Source: Clostridiales bacterium (GTDB lineage Bacteria; Bacillota; Clostridia; Oscillospirales; CAG-272). Taken from it: a DNA stretch of 64,000 nucleotides. Both the position numbers and the translations under genes were made by a program. The stretch is from contig BLMO01000113.1 in assembly GCA_011957885.1 (NCBI GenBank), forward strand, positions 29,909 to 93,908, read 5' to 3'. Below, piece after piece: positions 1 through 64,000 of this stretch. Position 1 is the stretch's first letter. Each line of letters begins with the position of its first letter. A model generated the notes under the pieces. It was not told the origin of the DNA. It saw nothing but the letters and a program-made list of their open reading frames with translations, and made no database searches.

Positions 1-618
1 GATGGCGGGATCCCGGTGAATATAGACACGGCGTTGGGGAATACCCGCTGGAAAAATGCTGTGGCGGGTGGCGTGGACAATCGGTATTTCATATCTATGG
101 AGAATTCTACGGGGCGGCGCAGTTTGTTTACATATGATACTGTAAAAAAGATATGGTGCAGGGAAGATGATATCCCGGTTACGGAGTTCTGTCGTTGCGG
201 GCGAGAATTGTATATTCTTTGTGAAGGAGAAGAAAAAAACGAAGTATACACAGCATGCGGTTCCTATAACGGGTTGGATACGGTAAATCCGGGAGGTGCA
301 GAAGACGTTATTTCCTGGTACTGCGAGACAGCTGAGCTGGAATATGAAGCACCAGATCATGTGTATGTAACGATGCTGCAGATACGGCTGGAAATTCCCT
401 TTGGAAGTCGTGTGCAAATTGATGTGGAATATGACAGTGATGGCATATGGCGCAGGCAGCATGTGATAAGCGGGAAAAAGAAAAGCATGGTGCAGATTCC
501 ACTGCGTCCGCACCGGTGTGATCATTTCCGCATTCGGATATCTGGAACCGGAGATGCCGCAATTTGTTCTATAGCAAAGGTAACGGAGAATTGCAGTGGT
601 AAGGGATGGCATGCATAA
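1..618 (+). CDS. phage-like virion structural protein, C-terminal part
   Basis: The frame is open from the first base, so the gene starts before the window; the GTG at 16 is internal. About 205 residues are visible. They contain beta-rich segments typical of the end of a propeller-type phage structural protein: a VDNRYFISMENSTGRR strand, then YDTVKKIWCREDD, then a C-terminal jelly-roll-like part with PHRCDHFRIRISG. From memory, the arrangement of 'phage chain, small coiled linker, LysM protein' recurs in clostridial prophages, where this protein is often called a head or tail stabilisation protein; the family name is uncertain. No membrane segment or signal peptide is seen. It is followed after 23 bp by the small gene at 642 and probably shares its transcript. 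Confidence 0.55.
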   Translation, partial: DGGIPVNIDTALGNTRWKNAVAGGVDNRYFISMENSTGRRSLFTYDTVKKIWCREDDIPVTEFCRCGRELYILCEGEEKNEVYTACGSYNGLDTVNPGGAEDVISWYCETAELEYEAPDHVYVTMLQIRLEIPFGSRVQIDVEYDSDGIWRRQHVISGKKKSMVQIPLRPHRCDHFRIRISGTGDAAICSIAKVTENCSGKGWHA

Positions 619-641
619 ATATCAAAAGCATGGAGTGAATT

Positions 642-818
642 ATGAAATTTCATATTGATCCGCCTCCTATTTCGGAGGAAACACAAAATAACACGGCGCA
701 GCTAACCAGCTGGTTATACGGACTGGCTGATACGCTGAACGTAGTTTTAGCAAATTTAGGATATGATAATTTTAACCGGGATGTACGTGCACAATTGGAA
801 GAAAGGAGCAAACAATGA
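642..818 (+). CDS. small phage-like linker protein (58 aa)
   Basis: This is a 58-residue reading frame starting MKFHIDPPP and containing an amphipathic helix around TSWLYGLADTLNVVLANLG. Its TGA overlaps the ATG of the next gene (ATGA at 815-818), which argues strongly for translational coupling and a real gene. A weak purine-rich stretch (atggagtg, 630-637) lies just upstream of the ATG. Small proteins with a WLYxLADxLNxxLxNL helix commonly sit in this place between the propeller-like and internal virion proteins of Firmicute phages, so a structural or assembly role is likely, but the molecular function is unknown. Confidence 0.6.
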   Translation: MKFHIDPPPISEETQNNTAQLTSWLYGLADTLNVVLANLGYDNFNRDVRAQLEERSKQ

Positions 819-1600
819 CATATACGATCAAAAAAGGCGATACGCTGTCTTCCATAGCCAAGGAGCATAACACAACAGTGGATGCATTGGCAAGCAGCAA
901 CAATATTAAGAACAAGAATTTGATTTATGCAGGTAACACGCTGCGGATTCCTGACAGCGGCAATGAAGTTTCTGTAACGTCAGATGCGTGGTATTCGATA
1001 TATGGAGGTCCTTCCGGAAACAGAGAAACTTATCATAGTAACGGATACAGGCAGAGCAACAGTGTGAAGGATGCACAAGCAGCAGTTGAAAATTGGGAGA
1101 AGGCAAAGCCTGCACCGTATGACAGTACTTACAGCAAACAATTGGACGCATTGATTTCCGCAGCAACAGGAAGAGAATTTTCCTATGATCCCGCACAGGA
1201 TCCCTTATATAAAAGCTATAGGGATTCATATACGCAGAATGGACGTCTTGCCATGCTGGATGCGATGGGAAAGGCGGCTTCTCTGACAGGAGGAATGGGA
1301 AACAGTTATGCACAGTCTGTTGGACAGCAGGCATATGGGAACTATATGCAGGATCTGGCACAGGTGATTCCGAAGCTGTATGAAGCCGCATACGGTCGCT
1401 ATACCGCAGAAGGAGATCAGCTGCATGATCAGATTAAATTGTTGTCCTCATTAGAAAATGATCAATGGGATCGGTATAATGATATACTGGAAAATTATCT
1501 GAAGGAAGGCAAATTTCTTTTTGATAAGTATGAAACAATGTCTAATGCGGATTATGAAAAGTTTTTGGATTATATGGAGCTTCTTAGAGCTTCTGTATAA
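815..1600 (+). CDS. LysM-domain phage-like protein
   Basis: 261 residues. Residues 2-46 form one LysM peptidoglycan-binding domain (TYTIKKGDTLSSIAKEHNTT, ending in a GNTLRIP strand). There is no signal peptide, so export would have to be as part of a particle or by a non-Sec route. Residues about 95-261 are helical and resemble a phage protein family with the pattern 'FSYDPAQDPLYKSYRDSY ... MGKAASLTGGMGNSYAQSV'. A GAAAGGAG ribosome site lies inside the end of the preceding gene. This is the last gene of the phage-like module: a good terminator follows and the next genes are host-like. It could act as a virion-associated wall-binding protein, but no catalytic lytic domain is present. Confidence 0.6.
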   Translation: MTYTIKKGDTLSSIAKEHNTTVDALASSNNIKNKNLIYAGNTLRIPDSGNEVSVTSDAWYSIYGGPSGNRETYHSNGYRQSNSVKDAQAAVENWEKAKPAPYDSTYSKQLDALISAATGREFSYDPAQDPLYKSYRDSYTQNGRLAMLDAMGKAASLTGGMGNSYAQSVGQQAYGNYMQDLAQVIPKLYEAAYGRYTAEGDQLHDQIKLLSSLENDQWDRYNDILENYLKEGKFLFDKYETMSNADYEKFLDYMELLRASV

Positions 1601-1608
1601 CAAATGCA

Positions 1609-1638
1609 AACAGCGCAGTATTTATCTGCGCTGTTTTT
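1609..1638 (+). terminator. Rho-independent terminator after LysM gene
   Basis: A 10-bp perfect stem, AACAGCGCAG paired with CTGCGCTGTT, encloses a 7-base loop and continues into a T-run. It closes the phage-like transcript. Confidence 0.85.
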
Positions 1639-1648
1639 GTAATATAAT

Positions 1649-1677
1649 GTGAAAATGTCAGGTTTATGTGCTATACT
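1649..1677 (+). promoter_or_regulatory. sigma-A-type promoter of WYL regulator gene
   Basis: GTGAAA (1649-1654), a 17-bp spacer and TATACT (1672-1677). The predicted transcription start near 1684 lies downstream of the ATG at 1666, so it supports translation from the ATG at 1702. Confidence 0.45.
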
Positions 1678-1701
1678 ATAGAAAAAATGATTGAGGCTAT
1701 T

Positions 1702-2604
1702 ATGCAGACAAACCGATTGTTTCAGATTATATATATTTTGCTGCGAGAGGGTACGGTCACTGCCGGAGAGCTTGCAAAACGATTTGAAGTATCACCGCGC
1801 ACGATTTATCGGGATATTGATGCTTTGTCCCTTGCTGGTGTGTCTGTATATGCCAGTAAAGGAAAAGGCGGCGGCATTTCTCTGCTGCAAGATTTTGTGT
1901 TAGATAAATCTTTGCTCAGCGAAACGGAACAAAATGCGGTATTGACAGCTTTGCAGGGGTTTCTGCCGCTGCAAGTTGGAGAGGATGCTTCGGTGCTTGA
2001 AAAGCTCAGTGCATTTTGGGGTAGGAATGCGGTTCCGTGGCTGAAAATCGATTTTTCTGACTGGGGAGATTCCAACAAGGATTTGTTTGAAATGCTGAAA
2101 ACAGCGGTGACAGAGCAGCATATTATTCATTTTGATTATTACAATAGCTTTGGTGAGAAAACACACCGGCAGGTGGAGCCGGTGCAAATCTGGTTTAAAC
2201 ATCGTGCCTGGTATTTGCATGGATACTGTTTATCTAAAAAAGAATTTCGCACTTTTAAGCTGACAAGGATACAAAATCTTACAGTGACAAATGAGCCTTG
2301 TATTCCGGGTCGGTTGGATGTGACGGAAGCATGGGCAGCAGATGAAAAGGAGGACAGTAAAGCGGTATCTTTGATATTGAAATTTGCACCGGAAACCGCA
2401 TATCGAATTTATGATGAATTTGATGAATCTCAAATAGAAAAGCAGGAGGACGGCAGTTTTTTGGTTTCTGTTACATGGCCGGAGGATAACTGGGTTTGGA
2501 GTTTTCTTTTGTCTTTCGGCGAATCGGTTCGTGTGATTGAGCCTGGATGGGTGCAGACAATAATTCGAAAAAAAGCACTGCAAATAGCAGAAAAATATAT
2601 ATAA
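1702..2604 (+). CDS. YafY-type HTH/WYL transcriptional regulator
   Basis: 300 residues from the ATG at 1702, preceded by GAGG five bases upstream. An in-frame ATG at 1666 lies in the promoter region and is less likely. Residues 1-55 form a helix-turn-helix of the HTH_11 type (RLFQIIYILLREG, FEVSPRTIYRDIDALSLAG), followed by a wing with GKGGGISLL. The middle carries a WYL domain (IHFDYYNSFGEKTHRQVEPV, FKHRAWYLHGYC) and the C-terminal WCX extension. WYL regulators bind DNA and sense nucleic acid or metabolite ligands through the WYL fold. Here the gene precedes a DNA-glycosylase-like gene, so a DNA damage or nucleotide ligand is a reasonable guess. An inverted repeat overlapping the stop codon could be an operator for the next gene. 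Confidence 0.85.
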   Translation: MQTNRLFQIIYILLREGTVTAGELAKRFEVSPRTIYRDIDALSLAGVSVYASKGKGGGISLLQDFVLDKSLLSETEQNAVLTALQGFLPLQVGEDASVLEKLSAFWGRNAVPWLKIDFSDWGDSNKDLFEMLKTAVTEQHIIHFDYYNSFGEKTHRQVEPVQIWFKHRAWYLHGYCLSKKEFRTFKLTRIQNLTVTNEPCIPGRLDVTEAWAADEKEDSKAVSLILKFAPETAYRIYDEFDESQIEKQEDGSFLVSVTWPEDNWVWSFLLSFGESVRVIEPGWVQTIIRKKALQIAEKYI

Positions 2605-2633
2605 TATGACAAAAGGCGTCATATTCCTATAGG
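2603..2633. promoter_or_regulatory. inverted repeats between regulator and glycosylase genes
   Basis: An 8-bp inverted repeat AATATGAC / GTCATATT (2603-2610 and 2618-2625) is followed directly by the palindrome CCTATAGG (2626-2633) and then TATACT (2634-2639), which could be a -10 element. No good -35 is present at 17 bp. The array could be an operator for the adjacent WYL regulator. Confidence 0.3.
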
Positions 2634-2671
2634 TATACTAAAAATATATTAAAAGAAAGTGAGAGATCGTT

Positions 2672-3499
2672 ATGATTGAATTCCCGGAAACACATGTATT
2701 GGCAAATCAGATTCAGAGAACCTTGGTCGGCAAAAAGATTGTGCGCGTTCAAGCAGATACGTATCCTCACAAATTTGCATGGTATTCCGGAGATCCACAG
2801 GAATATCCTGCAATGTTAGAAGGAAAAACGATAACATCTGCCGGTGCGCGAACAGGGTTTGCCTGTAATGGGTGCGGTGCATTGATACTATGTGAAGATG
2901 TACTTTTGATCATTAACACCCCCATCAAGTATCATCGTGCCGGAGAAAAATTGCCTGCAAGGCACCAATTGCTGTTGGAATTTGATGATACATCTTATAT
3001 GAGCTGTACGGTGCAGATGTGGGGAAGTATGTTTTGTGTCCCGGCAGAGGATGGCAGACTTCCTGAGGATCGGGCGGTATCCCCATTGTCAGATGCTTTT
3101 GACGAAGCTTATTTTGAAAAACTGCGCCGCAGTGTGGCTCCCGGAATGTCTGTAAAAGCATTTCTTGCTACGGAACAGCGAATTCCCGGACTTGGAAATG
3201 GGGTGCTGCAGGATATTCTATGGCATGCGCAGCTTCACCCGAAGCGCAAGATGGAGTCTATAACAGATGCGGAAATGCATGCTTTGTTTGAAAGTGTTAG
3301 AAATACGCTGCAGACTATGACAGAGCAAGGGGGACGGGATACAGAAAAGGATCTGTTTGGTCATCCTGGTGGATACAAAACAATTTTGTCAAAGCTTACT
3401 TTGTCCTGCCCATGTCCAAGATGCGGTAGTTTGCCGATTCGTCAATCTTATTTGGGTGGAAATGTATATTTTTGTCCGGGGTGTCAGCCTGATATGTAA
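2672..3499 (+). CDS. Fpg/Nei-family DNA glycosylase-like protein lacking N-terminal proline
   Basis: 275 residues. The layout is that of formamidopyrimidine-DNA glycosylase / endonuclease VIII: N-terminal beta sandwich, helix-two-turn-helix with the strongly conserved KAFLATEQRIPGLGNGVLQD (about residues 163-182), and a C-terminal four-cysteine zinc finger (CPCPRCG ... YFCPGC). The expected start is MPELPE, where the proline after Met forms the Schiff base with the abasic site. Here the start is MIEFPET, so that proline is Ile; the following Glu is retained. A related clostridial group annotated as endonuclease VIII has the same replacement. DNA binding is likely; classical glycosylase/AP-lyase chemistry is doubtful. 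The ribosome site is AAAGAAAGTGAGAG. Confidence 0.75.
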   Translation: MIEFPETHVLANQIQRTLVGKKIVRVQADTYPHKFAWYSGDPQEYPAMLEGKTITSAGARTGFACNGCGALILCEDVLLIINTPIKYHRAGEKLPARHQLLLEFDDTSYMSCTVQMWGSMFCVPAEDGRLPEDRAVSPLSDAFDEAYFEKLRRSVAPGMSVKAFLATEQRIPGLGNGVLQDILWHAQLHPKRKMESITDAEMHALFESVRNTLQTMTEQGGRDTEKDLFGHPGGYKTILSKLTLSCPCPRCGSLPIRQSYLGGNVYFCPGCQPDM

Positions 3500-3534
3500 A
3501 TGTAAGAATATGAGGTGAGAGGAGAATAATTGGT

Positions 3535-4269
3535 ATGAATACGCTTGAAAAAATCAGCTATGATACAATGGTTTTTATGCGCAGCAAATACCGTCTTGAT
3601 GAAGTTGGTGATGGGAATGATGAACTTAAATTTAAGCAGGGAAAGAAAACGATAGTAACGATTTATACCCGTGAGGATCGGTACATGTTTCTTATCATAT
3701 TTGGTAAAAAAGAACGTGAGACTTTTGAAGCTTGTGCAGACACGTTTTCACAGTATATCAGAGGATATTATGAAAATTCCAGGACTTATCACGACGGAAA
3801 GTGGATGCTCATTGAGGTGACGACACTTGAACAGCTTGAAGAAGTCAAAAGACTTATCATGATAAAGAAAAAACCGAACCGAAAACCTTTTAGGCAGGAT
3901 GGCGCTGTGTACTCCAAATGCGGTCATAGATGCGATTTATGCATTCATTATACCGAATTAAGTGAAGAACTGCGTCGCACTTATAATACGCATGTCCGAA
4001 ACATATGGTTTGGAGGCGGGGAAAATCCTGACAGCGGAATGCGCTGCGGTGGATGCAAAAGTGAAAATTGTTATTGTCAGGATGCGCCTTGCAGCCAAAT
4101 GAAATGCGCGGCGGATAAGGGTTTATCCGCCTGTACAGACTGCAGTGAATATCCATGTTCAAACGCAACTGTAGGTGATTGTTGTCAGAAAATTCATACA
4201 GAATGTTATACTGCCGATGATATTACATACGGCGTGTTGCCATATACCCCGTTTCAGTATGAAAAGTGA
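3535..4269 (+). CDS. DUF3788 + DUF3795 cysteine-rich protein
   Basis: 244 residues with two parts. Residues 1-115 resemble DUF3788 (ISYDTMVFMRSKYRLDEVG, followed by a strand-rich region and LEQLEEVKRLIMIKKKP). Residues about 125-230 resemble DUF3795, a cysteine-rich zinc-binding-like module: CGHRCDLCIHY, MRCGGCKSENCYC, CSQMKCA, CTDCSEYPC. The cysteine spacing suggests two or more metal sites. The function of both families is unknown. A GAGAGGAG ribosome site precedes the ATG. It lies 35 bp after the glycosylase-like gene on the same strand and may be cotranscribed. Confidence 0.7.
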   Translation: MNTLEKISYDTMVFMRSKYRLDEVGDGNDELKFKQGKKTIVTIYTREDRYMFLIIFGKKERETFEACADTFSQYIRGYYENSRTYHDGKWMLIEVTTLEQLEEVKRLIMIKKKPNRKPFRQDGAVYSKCGHRCDLCIHYTELSEELRRTYNTHVRNIWFGGGENPDSGMRCGGCKSENCYCQDAPCSQMKCAADKGLSACTDCSEYPCSNATVGDCCQKIHTECYTADDITYGVLPYTPFQYEK

Positions 4270-4341
4270 TGTGAATAGAAAGGAGACGCCTTTGAGAGAA
4301 GCTTCTTGAAGCCGGCTGAAGGATAAGCCGAAAAAGTATAT

Positions 4342-4390
4342 AAACCCACTATGACACTTTCAAAAACGAAAGATGTCATAGTGGGTTTTC
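4342..4390 (+). terminator. strong terminator hairpin
   Basis: A 15-bp perfect outer stem (AAACCCACTATGACA with TGTCATAGTGGGTTT) encloses a second stem CTTTC/GAAAG. It lies between converging genes and probably ends the plus-strand glycosylase/DUF3795 transcript; the minus-strand gene at 4404 may also use it. The 72 bp before it (4270-4341) hold no gene. Confidence 0.8.
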
Positions 4391-4403
4391 TGCAAACGGG
4401 AAA

Positions 4404-5315
4404 TTATCGGAGATATTTTCGGTATCTTGTATACCATTTTGGGATATATAATTTAAAATTATCATAATCTTCAAATGCCGTTAAGCATCGTTTTATCATT
4501 TTGGCAATATCTTCTTGACCAAATTTTTCAGCCCACTTTACGGAATATAGAGAAGCATGCGCAACATAGACCGCTAATGTAATCCAAAAATCCTCCGGAA
4601 TATCGTCATCAAAGTAAGAGTCTATTTGTCCAATACAGTATGGGATACTTTGTTCTATTCCAAAGCTTTCGAGTTTATAGAATTCTTCGTAAGGGTCTCC
4701 TACTTCCCATCTATTAAAATCAATAACACCTATCGAACCATTATCCATATATATCAAATTTCCCGGATGAAAATCCCCATGCATATATACAGGCTCATTT
4801 TTGCAAATCTGGTCAATATTGTCCTTAACATATTTAATAACTGTTTCGTCACCATCAATTCGCAAATATGATTCCTCATATCGGGATAATTGAAGAAGCT
4901 TTTTAGCCTTTTTTGTTTCCTTCGGATAATCTTGTTTATCAACCTGAATTGAATGTATTTTCTTTAATATAGATCCAGCTTCTCTGCCAAGTTTATACTG
5001 TTTATTTTGTGGCAAATCCGATAAAATTTCTTCTAAATCCTTGCCCTCAATCCAGGTCAGCAGCATGTATACATTTTTTCCTTCATTACAGATCCCGAAC
5101 TCTATAGGTAATGACATAGCAATACCAAGCTCTGCGTATTTTTTTATAATCTCATACTCTTTTTTCTTGGCATCATATTGCTCAATATCAGACAATCTGA
5201 GTAATAATTTCTTGTTGGCTTTTCCCTTAACCAAAAACTTATTATCATTTGACCATCCCTTTGATATCTTTTCAACTTTTTCCCAATTAATACTGGATTC
5301 AATATTAAAATACAT
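4404..5315 (-). CDS. aminoglycoside phosphotransferase (APH)/choline kinase family protein
   Basis: 303 residues. The kinase-like fold is shown by the catalytic-loop motif HGDFHPGNLIYMDNG (about residues 178-192) and the metal-binding IDFNRWEVGDPYEE that follows; the N-lobe has VKGKANKKLLLRLSD. Such proteins phosphorylate small hydroxyl or amino compounds (aminoglycosides, sugars, choline, homoserine); the substrate cannot be told from sequence. The gene is much richer in A+T, with many ATA and AAA codons, than its neighbours, and stands alone on the minus strand between a strong terminator and the mrnC operon, which suggests acquisition by transfer. The ribosome site AAGGAG lies 8 bp before the ATG. 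Confidence 0.75.
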   Translation of the reverse strand: MYFNIESSINWEKVEKISKGWSNDNKFLVKGKANKKLLLRLSDIEQYDAKKKEYEIIKKYAELGIAMSLPIEFGICNEGKNVYMLLTWIEGKDLEEILSDLPQNKQYKLGREAGSILKKIHSIQVDKQDYPKETKKAKKLLQLSRYEESYLRIDGDETVIKYVKDNIDQICKNEPVYMHGDFHPGNLIYMDNGSIGVIDFNRWEVGDPYEEFYKLESFGIEQSIPYCIGQIDSYFDDDIPEDFWITLAVYVAHASLYSVKWAEKFGQEDIAKMIKRCLTAFEDYDNFKLYIPKWYTRYRKYLR

Positions 5316-5458
5316 TTAACTGCTCCTTAGGCATCTTTTCCATCTTCAATTATCTATAGCATTCCTATTTGTTTCATTTGTACTGCTTAATTCGCATATC
5401 TCAACTTGCAAATTTGTATTATGAATTATATAATGTTTATTTCATAAAAGCAACGAGG

Positions 5459-5485
5459 TAGAGGCTGCTTCCTTATGAAGCCCCT
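5459..5485 (-). terminator. possible terminator of the MoxR-mrnC operon
   Basis: On the minus strand GGGGCTTC and GAAGCAGCCTC can pair around a five-base loop, with one bulge, overlapping the stop codon at 5484. The following T-run is weak, so the call is tentative. The 168 bp between the two genes otherwise holds only the ribosome site and AT-rich upstream region of the phosphotransferase gene. Confidence 0.3.
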
Positions 5486-5846
5486 ATATAAATGCCTTTC
5501 TGAACAGATGCTGCATGCGCTCCTGCTGCCCGGATAGGTGCAGATATGCGAATACACATTCCAGCCCTGTAGCGCGGCTGTATTGGGCTCTGGTGGCACT
5601 TTTGGGCGCTGTATGGGTGCTGTTTCGTCCCCGTTTGTATACGGAAAGCTCATTTTCAGTGAAATCGTTGAGTATCAGGTCTGCGGCGGCACTTTGCGAT
5701 ACTGCCGTAACATATTCCAGTGCGCGTTCGTGTATGTCGCCTTTACCATCCAGCACCAGCATTTCCCGTACCATAACCTCCAGCACAGCGTCCCCCAAAT
5801 ATGCCAGAGACGCTGTGGGAAGCTGCATAATCTCATTCGTATTCAT
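5484..5846 (-). CDS. mrnC: Mini-III ribonuclease
   Basis: 120 residues, the usual length for Mini-III: a bare RNase III catalytic domain without a double-stranded-RNA-binding domain. The signature LAYLGDAVLEVMVRE (residues about 15-29) contains the catalytic acidic residue, and YKRGRNSTH followed by a C-terminal helix fits the family. In Bacillus it trims the ends of 23S rRNA precursors with L3 as a stimulator. It is the last gene of the minus-strand operon, 18 bp behind the transglutaminase gene, with a good GGAG ribosome site. In other Firmicutes mrnC usually sits beside cysS, so its place behind an envelope operon is a local arrangement. Confidence 0.9.
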   Translation of the reverse strand: MNTNEIMQLPTASLAYLGDAVLEVMVREMLVLDGKGDIHERALEYVTAVSQSAAADLILNDFTENELSVYKRGRNSTHTAPKSATRAQYSRATGLECVFAYLHLSGQQERMQHLFRKAFI

Positions 5847-5864
5847 AGTACTCCATTTTGATAA

Positions 5865-8800
5865 TTATAAAATTCGTTTGATATAGCGTACACGGATTTT
5901 CTGCCAAAATCCCAGCCCTGCGTATACGGAAGTGATCAGATCGCTGAGATATTCTCCGCAGATTTCTGCCTCTCTTGCCGACAATCCGTGTCCGAACTCT
6001 TCTTTTTGCATATAGGTCATGACCTGGGTGAAATCTTCCGTGGATAGCTTTGCATATTCATTGGATACACGTTTTGCAAAATCCATGGGGAGCTCTCCGG
6101 TCAGGGGAGGGAATCCCATGATTCGGAAAACATCCAGAATCCAGTCGTTAATCTGCCGGACAGTGCCATGCCGCTGAGCGTCATCCGCTTTTTTATAGGC
6201 TTCATTATTCCGCGCAAGATTGATAATCCGATATCGTTTTTCCAGCATAAGCTGGGCTTTCTTTTGTATATGTCGGATAATCAGATAAATGATAAATCCA
6301 AGAAGAACCAAGCATGCGGTAATGCCGATGACAAGGAAGAAATGCGCAACCTCTGACAGAGGCTCTTCCAACTTTCCACCCGGCTGATCTTCTTCCGGAT
6401 CCGCTTCCGATGGGGGTGTTTCCGGCGGATTGTCAATCGGTTCCCGAGGCTCATCTTCTTCATTGTCGGGAACGGCAGGCGTGATTGTAGCGCTGCTGGG
6501 ATCATACATTGCTTTGAAGTATTCACCCGGCGTTACCTCATATTGCATCCAACCCATTCCGTCAAAATATACTTCAATCCAGGCATGTGCATTGCTGTCC
6601 TTAACATCGCAGCGGTACGGTGCGCCGCTGGTGCCTGCTGCACGGGAAAAATCGGTGGCGATATACCCTTCTGCAAAGCGTACCGGAACGCCATATTCCC
6701 GCAGGATTGCAACAGCGGCAGTAGCAAAGTGGCTGCAATATCCTTCTTTTACCTCGGACAGGAACGCGTCCAGAATATTGCTTTCCTCCGGATTTGTGCT
6801 TTCTTCCGGTGTTTTTGTATATGTATAATGCTCATCAAGATAGTCAACCACTGCCATTACCAGATCGTGACGGGCAGTGGTCCCATTTTCCGCCGCCTGT
6901 GTGAGAATTTCAGCAGAGATTTCCTTCGCAGTGGGACAGTCAAACGGCTTGGTATATGTTTCTTGTACATATGCACGGTATTCTTCTTCCAGTTTGATTG
7001 CCGCTTGAAATTCCTGTTGCTCACTTTCTGTCATTTCATAGAAATACCGCTGCACCAGGTTTGTGCCGATATATTCGATACCATCCACAGAAAGCTGATA
7101 ATCAAAGTCGGCAATTTTTCCGTCAAGCTGATACGGCAAAAGATTGCGATTCGCATTTTCAGCAATAAAGTTCTTTGCACGTTGGTAGTATTCCGCAGCT
7201 TGCCGTCTGGAGACGCCGACTTCGCCGCGGTTCAGTGCGGTGATAAAGGACACAGTGCTGTAGCCGGTGCCGGATTTATAGAAGCGGGAGGAGTATATCC
7301 CGTCATAGTAGTTGGAATATTTATATTCCGCTTCTTCCAGATTGCTCCATTCGCACAGCCCAAGCTGCGGATTCATGTGTGCGGGAACAAATAAAAGCAG
7401 ACTGGAACCGTTTGTGCGCTGCACATGCACCTGCTGTACGGTAAATCCGTATTTGGTCAGGTTTTTATAGACATTCTCTTCTGTGATTTCTACAGAGGAA
7501 GGGTAAATATATTTGTTGAAATTGTATGTGATTTCATCCGGCGTAAAATCTTTCCCGAACAGACTGCGGTATTCCAGTACCCGATCATAATCTGCAGCGG
7601 ACCATGTATTGGTTTCACTGTCGAAGTCTGAGCCGATCCAACTGCGTAGATATACGCTGTTCTGTCCGGTGGTCTCCACACGCAGAATCTGCTTTTCTTT
7701 ATATTCCAGGGGATCAAAAGACAGAGTTCTGGGAGTCAGCTCGTTGATTCCGTATGCAGAAAGGTCATTCAGATCCACATCGTTCCCGGTCAGATATGCA
7801 GTAACATAGCTGCGTGCAATTTGCACTTTATTGTTAATGGGCGGAATAATGGGAAAGGCGTTATGCGCTGCCGCCATTGGAATCCACAAGGCAAGCAAAG
7901 CAACTGCTGCCGCGCCGAATCCTGCAAAACCGCCGGCAGCCGATACGGCAAAGGCGTGCGCAGATTTTTCTGCGCGCCGTGTCCGCTTTTCCAGACGCGC
8001 TGCTTTACGCTGTTCTTTCTTTTCTGCCTTACGCGTCTCGCGTGATTTCTGCAATTCAGACGCATGCTGCAGGTTTCCGGATTTTTTCAGTGCTGCCAGT
8101 TCTTTTTTCTCGGCTGCTATTGCTTTTCTGGTGGCTTTCTTTTCTGCTTTCTGCTGTCTTTTTTGCTTTTGCTTTTCATTTTTTAAAGCATTTTTTCTGT
8201 CTTTTTGTGCTTGCCGCCAAGCAATAAATACAGCATTGCGCGCCATGCGGGAGCGTCTTTTGTCCATATCCGCTTCCAGAGAAGCCCGCAGGATTTCATC
8301 TGCCTGTGCATGCAGTGCTTTCTTTTCCTCTTTTTTACGCAATGCAGTCTTTTTTTGCAGTTCTTTTTTTTCGCGGCGTTTTTTACGTCTCTCTATTTTG
8401 CGGCTTTGCGGACCGGCATACCGATAGTCGTATATTTTCAGAACAATACATCCGAGAGAAAAAGCGATCATGCAGCCGATTCCAATATTGCCTTTGGATA
8501 TATTGTAGGTGAAAACGGGAATGATGACTGCTGCAATTATCGTGCACAGTGGAATCAACCGGACTTTTTTCAGCATGCAGAAACGAAGCAGAATACCGAT
8601 TGTGACAGCCAGAAGAAATACGCCCCAGAAGCGCTGGGGATCTGCGTGCATGTATCCGGCGTTGCTGTAGTCCAGTCCGTCCGGCACCATATAATTCCCA
8701 AGGGAGCTGTACCGAAGCCCGGCAAGGTGATAGAGTGTAAAATTGTATATGCGCAGGATACTTTGCCACAAAAAGGAAATCGGATTGCCATAAAGCATTG

Positions 8801-9167
8801 CGCAAATGCCGATTACTGCTGCACCGAATCCCAACGGTACGGTAATCCGGGTATAGCGGTTCAGAGATGCAACTGCTGCCGCCGCACAGACTGGGAGGCA
8901 GGCAAGGGCAATATATCCATAGGATATGTAGCATGCCTGCCAGTGTACCTGCGTAGTCAGCCCGGCGGCGGCGCATAAAAAAGATACGGTGCCGAACACA
9001 CCGATATAAAAAACCAAGGTGCGCAGAATAAAACCGACTATTTTTGCAGTGCCGGACAGGGAATGCACTGGCGACTCATAAATGTCCTCTGCTGCAGATC
9101 TGTTTACTGCCGCCTTTGTTCTTTTCTGTATCCATTTGGGTTTATGCAAAAAGGTTATGTTTTTCAA
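5865..9167 (-). CDS. TgpA-like transmembrane transglutaminase protein
   Basis: About 1100 residues. Six or so membrane spans lie in residues 42-245, then a very basic, Lys/Arg/Glu-rich helical stretch (about 255-402) that must be cytoplasmic, then a span at about 404-430. A long extracellular part carries the transglutaminase core: catalytic Cys in VKEGYCSHFATA (near 808) and His in SNAHAWIEVYFDG (near 860). A Pro/Glu-rich linker, a last span (about 965-990) and a cytoplasmic DUF4129-like tail follow. The MoxR-DUF58-TgpA trio is a widespread envelope-associated gene set whose substrate is not established. The start is unclear: the frame begins with TTG at 9167 without a well-spaced ribosome site, while a better-spaced ATG at 9177 is in another frame. 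Confidence 0.85.
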   Translation of the reverse strand: MKNITFLHKPKWIQKRTKAAVNRSAAEDIYESPVHSLSGTAKIVGFILRTLVFYIGVFGTVSFLCAAAGLTTQVHWQACYISYGYIALACLPVCAAAAVASLNRYTRITVPLGFGAAVIGICAMLYGNPISFLWQSILRIYNFTLYHLAGLRYSSLGNYMVPDGLDYSNAGYMHADPQRFWGVFLLAVTIGILLRFCMLKKVRLIPLCTIIAAVIIPVFTYNISKGNIGIGCMIAFSLGCIVLKIYDYRYAGPQSRKIERRKKRREKKELQKKTALRKKEEKKALHAQADEILRASLEADMDKRRSRMARNAVFIAWRQAQKDRKNALKNEKQKQKRQQKAEKKATRKAIAAEKKELAALKKSGNLQHASELQKSRETRKAEKKEQRKAARLEKRTRRAEKSAHAFAVSAAGGFAGFGAAAVALLALWIPMAAAHNAFPIIPPINNKVQIARSYVTAYLTGNDVDLNDLSAYGINELTPRTLSFDPLEYKEKQILRVETTGQNSVYLRSWIGSDFDSETNTWSAADYDRVLEYRSLFGKDFTPDEITYNFNKYIYPSSVEITEENVYKNLTKYGFTVQQVHVQRTNGSSLLLFVPAHMNPQLGLCEWSNLEEAEYKYSNYYDGIYSSRFYKSGTGYSTVSFITALNRGEVGVSRRQAAEYYQRAKNFIAENANRNLLPYQLDGKIADFDYQLSVDGIEYIGTNLVQRYFYEMTESEQQEFQAAIKLEEEYRAYVQETYTKPFDCPTAKEISAEILTQAAENGTTARHDLVMAVVDYLDEHYTYTKTPEESTNPEESNILDAFLSEVKEGYCSHFATAAVAILREYGVPVRFAEGYIATDFSRAAGTSGAPYRCDVKDSNAHAWIEVYFDGMGWMQYEVTPGEYFKAMYDPSSATITPAVPDNEEDEPREPIDNPPETPPSEADPEEDQPGGKLEEPLSEVAHFFLVIGITACLVLLGFIIYLIIRHIQKKAQLMLEKRYRIINLARNNEAYKKADDAQRHGTVRQINDWILDVFRIMGFPPLTGELPMDFAKRVSNEYAKLSTEDFTQVMTYMQKEEFGHGLSAREAEICGEYLSDLITSVYAGLGFWQKIRVRYIKRIL

Positions 9168-9207
9168 AAGGAATCATTCCGCAAAGAGCGGTCTCCTTTC
9201 CGATTTA

Positions 9208-11019
9208 TCAATATTGTGTAACGGTAAGAACCGTTTGCGTATCCTGCTGCTCCATCAATTGGATTTGACAGGGAAGCACGCCTTGCTGATGCAGCTTTGC
9301 TGCACATGCGGCGATATATTCCTCACGTTCCATGGGGTTTGCATATCCGCTTTTGGGATTGTAAAATAGTATTTCTGTAATACATCCGCTGCCGGCGCCG
9401 CCGAATATTGCAGGAATTTTACAATATTCTGCAATAGAGGACGGATCCAGATTGGCGGTGACGATACGAATGGTGACGTTTGCCGATTCTGACACGATTC
9501 GGCTTAAATCGGATACCCGTTCTGTTTCCGGCACAACAGGCGCGCCGGCAAAGCGTTCATATATGGCTTCAAAGGATGCAAGATTCAACGCATGCCCCAG
9601 ATAGATTCCGCCTTCTTCCCGGGAATCAAACCATGCCGCTGTGCAGTGATGATTGTGCCGGATTTCGTTCATTATTTCTGCTACGGCAATTTCTGCCACG
9701 GCATCGGCGCATAGCTCCGGAATCTCATCTTCCAAATCCGGACGCAGCATACCGCCCCAAGCACGGATTGCCGCGTCCATTTCTGCCGATCCGGTTTCTG
9801 TCATATCTCCGTTGATTTCTTCCAGCAGCTTTTGAACAACCGCGTCCTCTGCAGCAATCTGTTCCCGCATGAGCGCCTGTTCCTGCGCACGCTGTTCGGC
9901 TTCAGCCTGTCGCTTTTGATCCTTCAAAGGATCTATTTTTTTATGATGAACCCGCTTGCGGGCAGTTGCCCGGATGAGTGCATCAATTTCGTCCATGGTT
10001 TCTACAGAAACCGTACTGTTTCCGGCGTGCAGCCGCTTGCGGTGTTTAGCTGCCTGCCGCTTTTTATGAAAACGTTCCTTCAACCCCTGCAGCCCCTGAT
10101 TCACAGCGGTATCCAGAGATTGGGCTTTGTCGGCAAGCTTTTGCAGACGAAGCTCCGGCAGCAGCGGTGTACGTTCTCTTTTTTTCAAAAGCTGGCGCAA
10201 GTATTTTTGTTTTCGAGCTTTTTCGACTTCCGGTACCGGGGTCGGCGCTGCAAAGTCCGCAAATATATAAACATGCTGATCGTCATTCGTATTAAAGTCG
10301 CGCACCTGCAGATCCTGTGCCTTGGAAGAAAGCTTCCAGTGAATGGATTTCATCGTATCTCCCATACGGTAATCCCGTATGTTTGCCTGTTCGGATTGCT
10401 CCTGTGTGTTTTGCATACGAGCAAGAGAGGAAGGAATGTCAGATGCGGCGGTGGCTGCGGAGATATCCAAAGTAAGACGCCGGGGAAGTACGGTTACATT
10501 GCTGTAATTGTTTACATCTATGCGAATGCGGAACATACGCAGATAATCATACAGATAGATTTCCTGTACGCCGATTTCATACAGTCCCCGGTAGCGGAAT
10601 TGAACGGTATTTTTGATACAGTGCATTCCGAAAGGAATCAGAGATAACACCAGCTTCTGGTGAAGACTGCGCACTCCGTCCGTCTGCGGCAGATTGATGA
10701 TTGCTTCTGCAAAGGGAAGGGGCAGGGGAGATGCATTGATGATCCGGATTTCATATTCTACAGGCGTCATTTTTTCACAACGGTTTGTATCGGAAGAAAC
10801 ATACACCTGGATACATGCCCTGCCGATCAGCATAAACAGAAAAGAAAGCAGAGGCACCAATATCAGGAACCAGAAAAATACAGCGGAAGCGGTATTTCTC
10901 AGCAACTGGGTAAAAACAACAGAAAAGATCAAAAGAAAACAGTACAGAATAACACCGGGTCTCGGGACAAGCGCCGCCCGGCGTTTCTGCCTTTTTTTAT
11001 CAGCCATATCATTTACCAT
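9208..11019 (-). CDS. DUF58 (vWA-like) membrane protein with basic insertion
   Basis: 603 residues. Two membrane spans near the N terminus (22-40 and 46-66) are followed by a beta-rich domain and the DUF58 signature at about 215-242 (IRDYRMGDTMKSIHWKLSSK). After QHVYIFADF (about 248-256) the family normally runs on through its vWA-like fold. Here about 180 charged residues (258-435) rich in KKR, KHRKR and Glu/Ala helices interrupt it before the fold resumes near 445. DUF58 proteins are partners of MoxR ATPases, which are thought to remodel them. The gene lies between moxR and the transglutaminase gene, 30-40 bp from each, with a GAGGAAAGC ribosome site. Confidence 0.85.
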   Translation of the reverse strand: MVNDMADKKRQKRRAALVPRPGVILYCFLLIFSVVFTQLLRNTASAVFFWFLILVPLLSFLFMLIGRACIQVYVSSDTNRCEKMTPVEYEIRIINASPLPLPFAEAIINLPQTDGVRSLHQKLVLSLIPFGMHCIKNTVQFRYRGLYEIGVQEIYLYDYLRMFRIRIDVNNYSNVTVLPRRLTLDISAATAASDIPSSLARMQNTQEQSEQANIRDYRMGDTMKSIHWKLSSKAQDLQVRDFNTNDDQHVYIFADFAAPTPVPEVEKARKQKYLRQLLKKRERTPLLPELRLQKLADKAQSLDTAVNQGLQGLKERFHKKRQAAKHRKRLHAGNSTVSVETMDEIDALIRATARKRVHHKKIDPLKDQKRQAEAEQRAQEQALMREQIAAEDAVVQKLLEEINGDMTETGSAEMDAAIRAWGGMLRPDLEDEIPELCADAVAEIAVAEIMNEIRHNHHCTAAWFDSREEGGIYLGHALNLASFEAIYERFAGAPVVPETERVSDLSRIVSESANVTIRIVTANLDPSSIAEYCKIPAIFGGAGSGCITEILFYNPKSGYANPMEREEYIAACAAKLHQQGVLPCQIQLMEQQDTQTVLTVTQY

Positions 11020-11049
11020 GCTTTCCTCGGGGAATACAGTATAAAAAGC

Positions 11050-12033
11050 TTATCTCTGGGATTTAAAGGGAACTTCCACAGTACGGGCGACTTCTGCAAG
11101 CACTTCCGCCGCGCCGGTCTGATTCAGCCGTGCTTCCTGACTGAGCATAATTCTATGGGATACGGCAGGGATGAACAGCGCGGACACATCTTCTGCAAGA
11201 ACGTAGTCTCTGCCCTTGATGAATGCATACGCCTGGGAGAGCTTCATCAGTGCAAGGGATGCACGGGGAGACGCTCCCAGCGTGATGGATTTTGTATTTC
11301 TTGTAGCGCTGACCAGCTGTACAATATATCGGCTGATTTCGCCGGAGACCGTTACACCTGAAACGATGCTGCGCAGATTTTGTATGGAATCCGCATTTGT
11401 AACGGAGGAAATTTTCGACAGGGGATTTTCCGTTTTCCGGTCTGCAAGGATTGCCATTTCTTCTGCTTCTGTGGGATATCCCATGGACAAACGCATAATA
11501 AACCGGTCGAGCTGGGCTTCCGGCAGAGGATATGTACCGATATAGCCGGAAGGGTTTTGGGTTGCGATTACCATAAAGGGAGCGGGGATAGCATAGGTTT
11601 TCCCATCTACGGTAACCTGCCCTTCTTCCATTGCCTCCAGAAGGGCGGATTGGGTTTTTGGAGACGCGCGGTTGATTTCATCGGCAAGGAGAATATTACA
11701 CATGACAAGTCCGCTGCGGAATTCAAATTCTTCTTTGGAGCGGTTGTAAATATTGAATCCGGTAATATCGGACGCCATGACATCCGGGGTGAACTGTGCA
11801 CGGTTAAAGGATAACCCTGCAGCTTTGGAAAGCGCTGCTGCTAAAGTGGTTTTTCCAACGCCGGGAACGTCTTCGATCAGGACATGTCCTCCTGCCAGCA
11901 TGGATGTAACCAGCATGACAATTTCGTTATGCTTTCCGACCACGACTTTTTCTACTTCTGAAATGAGCGCCTGCACCAATTCATTTGCTTCTTGGGCGGA
12001 TTTTGCGTTTTCTCCGGAATAATCAAAATTCAT
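11050..12033 (-). CDS. MoxR-family AAA+ ATPase
   Basis: 327 residues from the ATG at 12033, the usual MoxR length. Walker A is EDVPGVGKTTLAAALSK, Walker B is ILLADEINRASPKTQSALLE, and sensor/arginine-finger regions follow (VIATQNPSGYIGTYPLPEAQ, RFIMRLSMGYP). MoxR ATPases act as chaperone-like remodelers of vWA/DUF58 partner proteins, here the downstream gene product. An in-frame upstream ATG at 12099 would add 22 residues with a short hydrophobic stretch; a GGAGG lies 18 bases before the shorter start, so neither start has ideal signals. First gene of the operon and directly behind a consensus promoter. Confidence 0.9.
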   Translation of the reverse strand: MNFDYSGENAKSAQEANELVQALISEVEKVVVGKHNEIVMLVTSMLAGGHVLIEDVPGVGKTTLAAALSKAAGLSFNRAQFTPDVMASDITGFNIYNRSKEEFEFRSGLVMCNILLADEINRASPKTQSALLEAMEEGQVTVDGKTYAIPAPFMVIATQNPSGYIGTYPLPEAQLDRFIMRLSMGYPTEAEEMAILADRKTENPLSKISSVTNADSIQNLRSIVSGVTVSGEISRYIVQLVSATRNTKSITLGASPRASLALMKLSQAYAFIKGRDYVLAEDVSALFIPAVSHRIMLSQEARLNQTGAAEVLAEVARTVEVPFKSQR

Positions 12034-12132
12034 ATCTTTTGTGCTGCACAGCCTCCATAAAATAAGGAAAAGTACAGATCCTCCTATGTAAATTATCATT
12101 CGTTGTTAAAAAAGCCAATAACAAGTGGATTT

Positions 12133-12161
12133 ATTATAGCATATATAGTGAATAAATACAA
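12133..12161 (-). promoter_or_regulatory. sigma-A promoter of MoxR-DUF58-TgpA-mrnC operon
   Basis: On the minus strand: TTGTAT, 17-bp spacer, TATAAT. The predicted start near 12126 gives a leader of about 27 or 93 bases depending on the moxR start codon. Confidence 0.75.
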
Positions 12162-12203
12162 TAATTTGTGAGATATTCCTAACAGATAATTTTATAGACT
12201 AAT

Positions 12204-12232
12204 AAAAAACCGCCTTGCAAGGCGGTTTTTTT
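12204..12232 (-). terminator. terminator of the PFL-family operon
   Basis: AAAACCGCC / GGCGGTTTT stem with a TTGCAA loop and T-runs on both strands. It lies directly after the stop codon of the minus-strand gene at 12234. Confidence 0.85.
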
Positions 12233-12233
12233 A

Positions 12234-13592
12234 TCAGTTTTTCAGGCTTTGTAATGGTGCAGGAATTCGTCCGCCTCTTGCAATAAATTTTGCAGGAGAC
12301 TCATTTTTGTTAAGCTGCATTACCGGACCACTGCCCAGCAGTCCGCCGAATTCCAGTGTGTCTCCAATATCTTTGCCGATTGCCGGGATAATGCGTACCG
12401 CAGTTGTCTTTGTGTTGACCATACCGATAGCGGCTTCATCTGCAATGATTGCCGAAATCACTTCCGGCTGTGTGTCGCCGGGAACTACGATCATATCCAG
12501 ACCTACAGAGCACACACTGGTCATGGCTTCCAGCTTTTCGATGCTCAGAACACCTGCTTCCGCTGCGGCAATCATGCCTGCATCTTCAGAAACGGGAATA
12601 AATGCGCCGGACAATCCACCTACATTGGAGGACGCCATCACGCCGCCCTTCTTTACTGCATCGTTCAGCAGTGCCAGTGCAGCAGTGGTGCCGTGGGTGC
12701 CGCACATTTCCAGCCCCATTTCTTCTAAAATATGGGCAACAGAGTCGCCGACAGCAGGAGTAGGCGCCAGGGACAAGTCTACGATCCCGAAGGGAACATC
12801 CAGCCGTTTGGATGCTTCTGTGCCGACCAATTGTCCCATTCTTGTGATTTTGAAAGCTGTTTTTTTGATAATGTCCGCAACCCGATTCAGATCTGCGTCC
12901 GGGTATTTGGTGAGTGCTGCCCGCACAACACCGGGACCGGAAACCCCTACATTGATAACGCAGTCCGGTTCGCCGATTCCGTGAAATGCGCCTGCCATAA
13001 AGGGATTGTCTTCAGGAGCGTTGCAGAATACCACCAGTTTTGCAGGACCGATGCAGTTTCTGTCTGCCGTACATTTGGCAGCATCAACAATTACTTTTCC
13101 CATAAGCGCCACAGCGTCCATATTGATTCCGGCTTTTGTGGTACCTACATTTACGGATGAGCAAACCTGATCCGTTTCGTTCAGCGCCTGTGGAATGGAG
13201 CGGATCAGTTCCAGATCCCCGGCGGAAAATCCTTTATGTACCAGCGCAGAGTAGCCGCCGATAAAGTTGACGCCGATTTCCTTGCCGGCACGGTCCAGCG
13301 TTTTTGCATACTTGACCGGATCGCCGCCGCTTGCTGCCAGCAGCATGGCAATGGGCGTCACGGATACACGTTTGTTAATAATCGGGATTCCGTACAGCTT
13401 GGAAATATCCTCACCTGTGCGAACCAGATTTCCGGCTTTGCGCAGGATTTTATCGTACACCTTTTTACAGGAAACATCAATATCGCTGTCACAGCAATCC
13501 AGAAGAGAAATCCCCATGGTTATGGTGCGGATATCCAGATTTTCGTTCTGGATCATATTGATGGTTTCCATTATATCGCCTAAATTCAGCAT
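12234..13592 (-). CDS. PFL-family protein (UPF0210/DUF711)
   Basis: 452 residues, full length for UPF0210. Recognisable parts are [14 protein letters not shown] near the start, [14 protein letters not shown], the glycine-rich [19 protein letters not shown]-partner-type conserved [13 protein letters not shown], and the C-terminal [13 protein letters not shown]. The structural family is related to pyruvate-formate-lyase-like folds, but no reaction is established. It is nearly always paired with the small ACT-domain protein found just upstream here (11 bp gap), so the two probably form a regulated complex. The ribosome site AAAGGGG lies close before the ATG at 13592; ATG 13571 is an alternative. 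Confidence 0.85.
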
Positions 13593-13603
13593 GGGTACCC
13601 CTT

Positions 13604-13873
13604 TCAGATTCTGTGCATGGAATTGAAGATATCTTCGTGCATAATATTGATCTGCATACCGAGCTGCGTCCCCAGTGCTTCCAGATCGCCTTTCAGCCGC
13701 AGGAAATCACAACCTTCATCGGATATATCCAGCATCATGACCATAACGAACATATCCTGCAGAATAGACTGATTTACGTCAACCACATTGGCGCGGTTTT
13801 CAAAACAAACGGAACTGACTTTTGCCAAAATGCCAAAGGTATCTTTTCCGACTACGGAAATAATTGCTCTCAT
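13604..13873 (-). CDS. ACT-domain protein (UPF0237)
   Basis: 89 residues forming a single ACT domain: [20 protein letters not shown], then [20 protein letters not shown] and a last strand [12 protein letters not shown] domains bind amino acids or similar ligands and regulate partner enzymes. It is the constant partner of the PFL-family protein and is cotranscribed with it. The start is the ATG at 13873, with GGAGC a few bases before it. Confidence 0.9.
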
Positions 13874-13891
13874 ATTCTTGCTCCTATGTAT

Positions 13892-14800
13892 TTATTTTAT
13901 AACTTTTTCGCCGTCAAACAGCAGAATTCCATATCCGCTGCCAGGGATGCCGCCAGCGGCAATCCAGTCTGCATATCTGCGCCGCAAGGAAGTGTCTCTG
14001 GGCAAATCGGCAGGATTACCCGTATACTGTACTTCAAACATTCGCCAGCAGTCTTCAAAGGCGGGATGTTCCACGTTTTTTAATATTTCAAAATCCTGTT
14101 TGAAACGAATAATATTGGAATCCTGCGGGAGAAATTCTTCCAGTCCATCGTACAGAAGCCAGGATTCACAGATGATAGGAAGCACGCCATCTATAGTCAG
14201 GTGCTTGTAGAACTGATAAGCGCGCCGGTAAGAATCCAGCACACTTTCATATCCAAGTCGGCTTCCGGAAGGAATATGCACACCGAGCAGTTCGCCTTCA
14301 CCGTATTTCAGATGCAAACCGTGTTTGTTGTAGGAGTCGGTCAGATAAAATGTTGTAGTTTCAAATTGCAGTCTGCCCAGTGCAAAGCGGGTCATATCAA
14401 AGAAGCGGTCAAACCAGAATGCCACAAAGCTGCCCCAGATTCCATAGACCGCATGACATTCATTTAGTTTATAATAGAGATCCATCACAGAATCGTGCCA
14501 TAGAGCTTCGTCCAGCCCTTTTTCCATATACCTGTGCCGCAGTGGTTCTGTAAGACAAGCATACAGAAGAAAATGAGCAGAATACTCGTGAACGCCGACC
14601 GAGGCGCCAGCCGCAGCTGCATCCTGACGTGCGGCTGGGAAATCAATAGGCTGTCCTTGTGCGTATGCTTTAATGGGAGACAAAAACTGCCGGGAAGCAT
14701 CCGGATTGGAAAGAATTCGTTCAAGATCCTGTAAAAGCGCAGTTTTAGCATCTTGAGGATATGGAAATGCGTTCAAAAAATTTTGTAGAGCTGTTTTCAT
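13892..14800 (-). CDS. GNAT-like acyltransferase-domain protein
   Basis: 302 residues from the ATG at 14800; a TTG at 14824 could extend it. The sequence matches the two-part 'NAT_N plus GNAT_C' acyltransferase-like family: an N-terminal helical part, then LHLKYGEGELLGVHIPSGSR, SYRRAYQFYKHL, and ICESWLLYDGLEEFLPQDSN with SNIIRFKQDFEIL. Members are assigned a GNAT-like fold but no substrate. It ends 18 bp before the ACT gene, so the three form one minus-strand operon behind the promoter at 14839-14867. No membrane segment or signal peptide. Confidence 0.65.
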   Translation of the reverse strand: MKTALQNFLNAFPYPQDAKTALLQDLERILSNPDASRQFLSPIKAYAQGQPIDFPAARQDAAAAGASVGVHEYSAHFLLYACLTEPLRHRYMEKGLDEALWHDSVMDLYYKLNECHAVYGIWGSFVAFWFDRFFDMTRFALGRLQFETTTFYLTDSYNKHGLHLKYGEGELLGVHIPSGSRLGYESVLDSYRRAYQFYKHLTIDGVLPIICESWLLYDGLEEFLPQDSNIIRFKQDFEILKNVEHPAFEDCWRMFEVQYTGNPADLPRDTSLRRRYADWIAAGGIPGSGYGILLFDGEKVIK

Positions 14801-14838
14801 AAGTAAATTACTGCCCTTTCGCAAATGTCATATTTTTT

Positions 14839-14867
14839 ATTATACGGTATCCCGAGTTAAAAAGCAA
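14839..14867 (-). promoter_or_regulatory. promoter for the acyltransferase-ACT-PFL operon
   Basis: On the minus strand: TTGCTT, 17-bp spacer, perfect TATAAT. The -35 is weak. It is divergent from the promoter at 14945. Confidence 0.5.
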
Positions 14868-14944
14868 TAGCGGGGTATGCAAAATCATAAATAAAAATTC
14901 CGGCGTGTGACCGTATAAATTATAGATATTGATGTAAAAAAGGA

Positions 14945-14973
14945 TTGTCAATTGAAAGTTTATATGGTATAAT
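14945..14973 (+). promoter_or_regulatory. promoter for cupin regulator / acyl-CoA synthetase
   Basis: TTGTCA, 17-bp spacer, TATAAT. The transcript would have a leader of about 275 bases containing the repeat copy at 15049-15163. No other gene is seen in 14868-15255. Confidence 0.7.
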
Positions 14974-15048
14974 AATCTGAAATCATTTTACTGATTCCAT
15001 TGTTTTGGAACTTTTTTGCAGAAAAAGTAAATTGACAGCTTTGTATGG

Positions 15049-15163
15049 ACAACCCCTCTGCCACCCCTACGGTGCGCCACCTCCCCTTGCACAGAGGAGG
15101 CGTAAATTCAGAAAAAGCAAAGAGAACTGTCGTCAAGCGAAGCGATAGCGACTGAGGGATTGT
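15049..15163. repeat. dispersed repeat, copy A (degenerate)
   Basis: One arm holds the family hairpins GGTGCGCCACCTCCCC and its pair. The other arm keeps only ACTGAGGGATTGT and a changed inner hairpin (TCGTCAAGCGAAGCGATAGCGA). It is a decayed member of the family described at 44362 and lies inside the leader of the cupin regulator gene. Confidence 0.6.
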
Positions 15164-15255
15164 TTACAATCGCTTTACAGGGTTGCTGAATCGGCAGTAT
15201 TGCATAAAGCTTCAATCAATGCAGTAAAGGAATGTTTTGGAAAGGAAGGAAAATG

Positions 15256-15804
15256 ATGTTTGACGAATTGAAAATGATTGCGGCGCGCGTGCGGGAAATG
15301 CGCGAAATTTTGGATATTCCCGTGAAGGTCATAGCCGAAAATATCGGGACCAGCGAGGCGCAATATCTGGCTTATGAAAATGCAGAGGATGATATCCCTG
15401 TGGGTAAGCTGTACCTGATCGCCGGCGAATTCGGTGTGGATCCTACGGTTCTTCTGTGTGGCGACAGCCCGCGGATGGCTGATTATACGATTGTCCGGGG
15501 TGGCCGCGGCGTCAGCGTGGAACGATTTGCCGGATACCAGTTTACCTCCCTTGCATATAACTTCATCGGCAGGGAAATGGAACCGATGATCGTATCTCTC
15601 CAGCCCACTGACGAGAAGCCGGAGCTGGTTACCCATGAAGGACAGGAATTCAACTTTGTGCTGAAGGGCTCTGTCATTGTCACAATCGGACAGCGGGAGC
15701 ATTTGCTTCATGCCGGAGACAGTATTTATTTTAATCCGGCGATTCCCCACGGTCAGCACTGTGCAGACGCACCGGCGGAATTTCTGACGGTTATCAATGA
15801 ATAA
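15256..15804 (+). CDS. XRE-family regulator with C-terminal cupin domain
   Basis: 182 residues. Residues about 5-62 are an XRE helix-turn-helix (MREILDIPVKVIAENIGTS, YLAYENAEDDIPVGKLY). The rest is a cupin_2 barrel (THEGQEFNFVLKGSVIVTIG, LHAGDSIYFNPAIPHGQHC) that probably binds a small ligand. The ATG at 15256 is chosen because AGGAAGG lies six bases upstream; ATGs at 15253 and 15232 are alternatives. This type of regulator is commonly placed directly before an AMP-binding acyl-CoA synthetase, as here (60 bp), so it probably senses an acyl compound and controls the pair. Confidence 0.85.
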   Translation: MFDELKMIAARVREMREILDIPVKVIAENIGTSEAQYLAYENAEDDIPVGKLYLIAGEFGVDPTVLLCGDSPRMADYTIVRGGRGVSVERFAGYQFTSLAYNFIGREMEPMIVSLQPTDEKPELVTHEGQEFNFVLKGSVIVTIGQREHLLHAGDSIYFNPAIPHGQHCADAPAEFLTVINE

Positions 15805-15864
15805 ATGCTTTTTGCATATAGCTTTGGTTTTGATTTTGTTTTGATATTATGAGAGGTACCTTTA

Positions 15865-17556
15865 ATGAATCTTTTGTCCAAGTTTTTGCCCCGCATCGAA
15901 TTTGATTCCTACGAGGATTTTAAGAAAAATTATAAAGTAAATGTTCCGAAGAATTTTAACTTCGGATATGATGTAGTAGATGAATATGCCCGGTTATGCC
16001 CGGAAAAGCAGGCGCTGATCCATGTGGACGAAAGCGATGCGGTTACACGTTTTACTTTCGGTGATATGAAACGTCTTTCCGACCAGTGCGCCAATGTGTT
16101 TGCTTCCTGCGGAATCGGCAAGGATGATACCGTAATGATGATGATGAAGGAACGCCCGGAAGCATGGCTGATTATTATAGCGCTTGCAAAATTGGGTGCA
16201 ACTGTGATTCCCGCAACGTATCAGCTTACGCCCAAGGATATTGTGTATCGCTGCGAGTGTGCGGATGTAAAAATGGTCTGCATGGCGGAAGATGATGAAG
16301 TAATCAAGCATATGCGTGCAAGCAGAGACGACTGTCCCGGCGTGCATACGGTTGCGTTGGTTGGGGATGACGTTGCTGCACGGTTTGGAGACGAGTTCCT
16401 GGATTTCCGTGCGCAAATGCATGCCGCTTCCACGGAGTTTGTGCGTCCCGCCGGAAATGACGCGCCCCATGTGGATGATACCATGCTGATCTACTTTTCC
16501 TCCGGTACAACGGGAATGCCTAAAATGATTGCCCACAATTTTACATATCCGCTGGGTCATATTACCAACGCGAAATATTGGCAGCATGTAGAGGATGATG
16601 GCGTTCATTTCACCATGGCAGATTCTGGCTGGGCAAAATTCGGCTGGGGAAAAATCTTCGGTCAGTGGATTGCCGGCAGTGCGGTTGTTGCATTTGATAC
16701 CGGGCGGTTCCACCCCGATTTTCTTATGCGTGTGATTGGTGAGGTGCGTCCTACTACCTTTTGCGCACCGCCTACCATATATCGGTTCCTGATTAAAGAA
16801 GATTTGTCCAAAGGGGATTTTACCTCCATTCATCACTGCACAACAGCGGGTGAACCGCTGAATCCGGAGGTATTCAACCGGTTTAAAGAAGCTACAGGTT
16901 TGGAAATCCATGAGGGGTTTGGACAGTCAGAAACCTCCGTTATCATGGCAAATTTTGGTTGGGATCCGATTAAATTGGGGTCTACGGGACTTCCGTCTCC
17001 TTTATACGATATTGATATCGTTGACGAGGAAGGCAATTCCTGCGAGGACGGAACGGTTGGCAGAATCGTTGTGCGTAATGCAGTTGCCGAGCATCCGGTA
17101 GGGCTGTTTACAGATTACAGAAAAGATCCTGCGGCTATGGAGAAAGCTTGGAGAGACGGCATGTATGATACCGGCGATCTTGCATGGCGGGATTCGGACG
17201 GATATTTGTGGTTTGAAGGACGCGGAGACGATGTGATTAAATGCTCCGGCTACCGGATCGGACCTTTTGAGGTGGAAAGTGCGTTGATGACCCATCCTTC
17301 CGTTTTGGAATGTGCTGTTACGGCTGCACCGGATCCGATTCGCGGACAAGTTGTTAAAGCAACGGTTGTGCTTGCAAAAGGATATACTGCATCGGATGAA
17401 CTGAAAAAGGAATTGCAGAACCACGTTAAAAAAGTAACGGCACCGTATAAGTATCCTCGTATTGTAGAATTTGTAACCGAACTGCCGAAAACGACCAGTG
17501 GAAAAATTCGGCGTACGGAAATCCGGGCAAAGGATGCTGAAAAAGCAAAAGCATAA
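15865..17556 (+). CDS. AMP-binding acyl-CoA synthetase (medium-chain type)
   Basis: 563 residues of the adenylate-forming superfamily. Seen are the nucleotide P-loop YFSSGTTGMPKMIAHN, the GFGQSETSV motif, the hinge region YDTGDLAWRDSDGYLWFEGR, DDVIKCSGYRIGPFEVE, and the catalytic lysine in TTSGKIRRTE near the C terminus. The closest overall pattern is the ACSM/acetyl-CoA-synthetase-like group that activates medium-chain or aromatic carboxylates to CoA thioesters via acyl-AMP. The substrate is not determinable from sequence. It is cotranscribed with the cupin regulator, is cytosolic, and has no membrane anchor. The ribosome site is GAGAGGTACC. Confidence 0.88.
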   Translation: MNLLSKFLPRIEFDSYEDFKKNYKVNVPKNFNFGYDVVDEYARLCPEKQALIHVDESDAVTRFTFGDMKRLSDQCANVFASCGIGKDDTVMMMMKERPEAWLIIIALAKLGATVIPATYQLTPKDIVYRCECADVKMVCMAEDDEVIKHMRASRDDCPGVHTVALVGDDVAARFGDEFLDFRAQMHAASTEFVRPAGNDAPHVDDTMLIYFSSGTTGMPKMIAHNFTYPLGHITNAKYWQHVEDDGVHFTMADSGWAKFGWGKIFGQWIAGSAVVAFDTGRFHPDFLMRVIGEVRPTTFCAPPTIYRFLIKEDLSKGDFTSIHHCTTAGEPLNPEVFNRFKEATGLEIHEGFGQSETSVIMANFGWDPIKLGSTGLPSPLYDIDIVDEEGNSCEDGTVGRIVVRNAVAEHPVGLFTDYRKDPAAMEKAWRDGMYDTGDLAWRDSDGYLWFEGRGDDVIKCSGYRIGPFEVESALMTHPSVLECAVTAAPDPIRGQVVKATVVLAKGYTASDELKKELQNHVKKVTAPYKYPRIVEFVTELPKTTSGKIRRTEIRAKDAEKAKA

Positions 17557-17584
17557 GCATAGTATCGTTTTGGAGCAATGGCGA

Positions 17585-17625
17585 GATCATCTTTTTGCAC
17601 ATACAATATGTGCAAAGAGGTGATC
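17585..17625 (+). promoter_or_regulatory. long hairpin carrying the ribosome site of the next gene
   Basis: An 18-bp stem (17585-17602 with 17608-17625, two G-U pairs) encloses the loop ACAAT. The 3' arm contains GAGGTG, the ribosome site of the gene starting at 17633, and is followed by TTTTATT. It could act as a terminator for the synthetase gene, as a translational switch for the next gene, or both. Confidence 0.65.
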
Positions 17626-17632
17626 TTTTATT

Positions 17633-18925
17633 ATGAATGAATCTGTTTTACAGAATAGGATACATATGCTGGAAACTGCATTGCTTGGAAAAAATCAGGA
17701 AGTGCAGATTTGCAGTTCGCTGGAGTCTGAGCTGGAAACCCGGCGTGATAAAATGCAGGCGCGTGGGGTGAAGCAGACGGCGCAGCGGCATTTACAAATG
17801 CTGTCTAAAATATATCGGTTTTATAAAGGAAACACCGCACAGCTTTTATCGCAAAAAGCATATCAAATGTTCGATCCTGCAGAAGGTGCGGCGGAGATTT
17901 TAAAAAAACGGCAGGAGATGAGCACTGTATATGCTGCTTTACATAACATGCCGATTGCTTGGATTCGCAAATGCATACGCAGTATACAGAAGGATGAAAA
18001 TAAAAATTTACAGTGGTATCAGCGCATTGCGGAGGGTAATCGAAATGAAAACACACCGTGCGGTATAACAGAGGGGCATCTTATTTTGATGGGTATTGGC
18101 AGCAGGGAAACGTATATACAAATGCTGGACTACGGAAAGTATTCCGTGCATACAGTTTGTCCAGGCTGCTTTGAAACGGATGCGCATGGCAATTTGCTGA
18201 TCCTGTCGGCATGGAAGTCTGATTTGGCATGTTTGGTAAATGAAGCGCATCAAAGAAAAATGCAAGTGGTTCCGCTGTTGAAAGTCCAAGTCTCTGATGC
18301 GGCAATTCGGAACATGCTTGGCACGTGGCTTGTTTATTTCATGAAGCAATATCATTTAGACGGTGTAACCATAGATATAGGAGATCTATCGAAACAGAAT
18401 ATAGATGCAGTGGCGGAGTTTATTCGGCTCATTCGGAAAAAAGTGGGATGTAATAAAACGGTTGCGGTAACGGTAAAGACTTGCGGTCATATGTCCGATT
18501 TTTCGGGCTTTTCGCATTTTGTGGATTACTTTGTAATTTTGCCGGGGAGCGCTTCCATACCGGCTGCGGACCTTTTTTTGAATCTGAAAATACCCAAAAA
18601 TAAAATTGTAATAGGGATGTCTCTTTTCGCACGGTATACCAAAATGGGAGATCCGGCAGGCAATATGAATATTACGGCGGAAGATATCGAAACTCTTTTG
18701 CAGCAGTATACTGCTGCCGTTCGATTTGATCCGGTAATGATGCAGATGAACGCAACGGTTATTATTCGGGAGTGGGATCCGCCGCTGCAAATATGTAATG
18801 GCAGTATGCTCACACCGGGCGTATATGATATTTGGTATGACACTCCGGAAACAGTGCAGTGTAAAATGGAATTTGCCCAGCGGGAGAATTTGCTCGGTAC
18901 AGCGGTGTGGGATATAAACGAATAA
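17633..18925 (+). CDS. degenerate GH18-like protein with helical N-terminal region
   Basis: 430 residues. Residues 1-140 are helical and charged, with no signal peptide. From about 150 the chain resembles the glycoside hydrolase 18 barrel found in spore-cortex and YaaH-like proteins: LILMGIGSRETY, YSVHTVCPGCFETDAHGNL, VNEAHQRKMQVVPLL, and the barrel-strand motif DGVTIDIGD near residue 243. The usual catalytic motif is DGxDxDxE; here the first inner Asp is Thr and the catalytic Glu position is Gly, so hydrolysis is unlikely. Later parts (KIVIGMSLFARYT, PGVYDIWYD, GTAVWDINE) match the end of the fold. It may be a carbohydrate-binding or scaffolding relative. The absence of a signal peptide would fit an intracellular or spore location, but that is inference. 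Confidence 0.6.
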   Translation: MNESVLQNRIHMLETALLGKNQEVQICSSLESELETRRDKMQARGVKQTAQRHLQMLSKIYRFYKGNTAQLLSQKAYQMFDPAEGAAEILKKRQEMSTVYAALHNMPIAWIRKCIRSIQKDENKNLQWYQRIAEGNRNENTPCGITEGHLILMGIGSRETYIQMLDYGKYSVHTVCPGCFETDAHGNLLILSAWKSDLACLVNEAHQRKMQVVPLLKVQVSDAAIRNMLGTWLVYFMKQYHLDGVTIDIGDLSKQNIDAVAEFIRLIRKKVGCNKTVAVTVKTCGHMSDFSGFSHFVDYFVILPGSASIPAADLFLNLKIPKNKIVIGMSLFARYTKMGDPAGNMNITAEDIETLLQQYTAAVRFDPVMMQMNATVIIREWDPPLQICNGSMLTPGVYDIWYDTPETVQCKMEFAQRENLLGTAVWDINE

Positions 18926-18971
18926 GTAAAACAATACAAAAAATCATTTAGTATTTTGGTGGAAAATTATA

Positions 18972-19000
18972 TTTACATTTCCAAATATTAGTGTTATAAT
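18972..19000 (+). promoter_or_regulatory. sigma-A promoter of exported-protein gene
   Basis: TTTACA, 17-bp spacer, perfect TATAAT. Transcription is predicted to start near 19007, giving a leader of about 130 bases. Confidence 0.75.
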
Positions 19001-19027
19001 TTTTAAAAGGGAAATGGGGTGATACCA

Positions 19028-19054
19028 ATGGGCTTTGTTTCTGTTCTGGGATGA
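19028..19054 (+). CDS. possible 8-residue leader peptide
   Basis: ATG at 19028 is preceded five bases upstream by GGGGTGAT, a strong ribosome site, and encodes MGFVSVLG then TGA. It lies at the start of the leader, before three repeated ribosome-site-like units. It may be a regulatory upstream frame, or its ribosome site may be chance. Confidence 0.35.
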   Translation: MGFVSVLG

Positions 19055-19059
19055 TTATA

Positions 19060-19122
19060 TTAAAAACAATTATAGGAAAGTTAAAAACAATTATAGGAAA
19101 GTTAAAAACAATTATAGGAAAG
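19060..19122 (+). repeat. three perfect 21-bp tandem repeats in a 5' leader
   Basis: Three identical 21-base units beginning TTAAAAACAATTATAGGAAA lie head to tail directly upstream of the ATG at 19136. Each unit contains AGGAAAG, a ribosome-site-like stretch, and the last one probably serves as the ribosome site together with the following GGAAAAG. Unit number could vary by slippage. Confidence 0.9.
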
Positions 19123-19135
19123 GAAAAGAAAAATT

Positions 19136-19516
19136 ATGAAAGCCAATACTAAGATTTTATCGTTGGTAATGTCCGTTATTATGTTGGTGGCATGCACTGT
19201 AACAGTGTGTTCAGCTGAAAACAATATTGAAGATTTACCGGAAGGAAACTTTACTTTTGTTCCTACTGATCCAAGAGAACGGATCAATAGTGATGGCTCA
19301 TTTACCTTTTATTTTCGTCATTCATTAACTTCTGGAAAGTTTACTGCAAACAGTAATACGGTACGAATTGATACCGGAGCACGGGTATATGATTTGGCAA
19401 CGGATTCTTATTATGATGACTCCAATGCATTATTTACGGTTTCTTTATATAAGTCAAACGGTGTTCGTGTTGGCAGATATCTTGCAAGCGCAGATAATGC
19501 ATATGGCGGTACGTAA
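19136..19516 (+). CDS. small exported protein of unknown function
   Basis: 126 residues. Residues 1-27 form a signal peptide (MKANTKILSLVMSVIMLVAC with cleavage probably after VCSA). The rest is a small strand-rich domain (NFTFVPTDPRERINSDGSFT, TVRIDTGARVYDLATDSYYD, LFTVSLYKSNGVRVGRYLAS) ending abruptly at GGT. I do not recognise the family. Codons continuing in another frame just after the stop read FAKISSNGEL, the kind of strand that would finish such a domain, so the gene may be shortened by a frameshift. The upstream leader with a promoter, mini-frame and 21-bp repeats is unusual. The VanZ-like gene follows 39 bp later. Confidence 0.6.
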   Translation: MKANTKILSLVMSVIMLVACTVTVCSAENNIEDLPEGNFTFVPTDPRERINSDGSFTFYFRHSLTSGKFTANSNTVRIDTGARVYDLATDSYYDDSNALFTVSLYKSNGVRVGRYLASADNAYGGT

Positions 19517-19555
19517 TTTTTGCTAAAATATCTAGTAACGGAGAATTATAAGATT

Positions 19556-20062
19556 ATGAATGAATCCAAATCCGATAAAAAAGGATTTCGCATTGTGTGC
19601 GCAATTATTGGAGCAATTTATCTGATCGTTTTTGTATTGCTTTATTTTAACCGCTTTCGCTCGTTGATGTCGTTTGGAACGTGGGGACAATATGTAGGCA
19701 GAAATACCAACCTTGTTCCGTTTTCATCTGTTTCTTTTTATATTTCGAGTCTGACCGGCGGAATGATGAACAATGATATCATTTGGAGAAATCTGTTTGG
19801 CAGTTTGCTGCTGTTCCTGCCGATGGGGGCTTTACTCCCTGCTTTGTTCGATAAAATGAAGCGGTTTTTGCCCTTTTTGCTAACACAGCTTTGCACGATT
19901 GCAGTGTTAGAGGCGATGCAGCTTTTTACTACTACCGGTTCTTTTGATATAGACGACATATTGCTGGGACTTGTCGGTGCAGTGCTTGGGTGGTGTTTTT
20001 ATGTTTTTATACATCGGATATGTAACCGCTCCCACGCAGAAAAGGCAGCTGCAGAAGGATAA
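19556..20062 (+). CDS. VanZ-like membrane protein
   Basis: 168 residues from the ATG at 19556; a TTG at 19520 would add 12. Membrane spans are at about 10-30, 78-97, 102-122 and 128-152. The family core is present: NTNLVPFSSV, the conserved NLFGSLLLFLPMGALLPALF, and FTTTGSFDIDDILLGLVGAV near the end. VanZ-family proteins are found next to the vancomycin-resistance cluster in enterococci, where VanZ gives mild teicoplanin tolerance, but chromosomal copies are common and of unclear function. A GGAG lies 12 bases before the ATG. It is probably cotranscribed with the exported-protein gene. Confidence 0.85.
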   Translation: MNESKSDKKGFRIVCAIIGAIYLIVFVLLYFNRFRSLMSFGTWGQYVGRNTNLVPFSSVSFYISSLTGGMMNNDIIWRNLFGSLLLFLPMGALLPALFDKMKRFLPFLLTQLCTIAVLEAMQLFTTTGSFDIDDILLGLVGAVLGWCFYVFIHRICNRSHAEKAAAEG

Positions 20063-20099
20063 AGCATATCCCGCCGGGAACCCCGGCGGGATATGCTTT
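20061..20099. terminator. perfect 18-bp palindromic hairpin after VanZ gene
   Basis: AAAGCATATCCCGCCGGG and its exact complement are separated by AAC, and the stem begins within the TAA stop codon. There is only a short T-run after it, but stability is high. It probably ends the transcript or protects its 3' end. Confidence 0.7.
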
Positions 20100-20195
20100 A
20101 CGCATTTTAGTAACACAGTCTGCTGTAGTGGAGGGGAGTCAAAATGATAAGGCATCACTTGTGTAAGGGAGAATGCTGCGGCTAACCAAACAGCA

Positions 20196-20352
20196 AAAGC
20201 CTCCCCTGTGCAAGGGGAGGTGTCATGCCGCAAGCATAGCGATCATGACGGAGGGGCTGTTTATGAAATGCTTTGCTTTGTTGATCCTGCCAAATGATAG
20301 TATCACAATCCCTCACCCGCTACGCGGGAGCTCCCTTTGCACAAGGGAGCCC
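20196..20352. repeat. dispersed repeat, copy B
   Basis: A full-length copy, about 157 bp. The left arm has AGCCTCCCCTGTGCAAGGGG and an inner hairpin around GTCATGCCGCAAGCATAGCG; the right arm has CAATCCCTCACCCGCTACGC and GGGAGCTCCCTTTGCACAAG. The core between the arms is homologous, in reverse orientation, to the core of the copy at 60835. Confidence 0.8.
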
Positions 20353-20442
20353 GTTTATGGTTGCGCTACGCGAGAACTCTTTTTGCTAGGGGAGCCTGTT
20401 TATATGGGGCTACGCGACAGCTCCCTTTACACGAGGGAGCCT
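20353..20442. repeat. two degenerate half-copies of the dispersed repeat
   Basis: Two further right-arm-like units (GCTACGCGAGAACTC and GCTACGCGACAGCTCCCTTT) follow copy B in tandem. The stretch 20063-20751 holds no protein gene: it contains a palindrome, these repeats, the infC promoter and the infC leader. Confidence 0.65.
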
Positions 20443-20538
20443 TTTACTGTTTGCACTCTGCAGAATTCCATTTGCCGGGGCTTTTTATCCATGCCAAGAA
20501 AGTTTATTGACTTATTTTGTAAAAATATAAAAATACTA

Positions 20539-20567
20539 TTGACATTGCTTGCAAATGGTGGTAAAAT
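20539..20567 (+). promoter_or_regulatory. sigma-A promoter of infC-rpmI-rplT
   Basis: Perfect TTGACA, 17-bp spacer, TAAAAT. Start of transcription expected near 20574. Confidence 0.85.
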
Positions 20568-20573
20568 AACTGA

Positions 20574-20690
20574 GTAAAAGAAGAAGAACGTGCTCCGTTC
20601 TCACCGTGTCAGTATACTGCACATCGGTTAATAAAGCGTGTGCTCCAAGGCGGGGCATGGGTTTTGTGCGGAGTTGTTCCGCACTTTTTT
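20574..20690 (+). promoter_or_regulatory. infC operon leader with attenuator (L20-leader type)
   Basis: The leader between the promoter and infC ends in a clear intrinsic terminator: GTGCGGA and TCCGCAC pair around GTTGT and are followed by six T (20666-20690). In Firmicutes this operon is repressed by its own product L20, which binds the leader and favours the terminator. Position, length and terminator fit; the L20-binding fold itself was not verified. Confidence 0.6.
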
Positions 20691-20751
20691 ATTTGCAGTA
20701 TGACCGGTATATCCGGCAAGAGTTTATTATTTGAAATCGGGGGTGCCAACT

Positions 20752-21315
20752 ATCAGCGCAAAAGAACTTCTCATCAATGATGATATCCGTGCAAAAGAGG
20801 TCCGGCTTTTAGACGAGCAGGGTGAGCAATTGGGTATCAAGAGCCTTGCACAGGCAAAGGATTACGCCTATGAAAAGGGCGTGGATCTGGTTTGTATTGC
20901 GCCGCAGGCTGTTCCGCCGGTATGTCGTGCTATGGATTACGGAAAATTCCGCTATGAGCAGGACAAACGTGCAAAGGAGCAAAAGAAAAAGCAGCAGATT
21001 GTCGAAGTGAAGGAAGTCCAGCTTTCCTGCCGGATTGATAAGCACGATTTTGACATGAAGGTTGCGCGTGCCATCAAATTTTTGCAGGACGGAAACAAGG
21101 TGCGTGTCTGCCTGCGTTTTAAAGGAAGAGAAATGGCACATCAGGATCTTGGACGCGAAGTTGTTACAAGGTTTCAGGAGGCGTGCTCCGAATTTTCCAC
21201 TGCGGATAAAAAAGCCGCTATGGAAGGCAGACAGCTGATCGTATTCCTTACACCGCTGAAAAACGTTCCGAAAAAGGAAAAGCCGGCGCAGGAAACAGAT
21301 CAGGCTGTACAGTAA
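20752..21315 (+). CDS. infC: translation initiation factor IF-3
   Basis: 187 residues from an ATC codon at 20752, set six bases after GGGGGTG. IF-3 genes typically use rare starts (AUU, AUC), and the protein then begins ISAKELLINDDIRAKEVRLL as in other Clostridia. In-frame GTG (20743) and TTG (20731) exist but have no well-placed ribosome site. The N domain (to about 75) contains AQAKDYAYEKGVDLVCIAP and PPVCRAMDYGKFRYEQ; the C domain has RIDKHDFDMKVARAIKFL and LRFKGREMAHQDLG. IF-3 keeps 30S subunits free and checks start-codon pairing, so a rare start codon gives self-control. First gene of infC-rpmI-rplT. Confidence 0.93.
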   Translation: MSAKELLINDDIRAKEVRLLDEQGEQLGIKSLAQAKDYAYEKGVDLVCIAPQAVPPVCRAMDYGKFRYEQDKRAKEQKKKQQIVEVKEVQLSCRIDKHDFDMKVARAIKFLQDGNKVRVCLRFKGREMAHQDLGREVVTRFQEACSEFSTADKKAAMEGRQLIVFLTPLKNVPKKEKPAQETDQAVQ

Positions 21316-21378
21316 TGTTCACGATAGCAGTTTTACGGATCACCGGAGACTGCATGAGTATAGAAAGGATTTAGGAAA

Positions 21379-21576
21379 ATGGGTAAAATTAAAACACATA
21401 AGGCATCAGCAAAACGGTTTACCGTTACAGGCAGCGGCAAAGTTAAGAGATATCACAGTGCGCATCGCCATAACCTGAGCACAAACAAAACACAGAAGCA
21501 AAAGAGACGTCTTCGTTCTGCAGATTATGTAAGCCCTGCAATGGAAGCAAACGTAAAACGGCTTATTATGAAATAA
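21379..21576 (+). CDS. rpmI: 50S ribosomal protein L35
   Basis: 65 residues, the usual length. The start GKIKTHKASAKRFTVTGSGK and the basic HRHNLSTNKTQKQKRRLR are characteristic. It lies between infC and rplT in the standard order, with AGGATTTAGG as ribosome site. Part of the large subunit. Confidence 0.97.
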   Translation: MGKIKTHKASAKRFTVTGSGKVKRYHSAHRHNLSTNKTQKQKRRLRSADYVSPAMEANVKRLIMK

Positions 21577-21657
21577 GGACACGCTCTGTGTGCGTATTTT
21601 CCTGCCCGCCTGCAGCGGGTAATATGAAACTGAATGGACAGAAAGGAATAGAATAAA

Positions 21658-22011
21658 ATGGCAAGAGTTAAAGGCGCAATGATGACGCGCAAGAGAAGAA
21701 AGAGAATTTTAAAGGCAGCCAAAGGATATTGGGGCGCTAAATCCAAGCATTTCAAGATGGCGAAACAGGCCGTAATGAAAAGCGGTAACTATGCGTATAT
21801 CGGTCGTAAGCAGAAGAAGAGAGAATTCAGACAGCTGTGGATTACGCGTATCTCCGCGCAGGCAAAGGCAAACGGCATGAATTATTCACAGTTCATGAAC
21901 GGTTTGAAGAAGGCCGGCATTGATCTGAACAGAAAAATGCTTTCTGAAATCGCAATCGCGGATAAGGAAGCGTTTGCAGCTCTTGTTGAAAAGGCAAAAG
22001 CCGCGCTTTGA
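21658..22011 (+). CDS. rplT: 50S ribosomal protein L20
   Basis: 117 residues, full length: [40 protein letters not shown] and [20 protein letters not shown]. It is essential for early 50S assembly and, in Firmicutes, represses its own operon by binding the leader upstream of infC. The ribosome site GAAAGGAATAG is well placed. A terminator follows. Confidence 0.97.
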
Positions 22012-22021
22012 TCGCAAAAAT

Positions 22022-22054
22022 GAACCCAACGGGATCTCCCGCGTGGGTTCTTTT
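22022..22054 (+). terminator. terminator of infC operon
   Basis: GAACCCA and TGGGTTC pair around an inner CGGGA/TCCCG stem and are followed by TTTT. Confidence 0.8.
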
Positions 22055-22113
22055 CATTGCAGACAGAGATTGTTTATTAGTAGTCCCGATATGAGATTTG
22101 ATTTGGAGGCACA

Positions 22114-22896
22114 ATGGAAACAACCTATATTACATCCAGAACCAATCCCCTTGTGATTTCATTTGCCAAGCTTGCAGAGAAAAAAGAACGGGATAAAACG
22201 GGACTGTATATTGCAGAAGGGTATAAGCTGTGTGCGGAAGCCTGTGGGCGCGTGAGTGTTGCGTATGTGGTTCTGCGGCAGGATCGTGAGCAGGATGCAG
22301 CATATGCGGAGCTTGCACAGCGCAGCGGCGGTGCATGTATAATCCTTTCAGAACCTGCATATGACAAAATTACAAAGGATCACACGCCCGATGGTATTCT
22401 TTTTGTTATACAAATGGAGTCTCGAGAAATTCCTGCGGATTTGACGGGTGAGCGGATTTGCATATTGGACGGACTGCAGGATCCGGGGAATGTTGGGACT
22501 ATTATCCGAACCGCAGCTGCACTGGGATTTGATCGGGTATTTCTGCATGAATGTGCAGATGCATATAATCCGAAAGTGATCCGTGCTACCATGGGAGCTT
22601 TTTTCAAAATATTTGTCAGTCCCTGTGATGCCCTTGAAGAAACAATTCCTTGCTTACAGCAGGCAGGACGGCGCGTTCTTGCGGCGGCACTGTCTGATAT
22701 AGGAATTACATTGGGGAAGGATGTGCTTTTTCCAGCGGATTGTCTTATTCTGGGAAATGAAGGACACGGCGTTTCTGACATTGCCCTTCGTTTATGCGAT
22801 ACAACGATCAAGATTCCCATGACGGAGAAAACAGAAAGCCTGAATGCAGCAGCAGCGGCAGCTGTGCTTTTGTGGGAATACAGCAAGCTGCAATAA
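22114..22896 (+). CDS. TrmH/SpoU-family RNA 2'-O-methyltransferase
   Basis: 260 residues. The N-terminal substrate-binding part resembles the L30e-like domain (SRTNPLVISFAKLAEKKERD). The SpoU catalytic knot shows its three motifs: LQDPGNVGTIIRTAAALGFD (near 128), LILGNEGHGVSD (near 210) and IPMTEKTESLNAAAAAAVLL near the end. It methylates the ribose of an rRNA or tRNA nucleotide with SAM; the family position behind rplT is common in Firmicutes, where it is annotated as an rRNA methyltransferase, but the exact nucleotide is unknown. The ribosome site is TTGGAGGCACA. Confidence 0.88.
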   Translation: METTYITSRTNPLVISFAKLAEKKERDKTGLYIAEGYKLCAEACGRVSVAYVVLRQDREQDAAYAELAQRSGGACIILSEPAYDKITKDHTPDGILFVIQMESREIPADLTGERICILDGLQDPGNVGTIIRTAAALGFDRVFLHECADAYNPKVIRATMGAFFKIFVSPCDALEETIPCLQQAGRRVLAAALSDIGITLGKDVLFPADCLILGNEGHGVSDIALRLCDTTIKIPMTEKTESLNAAAAAAVLLWEYSKLQ

Positions 22897-22951
22897 AGCT
22901 TACAAATTGGGAGGGCGCTGCAAGGTAAAACCTCTGCTGCGCTATATAAAA

Positions 22952-24280
22952 ATGAAAGATGAAAGAAAATACTGGCTTTGGCTGTCCCATGCATGCGGTG
23001 TTGGCAGTAAGTGTGCGGTCAGTCTTGTCCGGGCGTTTCACAGTGCAAAAGAAGTGTACAAGGCGAAAGAAAAGGATCTGGCGAATTGCGGCGTGCGTAT
23101 TGAAAATAAAGTTCTTGCCAGACTTTTGCGCAAGGATATAGCGGAAGAAGAATCTATCCTGAAATGGTGCGATGATTCAGGTGCGCAGGTGATCGTTCCC
23201 GGCGATGGAGTATATCCCAAAAGTCTTTTATCGCTGCAGGATATGCCTATGGTGCTGTATTGTCTGGGATCGCTTCCGGACTTTGACAATTTGTTCAGCT
23301 GCGCTGTTGTAGGCACACGCACAATGTCAGAGTACGGTAAGAAAATGGCATGTGAGATCGGTGCCGGTCTTGCGCGTGCAGGGGCGTGCCTGATCAGCGG
23401 ACTTGCTTTGGGTGTGGACGGAGCTGCCATGGCAGCGGCTCTGGAAGAAGGCGGAGTAACTGTAGCGGTGCTTGGCTGCGGAATTGATGTGATTTATCCT
23501 AAACAGCATCAATCCCTGTTTGAGCATGTCAAGCATAGCGGCGCGATTCTTACAGAGTATGCTCCTGGCGTTTCCCCCAATGGATGTAATTTTCCAATAC
23601 GCAATCGGATTATCAGTGGACTCTCACAGGGCGTTTGCGTGATTGAGGGAGAAATGAAAAGCGGCGCATTGATTACAGCGCGTCACGGGCTTTATCAGGG
23701 ACGTGATGTGTATGCCGTGCCCGGACGTGTCGGTGACAAGAACTCCGATGGAGCAAATTACTTGCTGACACAGGGAGCAGTGCCTGTTACAAAAGCCATA
23801 GATATTGTCTCAAACTATGAATTCTTGTATCCTCATACCCTGAAAGTGGGCAGAGCAGCGATGACGCAGCTTCCGGTAGATGTGGATGGTGCTGTGCGCA
23901 GGCATCAGATAGCAAAGCGCGGTCAGGATAGGAAAGCTGTTTGGGCAGATGGGTCTGCACAGCAGAATGCCCCCCGGTCGGAGAAAACGAAGAAAATCAG
24001 AAAGGCGCCGATTTTACCGCCGCTGGAAGAGTCAGAAAAGCCCAATCCCATCAATATGGATGCGCTGGATGCGGCAGATTTGAAAATCTACGAGGCAATG
24101 GAGCCGGATGTGCCTATGCTGCCGGACGAGATTGCCCGCAAGGGATTTCCATTGCAGCAGGTTATGACTTCTATGACAATGCTGGAAATTGCAGGCGCGG
24201 TTGAGGCAGGCGCCGGAGGATATTTTCTGAAACGCGCATCGGATATTATATCCAGCAGGGAACCAAATCCTGATGAATGA
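22952..24280 (+). CDS. dprA: DNA-processing protein DprA (Smf)
   Basis: 442 residues from the ATG at 22952. The reading frame is open upstream, but the conserved protein begins near ERKYWLWLSHACGVGSKC, and no better start is visible. After an N-terminal SAM/HhH-like part, the extended Rossmann fold carries VVGTRTMSEYGKKMACEIGA, LISGLALGVDGAAM and FPIRNRIISGLSQGVCVIEG; a winged-helix DprA_WH domain ends the chain (AADLKIYEAMEPDVPMLP). DprA loads RecA onto incoming single-stranded DNA during transformation and is also kept in non-competent bacteria. It is directly upstream of topA, as in many Firmicutes. Confidence 0.93.
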   Translation: MKDERKYWLWLSHACGVGSKCAVSLVRAFHSAKEVYKAKEKDLANCGVRIENKVLARLLRKDIAEEESILKWCDDSGAQVIVPGDGVYPKSLLSLQDMPMVLYCLGSLPDFDNLFSCAVVGTRTMSEYGKKMACEIGAGLARAGACLISGLALGVDGAAMAAALEEGGVTVAVLGCGIDVIYPKQHQSLFEHVKHSGAILTEYAPGVSPNGCNFPIRNRIISGLSQGVCVIEGEMKSGALITARHGLYQGRDVYAVPGRVGDKNSDGANYLLTQGAVPVTKAIDIVSNYEFLYPHTLKVGRAAMTQLPVDVDGAVRRHQIAKRGQDRKAVWADGSAQQNAPRSEKTKKIRKAPILPPLEESEKPNPINMDALDAADLKIYEAMEPDVPMLPDEIARKGFPLQQVMTSMTMLEIAGAVEAGAGGYFLKRASDIISSREPNPDE

Positions 24281-24303
24281 GATAATATATTTTTCATTTC
24301 CTC

Positions 24304-24332
24304 TTGCAAAAAAGAGGACAGATGCGTATAAT
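24304..24332 (+). promoter_or_regulatory. sigma-A promoter upstream of topA
   Basis: TTGCAA, 17-bp spacer, perfect TATAAT, just after the dprA stop codon. It gives topA a leader of about 145 bases. Confidence 0.7.
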
Positions 24333-24391
24333 AAACCGTGAATTGTCACATATACCTTTTATATCACATATAAAAATGACAGAATTTCTTT

Positions 24392-24471
24392 CGTGAAAAA
24401 TGGAGCCAGTCTTGCTTCAAATACGCTTTTTCACGGCTTTCCTTGTGCTGATGGGCACAAAGTCAAGAAAG
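24392..24471 (+). promoter_or_regulatory. structured topA leader
   Basis: Two hairpins lie in the topA leader. CGTGAAAAA (24392-24400) pairs with TTTTTCACG (24427-24435). CTTTC...GAAAG encloses TTGTGC/GCACAA (24438-24471), ending 13 bases before the topA ATG. No known riboswitch was recognised. Confidence 0.4.
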
Positions 24472-24484
24472 GCATGGTTGTTGA

Positions 24485-26755
24485 ATGACCAATTTAGTTA
24501 TCGTGGAGTCTCCTGCAAAAGCAACGACAATCAAAGGATATCTTGGACCAAGCTACCGCGTTGTTGCTTCTAAAGGTCACGTTCGTGATTTACCTAAATC
24601 TACACTTGGAATTGATATAGAAAATCATTTCAGTCCCCATTATATCAATATTCGCGGGAAAGGGGATCTGATTAAAGAACTGAAAAAGGAAGCGAAAAAT
24701 GCTGACAGAGTATTTCTGGCAACTGACCCTGACCGGGAGGGCGAAGCCATATCCTGGCATTTGTCCACTGCGCTTGGAATCCCCGTTGATAATGTAAAAC
24801 GTATTACGTTTAATGAAATTACCAAAAGTGCCGTTAAGGAAGCGATTAAGGCACCCCGCGGATTGGATATGGATTTGGTGAACGCACAGCAGGCGCGCCG
24901 GATTCTGGACCGTATCGTTGGTTATAAGCTCAGCCCGTTTCTGTGGAAAACGGTGCAGAGCGGATTGTCTGCCGGACGTGTTCAGTCTGTGGCAACGCGG
25001 ATCATTGTGGAACGGGAAAATGAGATCCGTGCTTTCAATCCGAAAGAATATTGGACAATTGATGCAGTACTTGCTACAGCGAAAGGAAAAGAACTGACAG
25101 TTCGTTTCTATGGACGAGCAGGGAAAAAGGAGAAAATGGAGCTTCCTGATGAACAGGCAGCACAGACAGTTTGTGACGCAGTGAAGGGAAAAACCTTTAC
25201 CGCTACAGATATCCGCAAGGGAACAAAGCAAAAATCTCCCGCCCCGCCTTTTACAACTTCCACCATGCAGCAGGAAGCTTCCAAAAAGCTGAATTTCCAG
25301 TCGCAGCGTACGATGCGTGTAGCGCAGGAACTGTATGAAGGAGTCAATTTGGGTTCCGACGGCGGTGTGCAGGGTTTGATTACCTATATGCGTACAGACT
25401 CCCTGCGGATTGCAGCGGAAGCTCAGACTGCCGCCAGAGAATATATACTGGATAAATACGGCGAAAAATATTGTCCGAAGGAAGCACGTAATTATAAATC
25501 TAAAGCCAATTCCCAAAACGCGCACGAAGCCATTCGTCCCTCCTCTATGGCGTTGGACCCTGCAAAGGTGAAAAAACATCTGTCCCGGGATCAGTATCGC
25601 CTGTATAAGTTGATCTGGGATCGGTTTATGGCAAGTCAGATGGCAAACGCGCAGCTTGCAACGGTTGCATTGGATATGGAGTGTGCCGGATATCTTTTCC
25701 GTGCTACCGGTTATACAGTAACCTTTGATGGATATATGACTGTATACGAAGAAACCTTGGAATCGGAAAAGGAAGAAAAAGAGGAAAAAGATAAAAATAA
25801 ACGTCTGCCGGCTGTGGAAAAGGGCGATATGCTGGAAAATAAGAATATTTTGCCTGCTCAGCATTTTACAGAGCCGCCGCCGCGTTATACAGAAGCATCC
25901 CTTATTAAATTTTTGGAAGAAAAGGGAATTGGCAGACCTTCTACCTACACCCCGATTATTACGATAATCAACTCCAGAGGATATGTTACCCGTGAGGGAA
26001 AATCCCTTGTTCCTACTCCGCTTGGCGAAGTAACTACGAAAATTATGATTGAGTCTTTCCCGGATATTGTAGATTATCAGTTTACAGCTTCTATGGAAGA
26101 TCAGTTGGACTGTATCGAAAACGGTAAGGAAAATATGGAGTCGGTGCTGTCCGGCTTCTACGATGGATTTGCCAAAGAACTGGAAGCGGCGCAAAGCACC
26201 GTTTCCAAAGAGGATATACAGCTTCCTGTAGAAGAAACAGATATTGTCTGCGAGCTGTGCGGCAGTAAAATGATCGTGAAAAAGGGACGGTATGGCAAAT
26301 TCGCCGCATGCCCCAACTACCCTACTTGCAAGAATACCAAGCCTCTCAACAAAAAAGAAGAGGGAACGGAGGGGAAAGAGCCGGAAATCGCCCCCTTCAA
26401 ATGTGAAGTCTGCGGTTCCGATATGGTGCTGCGTTCCGGGCGGTACGGTGCATTTTATGCCTGTGTGAAATATCCCACCTGTAAATTTACCAAGCAAAAG
26501 GTAAAGGAACTTGGGGTAAGCTGTCCCCAGTGCGGCAGTCCGCTTGTGACGAAATACGGAAAAAACCGAACGGTTTTTTATAGCTGTTCAAAATATCCGG
26601 ATTGTGACTTCTCTTCATGGGATTTACCAACTGCGGAGAAATGCCCGGACTGCGGAGAAATGCTTTATCGTAAAAAAGGAAAAAATATGCTGATTTGTAA
26701 AAAAGACGGCTGCGGCTATAAACGGGATCTCCCTGCAGAGGATGCACAGGCATGA
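24485..26755 (+). CDS. topA: DNA topoisomerase I
   Basis: 756 residues. The Toprim domain starts at once (NLVIVESPAKATTIKGYLG) with the metal-binding FLATDPDREGEAISWHL; the type IA core follows with QSGLSAGRVQSVATRII and the catalytic tyrosine in LITYMRTDSLRI (near residue 302). The C terminus holds four zinc-ribbon repeats of the type CELCGS...CPNYPTCKN. It relaxes negative supercoils and is cytosolic. The ATG follows CATGGTTG with a weak ribosome site (AAGAAAGG). Its stop overlaps the start of trmFO (ATGA), so the two are translationally coupled. Confidence 0.97.
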   Translation: MTNLVIVESPAKATTIKGYLGPSYRVVASKGHVRDLPKSTLGIDIENHFSPHYINIRGKGDLIKELKKEAKNADRVFLATDPDREGEAISWHLSTALGIPVDNVKRITFNEITKSAVKEAIKAPRGLDMDLVNAQQARRILDRIVGYKLSPFLWKTVQSGLSAGRVQSVATRIIVERENEIRAFNPKEYWTIDAVLATAKGKELTVRFYGRAGKKEKMELPDEQAAQTVCDAVKGKTFTATDIRKGTKQKSPAPPFTTSTMQQEASKKLNFQSQRTMRVAQELYEGVNLGSDGGVQGLITYMRTDSLRIAAEAQTAAREYILDKYGEKYCPKEARNYKSKANSQNAHEAIRPSSMALDPAKVKKHLSRDQYRLYKLIWDRFMASQMANAQLATVALDMECAGYLFRATGYTVTFDGYMTVYEETLESEKEEKEEKDKNKRLPAVEKGDMLENKNILPAQHFTEPPPRYTEASLIKFLEEKGIGRPSTYTPIITIINSRGYVTREGKSLVPTPLGEVTTKIMIESFPDIVDYQFTASMEDQLDCIENGKENMESVLSGFYDGFAKELEAAQSTVSKEDIQLPVEETDIVCELCGSKMIVKKGRYGKFAACPNYPTCKNTKPLNKKEEGTEGKEPEIAPFKCEVCGSDMVLRSGRYGAFYACVKYPTCKFTKQKVKELGVSCPQCGSPLVTKYGKNRTVFYSCSKYPDCDFSSWDLPTAEKCPDCGEMLYRKKGKNMLICKKDGCGYKRDLPAEDAQA

Positions 26756-28077
26756 CGGTAACAGTAATCGGCGCAGGTCTGGCAGGCTGTGAAGCAGCCT
26801 ATCAGGCGGCACGCCTAGGAGCAGATGTGGTGCTGTATGAAATGAAGCCGAAGAAAATGACACCCGCTCATTCATACAAGGGATTTGCAGAACTGGTTTG
26901 TTCCAATTCCCTGCGCAGTGCAGATATAACCAGCGGAGTGGGTCTCTTAAAAGAAGAGCTTGCCCGCATGGGTTCGCTTATCATGGAAGCTGCAAAAGCA
27001 ACGAGCGTACCTGCCGGCGGTGCGATGGCGGTGGATCGCACTGCCTTTTCCGATTATATCACGGAAAAAATCCGTACAAATTCGAAAATTCAGATTATAG
27101 AAGAAGAAGTGACAAAAATTCCTGAGAATGGAATCACGATCATTGCAACTGGTCCTCTCACTTCCGATGCGCTGGCAGGTGAAATTGCAGAATTGGTAGG
27201 CGGCAAACAGCTTTCTTTCTTTGACGCGGCAGCACCAATTGTAGACTATTCCACCATTGATATGGATAAAGCGTTTTTTGCTTCCAGATATGGCAAAGGA
27301 ACACCGGACTATATCAATTGTCCGATGAATAAGGAAGAATATACAGCTTTTTATGAAGCGCTGATTACGGCTGAAGAAGCGCAGCTTCATGACTTTGAAA
27401 AAGGAGAAAAGCTGAAGGTTTTTGAAGGCTGTATGCCGGTGGAGGTTATGGCGCGCCGGGGAGAAGATACGCTGCGGTTCGGTCCCATGAAACCGGTAGG
27501 AATCAGCCGCCCCGGAACGGATGAAAGATATTACGCTGTGGTGCAGCTCCGTAAGGAAAACCGGGAAGGCACTATGTATAATTTGGTAGGCTTTCAAACG
27601 CATCTGACTTTTCCGGAGCAGCGGCGTGTGTTTCGGATGATTCCCGGTCTGGAAAATGCTGCTTTTATGCGATACGGTGTAATGCACAGAAATACGTTTC
27701 TGCATTCACCGATGTTGCTGAACGCCGATTATTCTATGCGGGAGCGGAATAATCTCTTTTTTGCCGGTCAGATGACAGGCGTAGAAGGATACGTGGAATC
27801 GGCGGCTTCCGGATTTGTTGCAGGAATTTCCGCCGCACGCCGGGGAATTGGCGCAGGAGAAACACTATTCCCGAATACGACTATGATCGGCGCTATGGCA
27901 CGTTACGTAAGCGAGGGCGGAGCAGCGGCATTTCAGCCAATGAATGCAAACTTTGGTATTATTCCAAATCCGCCGGAAAAGATCCGAGGCGGTAAAAAAA
28001 TCCGTTATGCGTTTTATGCGCAGCGTGCTTTGGATGAAATAGATAACTTAATGGATAAAGGATTTTTTAACATATGA
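26752..28077 (+). CDS. trmFO: tRNA (m5U54) methyltransferase TrmFO, folate/FAD-dependent
   Basis: 441 residues. The FAD-binding start TVTVIGAGLAGCEAAYQAAR, the family motif ELVCSNSLRSADITSGVGLL, VPAGGAMAVDRTAFSDYI and the C-terminal AGQMTGVEGYVESAASGFVA are all typical of TrmFO. It makes ribothymidine at position 54 of the T-loop using methylene-tetrahydrofolate and FADH2. Its start overlaps topA by four bases and its end overlaps plsX by four, forming a tightly packed run. Confidence 0.96.
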   Translation: MTVTVIGAGLAGCEAAYQAARLGADVVLYEMKPKKMTPAHSYKGFAELVCSNSLRSADITSGVGLLKEELARMGSLIMEAAKATSVPAGGAMAVDRTAFSDYITEKIRTNSKIQIIEEEVTKIPENGITIIATGPLTSDALAGEIAELVGGKQLSFFDAAAPIVDYSTIDMDKAFFASRYGKGTPDYINCPMNKEEYTAFYEALITAEEAQLHDFEKGEKLKVFEGCMPVEVMARRGEDTLRFGPMKPVGISRPGTDERYYAVVQLRKENREGTMYNLVGFQTHLTFPEQRRVFRMIPGLENAAFMRYGVMHRNTFLHSPMLLNADYSMRERNNLFFAGQMTGVEGYVESAASGFVAGISAARRGIGAGETLFPNTTMIGAMARYVSEGGAAAFQPMNANFGIIPNPPEKIRGGKKIRYAFYAQRALDEIDNLMDKGFFNI

Positions 28078-29075
28078 AAATCATAGTGGATGCAATGGGC
28101 GGCGATTACGCTCCCTTGGAAGTGGTAAAGGGTACGGCGCTTGCCGCCGGACAATATCCGCAGGCGCAACTGATTCTGACCGGGAATGAAGAAAAAATCC
28201 GCAGTGCGGCAAAAGAAGCGGATGTGACCTTGGACGGCGTGCAGATTGTACATGCGGAGGAAGTCATTACTATGGAAGACGACCCCATGTCCATTTTGAA
28301 ATCGAAAAGGAATTCATCTATGGGCGCAGGTCTGAGACTGCTGCGCGAGGATGGTGACGCGTTTATATCTGCCGGAAATACAGGTGCGCTGCACACAGGC
28401 GCATCCCTGATTGTACGCTGCCTGCCGGGTGTGCATCGAGCATGTATCGGAACCGTTCTGCCTTTTGTAACGCCGGTTCTTTTGCTGGACAGCGGCGCAA
28501 ACGCATCCATTCAGCCGGAGTATCTTGCCCAGTGGGCGCTGACAGGCACGGTGTATGCATCTAAAATTCTTGGTGTGGAAAACCCCAGAGTGGGACTTTT
28601 AAATATCGGCAGTGAGGAAACCAAAGGGACGCCTGCGGTAGCGGCTGCTTATAAAATCTTGAAGGAGCTTCCCGGTATTCAATTTGTCGGGAACGTGGAA
28701 GCAAGAGAAGTTCCGTTTGGAAAATGCGATATCCTGCTTACGGACGGATTTACCGGTAACATCCTTTTGAAATACACAGAAGGCATGGGCGCAATGTTCT
28801 TCGGTATGATCAAGGAATTATTCTATCAGAATGCTGTAACAAAGGTTGCAGCGCTGGCGGTGAAAAAGGGACTTCGGAATATCCGGAATACCTTTGACGC
28901 CTCCGCTTACGGTGCCGCGCCGATTATCGGCATTGCAAAGCCTGTGTTCAAAGCCCATGGAAATTCCGATGCACCGACTGTTGCAAACGCGGTGCGGCAG
29001 GCTGTGCGGTATCTGGAAAGCGGTGCGGCACGCGCCATGGCGGAGTTGTCCTTCGTTGGCGCACAGGCAGAATAA
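28074..29075 (+). CDS. plsX: phosphate acyltransferase PlsX
   Basis: 333 residues, full length. Seen are IIVDAMGGDYAPLEVVKGTA, DAFISAGNTGALHTGASLIV, LLDSGANASIQPEYLAQWAL and LLTDGFTGNILLKYTEGMG. PlsX transfers an acyl chain from acyl carrier protein to phosphate for phospholipid synthesis at the membrane surface. Overlaps trmFO by four bases. The usual acpP gene between plsX and rnc is absent here; rnc follows after 38 bp. Confidence 0.97.
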   Translation: MKIIVDAMGGDYAPLEVVKGTALAAGQYPQAQLILTGNEEKIRSAAKEADVTLDGVQIVHAEEVITMEDDPMSILKSKRNSSMGAGLRLLREDGDAFISAGNTGALHTGASLIVRCLPGVHRACIGTVLPFVTPVLLLDSGANASIQPEYLAQWALTGTVYASKILGVENPRVGLLNIGSEETKGTPAVAAAYKILKELPGIQFVGNVEAREVPFGKCDILLTDGFTGNILLKYTEGMGAMFFGMIKELFYQNAVTKVAALAVKKGLRNIRNTFDASAYGAAPIIGIAKPVFKAHGNSDAPTVANAVRQAVRYLESGAARAMAELSFVGAQAE

Positions 29076-29113
29076 TAACGCGATATGATTATGTATGATA
29101 AGGAAGTTTAGCC

Positions 29114-29848
29114 ATGTCTGAAAATGTAAAACTGCCATTGGATTCCAGTTCTCTGGAAAAAACAATCGGATATACTTTTCACAACCGGAAACTTTTGCAA
29201 ACGGCGCTGACTCATTCCTCCTATACAAATGAACTGCGTTCCAAAGGGATAGACAGTCAGTGCAACGAACGGCTGGAGTTCTTGGGGGATTCCGTTTTGT
29301 CTGTGATTGTAAGTCGGTTTTTGTTCAGAGAGTTTGCTTCCCGGCAGGAAGGGGATCTTACAAAAATCCGTGCAGCAGTCGTTTGTGAAAAGGCGCTTGC
29401 AAAATATGCAGCAAAAATTTCCCTGGGAGATTATATGCTTTTAGGGCACGGAGAGGATAAAAACGACGGCAGACACCGTCCTTCCATTACGGCGGATGCT
29501 TTTGAAGCCCTGCTCGGCGCGTTTTATATAGATTCCGGTTATGACTGCGACAAAATAGCTGTTTTTTTGCTTCCCTTTGTGCAGGAGGAAATTGCCTTTA
29601 CCGGGGAAGATGCATCTTTCATAGATTATAAAACAGCATTACAGCAGATTGTGCAGCAGGCAAGCGGGGAAAAGCTGCGGTATGTTTTAGTGGGCGAAAG
29701 TGGACCGGATCACGACAAGGTTTTTCAGGTGGAAGCACGGCTGAATTCCAATGTGATCGGACACGGGAGCGGGAATACCAAGCGTGCCGCGGAACAGAAT
29801 GCCGCTAAGGAAGCGCTGGAGCTTTTCGGAAATCCGGAACAGAAGTAA
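29114..29848 (+). CDS. rnc: ribonuclease III
   Basis: 244 residues. The catalytic domain has FTHSSY-type entry (LTHSSYTNE), the signature NERLEFLGDSVLSVIVSRFL and the second acidic site DAFEALLGAFYIDSG. A double-stranded-RNA-binding domain follows (DYKTALQQIVQQASGEKLRY, VIGHGSGNTKRAAEQNAAKE). It cuts double-stranded RNA during rRNA maturation and regulation. The ribosome site is AAGGAAG. A hairpin follows the stop codon. Confidence 0.96.
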   Translation: MSENVKLPLDSSSLEKTIGYTFHNRKLLQTALTHSSYTNELRSKGIDSQCNERLEFLGDSVLSVIVSRFLFREFASRQEGDLTKIRAAVVCEKALAKYAAKISLGDYMLLGHGEDKNDGRHRPSITADAFEALLGAFYIDSGYDCDKIAVFLLPFVQEEIAFTGEDASFIDYKTALQQIVQQASGEKLRYVLVGESGPDHDKVFQVEARLNSNVIGHGSGNTKRAAEQNAAKEALELFGNPEQK

Positions 29849-29852
29849 CTGC

Positions 29853-29884
29853 AGCGGAATGAACCTCTCCGGATTCATTCCGCT
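29853..29884 (+). terminator. hairpin after rnc
   Basis: AGCGGAATGAA pairs with TTCATTCCGCT (11 bp) around a 10-base loop. There is no T-run, so it may be a weak terminator or an RNA-processing/stability element between rnc and the radical SAM gene. Confidence 0.5.
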
Positions 29885-29918
29885 ATAACTTGTACCGCCG
29901 CAGGAAAGGAGCCTACTT

Positions 29919-30929
29919 GTGAAGCATAGCAACATTCCGATCTTTATACAGCATATGGGCTGCCCGAATCAGTGCGTTTTTTGTGATCAGCACACGATTA
30001 CGGGAGCCCATTCTTTTTGCGAAGCGTCTGTTCGCAGCGATATTGATGCCGCGCTGGCTACAATGGGGGAGCGCACCTGCGAAATCGCCTATTTTGGCGG
30101 ATCCTTTACCGGAATTGATAGGGGTCAAATGCTCCGGCTACTGGATCTCGCGCAGGAATATACAGAGCGTGGTGCGGTTTGCGGCATTCGTTTGTCTACC
30201 CGCCCGGATTATATTTCCCCGGAAATTGTGGAGATCCTGCTGCACTATCCCATATGTGCGGTGGAGCTTGGTATACAAAGTATGGATGACCGTGTGCTTA
30301 CTGCCTGCAGGCGGGGACATGCTGCTGCCGATACAGTACAGGCATGTGCGCTTTTGCGAAACGCAGAAATTCCGTTTGTGGGGCAGATGATGACAGGGCT
30401 TCCCGGATCGGACGGGCAGTCTGAAATAGAAACGGCAAAGCGTATATGCAGCATGGGCGCCAGCGGCGCAAGACTTTATCCGTGTATTGTCTTTCAAAAT
30501 ACTGCCCTTGCCGATATGACGCGAAAAGGATTGTACAGTCCCTTGTCCGTGGAAGAAGCGGTTTCCCGCAGCTCCGCAGTGCTGGAGGTTTTTGACGCGC
30601 ACGGTGTGCCGTGCCTGAAAATCGGGCTGCATGACGGACAGGGACTGCATGATCCGGATACATATTTTGCAGGTCCCCATCATCCGGCGCTTGGGGAAAT
30701 GGTGCGTTCCCGTGTGTTTTTACATAAAATAGAAGCCGTGTTGCAGCTGGTGGGATCGGTACGGGAAAAACACCTTCAAATTTCTGTCCCACCGGGATGT
30801 ACCTCCATGGCTGTCGGACAGAAAAAGGAAAACAAACTGCGTATTTTGGAAAAAACAGGGGCAAAATCTGTGAAAATTCTTGAAAATAAAGCCCTATGCG
30901 GATATAATATTACTATTGGCGTTTTATAA
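29919..30929 (+). CDS. radical SAM protein (Elp3-like)
   Basis: 336 residues from a GTG seven bases after AAAGGAG. The radical SAM cluster motif is at the N terminus: GCPNQCVFCDQHTITG (CxxxCxxC), followed by IAYFGGSFTGIDRGQMLRLL, RLSTRPDYISPEIVEILLHY and VELGIQSMDDRVLTACRRGH, all as in the Elp3/MiaB_B12-like HemN-type group. It should cleave SAM to a 5'-deoxyadenosyl radical. No acetyltransferase domain is present, unlike true Elp3; the substrate is unknown. This gene sits between rnc and smc in many Clostridia. Its product is cytosolic. Confidence 0.85.
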   Translation: MKHSNIPIFIQHMGCPNQCVFCDQHTITGAHSFCEASVRSDIDAALATMGERTCEIAYFGGSFTGIDRGQMLRLLDLAQEYTERGAVCGIRLSTRPDYISPEIVEILLHYPICAVELGIQSMDDRVLTACRRGHAAADTVQACALLRNAEIPFVGQMMTGLPGSDGQSEIETAKRICSMGASGARLYPCIVFQNTALADMTRKGLYSPLSVEEAVSRSSAVLEVFDAHGVPCLKIGLHDGQGLHDPDTYFAGPHHPALGEMVRSRVFLHKIEAVLQLVGSVREKHLQISVPPGCTSMAVGQKKENKLRILEKTGAKSVKILENKALCGYNITIGVL

Positions 30930-30962
30930 GAAATTGAAATTTATGAAAAAAGAGGTGGCGCC

Positions 30963-33900
30963 GTGTATCTGAAAACACTGGAACTGCATGGATTTAAGTC
31001 CTTCCCGGAAAAAACAGTTTTGCATTTTAATCCCGGCGCTACTGTTATAGTAGGGCCCAACGGAAGCGGTAAATCCAATATTACGGATGCAATGCGATGG
31101 GTGCTTGGAGAGCTTTCCACAAAGAACATCCGCGGCAGTAAAATGGAGGATGTTATTTTCGTGGGCGCGGACGGGCACCGTCCCATGAGCTTTGCGGAAG
31201 TATCCGTAACCTTTGACGATTCTGAAAAGCCCCGCAAGCTCAATTGTCCCCATGAGGAAGTTACTGTAACCCGGAGGTACTACCGGGGCGGGGAAAGTGA
31301 ATATCTGATAAACCGACAGGCGTGCCGCCTGAAAGATATATACGAGCTTTTCATGAATACAGGAATCGGCAGGGAAGGATATTCCATTGTCGGTCAGGGT
31401 AAAATCGCGGAAATTATTTCTAAACGAAGCGAGGACCGGCGGGGCATTTTTGAAGAAACCGCCGGAATTTCAAAGTACCGTTATAAGAAAACGGAATCCC
31501 AGAAAAAGCTGTCTCAAACGGAAGAAAATATGACCCGCGTGCTGGATATTTTTTCTGAACTGGAAAACCGCGTGGGTCCGCTGGAGCGGGATGCCCAAAA
31601 AGCGCGTAAGTATCTGGAATTATATGAAGAAAAGAAACAGCTGGATGTATCCGTCTGGCTGTATGATATGGAAAAACTGCGCGGGGATGTGGACGCATTA
31701 GGCATCCAGTGCCGTCAGTCTGCCCATGAATTGGAAATGGCACAGGATACGGAAACTCAGCTGGAAGCCCAGTACGAGCGCATGTTTGATGCTTCCCAGG
31801 AGAATAAACAGGCTTCAGGGCAACTCTACGAAAAGATCAGGGAAGTTACCGACCAAATTCATCAGCTGGAAAATGACTACCGCACGCTGGAATCCGATAT
31901 CGACCATAAAACGACGATGGCGGCGGCGGCAGACGCATCGGAGGAGAAAGCTATAGACGCTGCTGTGAAGGAAGAAACATATGCGGCGGAACTGCAAACG
32001 CGTTTGCAGGAAAATGAGCAGACACTGGAAGAATTGCGCAGCGAGATTTCCGGCCTTGAAGCAGAAAAAAAGACTGCCGCAGAAAAAAAGACCGCATTGG
32101 AAGAAAATTTGGCACAGGCGCTACGGGAGATGCAGGAGAAGGAAGGCGCGCTTGGAGAACTGCGGGTTCGGTTCAGCGTACTGCAAAACAGCATGCATAC
32201 TCAAAGCGATCGCAGGACGCAAATCGACGAGGAAACAAAGCGGTATCAAAGCAAGCTTTCAGAAATTGAAGCAGGACTGGAGCAGTGCCGCGCGTCGGTA
32301 GAACTCTATGAAACGGCGCTGAAAAAATCCGATGATGAAGTTGCCCGCTGTGATAGGGAACTCCTTGCATTGTCCGACAAGGCGGAAATTGAAAGAAAAA
32401 AATTAGCGGAACTGCGTGCATCTGCCGAGGCACTGGCGAGCCGGATCGGTGCGTTGGTGCGTATGCAGGAGCATTTCGACGGATATAACAACAGCGTTCG
32501 TTTTGTAATGCGGGCGCATACGGAGGGCAGATTGAAAGGAATCCACGGTCCGGTTTCTCATTTGATCCGGGTACGTGAGGAATACCGTGTTGCTCTGGAA
32601 ACGGCGCTGGGCGCAAATATGCAGAATATTGTAGTAGACGACGAATCTTCTGCAAAAGCAGCAATCTATGCCTTGAAAAACGCAAATGCAGGGCGGGCAA
32701 CGTTCTATCCGTTAACATCTATACAGGGCGGTATAAGAACCCGGGAACTATTGGATGCGGCCGGTCAGCCCGGCTTTATCGGCTATGCGGATGAACTATT
32801 GGAAACCCGGGAACAGTATAAACAAGTAATCGCAAGTATTATCGGGCGCATCGCAGTGTTTGACAATATTGAAAACGGAACCAATGTTGCCAGACGGTGT
32901 GGCTGGAAAATCCGGATTGTGACCCTTGACGGTCAGCAGATCAATATGGGAGGCTCCCTTACCGGCGGTTCCGTCCGCAAGGATTCCGGCATGCTCAGCC
33001 GCGGCGCGCATATAGATCAGTTACGGCAGCAGAAAAATGCCGCCGACAAAGAGGTTGACGCGTCCAAAGCCCTTTTGCAGAAATTGGACGCAAAGATTAC
33101 GGAGCTTCAGAATTATCGCCGCAAGGAAGATGAAAAGGCAAAGCTGTCTGAGGTCATGCTTCGGACAGAGCGCACTCAGTTGGATGAACATGAGGCAAAC
33201 CGCGGTGTAATTTGCAATTTGCTGGATCAGCTCGCAGCGGATCAGGAACAGCTTACTGCTTTGGGAGCCCGGGGCGGCGCAGATCTTCAGCAATTGGAAG
33301 CAGAGATGCAGGTATTGGAACAGCAGATTCAAGAGATTGCGGCAAAACGTACCGAGACGGATATTGAACGAAATTCCTGGGATGATGCTATGCGGGAGTC
33401 TGATGAAAGGCGGGGAGTCTTGCAGATTTCGATTGCAGAACGTATGCGGGATGCGGAGAACTTACAGGAATCGGTGAACGCATCTTTGGAGCGTGCCAAT
33501 GCACACCGCAGCCAGGGCGCAGAACAGCACAGTGAAGCTGTAGCTTTGCGAAGTGCTGTTCTGCAAATACAGGAGCAGATTGCAAATCAGGGACAGCAGA
33601 CGGAAACACTGCGCCAGGAACTGGCGGCGGCAGAGCAGGAACGGGTGCGGTTGGAGGCAGGCAATGCCGAGTATGACCGCAGACTGAATGAAATCCGGCT
33701 GAAAACAAAGGATGTGTCTGCGAAACGGGAACTGTTGTTCCGCGCGCATACTGCCAATGAAACAAAGCTGGAAAGACTTAATGACAATGTAGATAAAATG
33801 ACCAGCCGCCTGTGGGACGAGTATGAGCTTACCCACAGTACTGCAGTGGCAATGGATGTTCCTGTGCTGACAGAGGCGTCCCGCCCGGCAGCGGCGGCGC

Positions 33901-34568
33901 AGCTTGCCGAAAAGAAAAACGCAATCAAAAGCCTTGGAAATGTAAATGTAGGCGCGATTGATGAATACAGTGCACTGAAGGAACGGTATGACTATTTGAA
34001 AGAACAACTGGAGGATCTGGGTGCTTCCAAGGAAGAACTGGAAAAAATTATTCAGTCCATTGACGCGGAAATGGAACGCATGTTTACAGATGCGTTCAAC
34101 CAGATCAATCAGTATTTCGGCGAGACCTTCCGGGAACTGTTCGGCGGCGGCAGCGCACATCTGGTGCTGACAGATCCGGAGCATGTGTTGGAGTCCGGTG
34201 TGGAAATCAACGCGGCTCCTCCTGGAAAAATGGTAAAAAATCTGAACTTGTTGTCCGGTGGAGAGCAGGCGTTTGTGGCAATTGCGCTGATTTTTGCGAT
34301 GATTCGGGTGAATCCGTCTCCCTTCTGTATTTTCGATGAAATCGAGGCGGCTCTGGATGAAGTCAATGTAACCAGAGTTGCCAATTACGTGAAGCGCTTT
34401 TCCAAGGAATTACAGATTATATTGATTTCTCACCGTCGCGGTATGATGGAAACAGCAGATACGCTGTACGGCGTTACCATGCCCCGCCGCGGCATTTCAA
34501 AGGTATTTACACTGGACGTAGCGGCCGTGGCGCGGGATAAAACTGTGGCGGATCAGTTTACCCAGTAA
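30963..34568 (+). CDS. smc: chromosome segregation ATPase SMC
   Basis: 1201 residues from a GTG after AGAGGTGG. The head has Walker A VGPNGSGKSNITDAMRWVL (near 27). Two long coiled coils (about 165-500 and 680-1030) flank the hinge, which contains GPVSHLIRVREEYRVALETA and GGSLTGGSVRKDSGMLSRG. The C-terminal head has the signature LLSGGEQAFVAIALIFAM and Walker B FCIFDEIEAALDE. SMC with ScpA/ScpB compacts and separates newly copied chromosomes. It stands between the radical SAM gene and ftsY, the usual Firmicute order. Confidence 0.97.
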   Translation: MYLKTLELHGFKSFPEKTVLHFNPGATVIVGPNGSGKSNITDAMRWVLGELSTKNIRGSKMEDVIFVGADGHRPMSFAEVSVTFDDSEKPRKLNCPHEEVTVTRRYYRGGESEYLINRQACRLKDIYELFMNTGIGREGYSIVGQGKIAEIISKRSEDRRGIFEETAGISKYRYKKTESQKKLSQTEENMTRVLDIFSELENRVGPLERDAQKARKYLELYEEKKQLDVSVWLYDMEKLRGDVDALGIQCRQSAHELEMAQDTETQLEAQYERMFDASQENKQASGQLYEKIREVTDQIHQLENDYRTLESDIDHKTTMAAAADASEEKAIDAAVKEETYAAELQTRLQENEQTLEELRSEISGLEAEKKTAAEKKTALEENLAQALREMQEKEGALGELRVRFSVLQNSMHTQSDRRTQIDEETKRYQSKLSEIEAGLEQCRASVELYETALKKSDDEVARCDRELLALSDKAEIERKKLAELRASAEALASRIGALVRMQEHFDGYNNSVRFVMRAHTEGRLKGIHGPVSHLIRVREEYRVALETALGANMQNIVVDDESSAKAAIYALKNANAGRATFYPLTSIQGGIRTRELLDAAGQPGFIGYADELLETREQYKQVIASIIGRIAVFDNIENGTNVARRCGWKIRIVTLDGQQINMGGSLTGGSVRKDSGMLSRGAHIDQLRQQKNAADKEVDASKALLQKLDAKITELQNYRRKEDEKAKLSEVMLRTERTQLDEHEANRGVICNLLDQLAADQEQLTALGARGGADLQQLEAEMQVLEQQIQEIAAKRTETDIERNSWDDAMRESDERRGVLQISIAERMRDAENLQESVNASLERANAHRSQGAEQHSEAVALRSAVLQIQEQIANQGQQTETLRQELAAAEQERVRLEAGNAEYDRRLNEIRLKTKDVSAKRELLFRAHTANETKLERLNDNVDKMTSRLWDEYELTHSTAVAMDVPVLTEASRPAAAAQLAEKKNAIKSLGNVNVGAIDEYSALKERYDYLKEQLEDLGASKEELEKIIQSIDAEMERMFTDAFNQINQYFGETFRELFGGGSAHLVLTDPEHVLESGVEINAAPPGKMVKNLNLLSGGEQAFVAIALIFAMIRVNPSPFCIFDEIEAALDEVNVTRVANYVKRFSKELQIILISHRRGMMETADTLYGVTMPRRGISKVFTLDVAAVARDKTVADQFTQ

Positions 34569-34613
34569 GAATTACATATTAAACTGCTGCTGTTGCGGCG
34601 GAACGGAGAATTT

Positions 34614-35522
34614 ATGGGATTTTTTGAAAAGCTGAAAAACGGACTTTCCAAAACAAAAAATGCAGTATTCGGGCAGGTTGACAATGTGCTGCGGGCTTTT
34701 GTAAAGGTAGATGAGGATCTGCTGGAGGAATTGGAGGAGCTTTTGATTTGCTCCGACATGGGTGTTGAAGCAGCGGAAGAAATTATTGATATTCTGCGGG
34801 AGCAGATTAAAGATGACCGTTTAAAGGAACCTGCCGATGTGAAAGATGCGTTGCAGAAAATCCTTCGCGAGAAAATAGGAGACGGTGAGCCGCTCCATTT
34901 GGAAACAACGCCTTCTGTAATTCTGGTAATCGGCGTGAACGGAGTGGGGAAAACGACTTCTATCGGAAAAATTGCTGCAAACCTTGTATCTCAGGGAAAA
35001 AAGGTTGTGGTTGCAGCAGCCGATACCTTTCGTGCAGCTGCAATTGATCAATTGCAGGTTTGGGCTGACCGCGCCGGCGCGGAGCTGATCCGGCAGAATG
35101 AAGGAAGCGATCCCGCGGCAGTAGTATTTGACGCTGCGGCAGCTGCGAAAAAGAGAAATGCAGACGTGCTGATTGTAGATACGGCGGGCAGACTCCATAA
35201 TAAGAAAAATCTTATGATGGAGCTTGCCAAAATTGACCGGGTGATTGATCGGGAACTGCCGGGGGCGTCCAGAGAAACCTTGCTGATTCTGGATTCCACT
35301 ACCGGTCAGAATGCGGTCATCCAGGCAAGGGAATTTAAAGAATCCGCTGCAATTACCGGACTTGTGCTTACCAAGTTGGATGGAACTGCCAAAGGCGGCG
35401 CCGTGTTCAGTATAAAGAAAATGCTGGATATTCCCATTAAATATATCGGCGTAGGAGAGCAGATAGGCGATATGCAGCCATTTGACGCGGATATGTTTGT
35501 ATCTGCGCTGTTTGAGGAATGA
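34614..35522 (+). CDS. ftsY: signal recognition particle receptor FtsY
   Basis: 302 residues from the ATG at 34614 (CGGAG five bases upstream). The short N-terminal region lacks the long acidic A domain of E. coli. The NG domain is complete: GVNGVGKTTSIGKIA (G1), DTFRAAAIDQL, VDTAGRLHNKKNLMMEL and LTKLDGTAKGGAVFS. It docks signal-recognition-particle-bound ribosomes at the membrane. Follows smc by 45 bp. Confidence 0.97.
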   Translation: MGFFEKLKNGLSKTKNAVFGQVDNVLRAFVKVDEDLLEELEELLICSDMGVEAAEEIIDILREQIKDDRLKEPADVKDALQKILREKIGDGEPLHLETTPSVILVIGVNGVGKTTSIGKIAANLVSQGKKVVVAAADTFRAAAIDQLQVWADRAGAELIRQNEGSDPAAVVFDAAAAAKKRNADVLIVDTAGRLHNKKNLMMELAKIDRVIDRELPGASRETLLILDSTTGQNAVIQAREFKESAAITGLVLTKLDGTAKGGAVFSIKKMLDIPIKYIGVGEQIGDMQPFDADMFVSALFEE

Positions 35523-35531
35523 GGCTGCGTG

Positions 35532-36218
35532 ATGACAAAAATGGTGCTTGCATCCAGAAACAAGAAAAAAATTGCAGAGGTGAAGGATCTGCTTGGCGGG
35601 ATCCCTCTGCTGTCTCTGGCTGATATCGGATATACGGGAGAGATCGTTGAAGACGGAACTAGTTTTGCCGAAAATGCGGTAATCAAAGCGACAGTGCCTG
35701 CCAAGGTGGGGTATGTCGGAATTGCAGATGATTCGGGACTTTGTGTAGATGCACTTTCCGGTGCGCCGGGAATTTATTCCGCACGGTATGCCGGTGAGGG
35801 CGCAACAGATGCTTTGAATAATAAAAAGCTTCTGGAGGATCTGTTTGATATATCAGAGGATCAGCGGGGCAGTGCTTTTGTGTGTACTATGGCGTATGCA
35901 TGTCCTGCAAATAGAATGCCGGACGCCCTGCGAACGGAATTAACAGAACATGGAGCGGTTTTTTATGATGCTTTTGCATCTGCGAAGGCGGGCATGCCCA
36001 TTGCAGCATTTACCGTAGAAGGCAAATGCTGCGGAAGGATTCTGCGTGCACCGGCAGGTGATGGCGGGTTTGGATATGATCCCCTGTTTTATGTTCCTGC
36101 ATATAAGAAAACCTTTGCACAGCTTACAGCGGATGAAAAAAATGCTGTCAGTCACAGAGGAATAGCAATGGAAGCGTTTGCAGCGCTGCTGCAGATTATA
36201 CAGAATTGGGAGAAATGA
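35532..36218 (+). CDS. rdgB: XTP/dITP pyrophosphatase (Ham1/RdgB)
   Basis: 228 residues. LASRNKKKIAEVKDLLGG at the start, FAENAVIKA, the metal site DDSGLCVDALSGAPGIYSAR and GFGYDPLFYVPAYKKTFAQL are diagnostic. It hydrolyses non-canonical purine triphosphates to keep them out of DNA and RNA. A GTG in the same frame three bases earlier is also possible. The gene follows ftsY by nine bases and precedes yhbY by one, so it is within the same operon. Confidence 0.95.
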   Translation: MTKMVLASRNKKKIAEVKDLLGGIPLLSLADIGYTGEIVEDGTSFAENAVIKATVPAKVGYVGIADDSGLCVDALSGAPGIYSARYAGEGATDALNNKKLLEDLFDISEDQRGSAFVCTMAYACPANRMPDALRTELTEHGAVFYDAFASAKAGMPIAAFTVEGKCCGRILRAPAGDGGFGYDPLFYVPAYKKTFAQLTADEKNAVSHRGIAMEAFAALLQIIQNWEK

Positions 36219-36219
36219 A

Positions 36220-36507
36220 ATGCTGACAAGTAAGCAGAGAGCCCGCTTGCGGGCGATGGCAAACTCTTTGGATACGATTTATCAGGTAGGAAAAGGCGGC
36301 ATCGAGGAAAAAATCATTCAAGGAGTGTCCGATGCGCTGGAGGCGCGGGAACTGATTAAGCTGCGCGTTTTGGATAATGCCGCATACAGCGCACGAGAAG
36401 CAGCAGAGGCGCTTGCCCAAGCAACAGGAGCAGACGTTGTTTCTGTGATTGGAAGCCGGTTTGTGTTGTACCGTGCATCAGAAAATAACAAAATGATCAT
36501 ACTTTGA
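36220..36507 (+). CDS. yhbY: CRM-domain RNA-binding protein YhbY
   Basis: 95 residues forming one CRM domain: LTSKQRARLRAMANSLDTIY, QVGKGGIEEKIIQGVSDALE, ELIKLRVLDN and VVSVIGSRFVLYR. It binds pre-50S particles in other bacteria and is thought to assist ribosome assembly. The ATG at 36220 follows GGGAG inside the end of rdgB. In Firmicutes it is typically linked to nadD, as here. Confidence 0.93.
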   Translation: MLTSKQRARLRAMANSLDTIYQVGKGGIEEKIIQGVSDALEARELIKLRVLDNAAYSAREAAEALAQATGADVVSVIGSRFVLYRASENNKMIIL

Positions 36508-36566
36508 TTATATTTTCCATGTATTATGAATAAGAAAGAAGTATCCACTTCCAAAAAAGGATCATT

Positions 36567-37166
36567 ATGAAAATCGGTTTGTTTGGCGGAACTTTTTCTC
36601 CGCCCCATAACGGACATGTCCGCTTTGCAAGGCTTTTTATCGAAAAAGCGGAATTGGATAAACTGTATATTATGCCTGCCGGCGTGCCGCCTCACAAGGA
36701 AACAGATCCCTGGGGAAGTGCCGGTATTCGATTGGATATGGCGCGGTTGGCGTTTGGTTCCTTTGCGGATGTTTCCAATTATGAAATTTGTGCACCGGGA
36801 AAATCCTATACCTATAAAACACTTGCGTATCTGCAAAGAATACATCCTCATGACGCGCTTTTTCTGCTGGTTGGTGAGGATATGTTTCTCTCCTTTGATA
36901 CCTGGAAAAAGCCGGAAATGATTTTTTCTGCAGCAACGGTTGTGTGTATGCGAAGAGGAGATGCAGGGGAAGCTGTACTGAAGGAAGCAGGTGCGGATTA
37001 TAAACAAAGATACGGTGCACATGTGATTTATCTGGCAGAAGAACCCTTTCCGGTATCTTCCACGCAGATCCGCTCCCTTTGCGCCGCAGGAGAGGATATT
37101 TCGCATCTGGTACCAACTGAAGTGGCAAAGTATATTACGGAAAATGGGTTATATAAATATGAATAA
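36567..37166 (+). CDS. nadD: nicotinate-nucleotide adenylyltransferase
   Basis: 199 residues. The nucleotidyltransferase start GLFGGTFSPPHNGHVRFARL holds the (T/H)xGH site; FLLVGEDMFLSFDTWKKP and the C-terminal FPVSSTQIRSLCAAG (SSTxIR) are typical. It joins nicotinate mononucleotide and ATP to deamido-NAD. Its end overlaps the start of the HD-domain gene. Confidence 0.95.
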   Translation: MKIGLFGGTFSPPHNGHVRFARLFIEKAELDKLYIMPAGVPPHKETDPWGSAGIRLDMARLAFGSFADVSNYEICAPGKSYTYKTLAYLQRIHPHDALFLLVGEDMFLSFDTWKKPEMIFSAATVVCMRRGDAGEAVLKEAGADYKQRYGAHVIYLAEEPFPVSSTQIRSLCAAGEDISHLVPTEVAKYITENGLYKYE

Positions 37167-37791
37167 AGAAATTACCGAGGAAATGCTCGACTCTCTGCGG
37201 GAGCGGGTGCGGGAATATCTGACGGACAAACGGTATGCCCACACGCTGTCTGTAGAAGCGGAAGCCGGAAATTTGGCTAAGATTTTTCTGCCGGAAGAGG
37301 AAACCCGCCTGCGTGCAGCAGCACTGCTTCACGACATTACAAAAAGGCTGAATTTGGAAAAACAGTTGCAATTATGTCAGAATTTTGGTATAATCATTAG
37401 CAATGGTGATATAAAGGCTCCCAAATTGCTTCATGCAAAGACGGCGGCAGCTGTGGCGCAGCGGGATTTTTCGGAGTTTGCAGACAGCAGGGTGCTGTCT
37501 GGAATCCGGTGGCATACCACAGGTCGTACCGGGATGTCTTTGTTTGAATCCATTGTCTATCTGGCGGATTATATTGAAGCTGCACGTACTTTTGAAGACT
37601 GTGTAATACTGCGGGAATATTTTTATGAGGAAATTTCCAAAGCAGGGTCTTTTCAGGATAGAATGGAAGTGCTGCGGCGGACAATGGTGCTGTCTTTTGA
37701 TATGACAATCCGTCTCTTGATTGAAGAAAAAGCGCTGATAGATCGTGATACAATAGAAGCGCGCAACTGGTTTTTATCTCCTGCGCTTTGA
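37159..37791 (+). CDS. yqeK: HD-domain phosphohydrolase YqeK
   Basis: 210 residues from the ATG at 37159, which overlaps the end of nadD; an ATG at 37144 would add five residues. The HD metal site is AALLHDITKRL, with RYAHTLSVEAEAGNLAK before it and LHAKTAAAVAQRDF and LADYIEAARTFEDC after. YqeK-type proteins hydrolyse diadenosine tetraphosphate symmetrically. The nadD-yqeK pairing is near universal in Firmicutes. Confidence 0.93.
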   Translation: MNKEITEEMLDSLRERVREYLTDKRYAHTLSVEAEAGNLAKIFLPEEETRLRAAALLHDITKRLNLEKQLQLCQNFGIIISNGDIKAPKLLHAKTAAAVAQRDFSEFADSRVLSGIRWHTTGRTGMSLFESIVYLADYIEAARTFEDCVILREYFYEEISKAGSFQDRMEVLRRTMVLSFDMTIRLLIEEKALIDRDTIEARNWFLSPAL

Positions 37792-37812
37792 TTTTTATAC
37801 AAAGGAGAAAAA

Positions 37813-38961
37813 ATGCGTACATTTAAAAAGTTTTTGCGAAAGTTTCTGCCGCGGCTCGGCGCTGTTGCAGCCGCTGGTGCGATTGGGCTGGGGGCGTATG
37901 CCTCAGCAGTGTTCTTTCTGTATAAGCCAAGCAACACTGGAGACATTCCTTTTGATACGTCTGCAAGGCAGCAGGAAGAACAGGTGGACAAACCGCAGGA
38001 TACCAAAGAGGAATCCCTCTATAATTTTCTGGTGCTGGGTCATGACCGTGCCGCGAACCTGACGGATGTTATTATCCTCATCAGCTATGACATTGAGCAG
38101 CAAACCATATCCATGCTGCAAATTCCCCGGGATACGTATGTAGAATTAGATGATTATTCTTATCATAAAATAAACGGTGCATATAACTATTATATGACCG
38201 CGGCACGCAAGGATGGCAGCAGCAATCCGGAAAAAGACGGATGCAGAGGTTTTGCTTCTTTTTTGGAAACAAATCTGTGTGTGAAGATCCATTACTGCGC
38301 AGTAATGGACTTGGACGGCTTTTCCGGTATTGTGGAAACCATTGGCGGTGTGGACATGTATGTGCCGCAGAATATGTATTACAGCGATCCGGGACAAAAT
38401 CTGTATATCAACTTGCGGGAAGGGTATCAGCATTTGAACGGTAAGCAGGCAGAACAGTTTGTCCGCTATAGAATGGGATATGCAAATGCGGATATCGGCC
38501 GCGGAAACGCTCAGAAGATGTTTATTGCCGCTTTCATTAAACAGTTGAAAAATAGTATTGACGGTTCTGTGCTGAAGGATTTGGCGTCAAATGTAATTAC
38601 CTATGTTGATACGGATGTTACTGTGAATGACATTATCTATTTCGGGAAATACTTCCTGGGAATCACCGGTGATAAAAGTGTGGATCTTGGCAATATTCAA
38701 ATGATGACTATGCCGGGAGTACCGAAAAGTTACAACGGTGCGTCTTACTATGTAATGAATAAGGCGGCCGTGGCGGATCTGATTAATGGGAATTTCAATA
38801 TATACGACTTTGATATTACTTCCTCTTTTGATCCCAAAATGGTTTTTGTAGCGGAAAATATCCCGGAAATCCGAAATCTGTATTTGGCAGATAAAGAAAC
38901 AGTAACAACAAATATATATGATGCGGACAGTTTGAACAATCAGACAGAAATGCCGAAATAA
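37813..38961 (+). CDS. LytR-CpsA-Psr (LCP) family protein, first copy
   Basis: 382 residues. A cytoplasmic basic start and one membrane span (about 17-39) precede the extracellular LCP domain: FLVLGHDRAANLTDVIILIS, MLQIPRDTYVELDDYSYHKI, VMDLDGFSGIVETIGGVDMY and RYRMGYANADIGRGNAQKMF. LCP enzymes transfer anionic polymers such as teichoic acids or capsule from lipid carriers to peptidoglycan; conserved Arg and Asp residues for the pyrophosphate are present. An LCP gene in the yqeK-rsfS interval is common. A second copy follows. Confidence 0.9.
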   Translation: MRTFKKFLRKFLPRLGAVAAAGAIGLGAYASAVFFLYKPSNTGDIPFDTSARQQEEQVDKPQDTKEESLYNFLVLGHDRAANLTDVIILISYDIEQQTISMLQIPRDTYVELDDYSYHKINGAYNYYMTAARKDGSSNPEKDGCRGFASFLETNLCVKIHYCAVMDLDGFSGIVETIGGVDMYVPQNMYYSDPGQNLYINLREGYQHLNGKQAEQFVRYRMGYANADIGRGNAQKMFIAAFIKQLKNSIDGSVLKDLASNVITYVDTDVTVNDIIYFGKYFLGITGDKSVDLGNIQMMTMPGVPKSYNGASYYVMNKAAVADLINGNFNIYDFDITSSFDPKMVFVAENIPEIRNLYLADKETVTTNIYDADSLNNQTEMPK

Positions 38962-39018
38962 TCAGCAGAAGTAAACAGCGTGCTCCCCGCAGCGGGTGCG
39001 GAAAGGTATGAATGCAAA

Positions 39019-40095
39019 ATGAAAAAACGTATAATTGCAGGAGTTTTGGTGATCTTGGCGATCCTCTCCCTCGTTTCATGCAGTAAGGTAAAGGATTCGG
39101 AAAGGGATAACGGAGACGATCCACAAGAAGATGTACCGCCGAGCAGCGGCGAAACCAAGTATAATTTTTTGGTACTGGGACATGACCGTGCTGCAAACCT
39201 TGCCGATGTGATTTTGCTTATCAGCTTTGACACGGAAAAGGGCGATCTGACATTGATGCAGATTCCCCGGGATACCTTTTTGGATTACGGCGGAAGCCAT
39301 TATAAAATCAATTCCATGTTTTCTTCTGCTTATAATCAAACGGATAAAGAAAGCAAAAATAGGGATCTCGATGCAGTGCGCGCTTTTGCCACTACCCTTG
39401 AAGAAACCTTGTGTGTAAAGATTCACTATGCAACTGTAATGGATCTGGACGGATTTGGCGCAATTGTAGACGCTATCGGTGGGGTAGATATGAACGTACC
39501 CTTTGATATGTATTATCCGGATAAGGAGCAGGGACTGCTCATTAACTTGCAAAAAGGGCAGCAGACTTTGAATGGTGATCAGGCGGAACAGTTTGTGCGC
39601 TTCCGCAGCGATTATGTGCAAGGAGATATAGGACGGGGAGACGCGCAGAAATTGTTCATGACTGCCTTTATTCAGTCGCTCAAAAACAATTTGAGTATCG
39701 GTACGGTCAGCGAAATTGTGAACGCAGTATATGAGCATGTGGATACGGAGCTATCCGTTACCGATATGGTTTATTTCGGTAAAAAGGCGCTCGGCTTGGA
39801 ACTGTCCAATGTAACAATGCTGACGCTTCCCGGTGAGTCCAAAACCAGTGCAAATTCCGGCGCTTCTTATTACGTGCTGAACCGTGCAGCTGCAATTGAT
39901 GTGATTGACAAAAATTATAATATATATGATTTTGCGATAACCGATGATATTTTTGACCGAAATCAAAGCTTCTGCAATACAACAGATGCAGAAATGGAAA
40001 AGGCATATCTGGCAGCAGCAGAAGACTGTATTTCCAAAATGTATAACGGACAGGATATATCAGATAATTCTATTGATATCGGTCTGAAAAAATAA
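39019..40095 (+). CDS. LytR-CpsA-Psr (LCP) family lipoprotein, second copy
   Basis: 358 residues from the ATG at 39019, chosen because the protein then begins KKRIIAGVLVILAILSLVSC, a lipoprotein signal with its lipobox cysteine at 20. This differs from the first copy, which has an uncleaved membrane anchor. The LCP domain is closely similar to that of the neighbour (FLVLGHDRAANLADVILLIS, LMQIPRDTFLDYGGSHYKIN, VMDLDGFGAIVDAIGGVDMN, VQGDIGRGDAQKLF), so the pair arose by tandem duplication. Expected activity is transfer of glycopolymers to peptidoglycan. Confidence 0.88.
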   Translation: MKKRIIAGVLVILAILSLVSCSKVKDSERDNGDDPQEDVPPSSGETKYNFLVLGHDRAANLADVILLISFDTEKGDLTLMQIPRDTFLDYGGSHYKINSMFSSAYNQTDKESKNRDLDAVRAFATTLEETLCVKIHYATVMDLDGFGAIVDAIGGVDMNVPFDMYYPDKEQGLLINLQKGQQTLNGDQAEQFVRFRSDYVQGDIGRGDAQKLFMTAFIQSLKNNLSIGTVSEIVNAVYEHVDTELSVTDMVYFGKKALGLELSNVTMLTLPGESKTSANSGASYYVLNRAAAIDVIDKNYNIYDFAITDDIFDRNQSFCNTTDAEMEKAYLAAAEDCISKMYNGQDISDNSIDIGLKK

Positions 40096-40116
40096 ATTTA
40101 CGAAGGGATATATTTT

Positions 40117-40530
40117 ATGTCTGAAATGGATCAGAAACTGCCGGCGGAGCAGATTTGTTTGTGCGAAAATCCAACACCCAAAGATATTGCCGCATTTATG
40201 GTGCGTGTTTTGGATGCAAAACGCGGTCGGGATTTAAATCTTTTGCATGTGGAAAACAGAACGATTATTGCGGATTATTTTGTTTTGTGCACAGGTTCCT
40301 CCACTACTCAGGTGAGTTCTCTTTCGGATGAGGTGGAATATCGTTTGTCCCAGTATGGTATCCGTCCGCTTCATACGGAAGGAAAACGGGGAGACACATG
40401 GATTCTTACAGATTACGGTTCCGTGATCTTGCATGTGTTCAATGCGGAACAGCGGGATTTCTATAAGCTGGAAAAACTGTATGACGAAGGCAGTGCGGTG
40501 GATATCAGCAGTTTGCTTTCCGAAGACTAA
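40117..40530 (+). CDS. rsfS: ribosome silencing factor RsfS
   Basis: 137 residues. The core motif VENRTIIADYFVLCTGSSTT and the C-terminal DYGSVILHVFNAEQRDFYKL are diagnostic. It binds L14 on the 50S subunit and blocks subunit joining when nutrients are low. The ribosome site is ACGAAGGG. It lies between the LCP pair and leuS, the standard order. Confidence 0.95.
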   Translation: MSEMDQKLPAEQICLCENPTPKDIAAFMVRVLDAKRGRDLNLLHVENRTIIADYFVLCTGSSTTQVSSLSDEVEYRLSQYGIRPLHTEGKRGDTWILTDYGSVILHVFNAEQRDFYKLEKLYDEGSAVDISSLLSED

Positions 40531-40575
40531 TTTGTATATATCATAATCGACTGATGAAGGGGCGAGACTGATACA

Positions 40576-42978
40576 ATGAAGTATGATTTCAAACAAATAG
40601 AAAAAAAATGGCAGCAAAAATGGGAGCAGGCCGGTGCGTTTCATGCACAGGATTTTAGTGAAAAGCCTAAGTTTTATGCTTTGGTAGAATTTCCATATCC
40701 CAGCGGAGCCGGCATGCACGTGGGACATATCAAGGCTTATATCGGACTTGAAGTGGTTTCCCGCAAACGGCGGATGCAGGGCTATAACGTTCTGTTTCCT
40801 ATAGGATTTGACGCATTTGGTCTGCCTACTGAAAACTATGCTGTGAAAACCAAAATACATCCCCGAAAGGTTACTGACGCCAACATTAAAAAGTTTACGC
40901 AGCAGTTGAAGCGAGTGGGCTTTTCTCTGGATTGGAGCCGTGTGGTCGATACGACAGAAGAGGATTATTATAAGTGGACCCAGTGGATTTTCTTGAAAAT
41001 GCTGGATCACGGTCTGGTGTTCCGGGATAAGGCGCTGGTAAATTACTGCCCCAGCTGTAAGGTGGTATTATCCAACGAAGATTCTCAAGGCGGTAAATGT
41101 GATATCTGCCACAGTGAAGTGGTGCAGAAATCAAAAGACGTTTGGTACTTACGAATCACAGAATATGCAGATAAATTGCTGGAAGGTTTGGAAGAAGTAG
41201 ATTATCTTCCAAATGTGAAACAGCAGCAGATCAACTGGATCGGCAAATCTACCGGTGCTTTGGTGGATTTTTCCATTGCGGAAATAGATGAAACACTTAC
41301 TGTGTATACGACCCGTCCGGATACTCTGTTCGGCGTTACCTTTATGGTTATGGCGCCGGAGCATCCGGTGATCGACGCAAATGCGGATAAAATTGCCAAT
41401 ATGGCAGAAATTGAGGCATACCGTGCAGAGTGCGCCAAGAAAACGGAATTTGAACGTACCCAGCTGAATAAAGATAAAACTGGTGTGCGTATCGAAGGAC
41501 TGTCTGCGGTAAATCCGGTGAATGGCAAGAAAATTCCCATTTATATTTCCGATTACGTTATGATGGGATACGGCACCGGTGCCATTATGGCTGTGCCGGC
41601 GCATGATCAGCGCGACTATGACTTTGCCAAAAAATTCGGTATAGATATTATCGAAGTCATCAAAGGCGGAGACGTATCCAAGGAAGCGTATACCGGTGAA
41701 GGCGAAATGGTCAACTCCGGGTTTTTAAATGGATATACCAATAAAAAAGAATCTATCAAAAAAGCAATTGCTGAACTGGAAAAAATGGGCAAGGGCAAAG
41801 CAGGCGTACAGTACAAAATGAAGGACTGGGCGTTTAACCGTCAGCGTTACTGGGGTGAGCCGATTCCTGTCATTCACTGTGACAAATGCGGAATCGTAGG
41901 CGTTCCTTATGAAGAACTGCCGCTCCGTTTGCCTGAGATGGAAAACTTTGAACCGGGTACAGAGGGTGAAAGTCCTCTTGCAAAAATAGATTCCTTTGTT
42001 CACTGCAAATGCCCGAAATGCGGCGGAGAAGCACGCAGAGAAACTGATACAATGCCCCAGTGGGCAGGATCCTCCTGGTATTTTCTGCGGTACATGGATC
42101 CCCACAATAAAGAATGCCTTGCGGATCCGAAAAAGCTGGAATATTGGTCTCCTGTAGATTGGTACAATGGCGGTATGGAGCATGTAACCCGTCATATGAT
42201 TTATTCTCGTTTCTGGCACCGTTTCCTGTATGATATCGGCGTGGTTCCAACAAAGGAGCCCTATGCAAAGCGTACTGCACAGGGGCTGATTCTGGGACCG
42301 GACGGCGATAAAATGAGCAAGTCCAAGGGCAATGTGGTGGATCCCAACGATGTAGTAGATGCATACGGTGCGGACGTGCTGCGGTTGTATGTGCTGTTTA
42401 TGGGCGACTATGAAAAAGCAGCGCCTTGGTCTGAAAAAAGTGTGAAGGGCTGCAAGCGTTTTCTGGATCGTACAGCAGGACTTATGGAGCTGGTAAAGGG
42501 AACTGGTGTAACGCCGGCGCTGGAGGCCTCCTTCCATAAGACTGTAAAGAAAGTGACAGAAGATATTGAAGGCATGAAGTTCAATACGGCGATTGCCGCA
42601 ATGATGTCTCTGATTAACGAAATATACGATGTCGGCAGTCTTACAGTAGACGAAATGAAAACCTTTGCTGCACTTCTTTGCCCATTTGCGCCTCATATCA
42701 GCGAGGAAATCTGGGAGCAGTGCGGGGAAAAGAATCTTTTGTCGTTGAGCGATTGGCCCACCTATGATGCATCCAAAACGGTGGACGATACAATCGAGAT
42801 CGCAGTGCAGATTTGCGGAAAGCTCCGCGCCACAATTCAGATTCCCCGTGAGGCAGATCAGGCAACAGCAATTGCCGCTGCCAAAGCAGAGGGAAAAGTG
42901 CAGGCTGCTTTAGAAGGTAAAACCATCGTGAAGGAAATCTACGTGCCCGGAAGGATTGTCAATATTGTTGCAAAGTGA
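40576..42978 (+). CDS. leuS: leucyl-tRNA synthetase
   Basis: 800 residues, the usual bacterial length. The catalytic HIGH-type motif is in PYPSGAGMHVGHIKAYIG (HVGH), the zinc-type insert has CPSCKVVLSNED and CDICHSEVV, the CP1 editing domain follows (STGALVDFSIAEIDE, TTRPDTLFGVTFMVMAPEH), and the KMSKS loop is GDKMSKSKGNVVDPND (near 578). It charges tRNA-Leu in the cytosol. No T-box leader is present in the 45 bp after rsfS, so expression depends on the upstream operon. Confidence 0.97.
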   Translation: MKYDFKQIEKKWQQKWEQAGAFHAQDFSEKPKFYALVEFPYPSGAGMHVGHIKAYIGLEVVSRKRRMQGYNVLFPIGFDAFGLPTENYAVKTKIHPRKVTDANIKKFTQQLKRVGFSLDWSRVVDTTEEDYYKWTQWIFLKMLDHGLVFRDKALVNYCPSCKVVLSNEDSQGGKCDICHSEVVQKSKDVWYLRITEYADKLLEGLEEVDYLPNVKQQQINWIGKSTGALVDFSIAEIDETLTVYTTRPDTLFGVTFMVMAPEHPVIDANADKIANMAEIEAYRAECAKKTEFERTQLNKDKTGVRIEGLSAVNPVNGKKIPIYISDYVMMGYGTGAIMAVPAHDQRDYDFAKKFGIDIIEVIKGGDVSKEAYTGEGEMVNSGFLNGYTNKKESIKKAIAELEKMGKGKAGVQYKMKDWAFNRQRYWGEPIPVIHCDKCGIVGVPYEELPLRLPEMENFEPGTEGESPLAKIDSFVHCKCPKCGGEARRETDTMPQWAGSSWYFLRYMDPHNKECLADPKKLEYWSPVDWYNGGMEHVTRHMIYSRFWHRFLYDIGVVPTKEPYAKRTAQGLILGPDGDKMSKSKGNVVDPNDVVDAYGADVLRLYVLFMGDYEKAAPWSEKSVKGCKRFLDRTAGLMELVKGTGVTPALEASFHKTVKKVTEDIEGMKFNTAIAAMMSLINEIYDVGSLTVDEMKTFAALLCPFAPHISEEIWEQCGEKNLLSLSDWPTYDASKTVDDTIEIAVQICGKLRATIQIPREADQATAIAAAKAEGKVQAALEGKTIVKEIYVPGRIVNIVAK

Positions 42979-43006
42979 GTTTCTTTGAGAAATATCAAAA
43001 TAATAC

Positions 43007-43035
43007 TTGACAGAAAGGCGATTTTACGATAAAAT
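43007..43035 (+). promoter_or_regulatory. sigma-A promoter of rpsU
   Basis: Perfect TTGACA, 17-bp spacer, TAAAAT. Confidence 0.85.
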
Positions 43036-43086
43036 ATACAAGAAGTGTTTGCACTTCAACGGCACAAGCGAAGGGAGGGAAACAGA

Positions 43087-43263
43087 ATGGCAGAAATTAG
43101 AGTAAAAGAGAATGAAACTCTTGACAGTGCGCTCCGTCGCTTCAAGCGTCAGTGCCAGAGATCCGGTATCCAGGCCGAACTTCGCAAGAGAGAATGTTAC
43201 GAAAAGCCCAGCGTAAAGAGAAAGAAAAAGTCTGAGGCAGCAAGAAAACGTAAATACAAATAA
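43087..43263 (+). CDS. rpsU: 30S ribosomal protein S21
   Basis: 58 residues from the ATG at 43087 (GGGAGGG upstream); an upstream in-frame ATG at 43045 is not used in homologues. The chain reads [20 protein letters not shown] then [20 protein letters not shown], a normal S21 with its basic tail. It belongs to the small subunit near the anti-Shine-Dalgarno region. It has its own promoter and terminator. Confidence 0.96.
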
Positions 43264-43271
43264 TTAGATGG

Positions 43272-43302
43272 GGCTGATCGTTTTTTATACGGTCAGCCTT
43301 TT
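43272..43302 (+). terminator. terminator of rpsU
   Basis: GGCTGATCG pairs with CGGTCAGCC (one G-U) and is followed by TTTT. Confidence 0.8.
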
Positions 43303-43325
43303 CGTTTAAAAGGATTGGTTTGAAT

Positions 43326-44273
43326 ATGAAAATAGCTATTTTAGACGCGAAAACCCTGGGAGACGATATTGATCTTGCAGGACTTGAAAGCCTTGGTGAA
43401 GTGGTTTCTTATTCCGCTACTGCTCCCAATGAGACAGCACCGCGGCTTGCAGGCGTGGATTGCGTTATTGTCAATAAAGTGCGCATAGATGCAAGCGTAT
43501 TGGCTGCGGCGGATCGTCTGAAGTTGGTATGTGTTGCCGCAACAGGATATGATAACATCCATTTGGATGACATGCAGAAAAGGGGAATCGCTGTCTGTAA
43601 TGTTGTAGGATATTCCACACACAGCGTTGCGCAGCTTACCTTGTCTATGGCGCTGTCCCTTGCAATGCATCTGTCGGCATACAACCGCTATGTAGAGAGC
43701 GGCGCATATACACAAAGCGGTGTGGCGAACTGTCTGGTTCCTGTGTACCATGAGCTTGCGGGAAAAACATGGGGTATTGTAGGCTGCGGAAATATCGGCA
43801 GACAGGTGGCTTCAGTGGCACAGGCTATGGGATGCCATGTGATCGCGTGCAAACGGACGCCGGATCCCCAGTATACCTGTGTGGATATTGATACCCTGTG
43901 CAAGCAGGCGGACGTAATTACCGTGCATACGCCTCTTACTCCGAAAACAGAAAATCTGATATCGAAAGAACGAATTGCCATAATGAAGCCGGACGCAATA
44001 TTGATCAACGTTGCCCGGGGAGCGGTGTGCGATGAGGCTGCACTGTGCGAGGCGATTCTGGAAGGGCGCCTTGGTGGACTTGGTGTGGATGTATACACGA
44101 AAGAACCGTTTCCAGCCGACAGTCCTTACAATAGAGTAATGCATAAGGATAATGTATGTCTCACCCCCCATATGGCATGGGGAGCCTATGAGGCACGAAA
44201 CAGGTGCCTGCAGGAGATTTGTTTAAATATAGAATCATTCAATCGGGGAGAGCGCAGAAACCGTTTGGTTTGA
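43326..44273 (+). CDS. D-2-hydroxyacid dehydrogenase
   Basis: 315 residues. The NAD-binding motif is GKTWGIVGCGNIGRQVA (near 150). The catalytic set is visible: Arg in LINVARGAVCDEA, Glu in VDVYTKEPFPADSP and His in CLTPHMAWGAYEA. The substrate domain at the ends shows VCVAATGYDNIHLDDMQKRG. It interconverts a 2-keto acid and a D-2-hydroxy acid (lactate, glycerate or related); the substrate is not determinable. It is alone, between the rpsU terminator and repeat copy C, with a weak ribosome site (AAAGGATTGG). Confidence 0.9.
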   Translation: MKIAILDAKTLGDDIDLAGLESLGEVVSYSATAPNETAPRLAGVDCVIVNKVRIDASVLAAADRLKLVCVAATGYDNIHLDDMQKRGIAVCNVVGYSTHSVAQLTLSMALSLAMHLSAYNRYVESGAYTQSGVANCLVPVYHELAGKTWGIVGCGNIGRQVASVAQAMGCHVIACKRTPDPQYTCVDIDTLCKQADVITVHTPLTPKTENLISKERIAIMKPDAILINVARGAVCDEAALCEAILEGRLGGLGVDVYTKEPFPADSPYNRVMHKDNVCLTPHMAWGAYEARNRCLQEICLNIESFNRGERRNRLV

Positions 44274-44361
44274 TTGCTTGCTGGGCGGATGTTGGGCAAT
44301 GTTCTTTCCGCGCAGTGCCCCAAATAAATAGATCACATTGCGGAAGAATTACTGTAAATCT

Positions 44362-44522
44362 AAAAAGCCTCCCTTGTGCAAAGGGAGGTGGCGCGCCGAA
44401 GGCGTGTCGGAGGGATTGGTTTGATAATTATTATCGGTTTAAGGAATTGCAAAGCAGCGGCGAACAATCCCTCAGCCATTCGTGAACGAATGACAGCTCC
44501 CTTTACACAAGGGAGCCTTTTA
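44362..44522. repeat. dispersed repeat, copy C (best-formed)
   Basis: A complete copy of about 160 bp. Its left arm, AAGCCTCCCTTGTGCAAAGG with the following hairpin GGCGCGCCGAAGGCGTGTC and GGAGGGATTG, is an inverted, imperfect copy of the right arm CAATCCCTC, the hairpin CATTCGTGAACGAATG, and AGCTCCCTTTACACAAGGGA. Between the arms lies a core of about 55 bp. It contains no protein gene. The interval 44274-44619 holds this element and the spoIIR promoter; otherwise nothing is seen. Confidence 0.85.
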
Positions 44523-44558
44523 ATTCGCCATATCGGTACTGAAATTTTTTTATTTTTT

Positions 44559-44587
44559 GTATAAACCGATAAACAGTGGGGAATACT
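44559..44587 (+). promoter_or_regulatory. sigma-F-type promoter of spoIIR
   Basis: GTATA (44559-44563), a 15-bp spacer and GGGAATACT (44579-44587), which matches the sigma-F -10 pattern GGnnAnAnT at every fixed base. It lies about 30 bases before the ATG. This fits the forespore-specific expression known for spoIIR. Confidence 0.7.
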
Positions 44588-44619
44588 ACCATACCAGCAA
44601 AGAAAGGTATGGTCTTATT

Positions 44620-45234
44620 ATGAAAGTAAAAGTTATGGTTTGTCTGTGCGCGTCCGTCCTTGCAGCATTTCTGTTTATGTCCGTTCTTCCAGTACATGGG
44701 GAAGAAAAAATATACAGTGATATGGTTCGTCTCCATGTGATCGCCGCTTCCGACAGTGAAGAGGATCAGGCAGTAAAACTTCTTGTGCGGGATGCGGTTC
44801 TGGAAGTGGTGGAAGGAACTGTTGAAAATGTCCAAAATCAAGAGGAAGCTGCTGCTGCCATTGAAGCTGCTAAAGATGATATTTGCATTGCAGCACAAGC
44901 GGTTTTGCAGCGGGAAGGGTTCGATTATCCTGTTTCTGTAGAGCTTGGACTGGAAAACTATCCGGAACGCGTGTATGAGGGCTTTACACTGCCAGCAGGG
45001 CAGTATACCTCTCTGCGTGTTATTCTTGACGGAGGAGAAGGGAAAAACTGGTGGTGCGTGTTATATCCACCCCTGTGCACGTCTGCTGCCGAAGAACGGG
45101 AAAAAGTGTTTATCACTGCCGGATTTACCGATGAACAGTATAAAACAATCACTGAAACCGGAAATGTAAAATATAAGGTGAAATTTAAAATTCTTGAGGT
45201 TTTGGCATCTTTGTTTGGCGGAAATGAAAATTAA
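44620..45234 (+). CDS. spoIIR: stage II sporulation protein R
   Basis: 204 residues from the ATG at 44620, which lies just after the sigma-F-like promoter; an in-frame ATG at 44557 falls within that promoter. A signal peptide (KVKVMVCLCASVLAAFLFMS) precedes the domain DMVRLHVIAASDSEEDQAVK, LLVRDAVLEVVEGTVEN and a conserved NWWCVLYPPLC. SpoIIR is exported from the forespore to the intermembrane space and triggers SpoIIGA to process pro-sigma-E in the mother cell. Its presence shows that the organism is a spore former or recently was. Confidence 0.94.
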   Translation: MKVKVMVCLCASVLAAFLFMSVLPVHGEEKIYSDMVRLHVIAASDSEEDQAVKLLVRDAVLEVVEGTVENVQNQEEAAAAIEAAKDDICIAAQAVLQREGFDYPVSVELGLENYPERVYEGFTLPAGQYTSLRVILDGGEGKNWWCVLYPPLCTSAAEEREKVFITAGFTDEQYKTITETGNVKYKVKFKILEVLASLFGGNEN

Positions 45235-45267
45235 AATAAAAAAATATAAAAAAATTGAAATAAGTTA

Positions 45268-45296
45268 TTGACAAACCCGGATTGCTGTGCTATAAT
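45268..45296 (+). promoter_or_regulatory. consensus sigma-A promoter of tRNA pair
   Basis: Perfect TTGACA, 17-bp spacer, perfect TATAAT, 12 bp before the first tRNA. Confidence 0.9.
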
Positions 45297-45308
45297 AATC
45301 AAGCGCGT

Positions 45309-45385
45309 GGCGGAATAGCTCAGCTGGCTAGAGCAATCGGTTCATACCCGATAGGTCGTGGGTTCAAGTCCAACTTCCGCTACCA
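45309..45385 (+). tRNA. tRNA-Met (CAT)
   Basis: 77 nt with encoded CCA. Acceptor GGCGGAA pairs with TTCCGCT (one G-U), the D-arm is GCTCAGCTGGCTAGAGC, and the anticodon arm ATCGG-TTCATAC-CCGAT reads CAT. The T-arm has GTTCAAGTCC. It is most likely elongator Met; a CAU tRNA whose C34 is modified to read Ile cannot be excluded. Confidence 0.93.
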
Positions 45386-45386
45386 C

Positions 45387-45461
45387 GGCCCGTTGGTCAA
45401 GCGGTCAAGACACCGCCCTTTCACGGCGGTAACGGGGGTTCGATTCCCCCACGGGTCACCA
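45387..45461 (+). tRNA. tRNA-Glu (TTC)
   Basis: 75 nt with encoded CCA. Acceptor GGCCCGT pairs with ACGGGTC, the anticodon arm CCGCC-CTTTCAC-GGCGG reads TTC, and the T-arm is GGGGGTTCGATTCCCCC. One base after tRNA-Met on the same transcript. Confidence 0.96.
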
Positions 45462-45481
45462 GTGGAAAAGTCACCGCAGGA

Positions 45482-45510
45482 AAAAACGCACTTAGGTGCG
45501 TTTTTTTCTT
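45482..45510 (+). terminator. terminator of tRNA pair
   Basis: AAAAACGCAC pairs with GTGCGTTTTT around a TTAG loop (CGCAC/GTGCG core), with a run of seven T. Confidence 0.9.
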
Positions 45511-45646
45511 TTATATAAAAAATGTGGAAATACGTACGGCATTTTGCCAAAAAATGAAATAACTATGAAAAAATTAAAAAAAGATGCAGGATTTAGCTAT
45601 CCAATCCGTAGTTAATAGATGACAATAAAAGTGGGGGAGCTGTTAT

Positions 45647-46207
45647 ATGGAAGATATTGAGATCATCGATCTGTATTGGAATCGATGTGAAGACGCCATT
45701 AGAGAAACTGACCTGAAATATGGCAAGCTTTGTAAAAATATAGCTTACAATATTCTCTCTTCTGCGGAGGACGCAGAGGAATGCGTTAACGATGCATATC
45801 TTGGAACATGGAATGCAATCCCCGATGAAAGACCTGGCTTTTTTTCTGCATTTCTGTGCAGAATTGTCCGAAATTTATCTCTAAAACGTTATGAATACGT
45901 ACATGCCCAAAAACGGAATCCTGGCGTGGTTACCTCTTTAGATGAATTGTATGCGTGTGTTTCAGAAGATGCTGCTATCGATAATGAATATGAAGATAGT
46001 GTTCTGCGAGATGCGATCGATTCTTTTCTTGAGATGCTGCATGAAGATGCGCGCAATATTTTTATAAGGCGCTACTGGTTCTTTGATCCAATTAAGGAAA
46101 TTGCCCTCCGTTACGGCATGAGCGTTAGTAAAGTGGATTCTACACTGGTGCGAACCAGAAAAAAATTCAAACAGTTTTTAATACGGGAAGGCTTTTGTGA
46201 AAAATAA
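45647..46207 (+). CDS. ECF-like sigma-70 family sigma factor
   Basis: 186 residues. Region 2 runs from YWNRCEDAIRETDLKYGKLC through EDAEECVNDAYLGTWNAIP to FLCRIVRNLSLKRYEYV. Region 4 is at 125-180 (SFLEMLHEDARNIFIRRYWF, IKEIALRYGMSVSKVDSTLV). It belongs to the clostridial ECF-like group that is usually followed by a short anti-sigma gene beginning with a cytoplasmic leader and one membrane span. Here the next gene is a giant macroglobulin with exactly such an N terminus. The ribosome site is GGGGGAG. No sigma-A promoter was recognised upstream, consistent with expression by an alternative sigma factor, perhaps itself. Confidence 0.85.
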   Translation: MEDIEIIDLYWNRCEDAIRETDLKYGKLCKNIAYNILSSAEDAEECVNDAYLGTWNAIPDERPGFFSAFLCRIVRNLSLKRYEYVHAQKRNPGVVTSLDELYACVSEDAAIDNEYEDSVLRDAIDSFLEMLHEDARNIFIRRYWFFDPIKEIALRYGMSVSKVDSTLVRTRKKFKQFLIREGFCEK

Positions 46208-46282
46208 ACTGCCGCTTCATGAATCGAAATTTCGTTTTGCTGATTCGCGAATGCGATTTTCAGAAAGGTAAGGTATTACGGC

Positions 46283-49200
46283 ATGAAAAAGAAGGATATG
46301 GATAGAATGATCAGCCTTATTGGTGATGAAAAGCTTACAGCAAGTGAAGCTGCCGGTAAGCGTAAAATTCCATGGAAGCAAATGACGGCTGTCGCTGCCT
46401 GCGCAGTAGTACTCTTATCTTCAGCGTTTGTTTATGCTAAATTGCGCACATCCAAACCAGAAAAACCGGGCAATCCTGTTATAGAAATGCCAAGCGATTC
46501 CCCCGCAGAACTGCGGATTTTAAGCACCAGCGCAACTACATATTATTCCTCCAGTCTGATTGCGAACGACACCGGGTTTATGATCCAAACGGAGAACGGT
46601 TCAAAGGAAAAATTGGAAGAGTCTATATATCTGGAGCCCCCGGTGGACTATACGATTGAGAAAATAGATGAGAATGCGTTCCTTCTAAAGCCTGAAGAAT
46701 CGTTTCCGGATAATACGGTGATCCATTTGGCGCAGATCAAAAACGAAAAAGTAACCGACAGTTGGGCATATCAGACAAAAAATGATCTGACCGTTTCAGA
46801 AACATATCCTCGGGATGGCGCGCTTGCTGTTTCGCCGGAAAGCGTTCTGGAAATTGTGCTGTCCTATGGAGATGTGGAGAATTTTGACGACTATGTTTCA
46901 ATCACTCCTGAGATTTCCGGCTCTTGGGCACATATTGGAAAAACATGGCGCTTTACACCGGATCAGCCACTTGAAAAGGGCACCAGGTACACCGCCAGTA
47001 TCCGGGAAGGATATCATAATGACAGCGTGACAAACACAGTGCCCTCCAGCTTTTCTTTCAATGTTTTTGACAATGATGAAGAAAACACCGCTTACGAAAT
47101 TGATTTGTATAAACCGGTGCACATAACTCGGGATGAAATTTACACCTTCCGCCCCGGGGAAGCCGTATCAATTCCGTTTCATCCGGTAAAAGATAGGCAT
47201 GCGCAGATTTCACATATCAGTATGGAGCAGCTGCACAGTGCGAAGGATTTTATTGCAAAACTGCTGGATGAGAATGCACAGGTGGAGAGTACGTCTTTGG
47301 GGGATTTGTCTTTCACTTGGCAGAACCTGTCTCTTCAGGGGAATGCAGAAGATACTGTAGTATTTGATGATACGCTGCCGGAAGGCTATTATATTGCCCG
47401 TATTTATGACATGGCGGACCGGGAAAGAAGCATAGTTTTTCTTCAGGTAAACTCCATTTCCGCCTATGCTTTGGAAACGAGGGAAGAAGCCCTGATCTGG
47501 GCGGCAAAGGATGGCGTGCTTGCAGAAGGACTTTCGGTAGCTTATGATGAAAAGACAACTGAAACGGATGAAAGCGGAATCGCCCGATTTGCTCTTTGCG
47601 ATGGCAAAGAAATACGCCATGCGACAGTAGGAGCGGAAAATCCTCTGGTAATCGGTTTTTCCAGCTTTGAAGGGGAATTCTTGAACGGATATATTTATAC
47701 AGACCGGCCACTGTACCATGAAACGGATCTGATTCAAATCTGGGGTTATGTGCCGCCGGAAATGCTCCGGGAGGAAAACGCAAAGTTTACCCTTACATTG
47801 GGTGACTGGAGAGATGTGGAAGAGGAAATCCCTGTTAAACTGGATGAATTCGGTTGCTTTACTGCGACCTATCAGCTTTCAGATCATAAGGAAGATACAC
47901 TGAGCATATACTTGCGCCGGGACGGTGAATATGTGAGTTGGCGCGGTGTTGATATTAAAGATTATTCCGGACAGTATTATTCCTATGAGTTTCTTCTGGA
48001 TAAAAATTATATCCGTAATGGCGAAACGCTGGAGTTTGATGTAAAGGTTACGCATTTGAGCGGAATGCCGGCGTCCGGCAAACGGGTATATGCAGACGAT
48101 CTGACTGCGGTAACAGATGAAAACGGTATTGCACATTTTTCCATGCTTGTTCAGGAAACAATGAATGAATCCTTCAGTGGATTTCAGCCCTTCACACGAA
48201 TGGGAATCCAAATTCGAAACGGCGAGGGTACAGAATATAATAATCATATCGATTATGCAGATGTGTATGTGTTTTATTCCGATATCATCTTGAAAGATGA
48301 GATAGAAGATTCTCAATACACGATCAGCGCCTATAAGCTGAATCTGGACAGCGATATATCTGTATTGGAACCGACAGGCGGCGGACCTTATCTTGACAGC
48401 GACAGTGTGATTGCTTTGCTGGGTACGCCGATTGATCAGGCAAAGATTACTGTCCGTATGATAGAACGCAAGTATGAACGATATGCAAGAGGTTATCGAT
48501 ACAATGAATATACAAAGGAAAGTGAACCAGTATATTATCAGGAGAGCGATCCGGTGGAAACTGTCGTCCGGGAATGGACGTTGATCGGAGAAAACGGCTT
48601 CGCAACAATTGATCTCAACGACATCTCCATGAAGCAGCCGGAGGATTTCATTCGATATGTTTATGAGATGCAGCTTTTCATCGAAGACAGCAGCGGTTCC
48701 CAGTCCGGAAAAAGAATCATCAGGAATACCGGGTACAAAAGTGCTGTCAGCCACGATGGAATAGAGAAGAATTATAATCCCGGGTTTATAAAGCATGATT
48801 TACCTTATTGGGGAAATAGGGAATATTCGGTTGATACGCCGTATATCTGTTACGGCTACGAATTTTCTGTTGATAACAACGATGATGCTTACGCCAGACG
48901 GTATTCTTCCGGCGAGACAGTCTCTGTCGCACTGTATGACAAATACCATGAACAGGTCTTGGACGGACTGGTTCTCCGCGCGCTGCTGCAAAATGATGTG
49001 GTCAGCGCGGAGGTTGTTGATCCGGACACACTTTCCTTCACTTATCCTGAAAATCTTGTTCCTAATGCATATTTAGCGGGCGCATATTTTAAAGACGGCG
49101 TTTTTCATAGGATCCCGGCTGAGTTGCTGCTCTATAACGCGAAGGAAAACGCTCTTGACGTAACAGTTGCCGCCGACAAGGAAACTTACGCGCCTGGGGA

Positions 49201-51133
49201 AGAGGTGACGTTGGAGCTTGACGTTTGCGATGCCCGGGGCAACGGCGTGGCGGCAGAGATCTCCATAAGCGTGGTGAATGAAGCGGTGCTTGCGCTGAGA
49301 GAAAATGATGTTGGAATCTTTGAAAATATTTTTAAACGCATCGAATACAAGAAATATTTCTTCTCAACCTATCAGGATCGTACATTGTCCAGAGAGCAGG
49401 GCGGCTGGGGAGATGGAGGTGCAGATTCCTTTCGCAGTAATTTCGGCGATACAGTATACTTCAAAGCGGTGACTACCGATGAAAACGGTCATGCTGCAGT
49501 GACCTTTAAATTGCCGGATACGGTTACCTCTTATCGGGTGACAACACAGGCTGTGAGCCATGGCGTAAAAGTTGGTGCCGACATCTCGTCCGTTTGTGTG
49601 CAGCAGGACTATTTCATCCAGCATACTGAGCCGAGGAATGTAAAGACAACAGACGATTTGGTGGTGGGCGTGTGCGCCATTGGTGGAGAAGGCGTTTCAA
49701 ACTTCACCTTTACAATCAAGGAAATAGGCGCAGAGGTGACGACTTCCGCGGCAGACTCACACATGGCATACGCCAATTTTGGCAAACTGCCGTTGGGAAC
49801 CTACACAGTACAAATCCGTGCAGAAAACGGAGAAAAGCAGGATGGTGTGGAATACACAGTGGAGATTATTTCCACAGCATTGACCGTTCAAACCAAAACA
49901 AAAATGAAAGTGGAAGACGGAGAGACGATTTATCCTGTAAAAAATCCTGTGGTTATTGAATTTTGCAACTCGGATATGACCCGGTATCAGGGCTATCTGG
50001 ATTATTTAATGAGCGAGTGGAACGCACGTTTAGATACACAGATTGCCAGTCGGGAAGCGCTTCTTCTGCAAAATCAGTACCGGGACGAACATAATTATGT
50101 TCCTTATTACGATTTGGATGACTATTTTGTACATGAGGAGTTCGGCAATGCATATTTGCTTTCTCCTCTGCCGTCGGCGGAATCGAATGTGGTATTTACA
50201 GCTTTGGCAGTGTATTATACCGAAATCGAAGGAAGGGGAACCGGCGGGTGGGAATATACCGCCGCACGCGGAGCGGATCCTTATGAAACAGCGTTGCTTC
50301 AGGCGGCCAATCGAAACGCAGTTCTGGTAGATTTGCAATATCTTGTGTCCCGCGCCGAAACAGACCGGGAAAAGCTTCTGATTTCCTTAGCGTATGCATT
50401 CTTAGGAGATTATGGAAACGCTGCTGCAAACTATGTGCAAACAGAAGATGCGGATGCTATGAGCTTGCAGGCGGCGGCAGCAACCTTTATTGATCGGGAA
50501 AATGCTGCAGCGCTGCTGGATGCACAAATTGCTGCTAATCCGTCTGATTTGTATCTCCGATTTGCTGTGCTCTCCTATCTGAAAAATAATACGGAGCTGC
50601 TGGGCACAGAAGAAAGCGTTACGGTTTCCGGAGAGAATCTGCAGGAGACAGTAACGGTAAACGGATTAGAGGTTAAACGAATCATAGTCAATGCGGACGA
50701 TTTGTCCGGCATCACATTTACATCTTCCAGCGAAAACATGGATGTGACCTATTATTACGATACTTCTGTTGACAAGCTGAACGGAGATACTGTGCAGCAG
50801 TCGATCACAGCATCGCTTTCGGGAGATTTGCACATGAACGGTCAGGTTTTTCTGGAAATTGATCTTTCCGGTATTCCAAAGGAAGCCGGATACGGGTATT
50901 TCACAGTAGCGCTTCCCAATAATTTGCGCATGACGTCCGTAAGATACACAAGGGAATATTCTGTTGTCAGCAAGCTGGATCATCTGGTAATCTATCTTGG
51001 AAAAGACAGACCGGCAAAAATCAGCATTCCCCTTAGCGTTACTTGTGAAGGGTCATATGAATTTGAACCTGTTGTATACCAGTTGGATGAAACGTATTAT
51101 ATTTCACCTTCCTTCACCTATCAGGTACAGTAA
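46283..51133 (+). CDS. membrane-anchored alpha-2-macroglobulin-like protein with anti-sigma-like N terminus
   Basis: 1616 residues. Residues 1-32 are cytoplasmic (KKKDMDRMISLIGDEKLTAS, KRKIPWK) and 33-53 form one membrane span, the layout of clostridial anti-sigma partners. Outside are a Big_5-like domain (about 165-255: SYPRDGALAVSPESV-type with WRFTPDQPLEKGTRY), an MG2 domain near 469 (IYTDRPLYHETDLIQIWGYV), an MG3/MG4-like series, a bait-region-like stretch, and the A2M domain near 1059-1095 (TTDENGHAAVTFKLPDTVTS, YRVTTQAVSHG). The thioester motif CGEQ is absent and the alpha-toroid region is shortened. There is no lipobox, unlike many bacterial macroglobulins. It follows the sigma gene by 75 bp with AAGGTAAGG as ribosome site. 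Bacterial macroglobulins are thought to trap host proteases. Confidence 0.85.
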   Translation: MKKKDMDRMISLIGDEKLTASEAAGKRKIPWKQMTAVAACAVVLLSSAFVYAKLRTSKPEKPGNPVIEMPSDSPAELRILSTSATTYYSSSLIANDTGFMIQTENGSKEKLEESIYLEPPVDYTIEKIDENAFLLKPEESFPDNTVIHLAQIKNEKVTDSWAYQTKNDLTVSETYPRDGALAVSPESVLEIVLSYGDVENFDDYVSITPEISGSWAHIGKTWRFTPDQPLEKGTRYTASIREGYHNDSVTNTVPSSFSFNVFDNDEENTAYEIDLYKPVHITRDEIYTFRPGEAVSIPFHPVKDRHAQISHISMEQLHSAKDFIAKLLDENAQVESTSLGDLSFTWQNLSLQGNAEDTVVFDDTLPEGYYIARIYDMADRERSIVFLQVNSISAYALETREEALIWAAKDGVLAEGLSVAYDEKTTETDESGIARFALCDGKEIRHATVGAENPLVIGFSSFEGEFLNGYIYTDRPLYHETDLIQIWGYVPPEMLREENAKFTLTLGDWRDVEEEIPVKLDEFGCFTATYQLSDHKEDTLSIYLRRDGEYVSWRGVDIKDYSGQYYSYEFLLDKNYIRNGETLEFDVKVTHLSGMPASGKRVYADDLTAVTDENGIAHFSMLVQETMNESFSGFQPFTRMGIQIRNGEGTEYNNHIDYADVYVFYSDIILKDEIEDSQYTISAYKLNLDSDISVLEPTGGGPYLDSDSVIALLGTPIDQAKITVRMIERKYERYARGYRYNEYTKESEPVYYQESDPVETVVREWTLIGENGFATIDLNDISMKQPEDFIRYVYEMQLFIEDSSGSQSGKRIIRNTGYKSAVSHDGIEKNYNPGFIKHDLPYWGNREYSVDTPYICYGYEFSVDNNDDAYARRYSSGETVSVALYDKYHEQVLDGLVLRALLQNDVVSAEVVDPDTLSFTYPENLVPNAYLAGAYFKDGVFHRIPAELLLYNAKENALDVTVAADKETYAPGEEVTLELDVCDARGNGVAAEISISVVNEAVLALRENDVGIFENIFKRIEYKKYFFSTYQDRTLSREQGGWGDGGADSFRSNFGDTVYFKAVTTDENGHAAVTFKLPDTVTSYRVTTQAVSHGVKVGADISSVCVQQDYFIQHTEPRNVKTTDDLVVGVCAIGGEGVSNFTFTIKEIGAEVTTSAADSHMAYANFGKLPLGTYTVQIRAENGEKQDGVEYTVEIISTALTVQTKTKMKVEDGETIYPVKNPVVIEFCNSDMTRYQGYLDYLMSEWNARLDTQIASREALLLQNQYRDEHNYVPYYDLDDYFVHEEFGNAYLLSPLPSAESNVVFTALAVYYTEIEGRGTGGWEYTAARGADPYETALLQAANRNAVLVDLQYLVSRAETDREKLLISLAYAFLGDYGNAAANYVQTEDADAMSLQAAAATFIDRENAAALLDAQIAANPSDLYLRFAVLSYLKNNTELLGTEESVTVSGENLQETVTVNGLEVKRIIVNADDLSGITFTSSSENMDVTYYYDTSVDKLNGDTVQQSITASLSGDLHMNGQVFLEIDLSGIPKEAGYGYFTVALPNNLRMTSVRYTREYSVVSKLDHLVIYLGKDRPAKISIPLSVTCEGSYEFEPVVYQLDETYYISPSFTYQVQ

Positions 51134-51167
51134 GCAGATCGGTAATCCCGCGCTGCACATAAAAAAG

Positions 51168-51216
51168 AAATGCCCCCTTGTGTAAAGGGGGCATTCCGCG
51201 TTAGCGGGTGGGGATG
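51168..51216. repeat. dispersed repeat, single half (copy D)
   Basis: One arm only: TGCCCCCTTGTGTAAAGGGG (paired with itself) followed by the inner hairpin CCGCGTTAGCGG and GTGGGGATG. It lies 34 bp after the macroglobulin gene and its hairpin may act as that gene's terminator. Confidence 0.7.
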
Positions 51217-51258
51217 TAATACTTTCATTTTACAAAAAGAAGAAATTATCTATTGCTG

Positions 51259-51287
51259 TTGCAATATATCCGGAATTATGGTACAAT
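51259..51287 (+). promoter_or_regulatory. sigma-A promoter of the NfnAB-type operon
   Basis: TTGCAA, 17-bp spacer, TACAAT. The leader is about 80 bases. Confidence 0.65.
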
Positions 51288-51372
51288 ATTAAGGAATGAA
51301 TGCAGGAAATATACTGCAGTCTGTCATATCTTGTAAAATGATTTTCCCTTTGCGGATGCGAAAGGAACCGAT

Positions 51373-52215
51373 ATGTATAAAATAGTTTATAAAAAGAATT
51401 TGAACTCTGCTGTCACAATGATGGATATCCAGGCACCTTTGGTTGCAAGAAAAGCCCAACCGGGGCAGTTTATCATTTTGCGTGTGGATGAGAATGGGGA
51501 ACGTATCCCCTTGACAATTGCCGGATATGACCGTGATGGTGGCACTGTGCGGATTATCTTTCAGGTTGTGGGATCCACTACAGCAAAGCTGAATCAGAAA
51601 AGCGAAGGGGAATCCATTGCTGATTTTGTTGGCCCTTTGGGCACGCCTACACATACTGAAGGACTCAAAAAGGTTTGTATTGTCGGCGGCGGAGTGGGAT
51701 GTGCGATTGCACTTCCGGTAGCACAGAAGCTTCACGCTTTGGGTTGTGAAGTGCATGCAATTATCGGGTTCCGGAATAAGGATCTCTTGATTTTGGAGGA
51801 GGAATTCCGAGCGGCTTCCGATCGACTTACAATAATGACAGACGATGGATCCTATGGAAAGCAAGGCGTTGTAACAGTCCCGCTGAAAGAAGCAATTGAA
51901 GCGGGAGAAAATTATGATCAGGTCATCGCCATCGGTCCGCTGATTATGATGAAATTTGTTGTGGCTACTACCAAGCCGTTCAATGTGAAAACCATTGTGT
52001 CTATGAATCCGATTATGATTGACGGTACTGGTATGTGCGGCGGTTGCCGTCTTACAGTCGGTGGTGAAACAAAATTTGCCTGTGTAGATGGACCGGATTT
52101 TGATGGATTTGCCGTGGATTTTGATGAAGCGATGCAGCGCGGTGCAATCTATCGGGATTTTGAAAAGCACGCGTATGAAAAAACATGTAATTTATTTTCA
52201 AAGGAGGTTGAGTAA
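51373..52215 (+). CDS. nfnA: ferredoxin:NADP oxidoreductase / sulfide dehydrogenase small flavoprotein subunit
   Basis: 280 residues. The ferredoxin-reductase-like fold starts with a beta-barrel FAD part (ARKAQPGQFIILRVDENGER, IPLTIAGYDRDGGTVRI), then the NAD-binding part (VCIVGGGVGCAIALPVA) and a C-terminal [2Fe-2S] site (DGTGMCGGCRLTVGG, TKFACVDGPDFDG). Together with the next gene it forms either the electron-bifurcating transhydrogenase NfnAB (NADH-dependent ferredoxin:NADP oxidoreductase) or the related SudAB; the two cannot be told apart from sequence alone. The large subunit starts one base after its stop codon. Confidence 0.88.
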   Translation: MYKIVYKKNLNSAVTMMDIQAPLVARKAQPGQFIILRVDENGERIPLTIAGYDRDGGTVRIIFQVVGSTTAKLNQKSEGESIADFVGPLGTPTHTEGLKKVCIVGGGVGCAIALPVAQKLHALGCEVHAIIGFRNKDLLILEEEFRAASDRLTIMTDDGSYGKQGVVTVPLKEAIEAGENYDQVIAIGPLIMMKFVVATTKPFNVKTIVSMNPIMIDGTGMCGGCRLTVGGETKFACVDGPDFDGFAVDFDEAMQRGAIYRDFEKHAYEKTCNLFSKEVE

Positions 52216-52216
52216 T

Positions 52217-53644
52217 TTGGCAGCCAATATGAATCCGAAAAAAAATCCGATGCCGTCTCAGCCGCCTGAGGTTCGTGCGCATAACTTCCAGGAGGTAGCT
52301 GCCGGATATACAAAAGACACTGCCATGGACGAGGCAATGCGCTGCCTAGGATGTAAGAATATGCCCTGCGTGTCTGGCTGTCCGGTAAATATACATATTC
52401 CCGCATTTATAGCTAAGATTAAAGAAGGGAAATTTGAAGAAGCCTATCAGATTATTGCACAGTCGTCCAGCTTGCCTGCCGTTTGCGGGCGGGTCTGCCC
52501 CCAGGAAAACCAGTGTGAGAAGCATTGTGTGCGCGGTATCAAAGGGGAACCTGTGGGAATCGGTCGTCTGGAACGGTTTGTAGCAGATTGGCATAATACG
52601 TATGTACAGGATCCGCCGATACGCCCCGAGTGGAACGGATATAAAGTGGCAGTTATCGGCGCCGGTCCCGCAGGACTTGCCTGTGCAGGGGATCTTGCAA
52701 AAAAAGGATACCAGGTTACTGTTTTTGAAGCGCTTCATATGCCCGGCGGCGTTTTGGTATACGGAATTCCGGAATTTCGCCTGCCTAAATCTATTGTGCG
52801 CAGAGAAGTAGATACATTGCGTGCTTTGGGTGTGGATATTCAAACCAATGTTGTAGTGGGAAAAACGATTACGACGGATGAACTTCTGCATGAAATGGGA
52901 TTTGACGCGGTGTTTATCGGAAGCGGTGCGGGTTTGCCCCGGTTTATGGGAATTCCCGGTGAATTCCTGAAGGGTGTGTATTCTGCCAACGAATATCTCA
53001 CGCGCAGCAATCTGATGCGGGCATATCAGGACAATTCCGACACACCTATTATACGTGCAAAACGCGTTGCCGTTGTGGGTGGCGGAAATGTTGCAATGGA
53101 TGCTGCACGGACTGCACTGCGCCTCGGTGCAGAAAAAGTATATATTGTATATCGCCGGTCCATGGAGGAGCTTCCCGCACGCCGGGAAGAGGTGGAACAT
53201 GCCATGGAAGAGGGCATTGAAATGATGCTTCTCACAAATCCTACAGAAATTTTAGGCTATAACAATCCCGAAGACAAGCGGGATCCCAAAAACGGATTTG
53301 TTACAGGGCTGCGATGCGTGAAAATGGAGCTGGGTGAGCCGGATGAGCGGGGTAGACGCGCTCCTGTAGAAATTCCTGGCTCGGAAATTACTGTAGATGT
53401 GGACGCAGTCATTATGGCAATCGGCACATCACCCAATCCCTTGATTAAGAATACAACTAAGGGATTAGAAGTAAATGCCCGCGGCGGCATTGTTGTCACA
53501 GAAGAAACCGGTGCTACTTCTATGGAAAGGGTATACGCCGGCGGCGATGCTGTGACCGGCGCTGCTACTGTAATTTTAGCAATGGGAGCGGGAAAAACAG
53601 CAGCGTTCGCCATTGATGCATACTTGCAGAAGCGGGAAAAATAA
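52217..53644 (+). CDS. nfnB: NfnB/GltD-like NADPH-dependent flavoprotein subunit
   Basis: 475 residues from a TTG at 52217 placed nine bases after AAGGAGG; the first in-frame ATG (52229) is too far from it. The N-terminal helical part binds two [4Fe-4S] clusters (CLGCKNMPCVSGCPVNIHIP, CGRVCPQENQCEKHCVRG). The FAD site is AVIGAGPAGLACAGDLAKKG and the NADP site AVVGGGNVAMDAARTALRLG with YIVYRRSMEELPARREE. This is the glutamate-synthase-small-subunit fold; beside NfnA it is best read as the bifurcating partner rather than true GltD, since no gltB large subunit is present. Confidence 0.88.
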   Translation: MAANMNPKKNPMPSQPPEVRAHNFQEVAAGYTKDTAMDEAMRCLGCKNMPCVSGCPVNIHIPAFIAKIKEGKFEEAYQIIAQSSSLPAVCGRVCPQENQCEKHCVRGIKGEPVGIGRLERFVADWHNTYVQDPPIRPEWNGYKVAVIGAGPAGLACAGDLAKKGYQVTVFEALHMPGGVLVYGIPEFRLPKSIVRREVDTLRALGVDIQTNVVVGKTITTDELLHEMGFDAVFIGSGAGLPRFMGIPGEFLKGVYSANEYLTRSNLMRAYQDNSDTPIIRAKRVAVVGGGNVAMDAARTALRLGAEKVYIVYRRSMEELPARREEVEHAMEEGIEMMLLTNPTEILGYNNPEDKRDPKNGFVTGLRCVKMELGEPDERGRRAPVEIPGSEITVDVDAVIMAIGTSPNPLIKNTTKGLEVNARGGIVVTEETGATSMERVYAGGDAVTGAATVILAMGAGKTAAFAIDAYLQKREK

Positions 53645-53662
53645 TATAAAGGAAGCAAAACT

Positions 53663-54961
53663 TTGGAATCAGAAGTATTTTCTGCCGATGTGTCGGAGAT
53701 GAACACACTTGGAAACGGCATTTTCAAGCAGGACGGGTGTGTAATATTTTGTATCGGTGCTGTGGACGGGGATCGGATTCACGCCCGTATTACAAGCAGC
53801 CGAAAAAACTATAAACTTGCAGAAATGGTGTCCTGCGATGTGGCATCTTCACATCGGTGCGAGCCGAGCTGTCCTGTTTTTGATTCGTGCGGCGGCTGTA
53901 CCTTACAGCATATTACCTATGCTCACGAGATACAAATCAAAAAGGCTTCTGTTGAAGCGGCGCTGCGCCGTGCGGGACTGGGAAAAATCTCTGTAGAGGA
54001 AATTCTGACGGCAGATCCGGTGCGGTATCGCAATAAAGCTGTCTACCATTTTTCTGGGAACGGAAAAATTTCCTTTTTGCAGGAGTCCTCCGATCAGTAT
54101 GTTCCGGTGACAGACTGTCAGCTGTGCCCTCCGCTTTTCTCGGAAATTGCAAAGACTGCGGAGTCCTTTTTCAAAGACAAAAAAACCAATCCTGCGTATC
54201 TTTATATACGCGGAAATCGGGATTTGACCCAGTTGTGTGTTGTGATTGGTAAGGGGGAAAATGCGGACAGAGCAGAATTAGAAGCATTTGCCGACAGCAT
54301 CCGGAAGAGCCGTCCGCAGGTAGTGGGTGTTCTTACAGGACGCGGCAAACATCCTGAAGAAAATGGATCAGATTTGCAGATCTTAAAAGGGCGCGATTTT
54401 ATTGAGGAGTCATTTCTCGGACTCTCTCTGAAGATTACTGCATCTTCCTTTTTTCAGGTGAATACAGCCGCTGCTGAACTTCTGTGTAAAAAAACGGTGG
54501 AGTTTATCAATCCCGGTCCGAATGAGTATGGCGTGGATCTTTATTGCGGTACGGGAATTTTCGGGATGGCAATCGCAAAGCTGCATTCAGACGTGTTTGT
54601 TACAGGTGTGGAAATAAACCAAAATGCAGTTGCCGATGCAAAAGAAAACGCTGCAGCAAACGGGCTTTCCAATGTAGGATTTTTCTGTGGAGACAGTGCG
54701 GATTTTGCAAAAAATACATACGGTTCTATTGATTTTGCATTGATTGATCCCCCAAGAGCGGGATGTTCGGATAAAATGGTGCAGGCGCTTTGCAAGCTGA
54801 AACCGAAAAAAATCGTGTATGTGTCTTGTGATCCGGGAACCCTTGGCAGGGATCTCAAAAAATTATTGGATAAAGATTATAAACTAGAAAAGGTTGCCGC
54901 GTGCGATATGTTTCCCCGTACCAAACATGTGGAGGCGGTGGCGCTGCTTACGAAAGTGTGA
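53663..54961 (+). CDS. rlmD: 23S rRNA (uracil-C5)-methyltransferase, RlmD/RumA type
   Basis: 432 residues from a TTG after AAAGGAAG; no ATG is near. A TRAM-like N-terminal domain is followed by a [4Fe-4S] site (CEPSCPVFDSCGGCTLQHIT). The SAM fold holds VDLYCGTGIFGMAIAKL and the catalytic region IDPPRAGCSDKMVQALCKL, with VYVSCDPGTLGRDLKKLLD and FPRTKHVEAVALL at the end. It makes m5U in 23S rRNA; which of the known sites it modifies is not determinable, so the gene symbol is provisional. Confidence 0.88.
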   Translation: MESEVFSADVSEMNTLGNGIFKQDGCVIFCIGAVDGDRIHARITSSRKNYKLAEMVSCDVASSHRCEPSCPVFDSCGGCTLQHITYAHEIQIKKASVEAALRRAGLGKISVEEILTADPVRYRNKAVYHFSGNGKISFLQESSDQYVPVTDCQLCPPLFSEIAKTAESFFKDKKTNPAYLYIRGNRDLTQLCVVIGKGENADRAELEAFADSIRKSRPQVVGVLTGRGKHPEENGSDLQILKGRDFIEESFLGLSLKITASSFFQVNTAAAELLCKKTVEFINPGPNEYGVDLYCGTGIFGMAIAKLHSDVFVTGVEINQNAVADAKENAAANGLSNVGFFCGDSADFAKNTYGSIDFALIDPPRAGCSDKMVQALCKLKPKKIVYVSCDPGTLGRDLKKLLDKDYKLEKVAACDMFPRTKHVEAVALLTKV

Positions 54962-55000
54962 TTTGGCGCTACAAATCGCAACTTGAAAAGGCGGTATGTC

Positions 55001-55498
55001 ATGAAAAAACGGCTTGTCATTATTTTAGCAGCATTTGCTGCGGTGATTACTGTGTGTTTGGCATTCTTCATTTTATACAAGCCCTCTTATTATCGTTTAT
55101 ATGCAGATGATCGAATAAAAGGAGAGATCACTGTCAGTATTGACGGACAAAGCGCGCAGTTTGATGAGGAACGTACCCGAAAATATTTCAATTATGAGGG
55201 CGATTTTTTCACAGAGGATTATACGGCGACAATATCCTTGAAGGCAGGGGATTACGGACCGTATGATTTTTCGGTTTATGTAGTTGGGCTGGATCAGCCG
55301 CTGCAACTTTCTGTTTGGCAGCTCAACTGGTGGAATGTGAAAACTTTTCGGTTGGATGTTTCTATGGATATCGCTAAAAGAATAGCTCATATTACGTGTT
55401 TTACTACTAATATCAGTGAAGATGAACATGTCTATGAAGAGGAACGCACATGGGATCTGGAACTGACTAACGAGGGAATGACTATCGTTTTCGACTGA
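55001..55498 (+). CDS. small membrane-anchored protein of unknown function
   Basis: 165 residues from the ATG at 55001 (AAAAGGCGG six bases upstream). One membrane span or signal anchor at residues 3-27 (KKRLVIILAAFAAVITVCLA) precedes an extracellular strand-rich domain of about 135 residues (KGEITVSIDGQSAQFDEERT, TATISLKAGDYGPYDFSVYV, WDLELTNEGMTIVFD). I do not recognise the family. It follows rlmD by 39 bp and ends at a strong terminator, so it belongs to the nfn-rlmD transcript. Confidence 0.6.
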   Translation: MKKRLVIILAAFAAVITVCLAFFILYKPSYYRLYADDRIKGEITVSIDGQSAQFDEERTRKYFNYEGDFFTEDYTATISLKAGDYGPYDFSVYVVGLDQPLQLSVWQLNWWNVKTFRLDVSMDIAKRIAHITCFTTNISEDEHVYEEERTWDLELTNEGMTIVFD

Positions 55499-55502
55499 AT
55501 AT

Positions 55503-55537
55503 GAAAAGCAGGGAATGCTATTAGCATTCCCTGCTTT
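55503..55537 (+). terminator. terminator of nfn-rlmD transcript
   Basis: A perfect 16-bp stem AAAAGCAGGGAATGCT / AGCATTCCCTGCTTTT with an ATT loop. Confidence 0.85.
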
Positions 55538-55544
55538 TAGATGG

Positions 55545-55688
55545 AGAGAAGGGGTTTCCCTTAGAAAAGTGAGGGTGAGAGATTGTCCTTGCTATCATTT
55601 TAGATAATCTATAAAACTGAAGTCCAAGCAGACAATCCCTCCGTCATGCCTATGGCATGACACCTCCCCTTGCACAGGGGAGGCTTTA
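55545..55688. repeat. dispersed repeat, copy E
   Basis: The right arm is well kept: GACAATCCCTCCGTCATGCC with the inner hairpin TCATGCCTATGGCATGA, then CACCTCCCCTTGCACAGGGG. The left arm is degenerate but keeps GGGTGAGAGATTGTC. The core shares CTATCATTTTA with the other copies. Further decayed arm-like bases run to about 55746. The interval 55499-55760 contains only this and a terminator. Confidence 0.7.
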
Positions 55689-55760
55689 TTTGTATATGTG
55701 CCTTCCACCATGCTTGTGGTATGCTCATTTCTTTTAGGGGGGCTTTGTGATTTACGAATC

Positions 55761-56141
55761 TTACATAATATTGCGAACGATTCCAAAAAGCAGCAATACA
55801 AAAATCATAATCCATATACACACATCGCTTGGAGTATCCTTTGTTCTGTTATAGCGAATGTAAAGGTAAGCCTTTCGAATGCATACCATGGCAGCGGGCG
55901 CAAGCAAGCACAATACCGCTCCGTTATAATGAAAAGCCGCGGCGAAATCCAACCGAAACAGGGAAAGAAACATGCGTGAAATACCGCATCCGGGACATTG
56001 CAGACCGGTGATCAGGTGGAATATGCATGGAATCCCTATGCCTGTGAAATATGTGAATAAAGCATACAACGCCCCGATCCCGAAAAGGATCAGGGCGATG
56101 CGAATTGCTTTGTTTCGGCGTCGGATCATTGCATTATTCAC
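55761..56141 (-). CDS. DUF2752 membrane protein
   Basis: 126 residues with membrane spans at about 14-36, 62-83 and 103-124. The family motif is GLQCPGCGISRMFLSLFRLD, with two cysteines in CPGCG and a following Arg. The function of DUF2752 is unknown. It overlaps the end of the zinc-ribbon gene by eight bases, which indicates coupled translation; the two commonly occur together. Confidence 0.85.
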   Translation of the reverse strand: MNNAMIRRRNKAIRIALILFGIGALYALFTYFTGIGIPCIFHLITGLQCPGCGISRMFLSLFRLDFAAAFHYNGAVLCLLAPAAMVCIRKAYLYIRYNRTKDTPSDVCIWIMIFVLLLFGIVRNIM

Positions 56142-56661
56142 CGAATTCTTCTGCGAGCTTGTTCAACTCACTCTGAATCAGCGCATATGCAACAATAGCA
56201 AGACCGACAATAGAAAGAATTAGATATACAATACCGGAATTGCTGTCACAGTCCATGCCGCGCATTTTCTTTGCAGCATTGATATTTTCACCGGCTTTGT
56301 ACATCCAGTACCACAGATAGATACTGCATGTCACAAGAGAGAGGAGAAAAACAACTGCCCCGGAAGGTCCGTTACTTTCAGAAACTTCATTTATGTCATT
56401 GACCATGGTAATAAACCAGTAAATACCATAGATACCGCATGTAACGATAGACAGAATAATGCAGGTTGCAATGTTTCTGGATTGAATCTTTACCGGTTTC
56501 GCTGAAGCGGGAGCAGCTGTCTCCGGAGTAAAGAAAGGGGTGTTATTAAAGGAACTGGTCCCCTCTGTGTTATTATTGCTTTCATTGGAAAGCTGTGTTC
56601 CGCATGCATTGCAGAAGTTCGCGCCTGGCTCGATAGGAGCACCGCAATTTGGACAATTCAT
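56134..56661 (-). CDS. zinc-ribbon plus DUF4234-like membrane protein
   Basis: 175 residues. A zinc ribbon lies at the N terminus (NCPNCGAPIEPGANFCNACG). A Ser/Asn/Thr-rich linker to about 60 leads to three or so membrane spans (TCIILSIVTCGIYGIYWFIT, VVFLLSLVTCSIYLWYWMYK, IVYLILSIVGLAIVAYALIQ) of the DUF4234 type. The combination is common in Firmicutes, and the function is unknown. The ribosome site AGAAAGGAT precedes the ATG and a consensus promoter lies upstream. Confidence 0.85.
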   Translation of the reverse strand: MNCPNCGAPIEPGANFCNACGTQLSNESNNNTEGTSSFNNTPFFTPETAAPASAKPVKIQSRNIATCIILSIVTCGIYGIYWFITMVNDINEVSESNGPSGAVVFLLSLVTCSIYLWYWMYKAGENINAAKKMRGMDCDSNSGIVYLILSIVGLAIVAYALIQSELNKLAEEFGE

Positions 56662-56716
56662 AATAAATCCTTTCTGAATTAAATTATTTTGTATGAAATA
56701 GTCATATTTCGTTTAT

Positions 56717-56745
56717 ATTTTATCACGACATTTATATGCTGTCAA
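56717..56745 (-). promoter_or_regulatory. promoter of zinc-ribbon/DUF2752 genes
   Basis: On the minus strand: perfect TTGACA, 17-bp spacer, TAAAAT. Confidence 0.8.
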
Positions 56746-56777
56746 TCCTAAAAATAGAATAAACAATAGAAAAGAAC

Positions 56778-56806
56778 TTGAAATAAAAAAACATTTATGG
56801 TAAAAT
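56778..56806 (+). promoter_or_regulatory. promoter of ABC exporter genes
   Basis: TTGAAA, 17-bp spacer, TAAAAT. The leader to the ATG at 56935 is about 120 bases. It is divergent from the promoter at 56717-56745. Confidence 0.75.
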
Positions 56807-56934
56807 TGTACATGAGACAATTTCATATCTATATACAATGAACAACATTTATCAGGATGCTGTCGATAAATGCTGTTCGTTTCTTATATTTTAGGAAATG
56901 CTTCGTCGAAAAATCAAATCAGGAGGAATTTTAC

Positions 56935-58680
56935 ATGGTTCGCATGATAGCCAAAAGTATTCGGGAATATAAAAAGACGTCTATTATAACGCCGATTCTG
57001 ATTACTATGGAAGTGGTGCTGGAATGTATCATACCGTTTTTGACTGCAGGATTGGTAAATCAGGTGAAGGCAGGTGCAAGACTTTCAGATCTTGCAAAAT
57101 ACGGACTTTTGCTGGTCCTTATGGCAGGGTTGTCCCTGATGTTCGGTGCCCTTGCAGGTGCAACCTGCGCGACTGCATCCTGCGGACTGGCGCGCAATTT
57201 GCGAAAGGATCTTTTTTATAAGATTCAGGATTATTCATTTGAAAATATAGATAAGTTTTCTACCTCATCTTTAGTAACGCGCCTGACAACAGACGTAACA
57301 AATGTACAAAACGCATATATGATGATTATACGCACGGCGATCCGCTGTCCGCTTATGATGATCTTTGCTTTTACAATGGCATTTGTTATGGGGGGGAAGG
57401 CGGCTTTTATTTTTTTGATTATTGCTCCTCTCCTTGCATTTGCACTGCTTATAATTATTCGCAAAACAATGCCCCTGTTTAAAAAGGTGTTCAAAAAATA
57501 CGACAGATTGAATAATTCTGTACAGGAAAATATCAAGGGAATGCGCGTAGTAAAATCCTTTGTGCGGGAGGACTTTGAAAAAGAAAAGTTCGGACAGGCT
57601 GCAGAAGATGTATGCAGAGATTTTACAAGAGCGGAGCGTATTCTCGCGCTGAATAATCCGATTATGCAGTTTTGTCTCAATGCAGTGACTGTGTTTGTTC
57701 TGGCGGTCGGCTCCTATATGATCGTGACCACAAGCGGTTTGGCGTTGGATGTGGGTCAGCTTTCCGCACTGCTTACCTATAGCTTTATGATTCTCAGCAG
57801 TCTGATGATGCTGTCTATGGTATTTGTAATGATTACTATGGCAAGCGAGTCTGCACGCCGGATTGCAGAGGTTTTGCAGGAGGAAAGCACCATGCAGTGC
57901 TCCGATGCTCCGCTGTATGAAGTGAAGGACGGATCTGTTTCCTTTGACAGTGTCAGTTTTCAATATGCAAAGGATGCTGAATATAAGACCCTTTCCAATA
58001 TCAATCTGCAGATTGCATCTGGAGAAACCATTGGTATTATTGGCGGAACAGGATCTGCAAAATCATCGCTGGTGCAGTTGATTTCCAGATTGTATGATGT
58101 GACGGAGGGCGCTGTAAAGGTCGGTGGAGCAGATGTGCGGGAATATGATCTGACAGCGCTGCGGGATCAGGTTGCCATGGTGCTGCAGAAAAATATTCTG
58201 TTTTCCGGAACAATAAAGGAGAACCTGCGTTGGGGTAATAAAGACGCAACAGATGCCCAACTGGAAGAAGCATGCCGTTTAGCGCAGGCACATGAGTTTG
58301 TAATGTCTTTTCCGGATGGATATGATACATATATTGAGCAGGGCGGTGTCAACGTATCCGGTGGGCAGAAGCAGCGGCTTTGTATTGCAAGAGCACTATT
58401 GAAGAAGCCGAAAATCCTGATTCTGGATGATTCTACCAGCGCAGTAGATACAAAAACAGACGCGCTGATTCGTGCTGCAATGCAAACGTATATTCCGGAA
58501 ACAACGAAAATTATTATTGCTCAGCGTACTGCATCTGTGGAAGATGCGGACAGGATTATTCTAATGGAGGATGGCAGGATCGGCGCTGTCGGCACCCATA
58601 AGGAGCTTTTGCAAAACAGCGCTGTTTATCGGGAAATTTATGAATCTCAAAATAAGGCAGGTGATACGGATGAACAATAA
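56935..58680 (+). CDS. heterodimeric ABC exporter, degenerate-site subunit
   Basis: 581 residues from the ATG at 56935 (CAGGAGG eight bases upstream). Six membrane spans lie within residues 10-310, followed by the nucleotide-binding domain. Walker A is GIIGGTGSAKSSLVQLIS, with Ala at the third Gly position; the signature is VSGGQKQRLCIARA; Walker B ends LILDDSTSAVD, with Asp where the catalytic Glu normally stands. This is the pattern of the non-canonical subunit of heterodimeric exporters such as BmrCD or TM287/288, which can bind but not effectively hydrolyse ATP at that site. Overlaps the partner gene by 11 bases. Substrate unknown; drugs, lipids or peptides are possible. Confidence 0.9.
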   Translation: MVRMIAKSIREYKKTSIITPILITMEVVLECIIPFLTAGLVNQVKAGARLSDLAKYGLLLVLMAGLSLMFGALAGATCATASCGLARNLRKDLFYKIQDYSFENIDKFSTSSLVTRLTTDVTNVQNAYMMIIRTAIRCPLMMIFAFTMAFVMGGKAAFIFLIIAPLLAFALLIIIRKTMPLFKKVFKKYDRLNNSVQENIKGMRVVKSFVREDFEKEKFGQAAEDVCRDFTRAERILALNNPIMQFCLNAVTVFVLAVGSYMIVTTSGLALDVGQLSALLTYSFMILSSLMMLSMVFVMITMASESARRIAEVLQEESTMQCSDAPLYEVKDGSVSFDSVSFQYAKDAEYKTLSNINLQIASGETIGIIGGTGSAKSSLVQLISRLYDVTEGAVKVGGADVREYDLTALRDQVAMVLQKNILFSGTIKENLRWGNKDATDAQLEEACRLAQAHEFVMSFPDGYDTYIEQGGVNVSGGQKQRLCIARALLKKPKILILDDSTSAVDTKTDALIRAAMQTYIPETTKIIIAQRTASVEDADRIILMEDGRIGAVGTHKELLQNSAVYREIYESQNKAGDTDEQ

Positions 58681-60559
58681 AGGCAGCAAAAAAGGAACGC
58701 TTTTCAGACTTTTCAAAATGCTGTTTTCCTTTTATCCGGTGCTTCTTCCTGTTGTGTGTGTGTTGATTGTAATCAGCGCGGCAGTTATGTCCATCCCGGA
58801 TGTTTTTATGCAGAAGATCATTGCGCTTGTGGAAACAAGCTGGCAAAGCGGGGATTGGAACGGTGTCGGCAGTGAGATACTATATCTTGTGAGTATCCTG
58901 GGCGCATTATATGCAGTATCCTTGCTGGCAGGGTTCGCATTTAACCAAATCATGGCGGTTGTAACGCAGGGATCTCTCAAAAAAATGCGGGAAGCTATGT
59001 TTAACCGAATGCAGCGCCTTCCGATCTGCTATTTTGATACCCACAACCATGGGGATATCATGAGTTATTATACCAATGATATTGATACCTTACGGCAGAT
59101 GATTTCACAGAGCTTCCCGCAAATTCTCGTATCGGGAATTTCACTTACCGTTCTTTTGTTTATTATGTTTTATTACTGCTTGTGGCTTGCAGTTGTAGTT
59201 TTGCTTGGGATTGGCGTTATGCTTTTTATAACCCGGAAAATCGGCGGAAATTCGGCAAAATATTTTATTCGGCAGCAGGCGGCGATGGGACGCGAAGAAG
59301 GCTATATTGAAGAAATGATGAACGGTCAGAAGGTGGTCAAGGTATTCTGTCATGAAAACGCTGTAAAGGCGGATTTCGACCGCTTGAATGATCAGTTATA
59401 CCAGGATTCAAAAAGCGCAAATAGCTTTGCCAATATGCTTATGCCGATTTTAAACAATGTGGGTAATGTGCTTTATGTCATTGTTGCACTTGCTGGGGGA
59501 ATCTTTCTTATGACTGGAATTCCCAATGTGAGTATTTCCGGAATGGCGCTGAGCATCAGCGTAGCAGTGCCGTTTTTGAATATTACAAAGAAGTTTGCCG
59601 GAAACATCAATCAGGTTTCTATGCAAATCAATGCTGTTGTAATGGGACTGGCCGGTGCTCAGCGTATATTTGCACTGCTGGATGAGGAAGAGGAAGAGGA
59701 CAACGGATATGTTTCTCTTGTCAGTGCAGATGAAGAGAACGGCGTGCTGACGGAAAGCAGCAAGCGAACAGGTATGTGGGCGTGGAAGCATCCCCATGCG
59801 GACGGAACTACCACTTATACAAAGTTGCGTGGAGATATATGTCTAACAGATGTAGATTTTGCCTATGAAGAAGGAAAAACAGTGCTGCATAACATATCCT
59901 TGTATGCACAGCCGGGTCAGAAGATCGCCTTTGTGGGATCTACAGGCGCAGGAAAGACAACGATAACCAATTTGCTGAACCGTTTTTATGATATTGCAGA
60001 TGGTAAAATCAAATATGACGGAATCAATATCAATAAAATCAGGAAAAGCGATTTGCGCCGTTCTCTTGGAATCGTTTTGCAGGACACCAATCTTTTTACC
60101 GGTACGATTATGGATAATATCCGTTACGGCAATCTGGATGCAGATGATGCGGCGTGTATCGAAGCGGCAAAGGTTGCAGGCGCCCACGATTTTATTATGC
60201 ATATGCCGGAAGGATATCAAACCATGCTGTCCGGTAATGGCGGCAACTTATCACAAGGACAGCGGCAGCTTCTGGCAATCAGCCGCGCTGCTGTGGCAGA
60301 TCCTCCGGTGATGATTATGGATGAAGCAACTTCTTCCATTGATACACGTACAGAAGCAATTATCCAGCGCGGAATGGATGCGCTTATGAAGGGAAGGACC
60401 GTGTTTGTTATTGCGCACCGTCTGTCTACAGTGAAAAACGCGGATGTGATTATGGTGCTGGAGCATGGAAGAATCATTGAGCGGGGAAGTCACGATAAGC
60501 TGATTGGAGAAAAAGGGAAGTATTATCAGCTTTATACAGGCGCATTTGAACTGGAATGA
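58670..60559 (+). CDS. heterodimeric ABC exporter, catalytic-site subunit
   Basis: 629 residues from the ATG at 58670, which lies within the end of the first subunit gene, after AGGCAGGTG. Six membrane spans lie in residues 20-320. A linker of about 60 residues rich in acidic amino acids follows (DEEEEEDNGYVSLVSADEEN), then the nucleotide-binding domain with Walker A FVGSTGAGKTTITNLLNRF, signature LSQGQRQLLAISRA and Walker B MIMDEATSSIDTRTE, where the catalytic Glu is present. It forms the active site of a heterodimer with its neighbour. Confidence 0.92.
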   Translation: MNNKGSKKGTLFRLFKMLFSFYPVLLPVVCVLIVISAAVMSIPDVFMQKIIALVETSWQSGDWNGVGSEILYLVSILGALYAVSLLAGFAFNQIMAVVTQGSLKKMREAMFNRMQRLPICYFDTHNHGDIMSYYTNDIDTLRQMISQSFPQILVSGISLTVLLFIMFYYCLWLAVVVLLGIGVMLFITRKIGGNSAKYFIRQQAAMGREEGYIEEMMNGQKVVKVFCHENAVKADFDRLNDQLYQDSKSANSFANMLMPILNNVGNVLYVIVALAGGIFLMTGIPNVSISGMALSISVAVPFLNITKKFAGNINQVSMQINAVVMGLAGAQRIFALLDEEEEEDNGYVSLVSADEENGVLTESSKRTGMWAWKHPHADGTTTYTKLRGDICLTDVDFAYEEGKTVLHNISLYAQPGQKIAFVGSTGAGKTTITNLLNRFYDIADGKIKYDGININKIRKSDLRRSLGIVLQDTNLFTGTIMDNIRYGNLDADDAACIEAAKVAGAHDFIMHMPEGYQTMLSGNGGNLSQGQRQLLAISRAAVADPPVMIMDEATSSIDTRTEAIIQRGMDALMKGRTVFVIAHRLSTVKNADVIMVLEHGRIIERGSHDKLIGEKGKYYQLYTGAFELE

Positions 60560-60577
60560 TGGAAATATACGGAATAT

Positions 60578-60607
60578 TAAAGCCGGGAAGCTATGCTTCT
60601 CGGCTTT
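60578..60607 (+). terminator. terminator of ABC exporter
   Basis: AAAGCCGGGAAG pairs with CTTCTCGGCTTT (one G-U). The T-run is short. Confidence 0.6.
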
Positions 60608-60629
60608 GTGTGTTGACAGCAAAGAGTGA

Positions 60630-60834
60630 ACGAAAGATTTCCCCAGTAAAGGAAACTTCAGTGCAGCACTTAACTGAAAAATCTCCACAGTAAAGAAAAC
60701 TCCCTCGAAGTATTTAACCAAATAAAAAGACTCCCTTGTGCTGGAGCCGCGTAGCGGATTCTAGGGAGCTTCCGCGAAGTACCCACAAAAAGGCTCCCCC
60801 CGGTAAAGGAAGCTCCTGCGAAGCACTTAACTAA
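60630..60834. repeat. tandem degenerate half-units of the dispersed repeat
   Basis: Four imperfect units of about 40-60 bp follow one another, each ending in a variant of GCGAAGCACTTAACTAAAAA and starting with a variant of GGCTCCCTTGTG...GGGAGC. They run into the complete copy at 60835. No protein gene lies in 60560-61156. Confidence 0.65.
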
Positions 60835-60981
60835 AAAAGGCTCCCTTGTGTAAAGGGAGCTCCCGCGAAGCGGGTGAGGGATTGTTATACTATCGTTTAG
60901 CAGGATTAACAAACCGATGGTAAGGTAGACAATCCCTCCGCCGCACCTGCGGTGCGCCACCTCCCTTTACACAAGGGAGGC
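60835..60981. repeat. dispersed repeat, copy F
   Basis: A complete copy, about 147 bp. The left arm is AGGCTCCCTTGTGTAAAGGG with inner hairpin CCCGCGAAGCGGG and TGAGGGATTG; the right arm is GACAATCCCTCCGCCGCACC with inner hairpin GCACCTGCGGTGC and CTCCCTTTACACAAGGGAGG. The core includes ATACTATCGTTTAGCAGGAT, shared with copy B. Confidence 0.85.
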
Positions 60982-61075
60982 GTGTGGAGTTAGGCGAGCC
61001 TGCGGTGCGCCACCTCCCTTTGCTGGGGGAAGGCGTATGAAGTTTGGCGAGTCTGAGGGATTGTCCTGTTATCAT
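60982..61075. repeat. further partial copy of the dispersed repeat
   Basis: It carries GCCTGCGGTGCGCCACCTCC and later GTCTGAGGGATTGTCCTGTT followed by ATCATTTTAAACAATCAGC, a decayed arm and core like those of copy E. It lies between copy F and the polA terminator. Confidence 0.6.
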
Positions 61076-61121
61076 TTTAAACAATCAGCAAGCGGCTTAA
61101 ATGATTTGGTTGCGGCTTAAA

Positions 61122-61158
61122 TATGAAAACCTCCCTAAACAGGGGAGGTTTTCATATT
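61122..61158 (-). terminator. terminator of polA
   Basis: ATATGAAAACCTCCC pairs with GGGAGGTTTTCATAT (loop about six bases), directly after the polA stop codon. Confidence 0.8.
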
Positions 61159-63664
61159 ATTTGGCATCCAGCCAGTTTTCTCCAACAGAAAGATCCGCCG
61201 ACAAGGGCACTGTAGTTTTCACTGCGTTTTCCATCTCCCTGCGTAGAATTTCCGATGCTTCCTTAGCACATTCCGGGCGCGCTTCTACGATCAGTTCATC
61301 ATGAACCTGTAAAATAAGCCGCGCATCTATTCCTGCTTCATCGATTGCCTGGGAAACACCGATCATAGCCAGCTTTATAATATCAGCGGCACTGCCTTGA
61401 ATCGGACTGTTCATGGCAACCCGCTTGCCAAATGCCTGCAGATTTTTGTTTTTTGCAGCCAGCTCCGGAATGGGACGGCGGCGCCCCAGCATTGTGGTTG
61501 TGTATCCGTCTGCCTGCGCTTTTTCAACAGTTTCTTTTAAATACGTGTCAACTTTTACATAGGTCGCAAGATAATTGTCTATATATTCTCTTGCCGTTTT
61601 GCGGGATACATGCAAATCTTCTGCAAGCGAAAAGTCTCCGATTCCGTATACAATTCCAAAATTAACCGCTTTTGCCTGGCTTCGCATTTCTTTGGTGACA
61701 AGCTCCGGATCCACATGAAATACCTGCGCCGCTGTGGTGGTGTGTATGTCTGTTCCATCCAGAAACGCCTGACACATGACAGGGTCGCCGGATATTTCAG
61801 CAAGCAGCCGCAGTTCGATTTGAGAATAGTCAGCATCTATTAGCACATAGCCGGGATCCGCAATAAAATATCGGCGCAGTTCTTTTCCAAGCTCCCCCCG
61901 TACTGGAATGTTCTGCATGTTGGGGTCTACAGAAGAAAGCCTGCCTGTTGCAGTTCCTGTCTGGTTGAATTTTGTGTGAATTCTGCCCCTTGAATCCGCT
62001 AATGCAATCAGATTTTCTCCGTAAGTTCCGATAAGCTTTGTCACCTGACGGTAGTCCAAAATATCCGTAATAATGGGGTGATACGGACGCAGCTTGGACA
62101 ATGTGTCCGCATCTGTTGAATACCCGGTCTTTGTTTTTTTGCCTGCAGGCAGCTGCAGCTCGTCAAATAGAATTTCTCCAAGCTGTTTGGGAGAATTGAT
62201 ATTGAATTTCCGCCCTGCCTGCATGTAAATCCGCTGACATAATGCATCCTGTGTTTGTGTGAGCTGGGCAATGTATTCGTGCAGTCCTTTCGTATCCAGT
62301 CGGAATCCCCACGCTTCCATTTTGGCAAGCACAGGGGATAGGGGAATTTCCACAGTGCGCAGAAGAGAAGTCATGCCTGCCTCTTCCAGGGCGGTAGACA
62401 TAACAGGGTATAGTTGATGCACGTACCATGCTCGCGTATACGATTCCTCCGACGGCTGGCGGGATAGATACCGAACCACCAGTTTTTCAATAGGGTAGGC
62501 ACTTTCACCTGGGGACAAAAGATAACCGGCAGTCATTGTATCAAAAAGGCAGTTTGGATGGATATCCATTGGGGTCAGCTGGGAACACATTGCTTTATAA
62601 TCATGACAGATGCGCGGCTTTTCAAAAAATTCGGCACAGTCCTGTGTCAGCGGTGTTTGATACAAACCATCGTCTGACGCTGCATATAAAACCCCGTCTT
62701 GAATGAATACGGAAACATTGCCTGAAAGGCCGCAAAGAAAAGCTGAATTTGCTTCTTTCGGTGCAGGAATTTCTTGCATAACCGTTTTTTCTTCATTGTT
62801 GCTGTCAAAAGAAAAGCGCTTGGAAAGTGCGGTAAATTCCAGTTTTGTAAAAATGTCTGTCAGCGCCTCGGCATCGTAGCCATTCCAAACAAGGGTATCC
62901 AGCTCTGTTTCAATTGGAGCAGTGCAGCAAATCCGTGCAAGCTGCCGGGAAAGATATGCCATGTCTTTCCCGGAGATCAGTTTTTCCTTTGCGGATTTCC
63001 CCGCGCCGCCGAGAGCTTCATCATTATATAGCTCGTCCAGCGATCCTGCTGCTCCGATTAGCTTCAGTGCCGTTTTTTCACCGATTCCCGCAACGCCGGG
63101 TATATTGTCAGAAGAATCTCCCATAAGTGCCTTCACGTCCACCAGCTGATCTGGTCGGATTCCGTAATCTTCTTGAAAGCGTGCTTCATTATATAAAATA
63201 TCTTCTTTGGTTTTCACTAAAATCACATTGCATGCGGGTGTAATAAGCTGCAGAGAATCCCGGTCTCCCGTAAGAACATATGCGTGAATATCTCCCTGTG
63301 TATCTGCCTTTGCACACAGCGTTCCGATAATATCGTCCGCCTCATATCCTTCGCAGGTAATTACGTGAAATCCCATAGCCTCTGCCGTTTTTTTCGCCCA
63401 CGGAAGCTGTGCTGCCAATTCGTCCGGCATACCGTGGCGATTGGCTTTATATCCGTCAAACATTTTATGACGAAAGGTGGGTCCGCGCAAATCAAATGCG
63501 CAGGCGAGGCTATCCGGTTTGAGCGCGTCAAGGTGCTTTTTTAATATTGTAATAAATCCGTACACCGCATTGGTGGGGATTTGATCCTTTGTATATAAAG
63601 GGCGGATGCCGTAAAACGCCCGATTGAGTATACTGTTTCCGTCTACGATAAGCAGTGTTTTCAT
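61157..63664 (-). CDS. polA: DNA polymerase I
   Basis: 835 residues. The 5' nuclease domain occupies 1-290 (LLIVDGNSILNRAFYGIRPL, EGYEADDIIGTLCAKAD, LMGDSSDNIPGVAGIGEKTA). The central domain keeps the 3'-5' exonuclease fold but lacks the acidic residues: the ExoI position reads FLCGLSG instead of DxE. The polymerase domain is complete, with motif A DADYSQIELRLLAEISGD, motif B RSQAKAVNFGIVYG and motif C LQVHDELIVEARPE. It processes Okazaki fragments and repairs gaps without proofreading, as in many Firmicutes. It is alone on the minus strand with its own promoter and terminator. Confidence 0.97.
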   Translation of the reverse strand: MKTLLIVDGNSILNRAFYGIRPLYTKDQIPTNAVYGFITILKKHLDALKPDSLACAFDLRGPTFRHKMFDGYKANRHGMPDELAAQLPWAKKTAEAMGFHVITCEGYEADDIIGTLCAKADTQGDIHAYVLTGDRDSLQLITPACNVILVKTKEDILYNEARFQEDYGIRPDQLVDVKALMGDSSDNIPGVAGIGEKTALKLIGAAGSLDELYNDEALGGAGKSAKEKLISGKDMAYLSRQLARICCTAPIETELDTLVWNGYDAEALTDIFTKLEFTALSKRFSFDSNNEEKTVMQEIPAPKEANSAFLCGLSGNVSVFIQDGVLYAASDDGLYQTPLTQDCAEFFEKPRICHDYKAMCSQLTPMDIHPNCLFDTMTAGYLLSPGESAYPIEKLVVRYLSRQPSEESYTRAWYVHQLYPVMSTALEEAGMTSLLRTVEIPLSPVLAKMEAWGFRLDTKGLHEYIAQLTQTQDALCQRIYMQAGRKFNINSPKQLGEILFDELQLPAGKKTKTGYSTDADTLSKLRPYHPIITDILDYRQVTKLIGTYGENLIALADSRGRIHTKFNQTGTATGRLSSVDPNMQNIPVRGELGKELRRYFIADPGYVLIDADYSQIELRLLAEISGDPVMCQAFLDGTDIHTTTAAQVFHVDPELVTKEMRSQAKAVNFGIVYGIGDFSLAEDLHVSRKTAREYIDNYLATYVKVDTYLKETVEKAQADGYTTTMLGRRRPIPELAAKNKNLQAFGKRVAMNSPIQGSAADIIKLAMIGVSQAIDEAGIDARLILQVHDELIVEARPECAKEASEILRREMENAVKTTVPLSADLSVGENWLDAK

Positions 63665-63694
63665 ATAAGCCTCGCTAATGTTTGTGATTACTTT

Positions 63695-63723
63695 ATTGTA
63701 CCCCAGAAGCGTTTGAATGTCAA
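63695..63723 (-). promoter_or_regulatory. sigma-A promoter of polA
   Basis: On the minus strand: perfect TTGACA, 17-bp spacer, TACAAT. Confidence 0.8.
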
Positions 63724-63785
63724 GGAGATGAAATTTGGAATAAAATGGTTATATATATTATATTTAACAAAGTTTTTATAGTATA

Positions 63786-63814
63786 TTGACAACAATAATA
63801 TAATTTTATATAAT
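63786..63814 (+). promoter_or_regulatory. sigma-A promoter of lipoprotein gene
   Basis: Perfect TTGACA, 17-bp spacer, perfect TATAAT. Divergent from the polA promoter. The leader to the ATG is about 70 bases. Confidence 0.85.
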
Positions 63815-63891
63815 ATATTTATTAAAAGAACACAAAAATTCTGTGTTCGGATAAAAAAGCCAAAATGGCAAAAGAAAGGAAGGGCAAGAGA

Positions 63892-64000
63892 ATGAAAGGA
63901 AGAATTTATTGTAAGGTACTGTCCATGCTGATTGCAGTAGTACTACTGCTGTCCTCCTGCGCCTTTGCTCCGGAGGAAAATGGAAGTGTAGGCGATCAGA
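63892..64000 (+). CDS. lipoprotein, N-terminal part only
   Basis: 36 codons are visible before the window ends. The protein begins KGRIYCKVLSMLIAVVLLLS and has a lipobox ending in SSC (cysteine at about residue 22), followed by AFAPEENGSVGDQ. It is therefore a surface lipoprotein, perhaps a solute-binding protein, but the family cannot be told. AAGGAAGGG is the ribosome site and a consensus promoter lies upstream. Confidence 0.75.
   Translation, partial: MKGRIYCKVLSMLIAVVLLLSSCAFAPEENGSVGDQ

What the first reader, a model, noticed from the sequence alone, without database searches (positions are those of the whole stretch)
45647..51133. Sigma factor paired with a macroglobulin that has an anti-sigma-like N terminus: a possible protease-sensing switch
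The ECF-like sigma factor belongs to a clostridial group normally followed by a short anti-sigma gene. Here the next gene encodes a 1616-residue alpha-2-macroglobulin-like protein. Its first 53 residues (a short charged segment with DEKLTASEA, then KRKIPWK and one membrane span) look like the cytoplasmic and membrane part of such anti-sigma proteins. Macroglobulins change shape sharply when a protease cuts their bait region. If that change is passed across the membrane, one chain would act as both sensor and anti-sigma factor. The thioester is absent, so covalent trapping is not the point, which fits a sensor. I know of no described system with this layout. The sensing role is inference.
Basis: partly seen in the sequence, partly recalled or inferred. 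Interest (0 to 1): 0.78.

Follow-up and report, generated by a model that had tools for sequence, protein, structure and literature searches.

The report
Macroglobulin that doubles as anti-sigma sensor
An uncultured bacterium pairs a gene switch (sigma factor) with a giant membrane protein whose inside end looks like the switch's off-button and whose outside part looks like a protease trap; related bacteria repeat the pairing, which suggests a sensor of outside attack, though what it senses is unproven.

Summary
An ECF sigma gene (45647-46207) is followed 75 bp later by a 1616-residue alpha-2-macroglobulin (A2M) gene (46283-51133). A profile built only from 29 non-A2M companions of related ECFs finds the A2M N terminus (E 6e-11; cytoplasmic part alone 0.006). 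The layout recurs: of 134 A2M loci scored, 35, in ten families, have an ECF directly upstream, each with a segment before the first membrane span. Two of these segments are zf-HC2, the zinc-finger type of anti-sigma factors. On the A2M tree the link needs seven changes. In five relatives an exact promoter motif occurs only before this operon. So the A2M is very probably the anti-sigma factor and its own operon the main visible target.

No Cys stands at the thioester position in any of 97 A2Ms, with or without an ECF, so its loss says nothing about sensing. The bait-like segment is predicted disordered, but in the window's genus it is not fast-evolving. Protease sensing is plausible, not shown; sigma binding was untested. 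Ten searches of an open-access library showed no such report.

The parts
45586..45612 (+). candidate ECF promoter of the operon (GCAGGATTT ... CCGTAGT)
   Evidence: conserved between window and L036 while part of the flanking DNA diverges; a CCGTA[GC]T element also precedes other ECFs of this type (L131, L133, L139, L276), read by eye. Differs from the GAAACC-N-CGTC motif of most A2M-linked relatives. Inferred.
45647..46207 (+). ECF sigma factor, 186 aa
   Evidence: Sigma70_r2 and Sigma70_r4_2 above cut-off; TIGR02937 above cut-off
46283..51133 (+). alpha-2-macroglobulin-like protein with anti-sigma-like N terminus, 1616 aa
   Evidence: A2M and A2M_BRD above cut-off; structure matches
46283..46378 (+). 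residues 1-32: cytoplasmic anti-sigma-like segment
   Evidence: profile of 29 non-A2M companions
46379..46447 (+). residues 33-55: single membrane span
   Evidence: hydropathy, start at 33; end by eye
46781..47059 (+). residues 167-259: Big_5 Ig-like domain
   Evidence: Pfam PF13205 E 4.1e-7
48899..49297 (+). residues 873-1005: A2M_BRD match
   Evidence: Pfam PF07703 E 2.6e-8
49340..49426 (+). residues 1020-1048: bait-like segment
   Evidence: lies between the BRD and A2M matches; pLDDT under 50 at residues 1023-1048 (model residues 172-197); length varies strongly between relatives
49451..49669 (+). residues 1057-1129: A2M domain
   Evidence: Pfam PF00207 E 2e-9
49970..50605 (+). residues about 1230-1441: helical domain in the place of the thioester domain, without the thioester
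   Evidence: helices in model; no Cys in the column of the E. coli YfhM CLEQ motif

Best explanation
The two genes form an ECF sigma/anti-sigma switch in which the A2M is the anti-sigma factor. Residues 1-32 hold the sigma factor at the membrane, residues 33-55 span it, and the A2M ectodomain outside is the receptor. Most likely a protease cuts the bait segment, the ectodomain changes shape, regulated proteolysis removes the membrane part, and the freed sigma factor transcribes mainly its own operon, so that more A2M is made: sensor, and possibly protease trap, in one feedback loop. Supported by comparison: the N-terminal homology, the linkage, the repeated origin and (in relatives) the self-directed promoter. 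Inferred: sigma binding, the proteolytic relay, and protease cleavage as the signal. My estimate for 'the A2M is the anti-sigma factor' alone is about 0.88; for bait cleavage as the signal, about 0.5.
For: Companion profile finds the N terminus, also without the membrane span. ECF directly upstream of 35 of 134 A2M loci scored, in ten families, 30 of the 35 overlapping or within 30 bp; all 35 with a segment of about 29 residues or more before the first span (L056 from its first start; L259 partly masked). zf-HC2 at the N terminus of two (E 5.4e-10 and 3.4e-9), both with the Hx3Cx2C pattern that PMC7406223 uses for zinc-binding anti-sigma domains; G862 has a sister A2M with neither ECF nor extension. 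ECF/no-ECF needs seven changes on the A2M tree, at least six forced by well supported branches. Type-A N termini occur with type-A sigmas in two far-apart A2M clades, while nearer A2M relatives with type-C sigmas score 2.7 bits or less with the cytoplasmic profile. In the genus, the sigma orthologue (87% identity or more) is in 3 of 17 genomes, the same three that have the A2M among the nine tested for both. GAAACN-N13-18-CG[TA]C precedes 8 of 13 A2M-linked type-A ECFs and 0 of 39 others (rows partly related); the exact GAAACC-N-CGTCTTA occurs once in each of five genomes, only before this operon. A2M fold: best hits 5a42 (E 8.8e-31) and 4u48 (E 5.8e-19).
Against: The cytoplasmic match of the window alone is weak (E 0.006) and fails for L040 (E 2.2). 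With the span included, four type-B or type-C A2Ms also score E 1.6e-6 to 7e-5 with the type-A profile, so the span carries much of that signal. In the window's genus the bait is as conserved as the rest. Thioester loss is general. One origin of the type-A A2M-linked sigmas is not rejected (AU p 0.44). The window's own promoter lacks the relatives' motif. For types B, C and those in f80, f130, f181 and f203 the segment is called anti-sigma by position only.
Confidence: 0.6

Rival explanations
1. The A2M is the anti-sigma factor, but its ectodomain senses something other than bait cleavage: a bound ligand, cell-wall state or mechanical load. The A2M fold is used as a large modular receptor.
For: Other ECFs of the same type have companions of other lengths and, by look, other outer parts, so the receptor part is exchanged. 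Bait not fast-evolving in the window's genus. Thioester lost.
Against: A disordered bait-like segment is kept in the right place; in the f1/f20 clade, ECF-linked or not, it is 14-61 residues longer; in three ECF-linked pairs outside the window's genus it is less conserved than the whole, strongly so in one.
Confidence: 0.28
2. The A2M is only an effector made under control of the ECF; its N terminus is a plain membrane anchor and the true anti-sigma factor is elsewhere.
For: The promoter motif in five relatives points to the operon itself as main target. MagD, also thioester-less, traps a protease (PMC5764988). A remote anti-sigma gene was not searched for.
Against: The N terminus matches companions in the anti-sigma position and in two relatives is zf-HC2. 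Of 99 loci without an ECF, 76 have at most 21 residues before the span even from the first possible start. No other candidate adjoins the ECF in the window.
Confidence: 0.08
3. Chance neighbourhood of an ECF and an A2M gene.
For: One locus alone could be chance; a genome of this family can hold 20 ECFs of this type (G011).
Against: 35 of 134 loci in ten families, 30 of them overlapping or within 30 bp, with matching N termini in the type-A ones.
Confidence: 0.01

Closest known systems
SigI/RsgI of Clostridium thermocellum (PMC12203970, passages read)
   Same: N-terminal cytoplasmic sigma-binding part, one membrane helix, exchangeable outer sensor domain, paired with its own sigma factor
   Different: SigI is not an ordinary ECF (recalled); RsgI has an autocleaving periplasmic domain and senses carbohydrates; no RsgI match in the window protein
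ECF sigma factors with membrane-bound anti-sigma factors (class I, with or without zinc motif; class II such as CnrY, possibly under 50 residues; PMC7406223, passages read)
   Same: Gene order sigma then anti-sigma, cytoplasmic N terminus, single span. Relatives L202 and L218 carry zf-HC2 with Hx3Cx2C. The 32-residue window segment has the size given for class II
   Different: I know of no solved or tested member with this short segment (recall, not searched); the outer part here is a whole A2M
Type II bacterial A2M MagD of Pseudomonas aeruginosa (PMC5764988, abstract and passages)
   Same: A2M with bait but no CXEQ thioester; in the cell envelope
   Different: MagD has a signal peptide and a six-gene mag operon; the term 'sensor' occurs 0 times in that text
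Type I bacterial A2M YfhM/ECAM of E. coli (PMC4498604, passages; sequence L282)
   Same: A2M fold; in ECAM bait cleavage shifts the thioester domain by 36 A
   Different: YfhM is named a lipoprotein, lies beside pbpC and has the CLEQ thioester; the window protein has a span after 32 residues, no pbpC at its side by look, and no CLEQ

Membership tests
ECF sigma factor | sigma-70 region 2 and region 4, little else | tested here: met
   PF04542 and PF08281 above cut-off, 186 aa
Membrane-bound ECF anti-sigma factor | gene directly downstream of its sigma gene | tested here: met
   75 bp in window; four-base overlap in most type-A relatives outside the window's genus
Membrane-bound ECF anti-sigma factor | cytoplasmic N terminus homologous to anti-sigma domains, then one span | tested here: met
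   matches companions of sister ECFs, themselves untested at the bench as far as I know; zf-HC2 in two relatives
Membrane-bound ECF anti-sigma factor | binds and inhibits its sigma factor | not testable with these tools
   no complex prediction offered
Class I anti-sigma domain (zf-HC2) | zf-HC2 or like domain of more than 50 residues | tested here: not met
   window segment is 32 residues with no Pfam hit above cut-off
Alpha-2-macroglobulin superfamily | MG domains, BRD, A2M domain and helical TED | tested here: met
   A2M and BRD above cut-off, MG2 and MG4 below; models and Foldseek
Alpha-2-macroglobulin superfamily, type I | CXEQ thioester | tested here: not met
   none of 97 rows has Cys in the YfhM CLEQ column
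Alpha-2-macroglobulin superfamily | bait region cut by proteases | tested here: inconclusive
   segment present and predicted disordered, not fast-evolving in the window's genus; cleavage not testable
Type II A2M of the mag operon | six-gene mag operon | tested here: inconclusive
   by look the neighbours are tRNAs, spoIIR and redox genes; no profile search for mag genes was run
RsgI anti-sigma factors | RsgI N-terminal and autocleavage domains | tested here: not met
   no such Pfam match up to E 0.1

The most novel reading that the evidence does not exclude
Bacteria of this phylum have repeatedly (about six lineages on the A2M tree) turned an immune-type protease inhibitor into a membrane receptor: the A2M is itself the anti-sigma factor, bait cleavage is the signal, and the freed sigma factor makes more A2M, a self-amplifying protease alarm.
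Probability: 0.42. Interest if true: 0.9.

Novelty: new variant of a known kind. Interest (0 to 1): 0.78.

Why it matters
Bacterial A2Ms are described as inhibitors; what the thioester-less ones do, above all outside Gram-negatives, is open. If the A2M is an anti-sigma receptor, proteolytic attack on a cell could be read out as transcription, by the same fold that animals use in A2M and complement. The repeated pairing with several ECF types gives a ready set of natural variants (with and without the ECF, even as sister genes in one genome, G862) in which the idea can be tested, and a simple reporter system for the bait-cleavage question.

Tried and rejected
Thioester loss as a mark of a sensor: rejected; no Cys at the position in any of 97 rows, ECF-linked or not.

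Fast evolution of the bait as support for an arms race with proteases: among 18 pairs at 70-97% identity, bait identity is more than 0.1 below the whole in one (L318/L319, 0.40 against 0.72) and lower by less in three (L117/L118, L267/L268, L095/L096); the other 14 are level or higher, the three pairs of the window's genus among them. Of the six ECF-linked pairs, three are lower and three higher.

A wider regulon from the relatives' promoter motif: exact motif at six sites in 6 of 11 genomes, five before the ECF-A2M operon, one elsewhere (G165); control pattern one site. With up to two mismatches in five genomes, 45 sites against 62 for the control, so no wider regulon can be claimed. The one-mismatch site in G277 (L293) had no clear downstream gene among ORFs of 70 aa or more.

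Sigma tree as proof of repeated fusion: three changes in the best tree, but one clade not rejected (AU p 0.44). The claim rests on the A2M trees; one search is a FastTree on a quick alignment and one long row (L336) is unsure.

Length of the N-terminal extension alone: not diagnostic; 14 of 99 loci without an ECF reach 29 residues or more when the first possible start is used, an upper bound.

De novo dyad search for promoters gave mostly AT-rich words. A Pfam scan of five N termini (window, L116, L107, L097 and the short companion L003) gave nothing above cut-off. Casas-Pastor et al. 2021 (ECF classification) is not held, so no ECF group number is given. Ten paper searches were made, seen as listings; pair macroglobulin with sigma terms directly. 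The three papers holding both 'anti-sigma' and 'macroglobulin' are incidental (passages read). Subscription journals and preprints are mostly not held, so prior notice elsewhere is possible.
Full report
WHAT IS THERE. The window lies in G000 (contig C112, 29909-93908), an assembly of 1.72 Mb, 65% complete. After tRNA-Met and tRNA-Glu and a terminator-like hairpin at 45478-45509 comes an ECF sigma gene, 45647-46207, and 75 bp later a 1616-aa A2M gene, 46283-51133. Pfam finds sigma-70 regions 2 and 4 in the first and Big_5, A2M_BRD and A2M in the second, all above cut-off; MG2 and MG4 fall below it. The next gene begins about 240 bp on and by look is a redox gene. AlphaFold models of the two parts of the ectodomain (residues 852-1616: pLDDT 80.9, pTM 0.63; 60-858: pLDDT 73.5, pTM 0.42) have E. 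coli ECAM (5a42, E 8.8e-31) and Salmonella A2M (4u48, E 5.8e-19) as best solved matches. TM-scores are low (0.32 and 0.24 by query length), as domains match but their arrangement does not superpose, and the second list also holds unrelated Ig-chain proteins. Residues 1023-1048, between BRD and A2M domain, have pLDDT under 50, as expected of a bait.

THE N TERMINUS. Two more ECFs of this type were found in G000 (L002, L003; 42-43% identical), each followed by a short membrane protein whose N terminus resembles that of the A2M. From 31 such loci (L002, L003, L120-L148) 29 gave a companion; 26 of 29 overlap the sigma stop by four bases. None is an A2M: the genomes G001-G039 that gave them have no A2M match, and L002 and L003 are short. 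A profile of their first 75 residues was run against A2M N termini: the 12 type-A, ECF-linked ones with an intact start then in hand score E 1.6e-14 to 2.1e-6, the window 5.7e-11; the best A2M without an ECF 0.0017. Four ECF-linked A2Ms of types B and C score 1.6e-6 to 7e-5 as well. In the wider set the best without an ECF is L189 at 5e-4, and L188, ECF-linked, 3e-8. With the membrane span cut off, the window keeps 8.7 bits (E 0.006), 11 of the 12 score 7 bits or more, L040 fails (0.6 bits), types B and C score 2.7 bits or less, the best A2M without an ECF 1.1 bits, and the best of 1300 shuffles 5.7. The signal is real but short.

HOW WIDESPREAD. A2M searches found matches in 26 of 295 genomes of the family (E 1e-10), 31 of 394 of the order (1e-8), 54 of 391 of the class (1e-20) and 56 of 398 of the phylum (1e-20). 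I examined 141 loci: the window, 26 from the family, 30 from the order, 56 from the class and 28 from the phylum search, which gives loci for its best matches only; 26 of its 56 genomes, nearly all weaker matches, were not seen. Seven loci are cut off at the N terminus. Of the remaining 134, 35 have an ECF gene that ends between 14 bases inside and 127 bases before the A2M start (the script's 170 for L056 is a wrong start, its first start overlaps the sigma stop by four bases). Two of the 99 others are internal fragments: L039, which does have an ECF upstream but a broken A2M frame, and L051. The 35 lie in ten families: f1 (8), f16 (6), f19 (5), f20 (4), f40 (1), f78 (2), f80 (2), f130 (3), f181 (3), f203 (1). 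All 35 have a segment of about 29-115 residues before the first span (L056 read from its first start; L259 partly masked). By eye the segments are of at least five kinds: type A (window-like), B (f16), C (f19), zf-HC2 (f78; PF13490 E 5.4e-10 and 3.4e-9), and others in f80, f130/f203 and f181. [quoted passage not shown] it sets aside those under 50 residues as possible class II.

REPEATED ORIGIN. On an IQ-TREE (short search) of 50 A2Ms with the N terminus left out, type-A linked A2Ms fall in two distant clades, one among A2Ms of f1 and f20 that are mostly lipoprotein-like by look, one (window, L036-L038) beside the type-C lineage. On a FastTree of 97 rows ECF/no-ECF needs seven changes and well supported branches force at least six. 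Thus the type-A N terminus goes with the type-A sigma across two distant ectodomain clades, while the nearest ectodomains (C and those of f80) have other sigmas and other N termini. G862 holds two A2Ms in sister clades, one with zf-HC2 and ECF (L318), one with only a signal peptide and no ECF (L330). The single member of the type-A clade without an ECF in reach (L187/L323, G894) scores E 0.054 with the companion profile, as joint loss would give. Against this: the sigma tree alone does not reject one origin of all type-A A2M-linked sigmas. In the window's genus the sigma orthologue is in 3 of 17 genomes (87% identity or more; next best 49%), the same three that carry the A2M among the nine genomes tested for both.

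PROMOTER. Upstream of 13 type-A A2M-linked ECFs, eight hold GAAACN-N13-18-CG[TA]C exactly; none of 39 other type-A ECFs does (shuffles mean 0.05 and 0.13). The eight are partly close relatives, so they are not eight independent cases. L040, L056 and L188 show near variants by eye. The form GAAACC-N13-16-CGTCTTA occurs in 6 of 11 genomes; in five (G277, G367, G418, G586, G606) once each, directly before the ECF-A2M operon; the sixth site (G165) is elsewhere; the control pattern has one site. With two mismatches there is no excess over the control (45 against 62). Type-B ECFs show, by eye, TGTAA[TC]A then CGTCT in four of six and a variant first element in two (L094, L114). No such pair was evident before the type-C ECFs. 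So in those relatives the chief visible target is the operon itself. The window has another element, GCAGGATTT...CCGTAGT at 45586-45612, conserved with L036 and like that of several other type-A ECFs by eye; autoregulation there is inferred.

WHAT THE A2M PART SAYS. No Cys stands in the thioester column of any of 97 aligned A2Ms, with and without ECF; the four-letter patterns listed with Arg there make up 66 rows. Loss of the thioester therefore cannot mark a sensor. It also does not forbid trapping: MagD, thioester-less, traps a protease after bait cleavage (PMC5764988, abstract and passages). In ECAM bait cleavage shifts the thioester domain by 36 A (PMC4498604, passages), so a shape change that could be read across the membrane is known in the fold. 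The bait segment in the window is short (27 columns) and 96% identical to L036 against 92% overall; over 18 close pairs it is clearly less conserved than the whole in one and slightly less in three. Within the window's genus that speaks against a simple arms-race picture and leaves protease sensing at about even odds.

MECHANISM. Comparison supports: the A2M is the anti-sigma factor of the adjacent ECF. Inferred: binding by residues 1-32; release by regulated intramembrane proteolysis, as for RsgI (PMC12203970, passages); bait cleavage as signal; trapping as output. If all hold, the operon is a feedback loop that raises A2M when A2M is cut.

KNOWN OR NEW. Modular membrane anti-sigma factors are a known kind. 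An A2M as the outer part of one, in several lineages, was not seen in the paper searches named in Tried and rejected (open-access library only). I call it a new variant of a known kind.

Noticed in passing
L198, L206, L210, L211 (family f32), upstream of A2M: ORFs of at least 1066-1160 codons (they run to or near the locus end) that match the sigma profile, then by look a membrane span and a long outer part, 33-381 bp before an A2M without extension. In L206, the one scanned, sigma regions 2 and 4 are above cut-off and SH3_3 reaches 29.1 bits with no single stretch passing.
   Followed up: partly
L323/L187 (G894): A2M inside the type-A ECF-linked clade with no ECF in 3.2 kb upstream and an N terminus that barely scores: apparent joint loss.
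   Followed up: partly
L107:7850-8812, L094:7679-8581: Proteins with a lipoprotein-like start and a Memo-like domain (PF01875 E 1.8e-9 and 5.9e-14; 41% identical to each other) overlap the end of two type-B A2M genes, so perhaps a third operon member in f16.
   Followed up: partly
L100, L106, L107, L114: A second sigma-like gene (by look a sporulation SigE/SigK type, recalled) lies 157-191 bp upstream of the type-B ECF in four genomes.
   Followed up: no
upstream of many type-A ECF genes among L120-L148: A GTGAAAGG-CCTT-like stretch recurs just after the -10-like element, in the presumed 5' leader of the ECF mRNAs (by eye).
   Followed up: no
G011: One genome gives 20 matches to this ECF, four of them with an in-frame TGA.
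   Followed up: no
window 45268-45296: Perfect TTGACA-17-TATAAT with extended TG just before the two tRNA genes.
   Followed up: no
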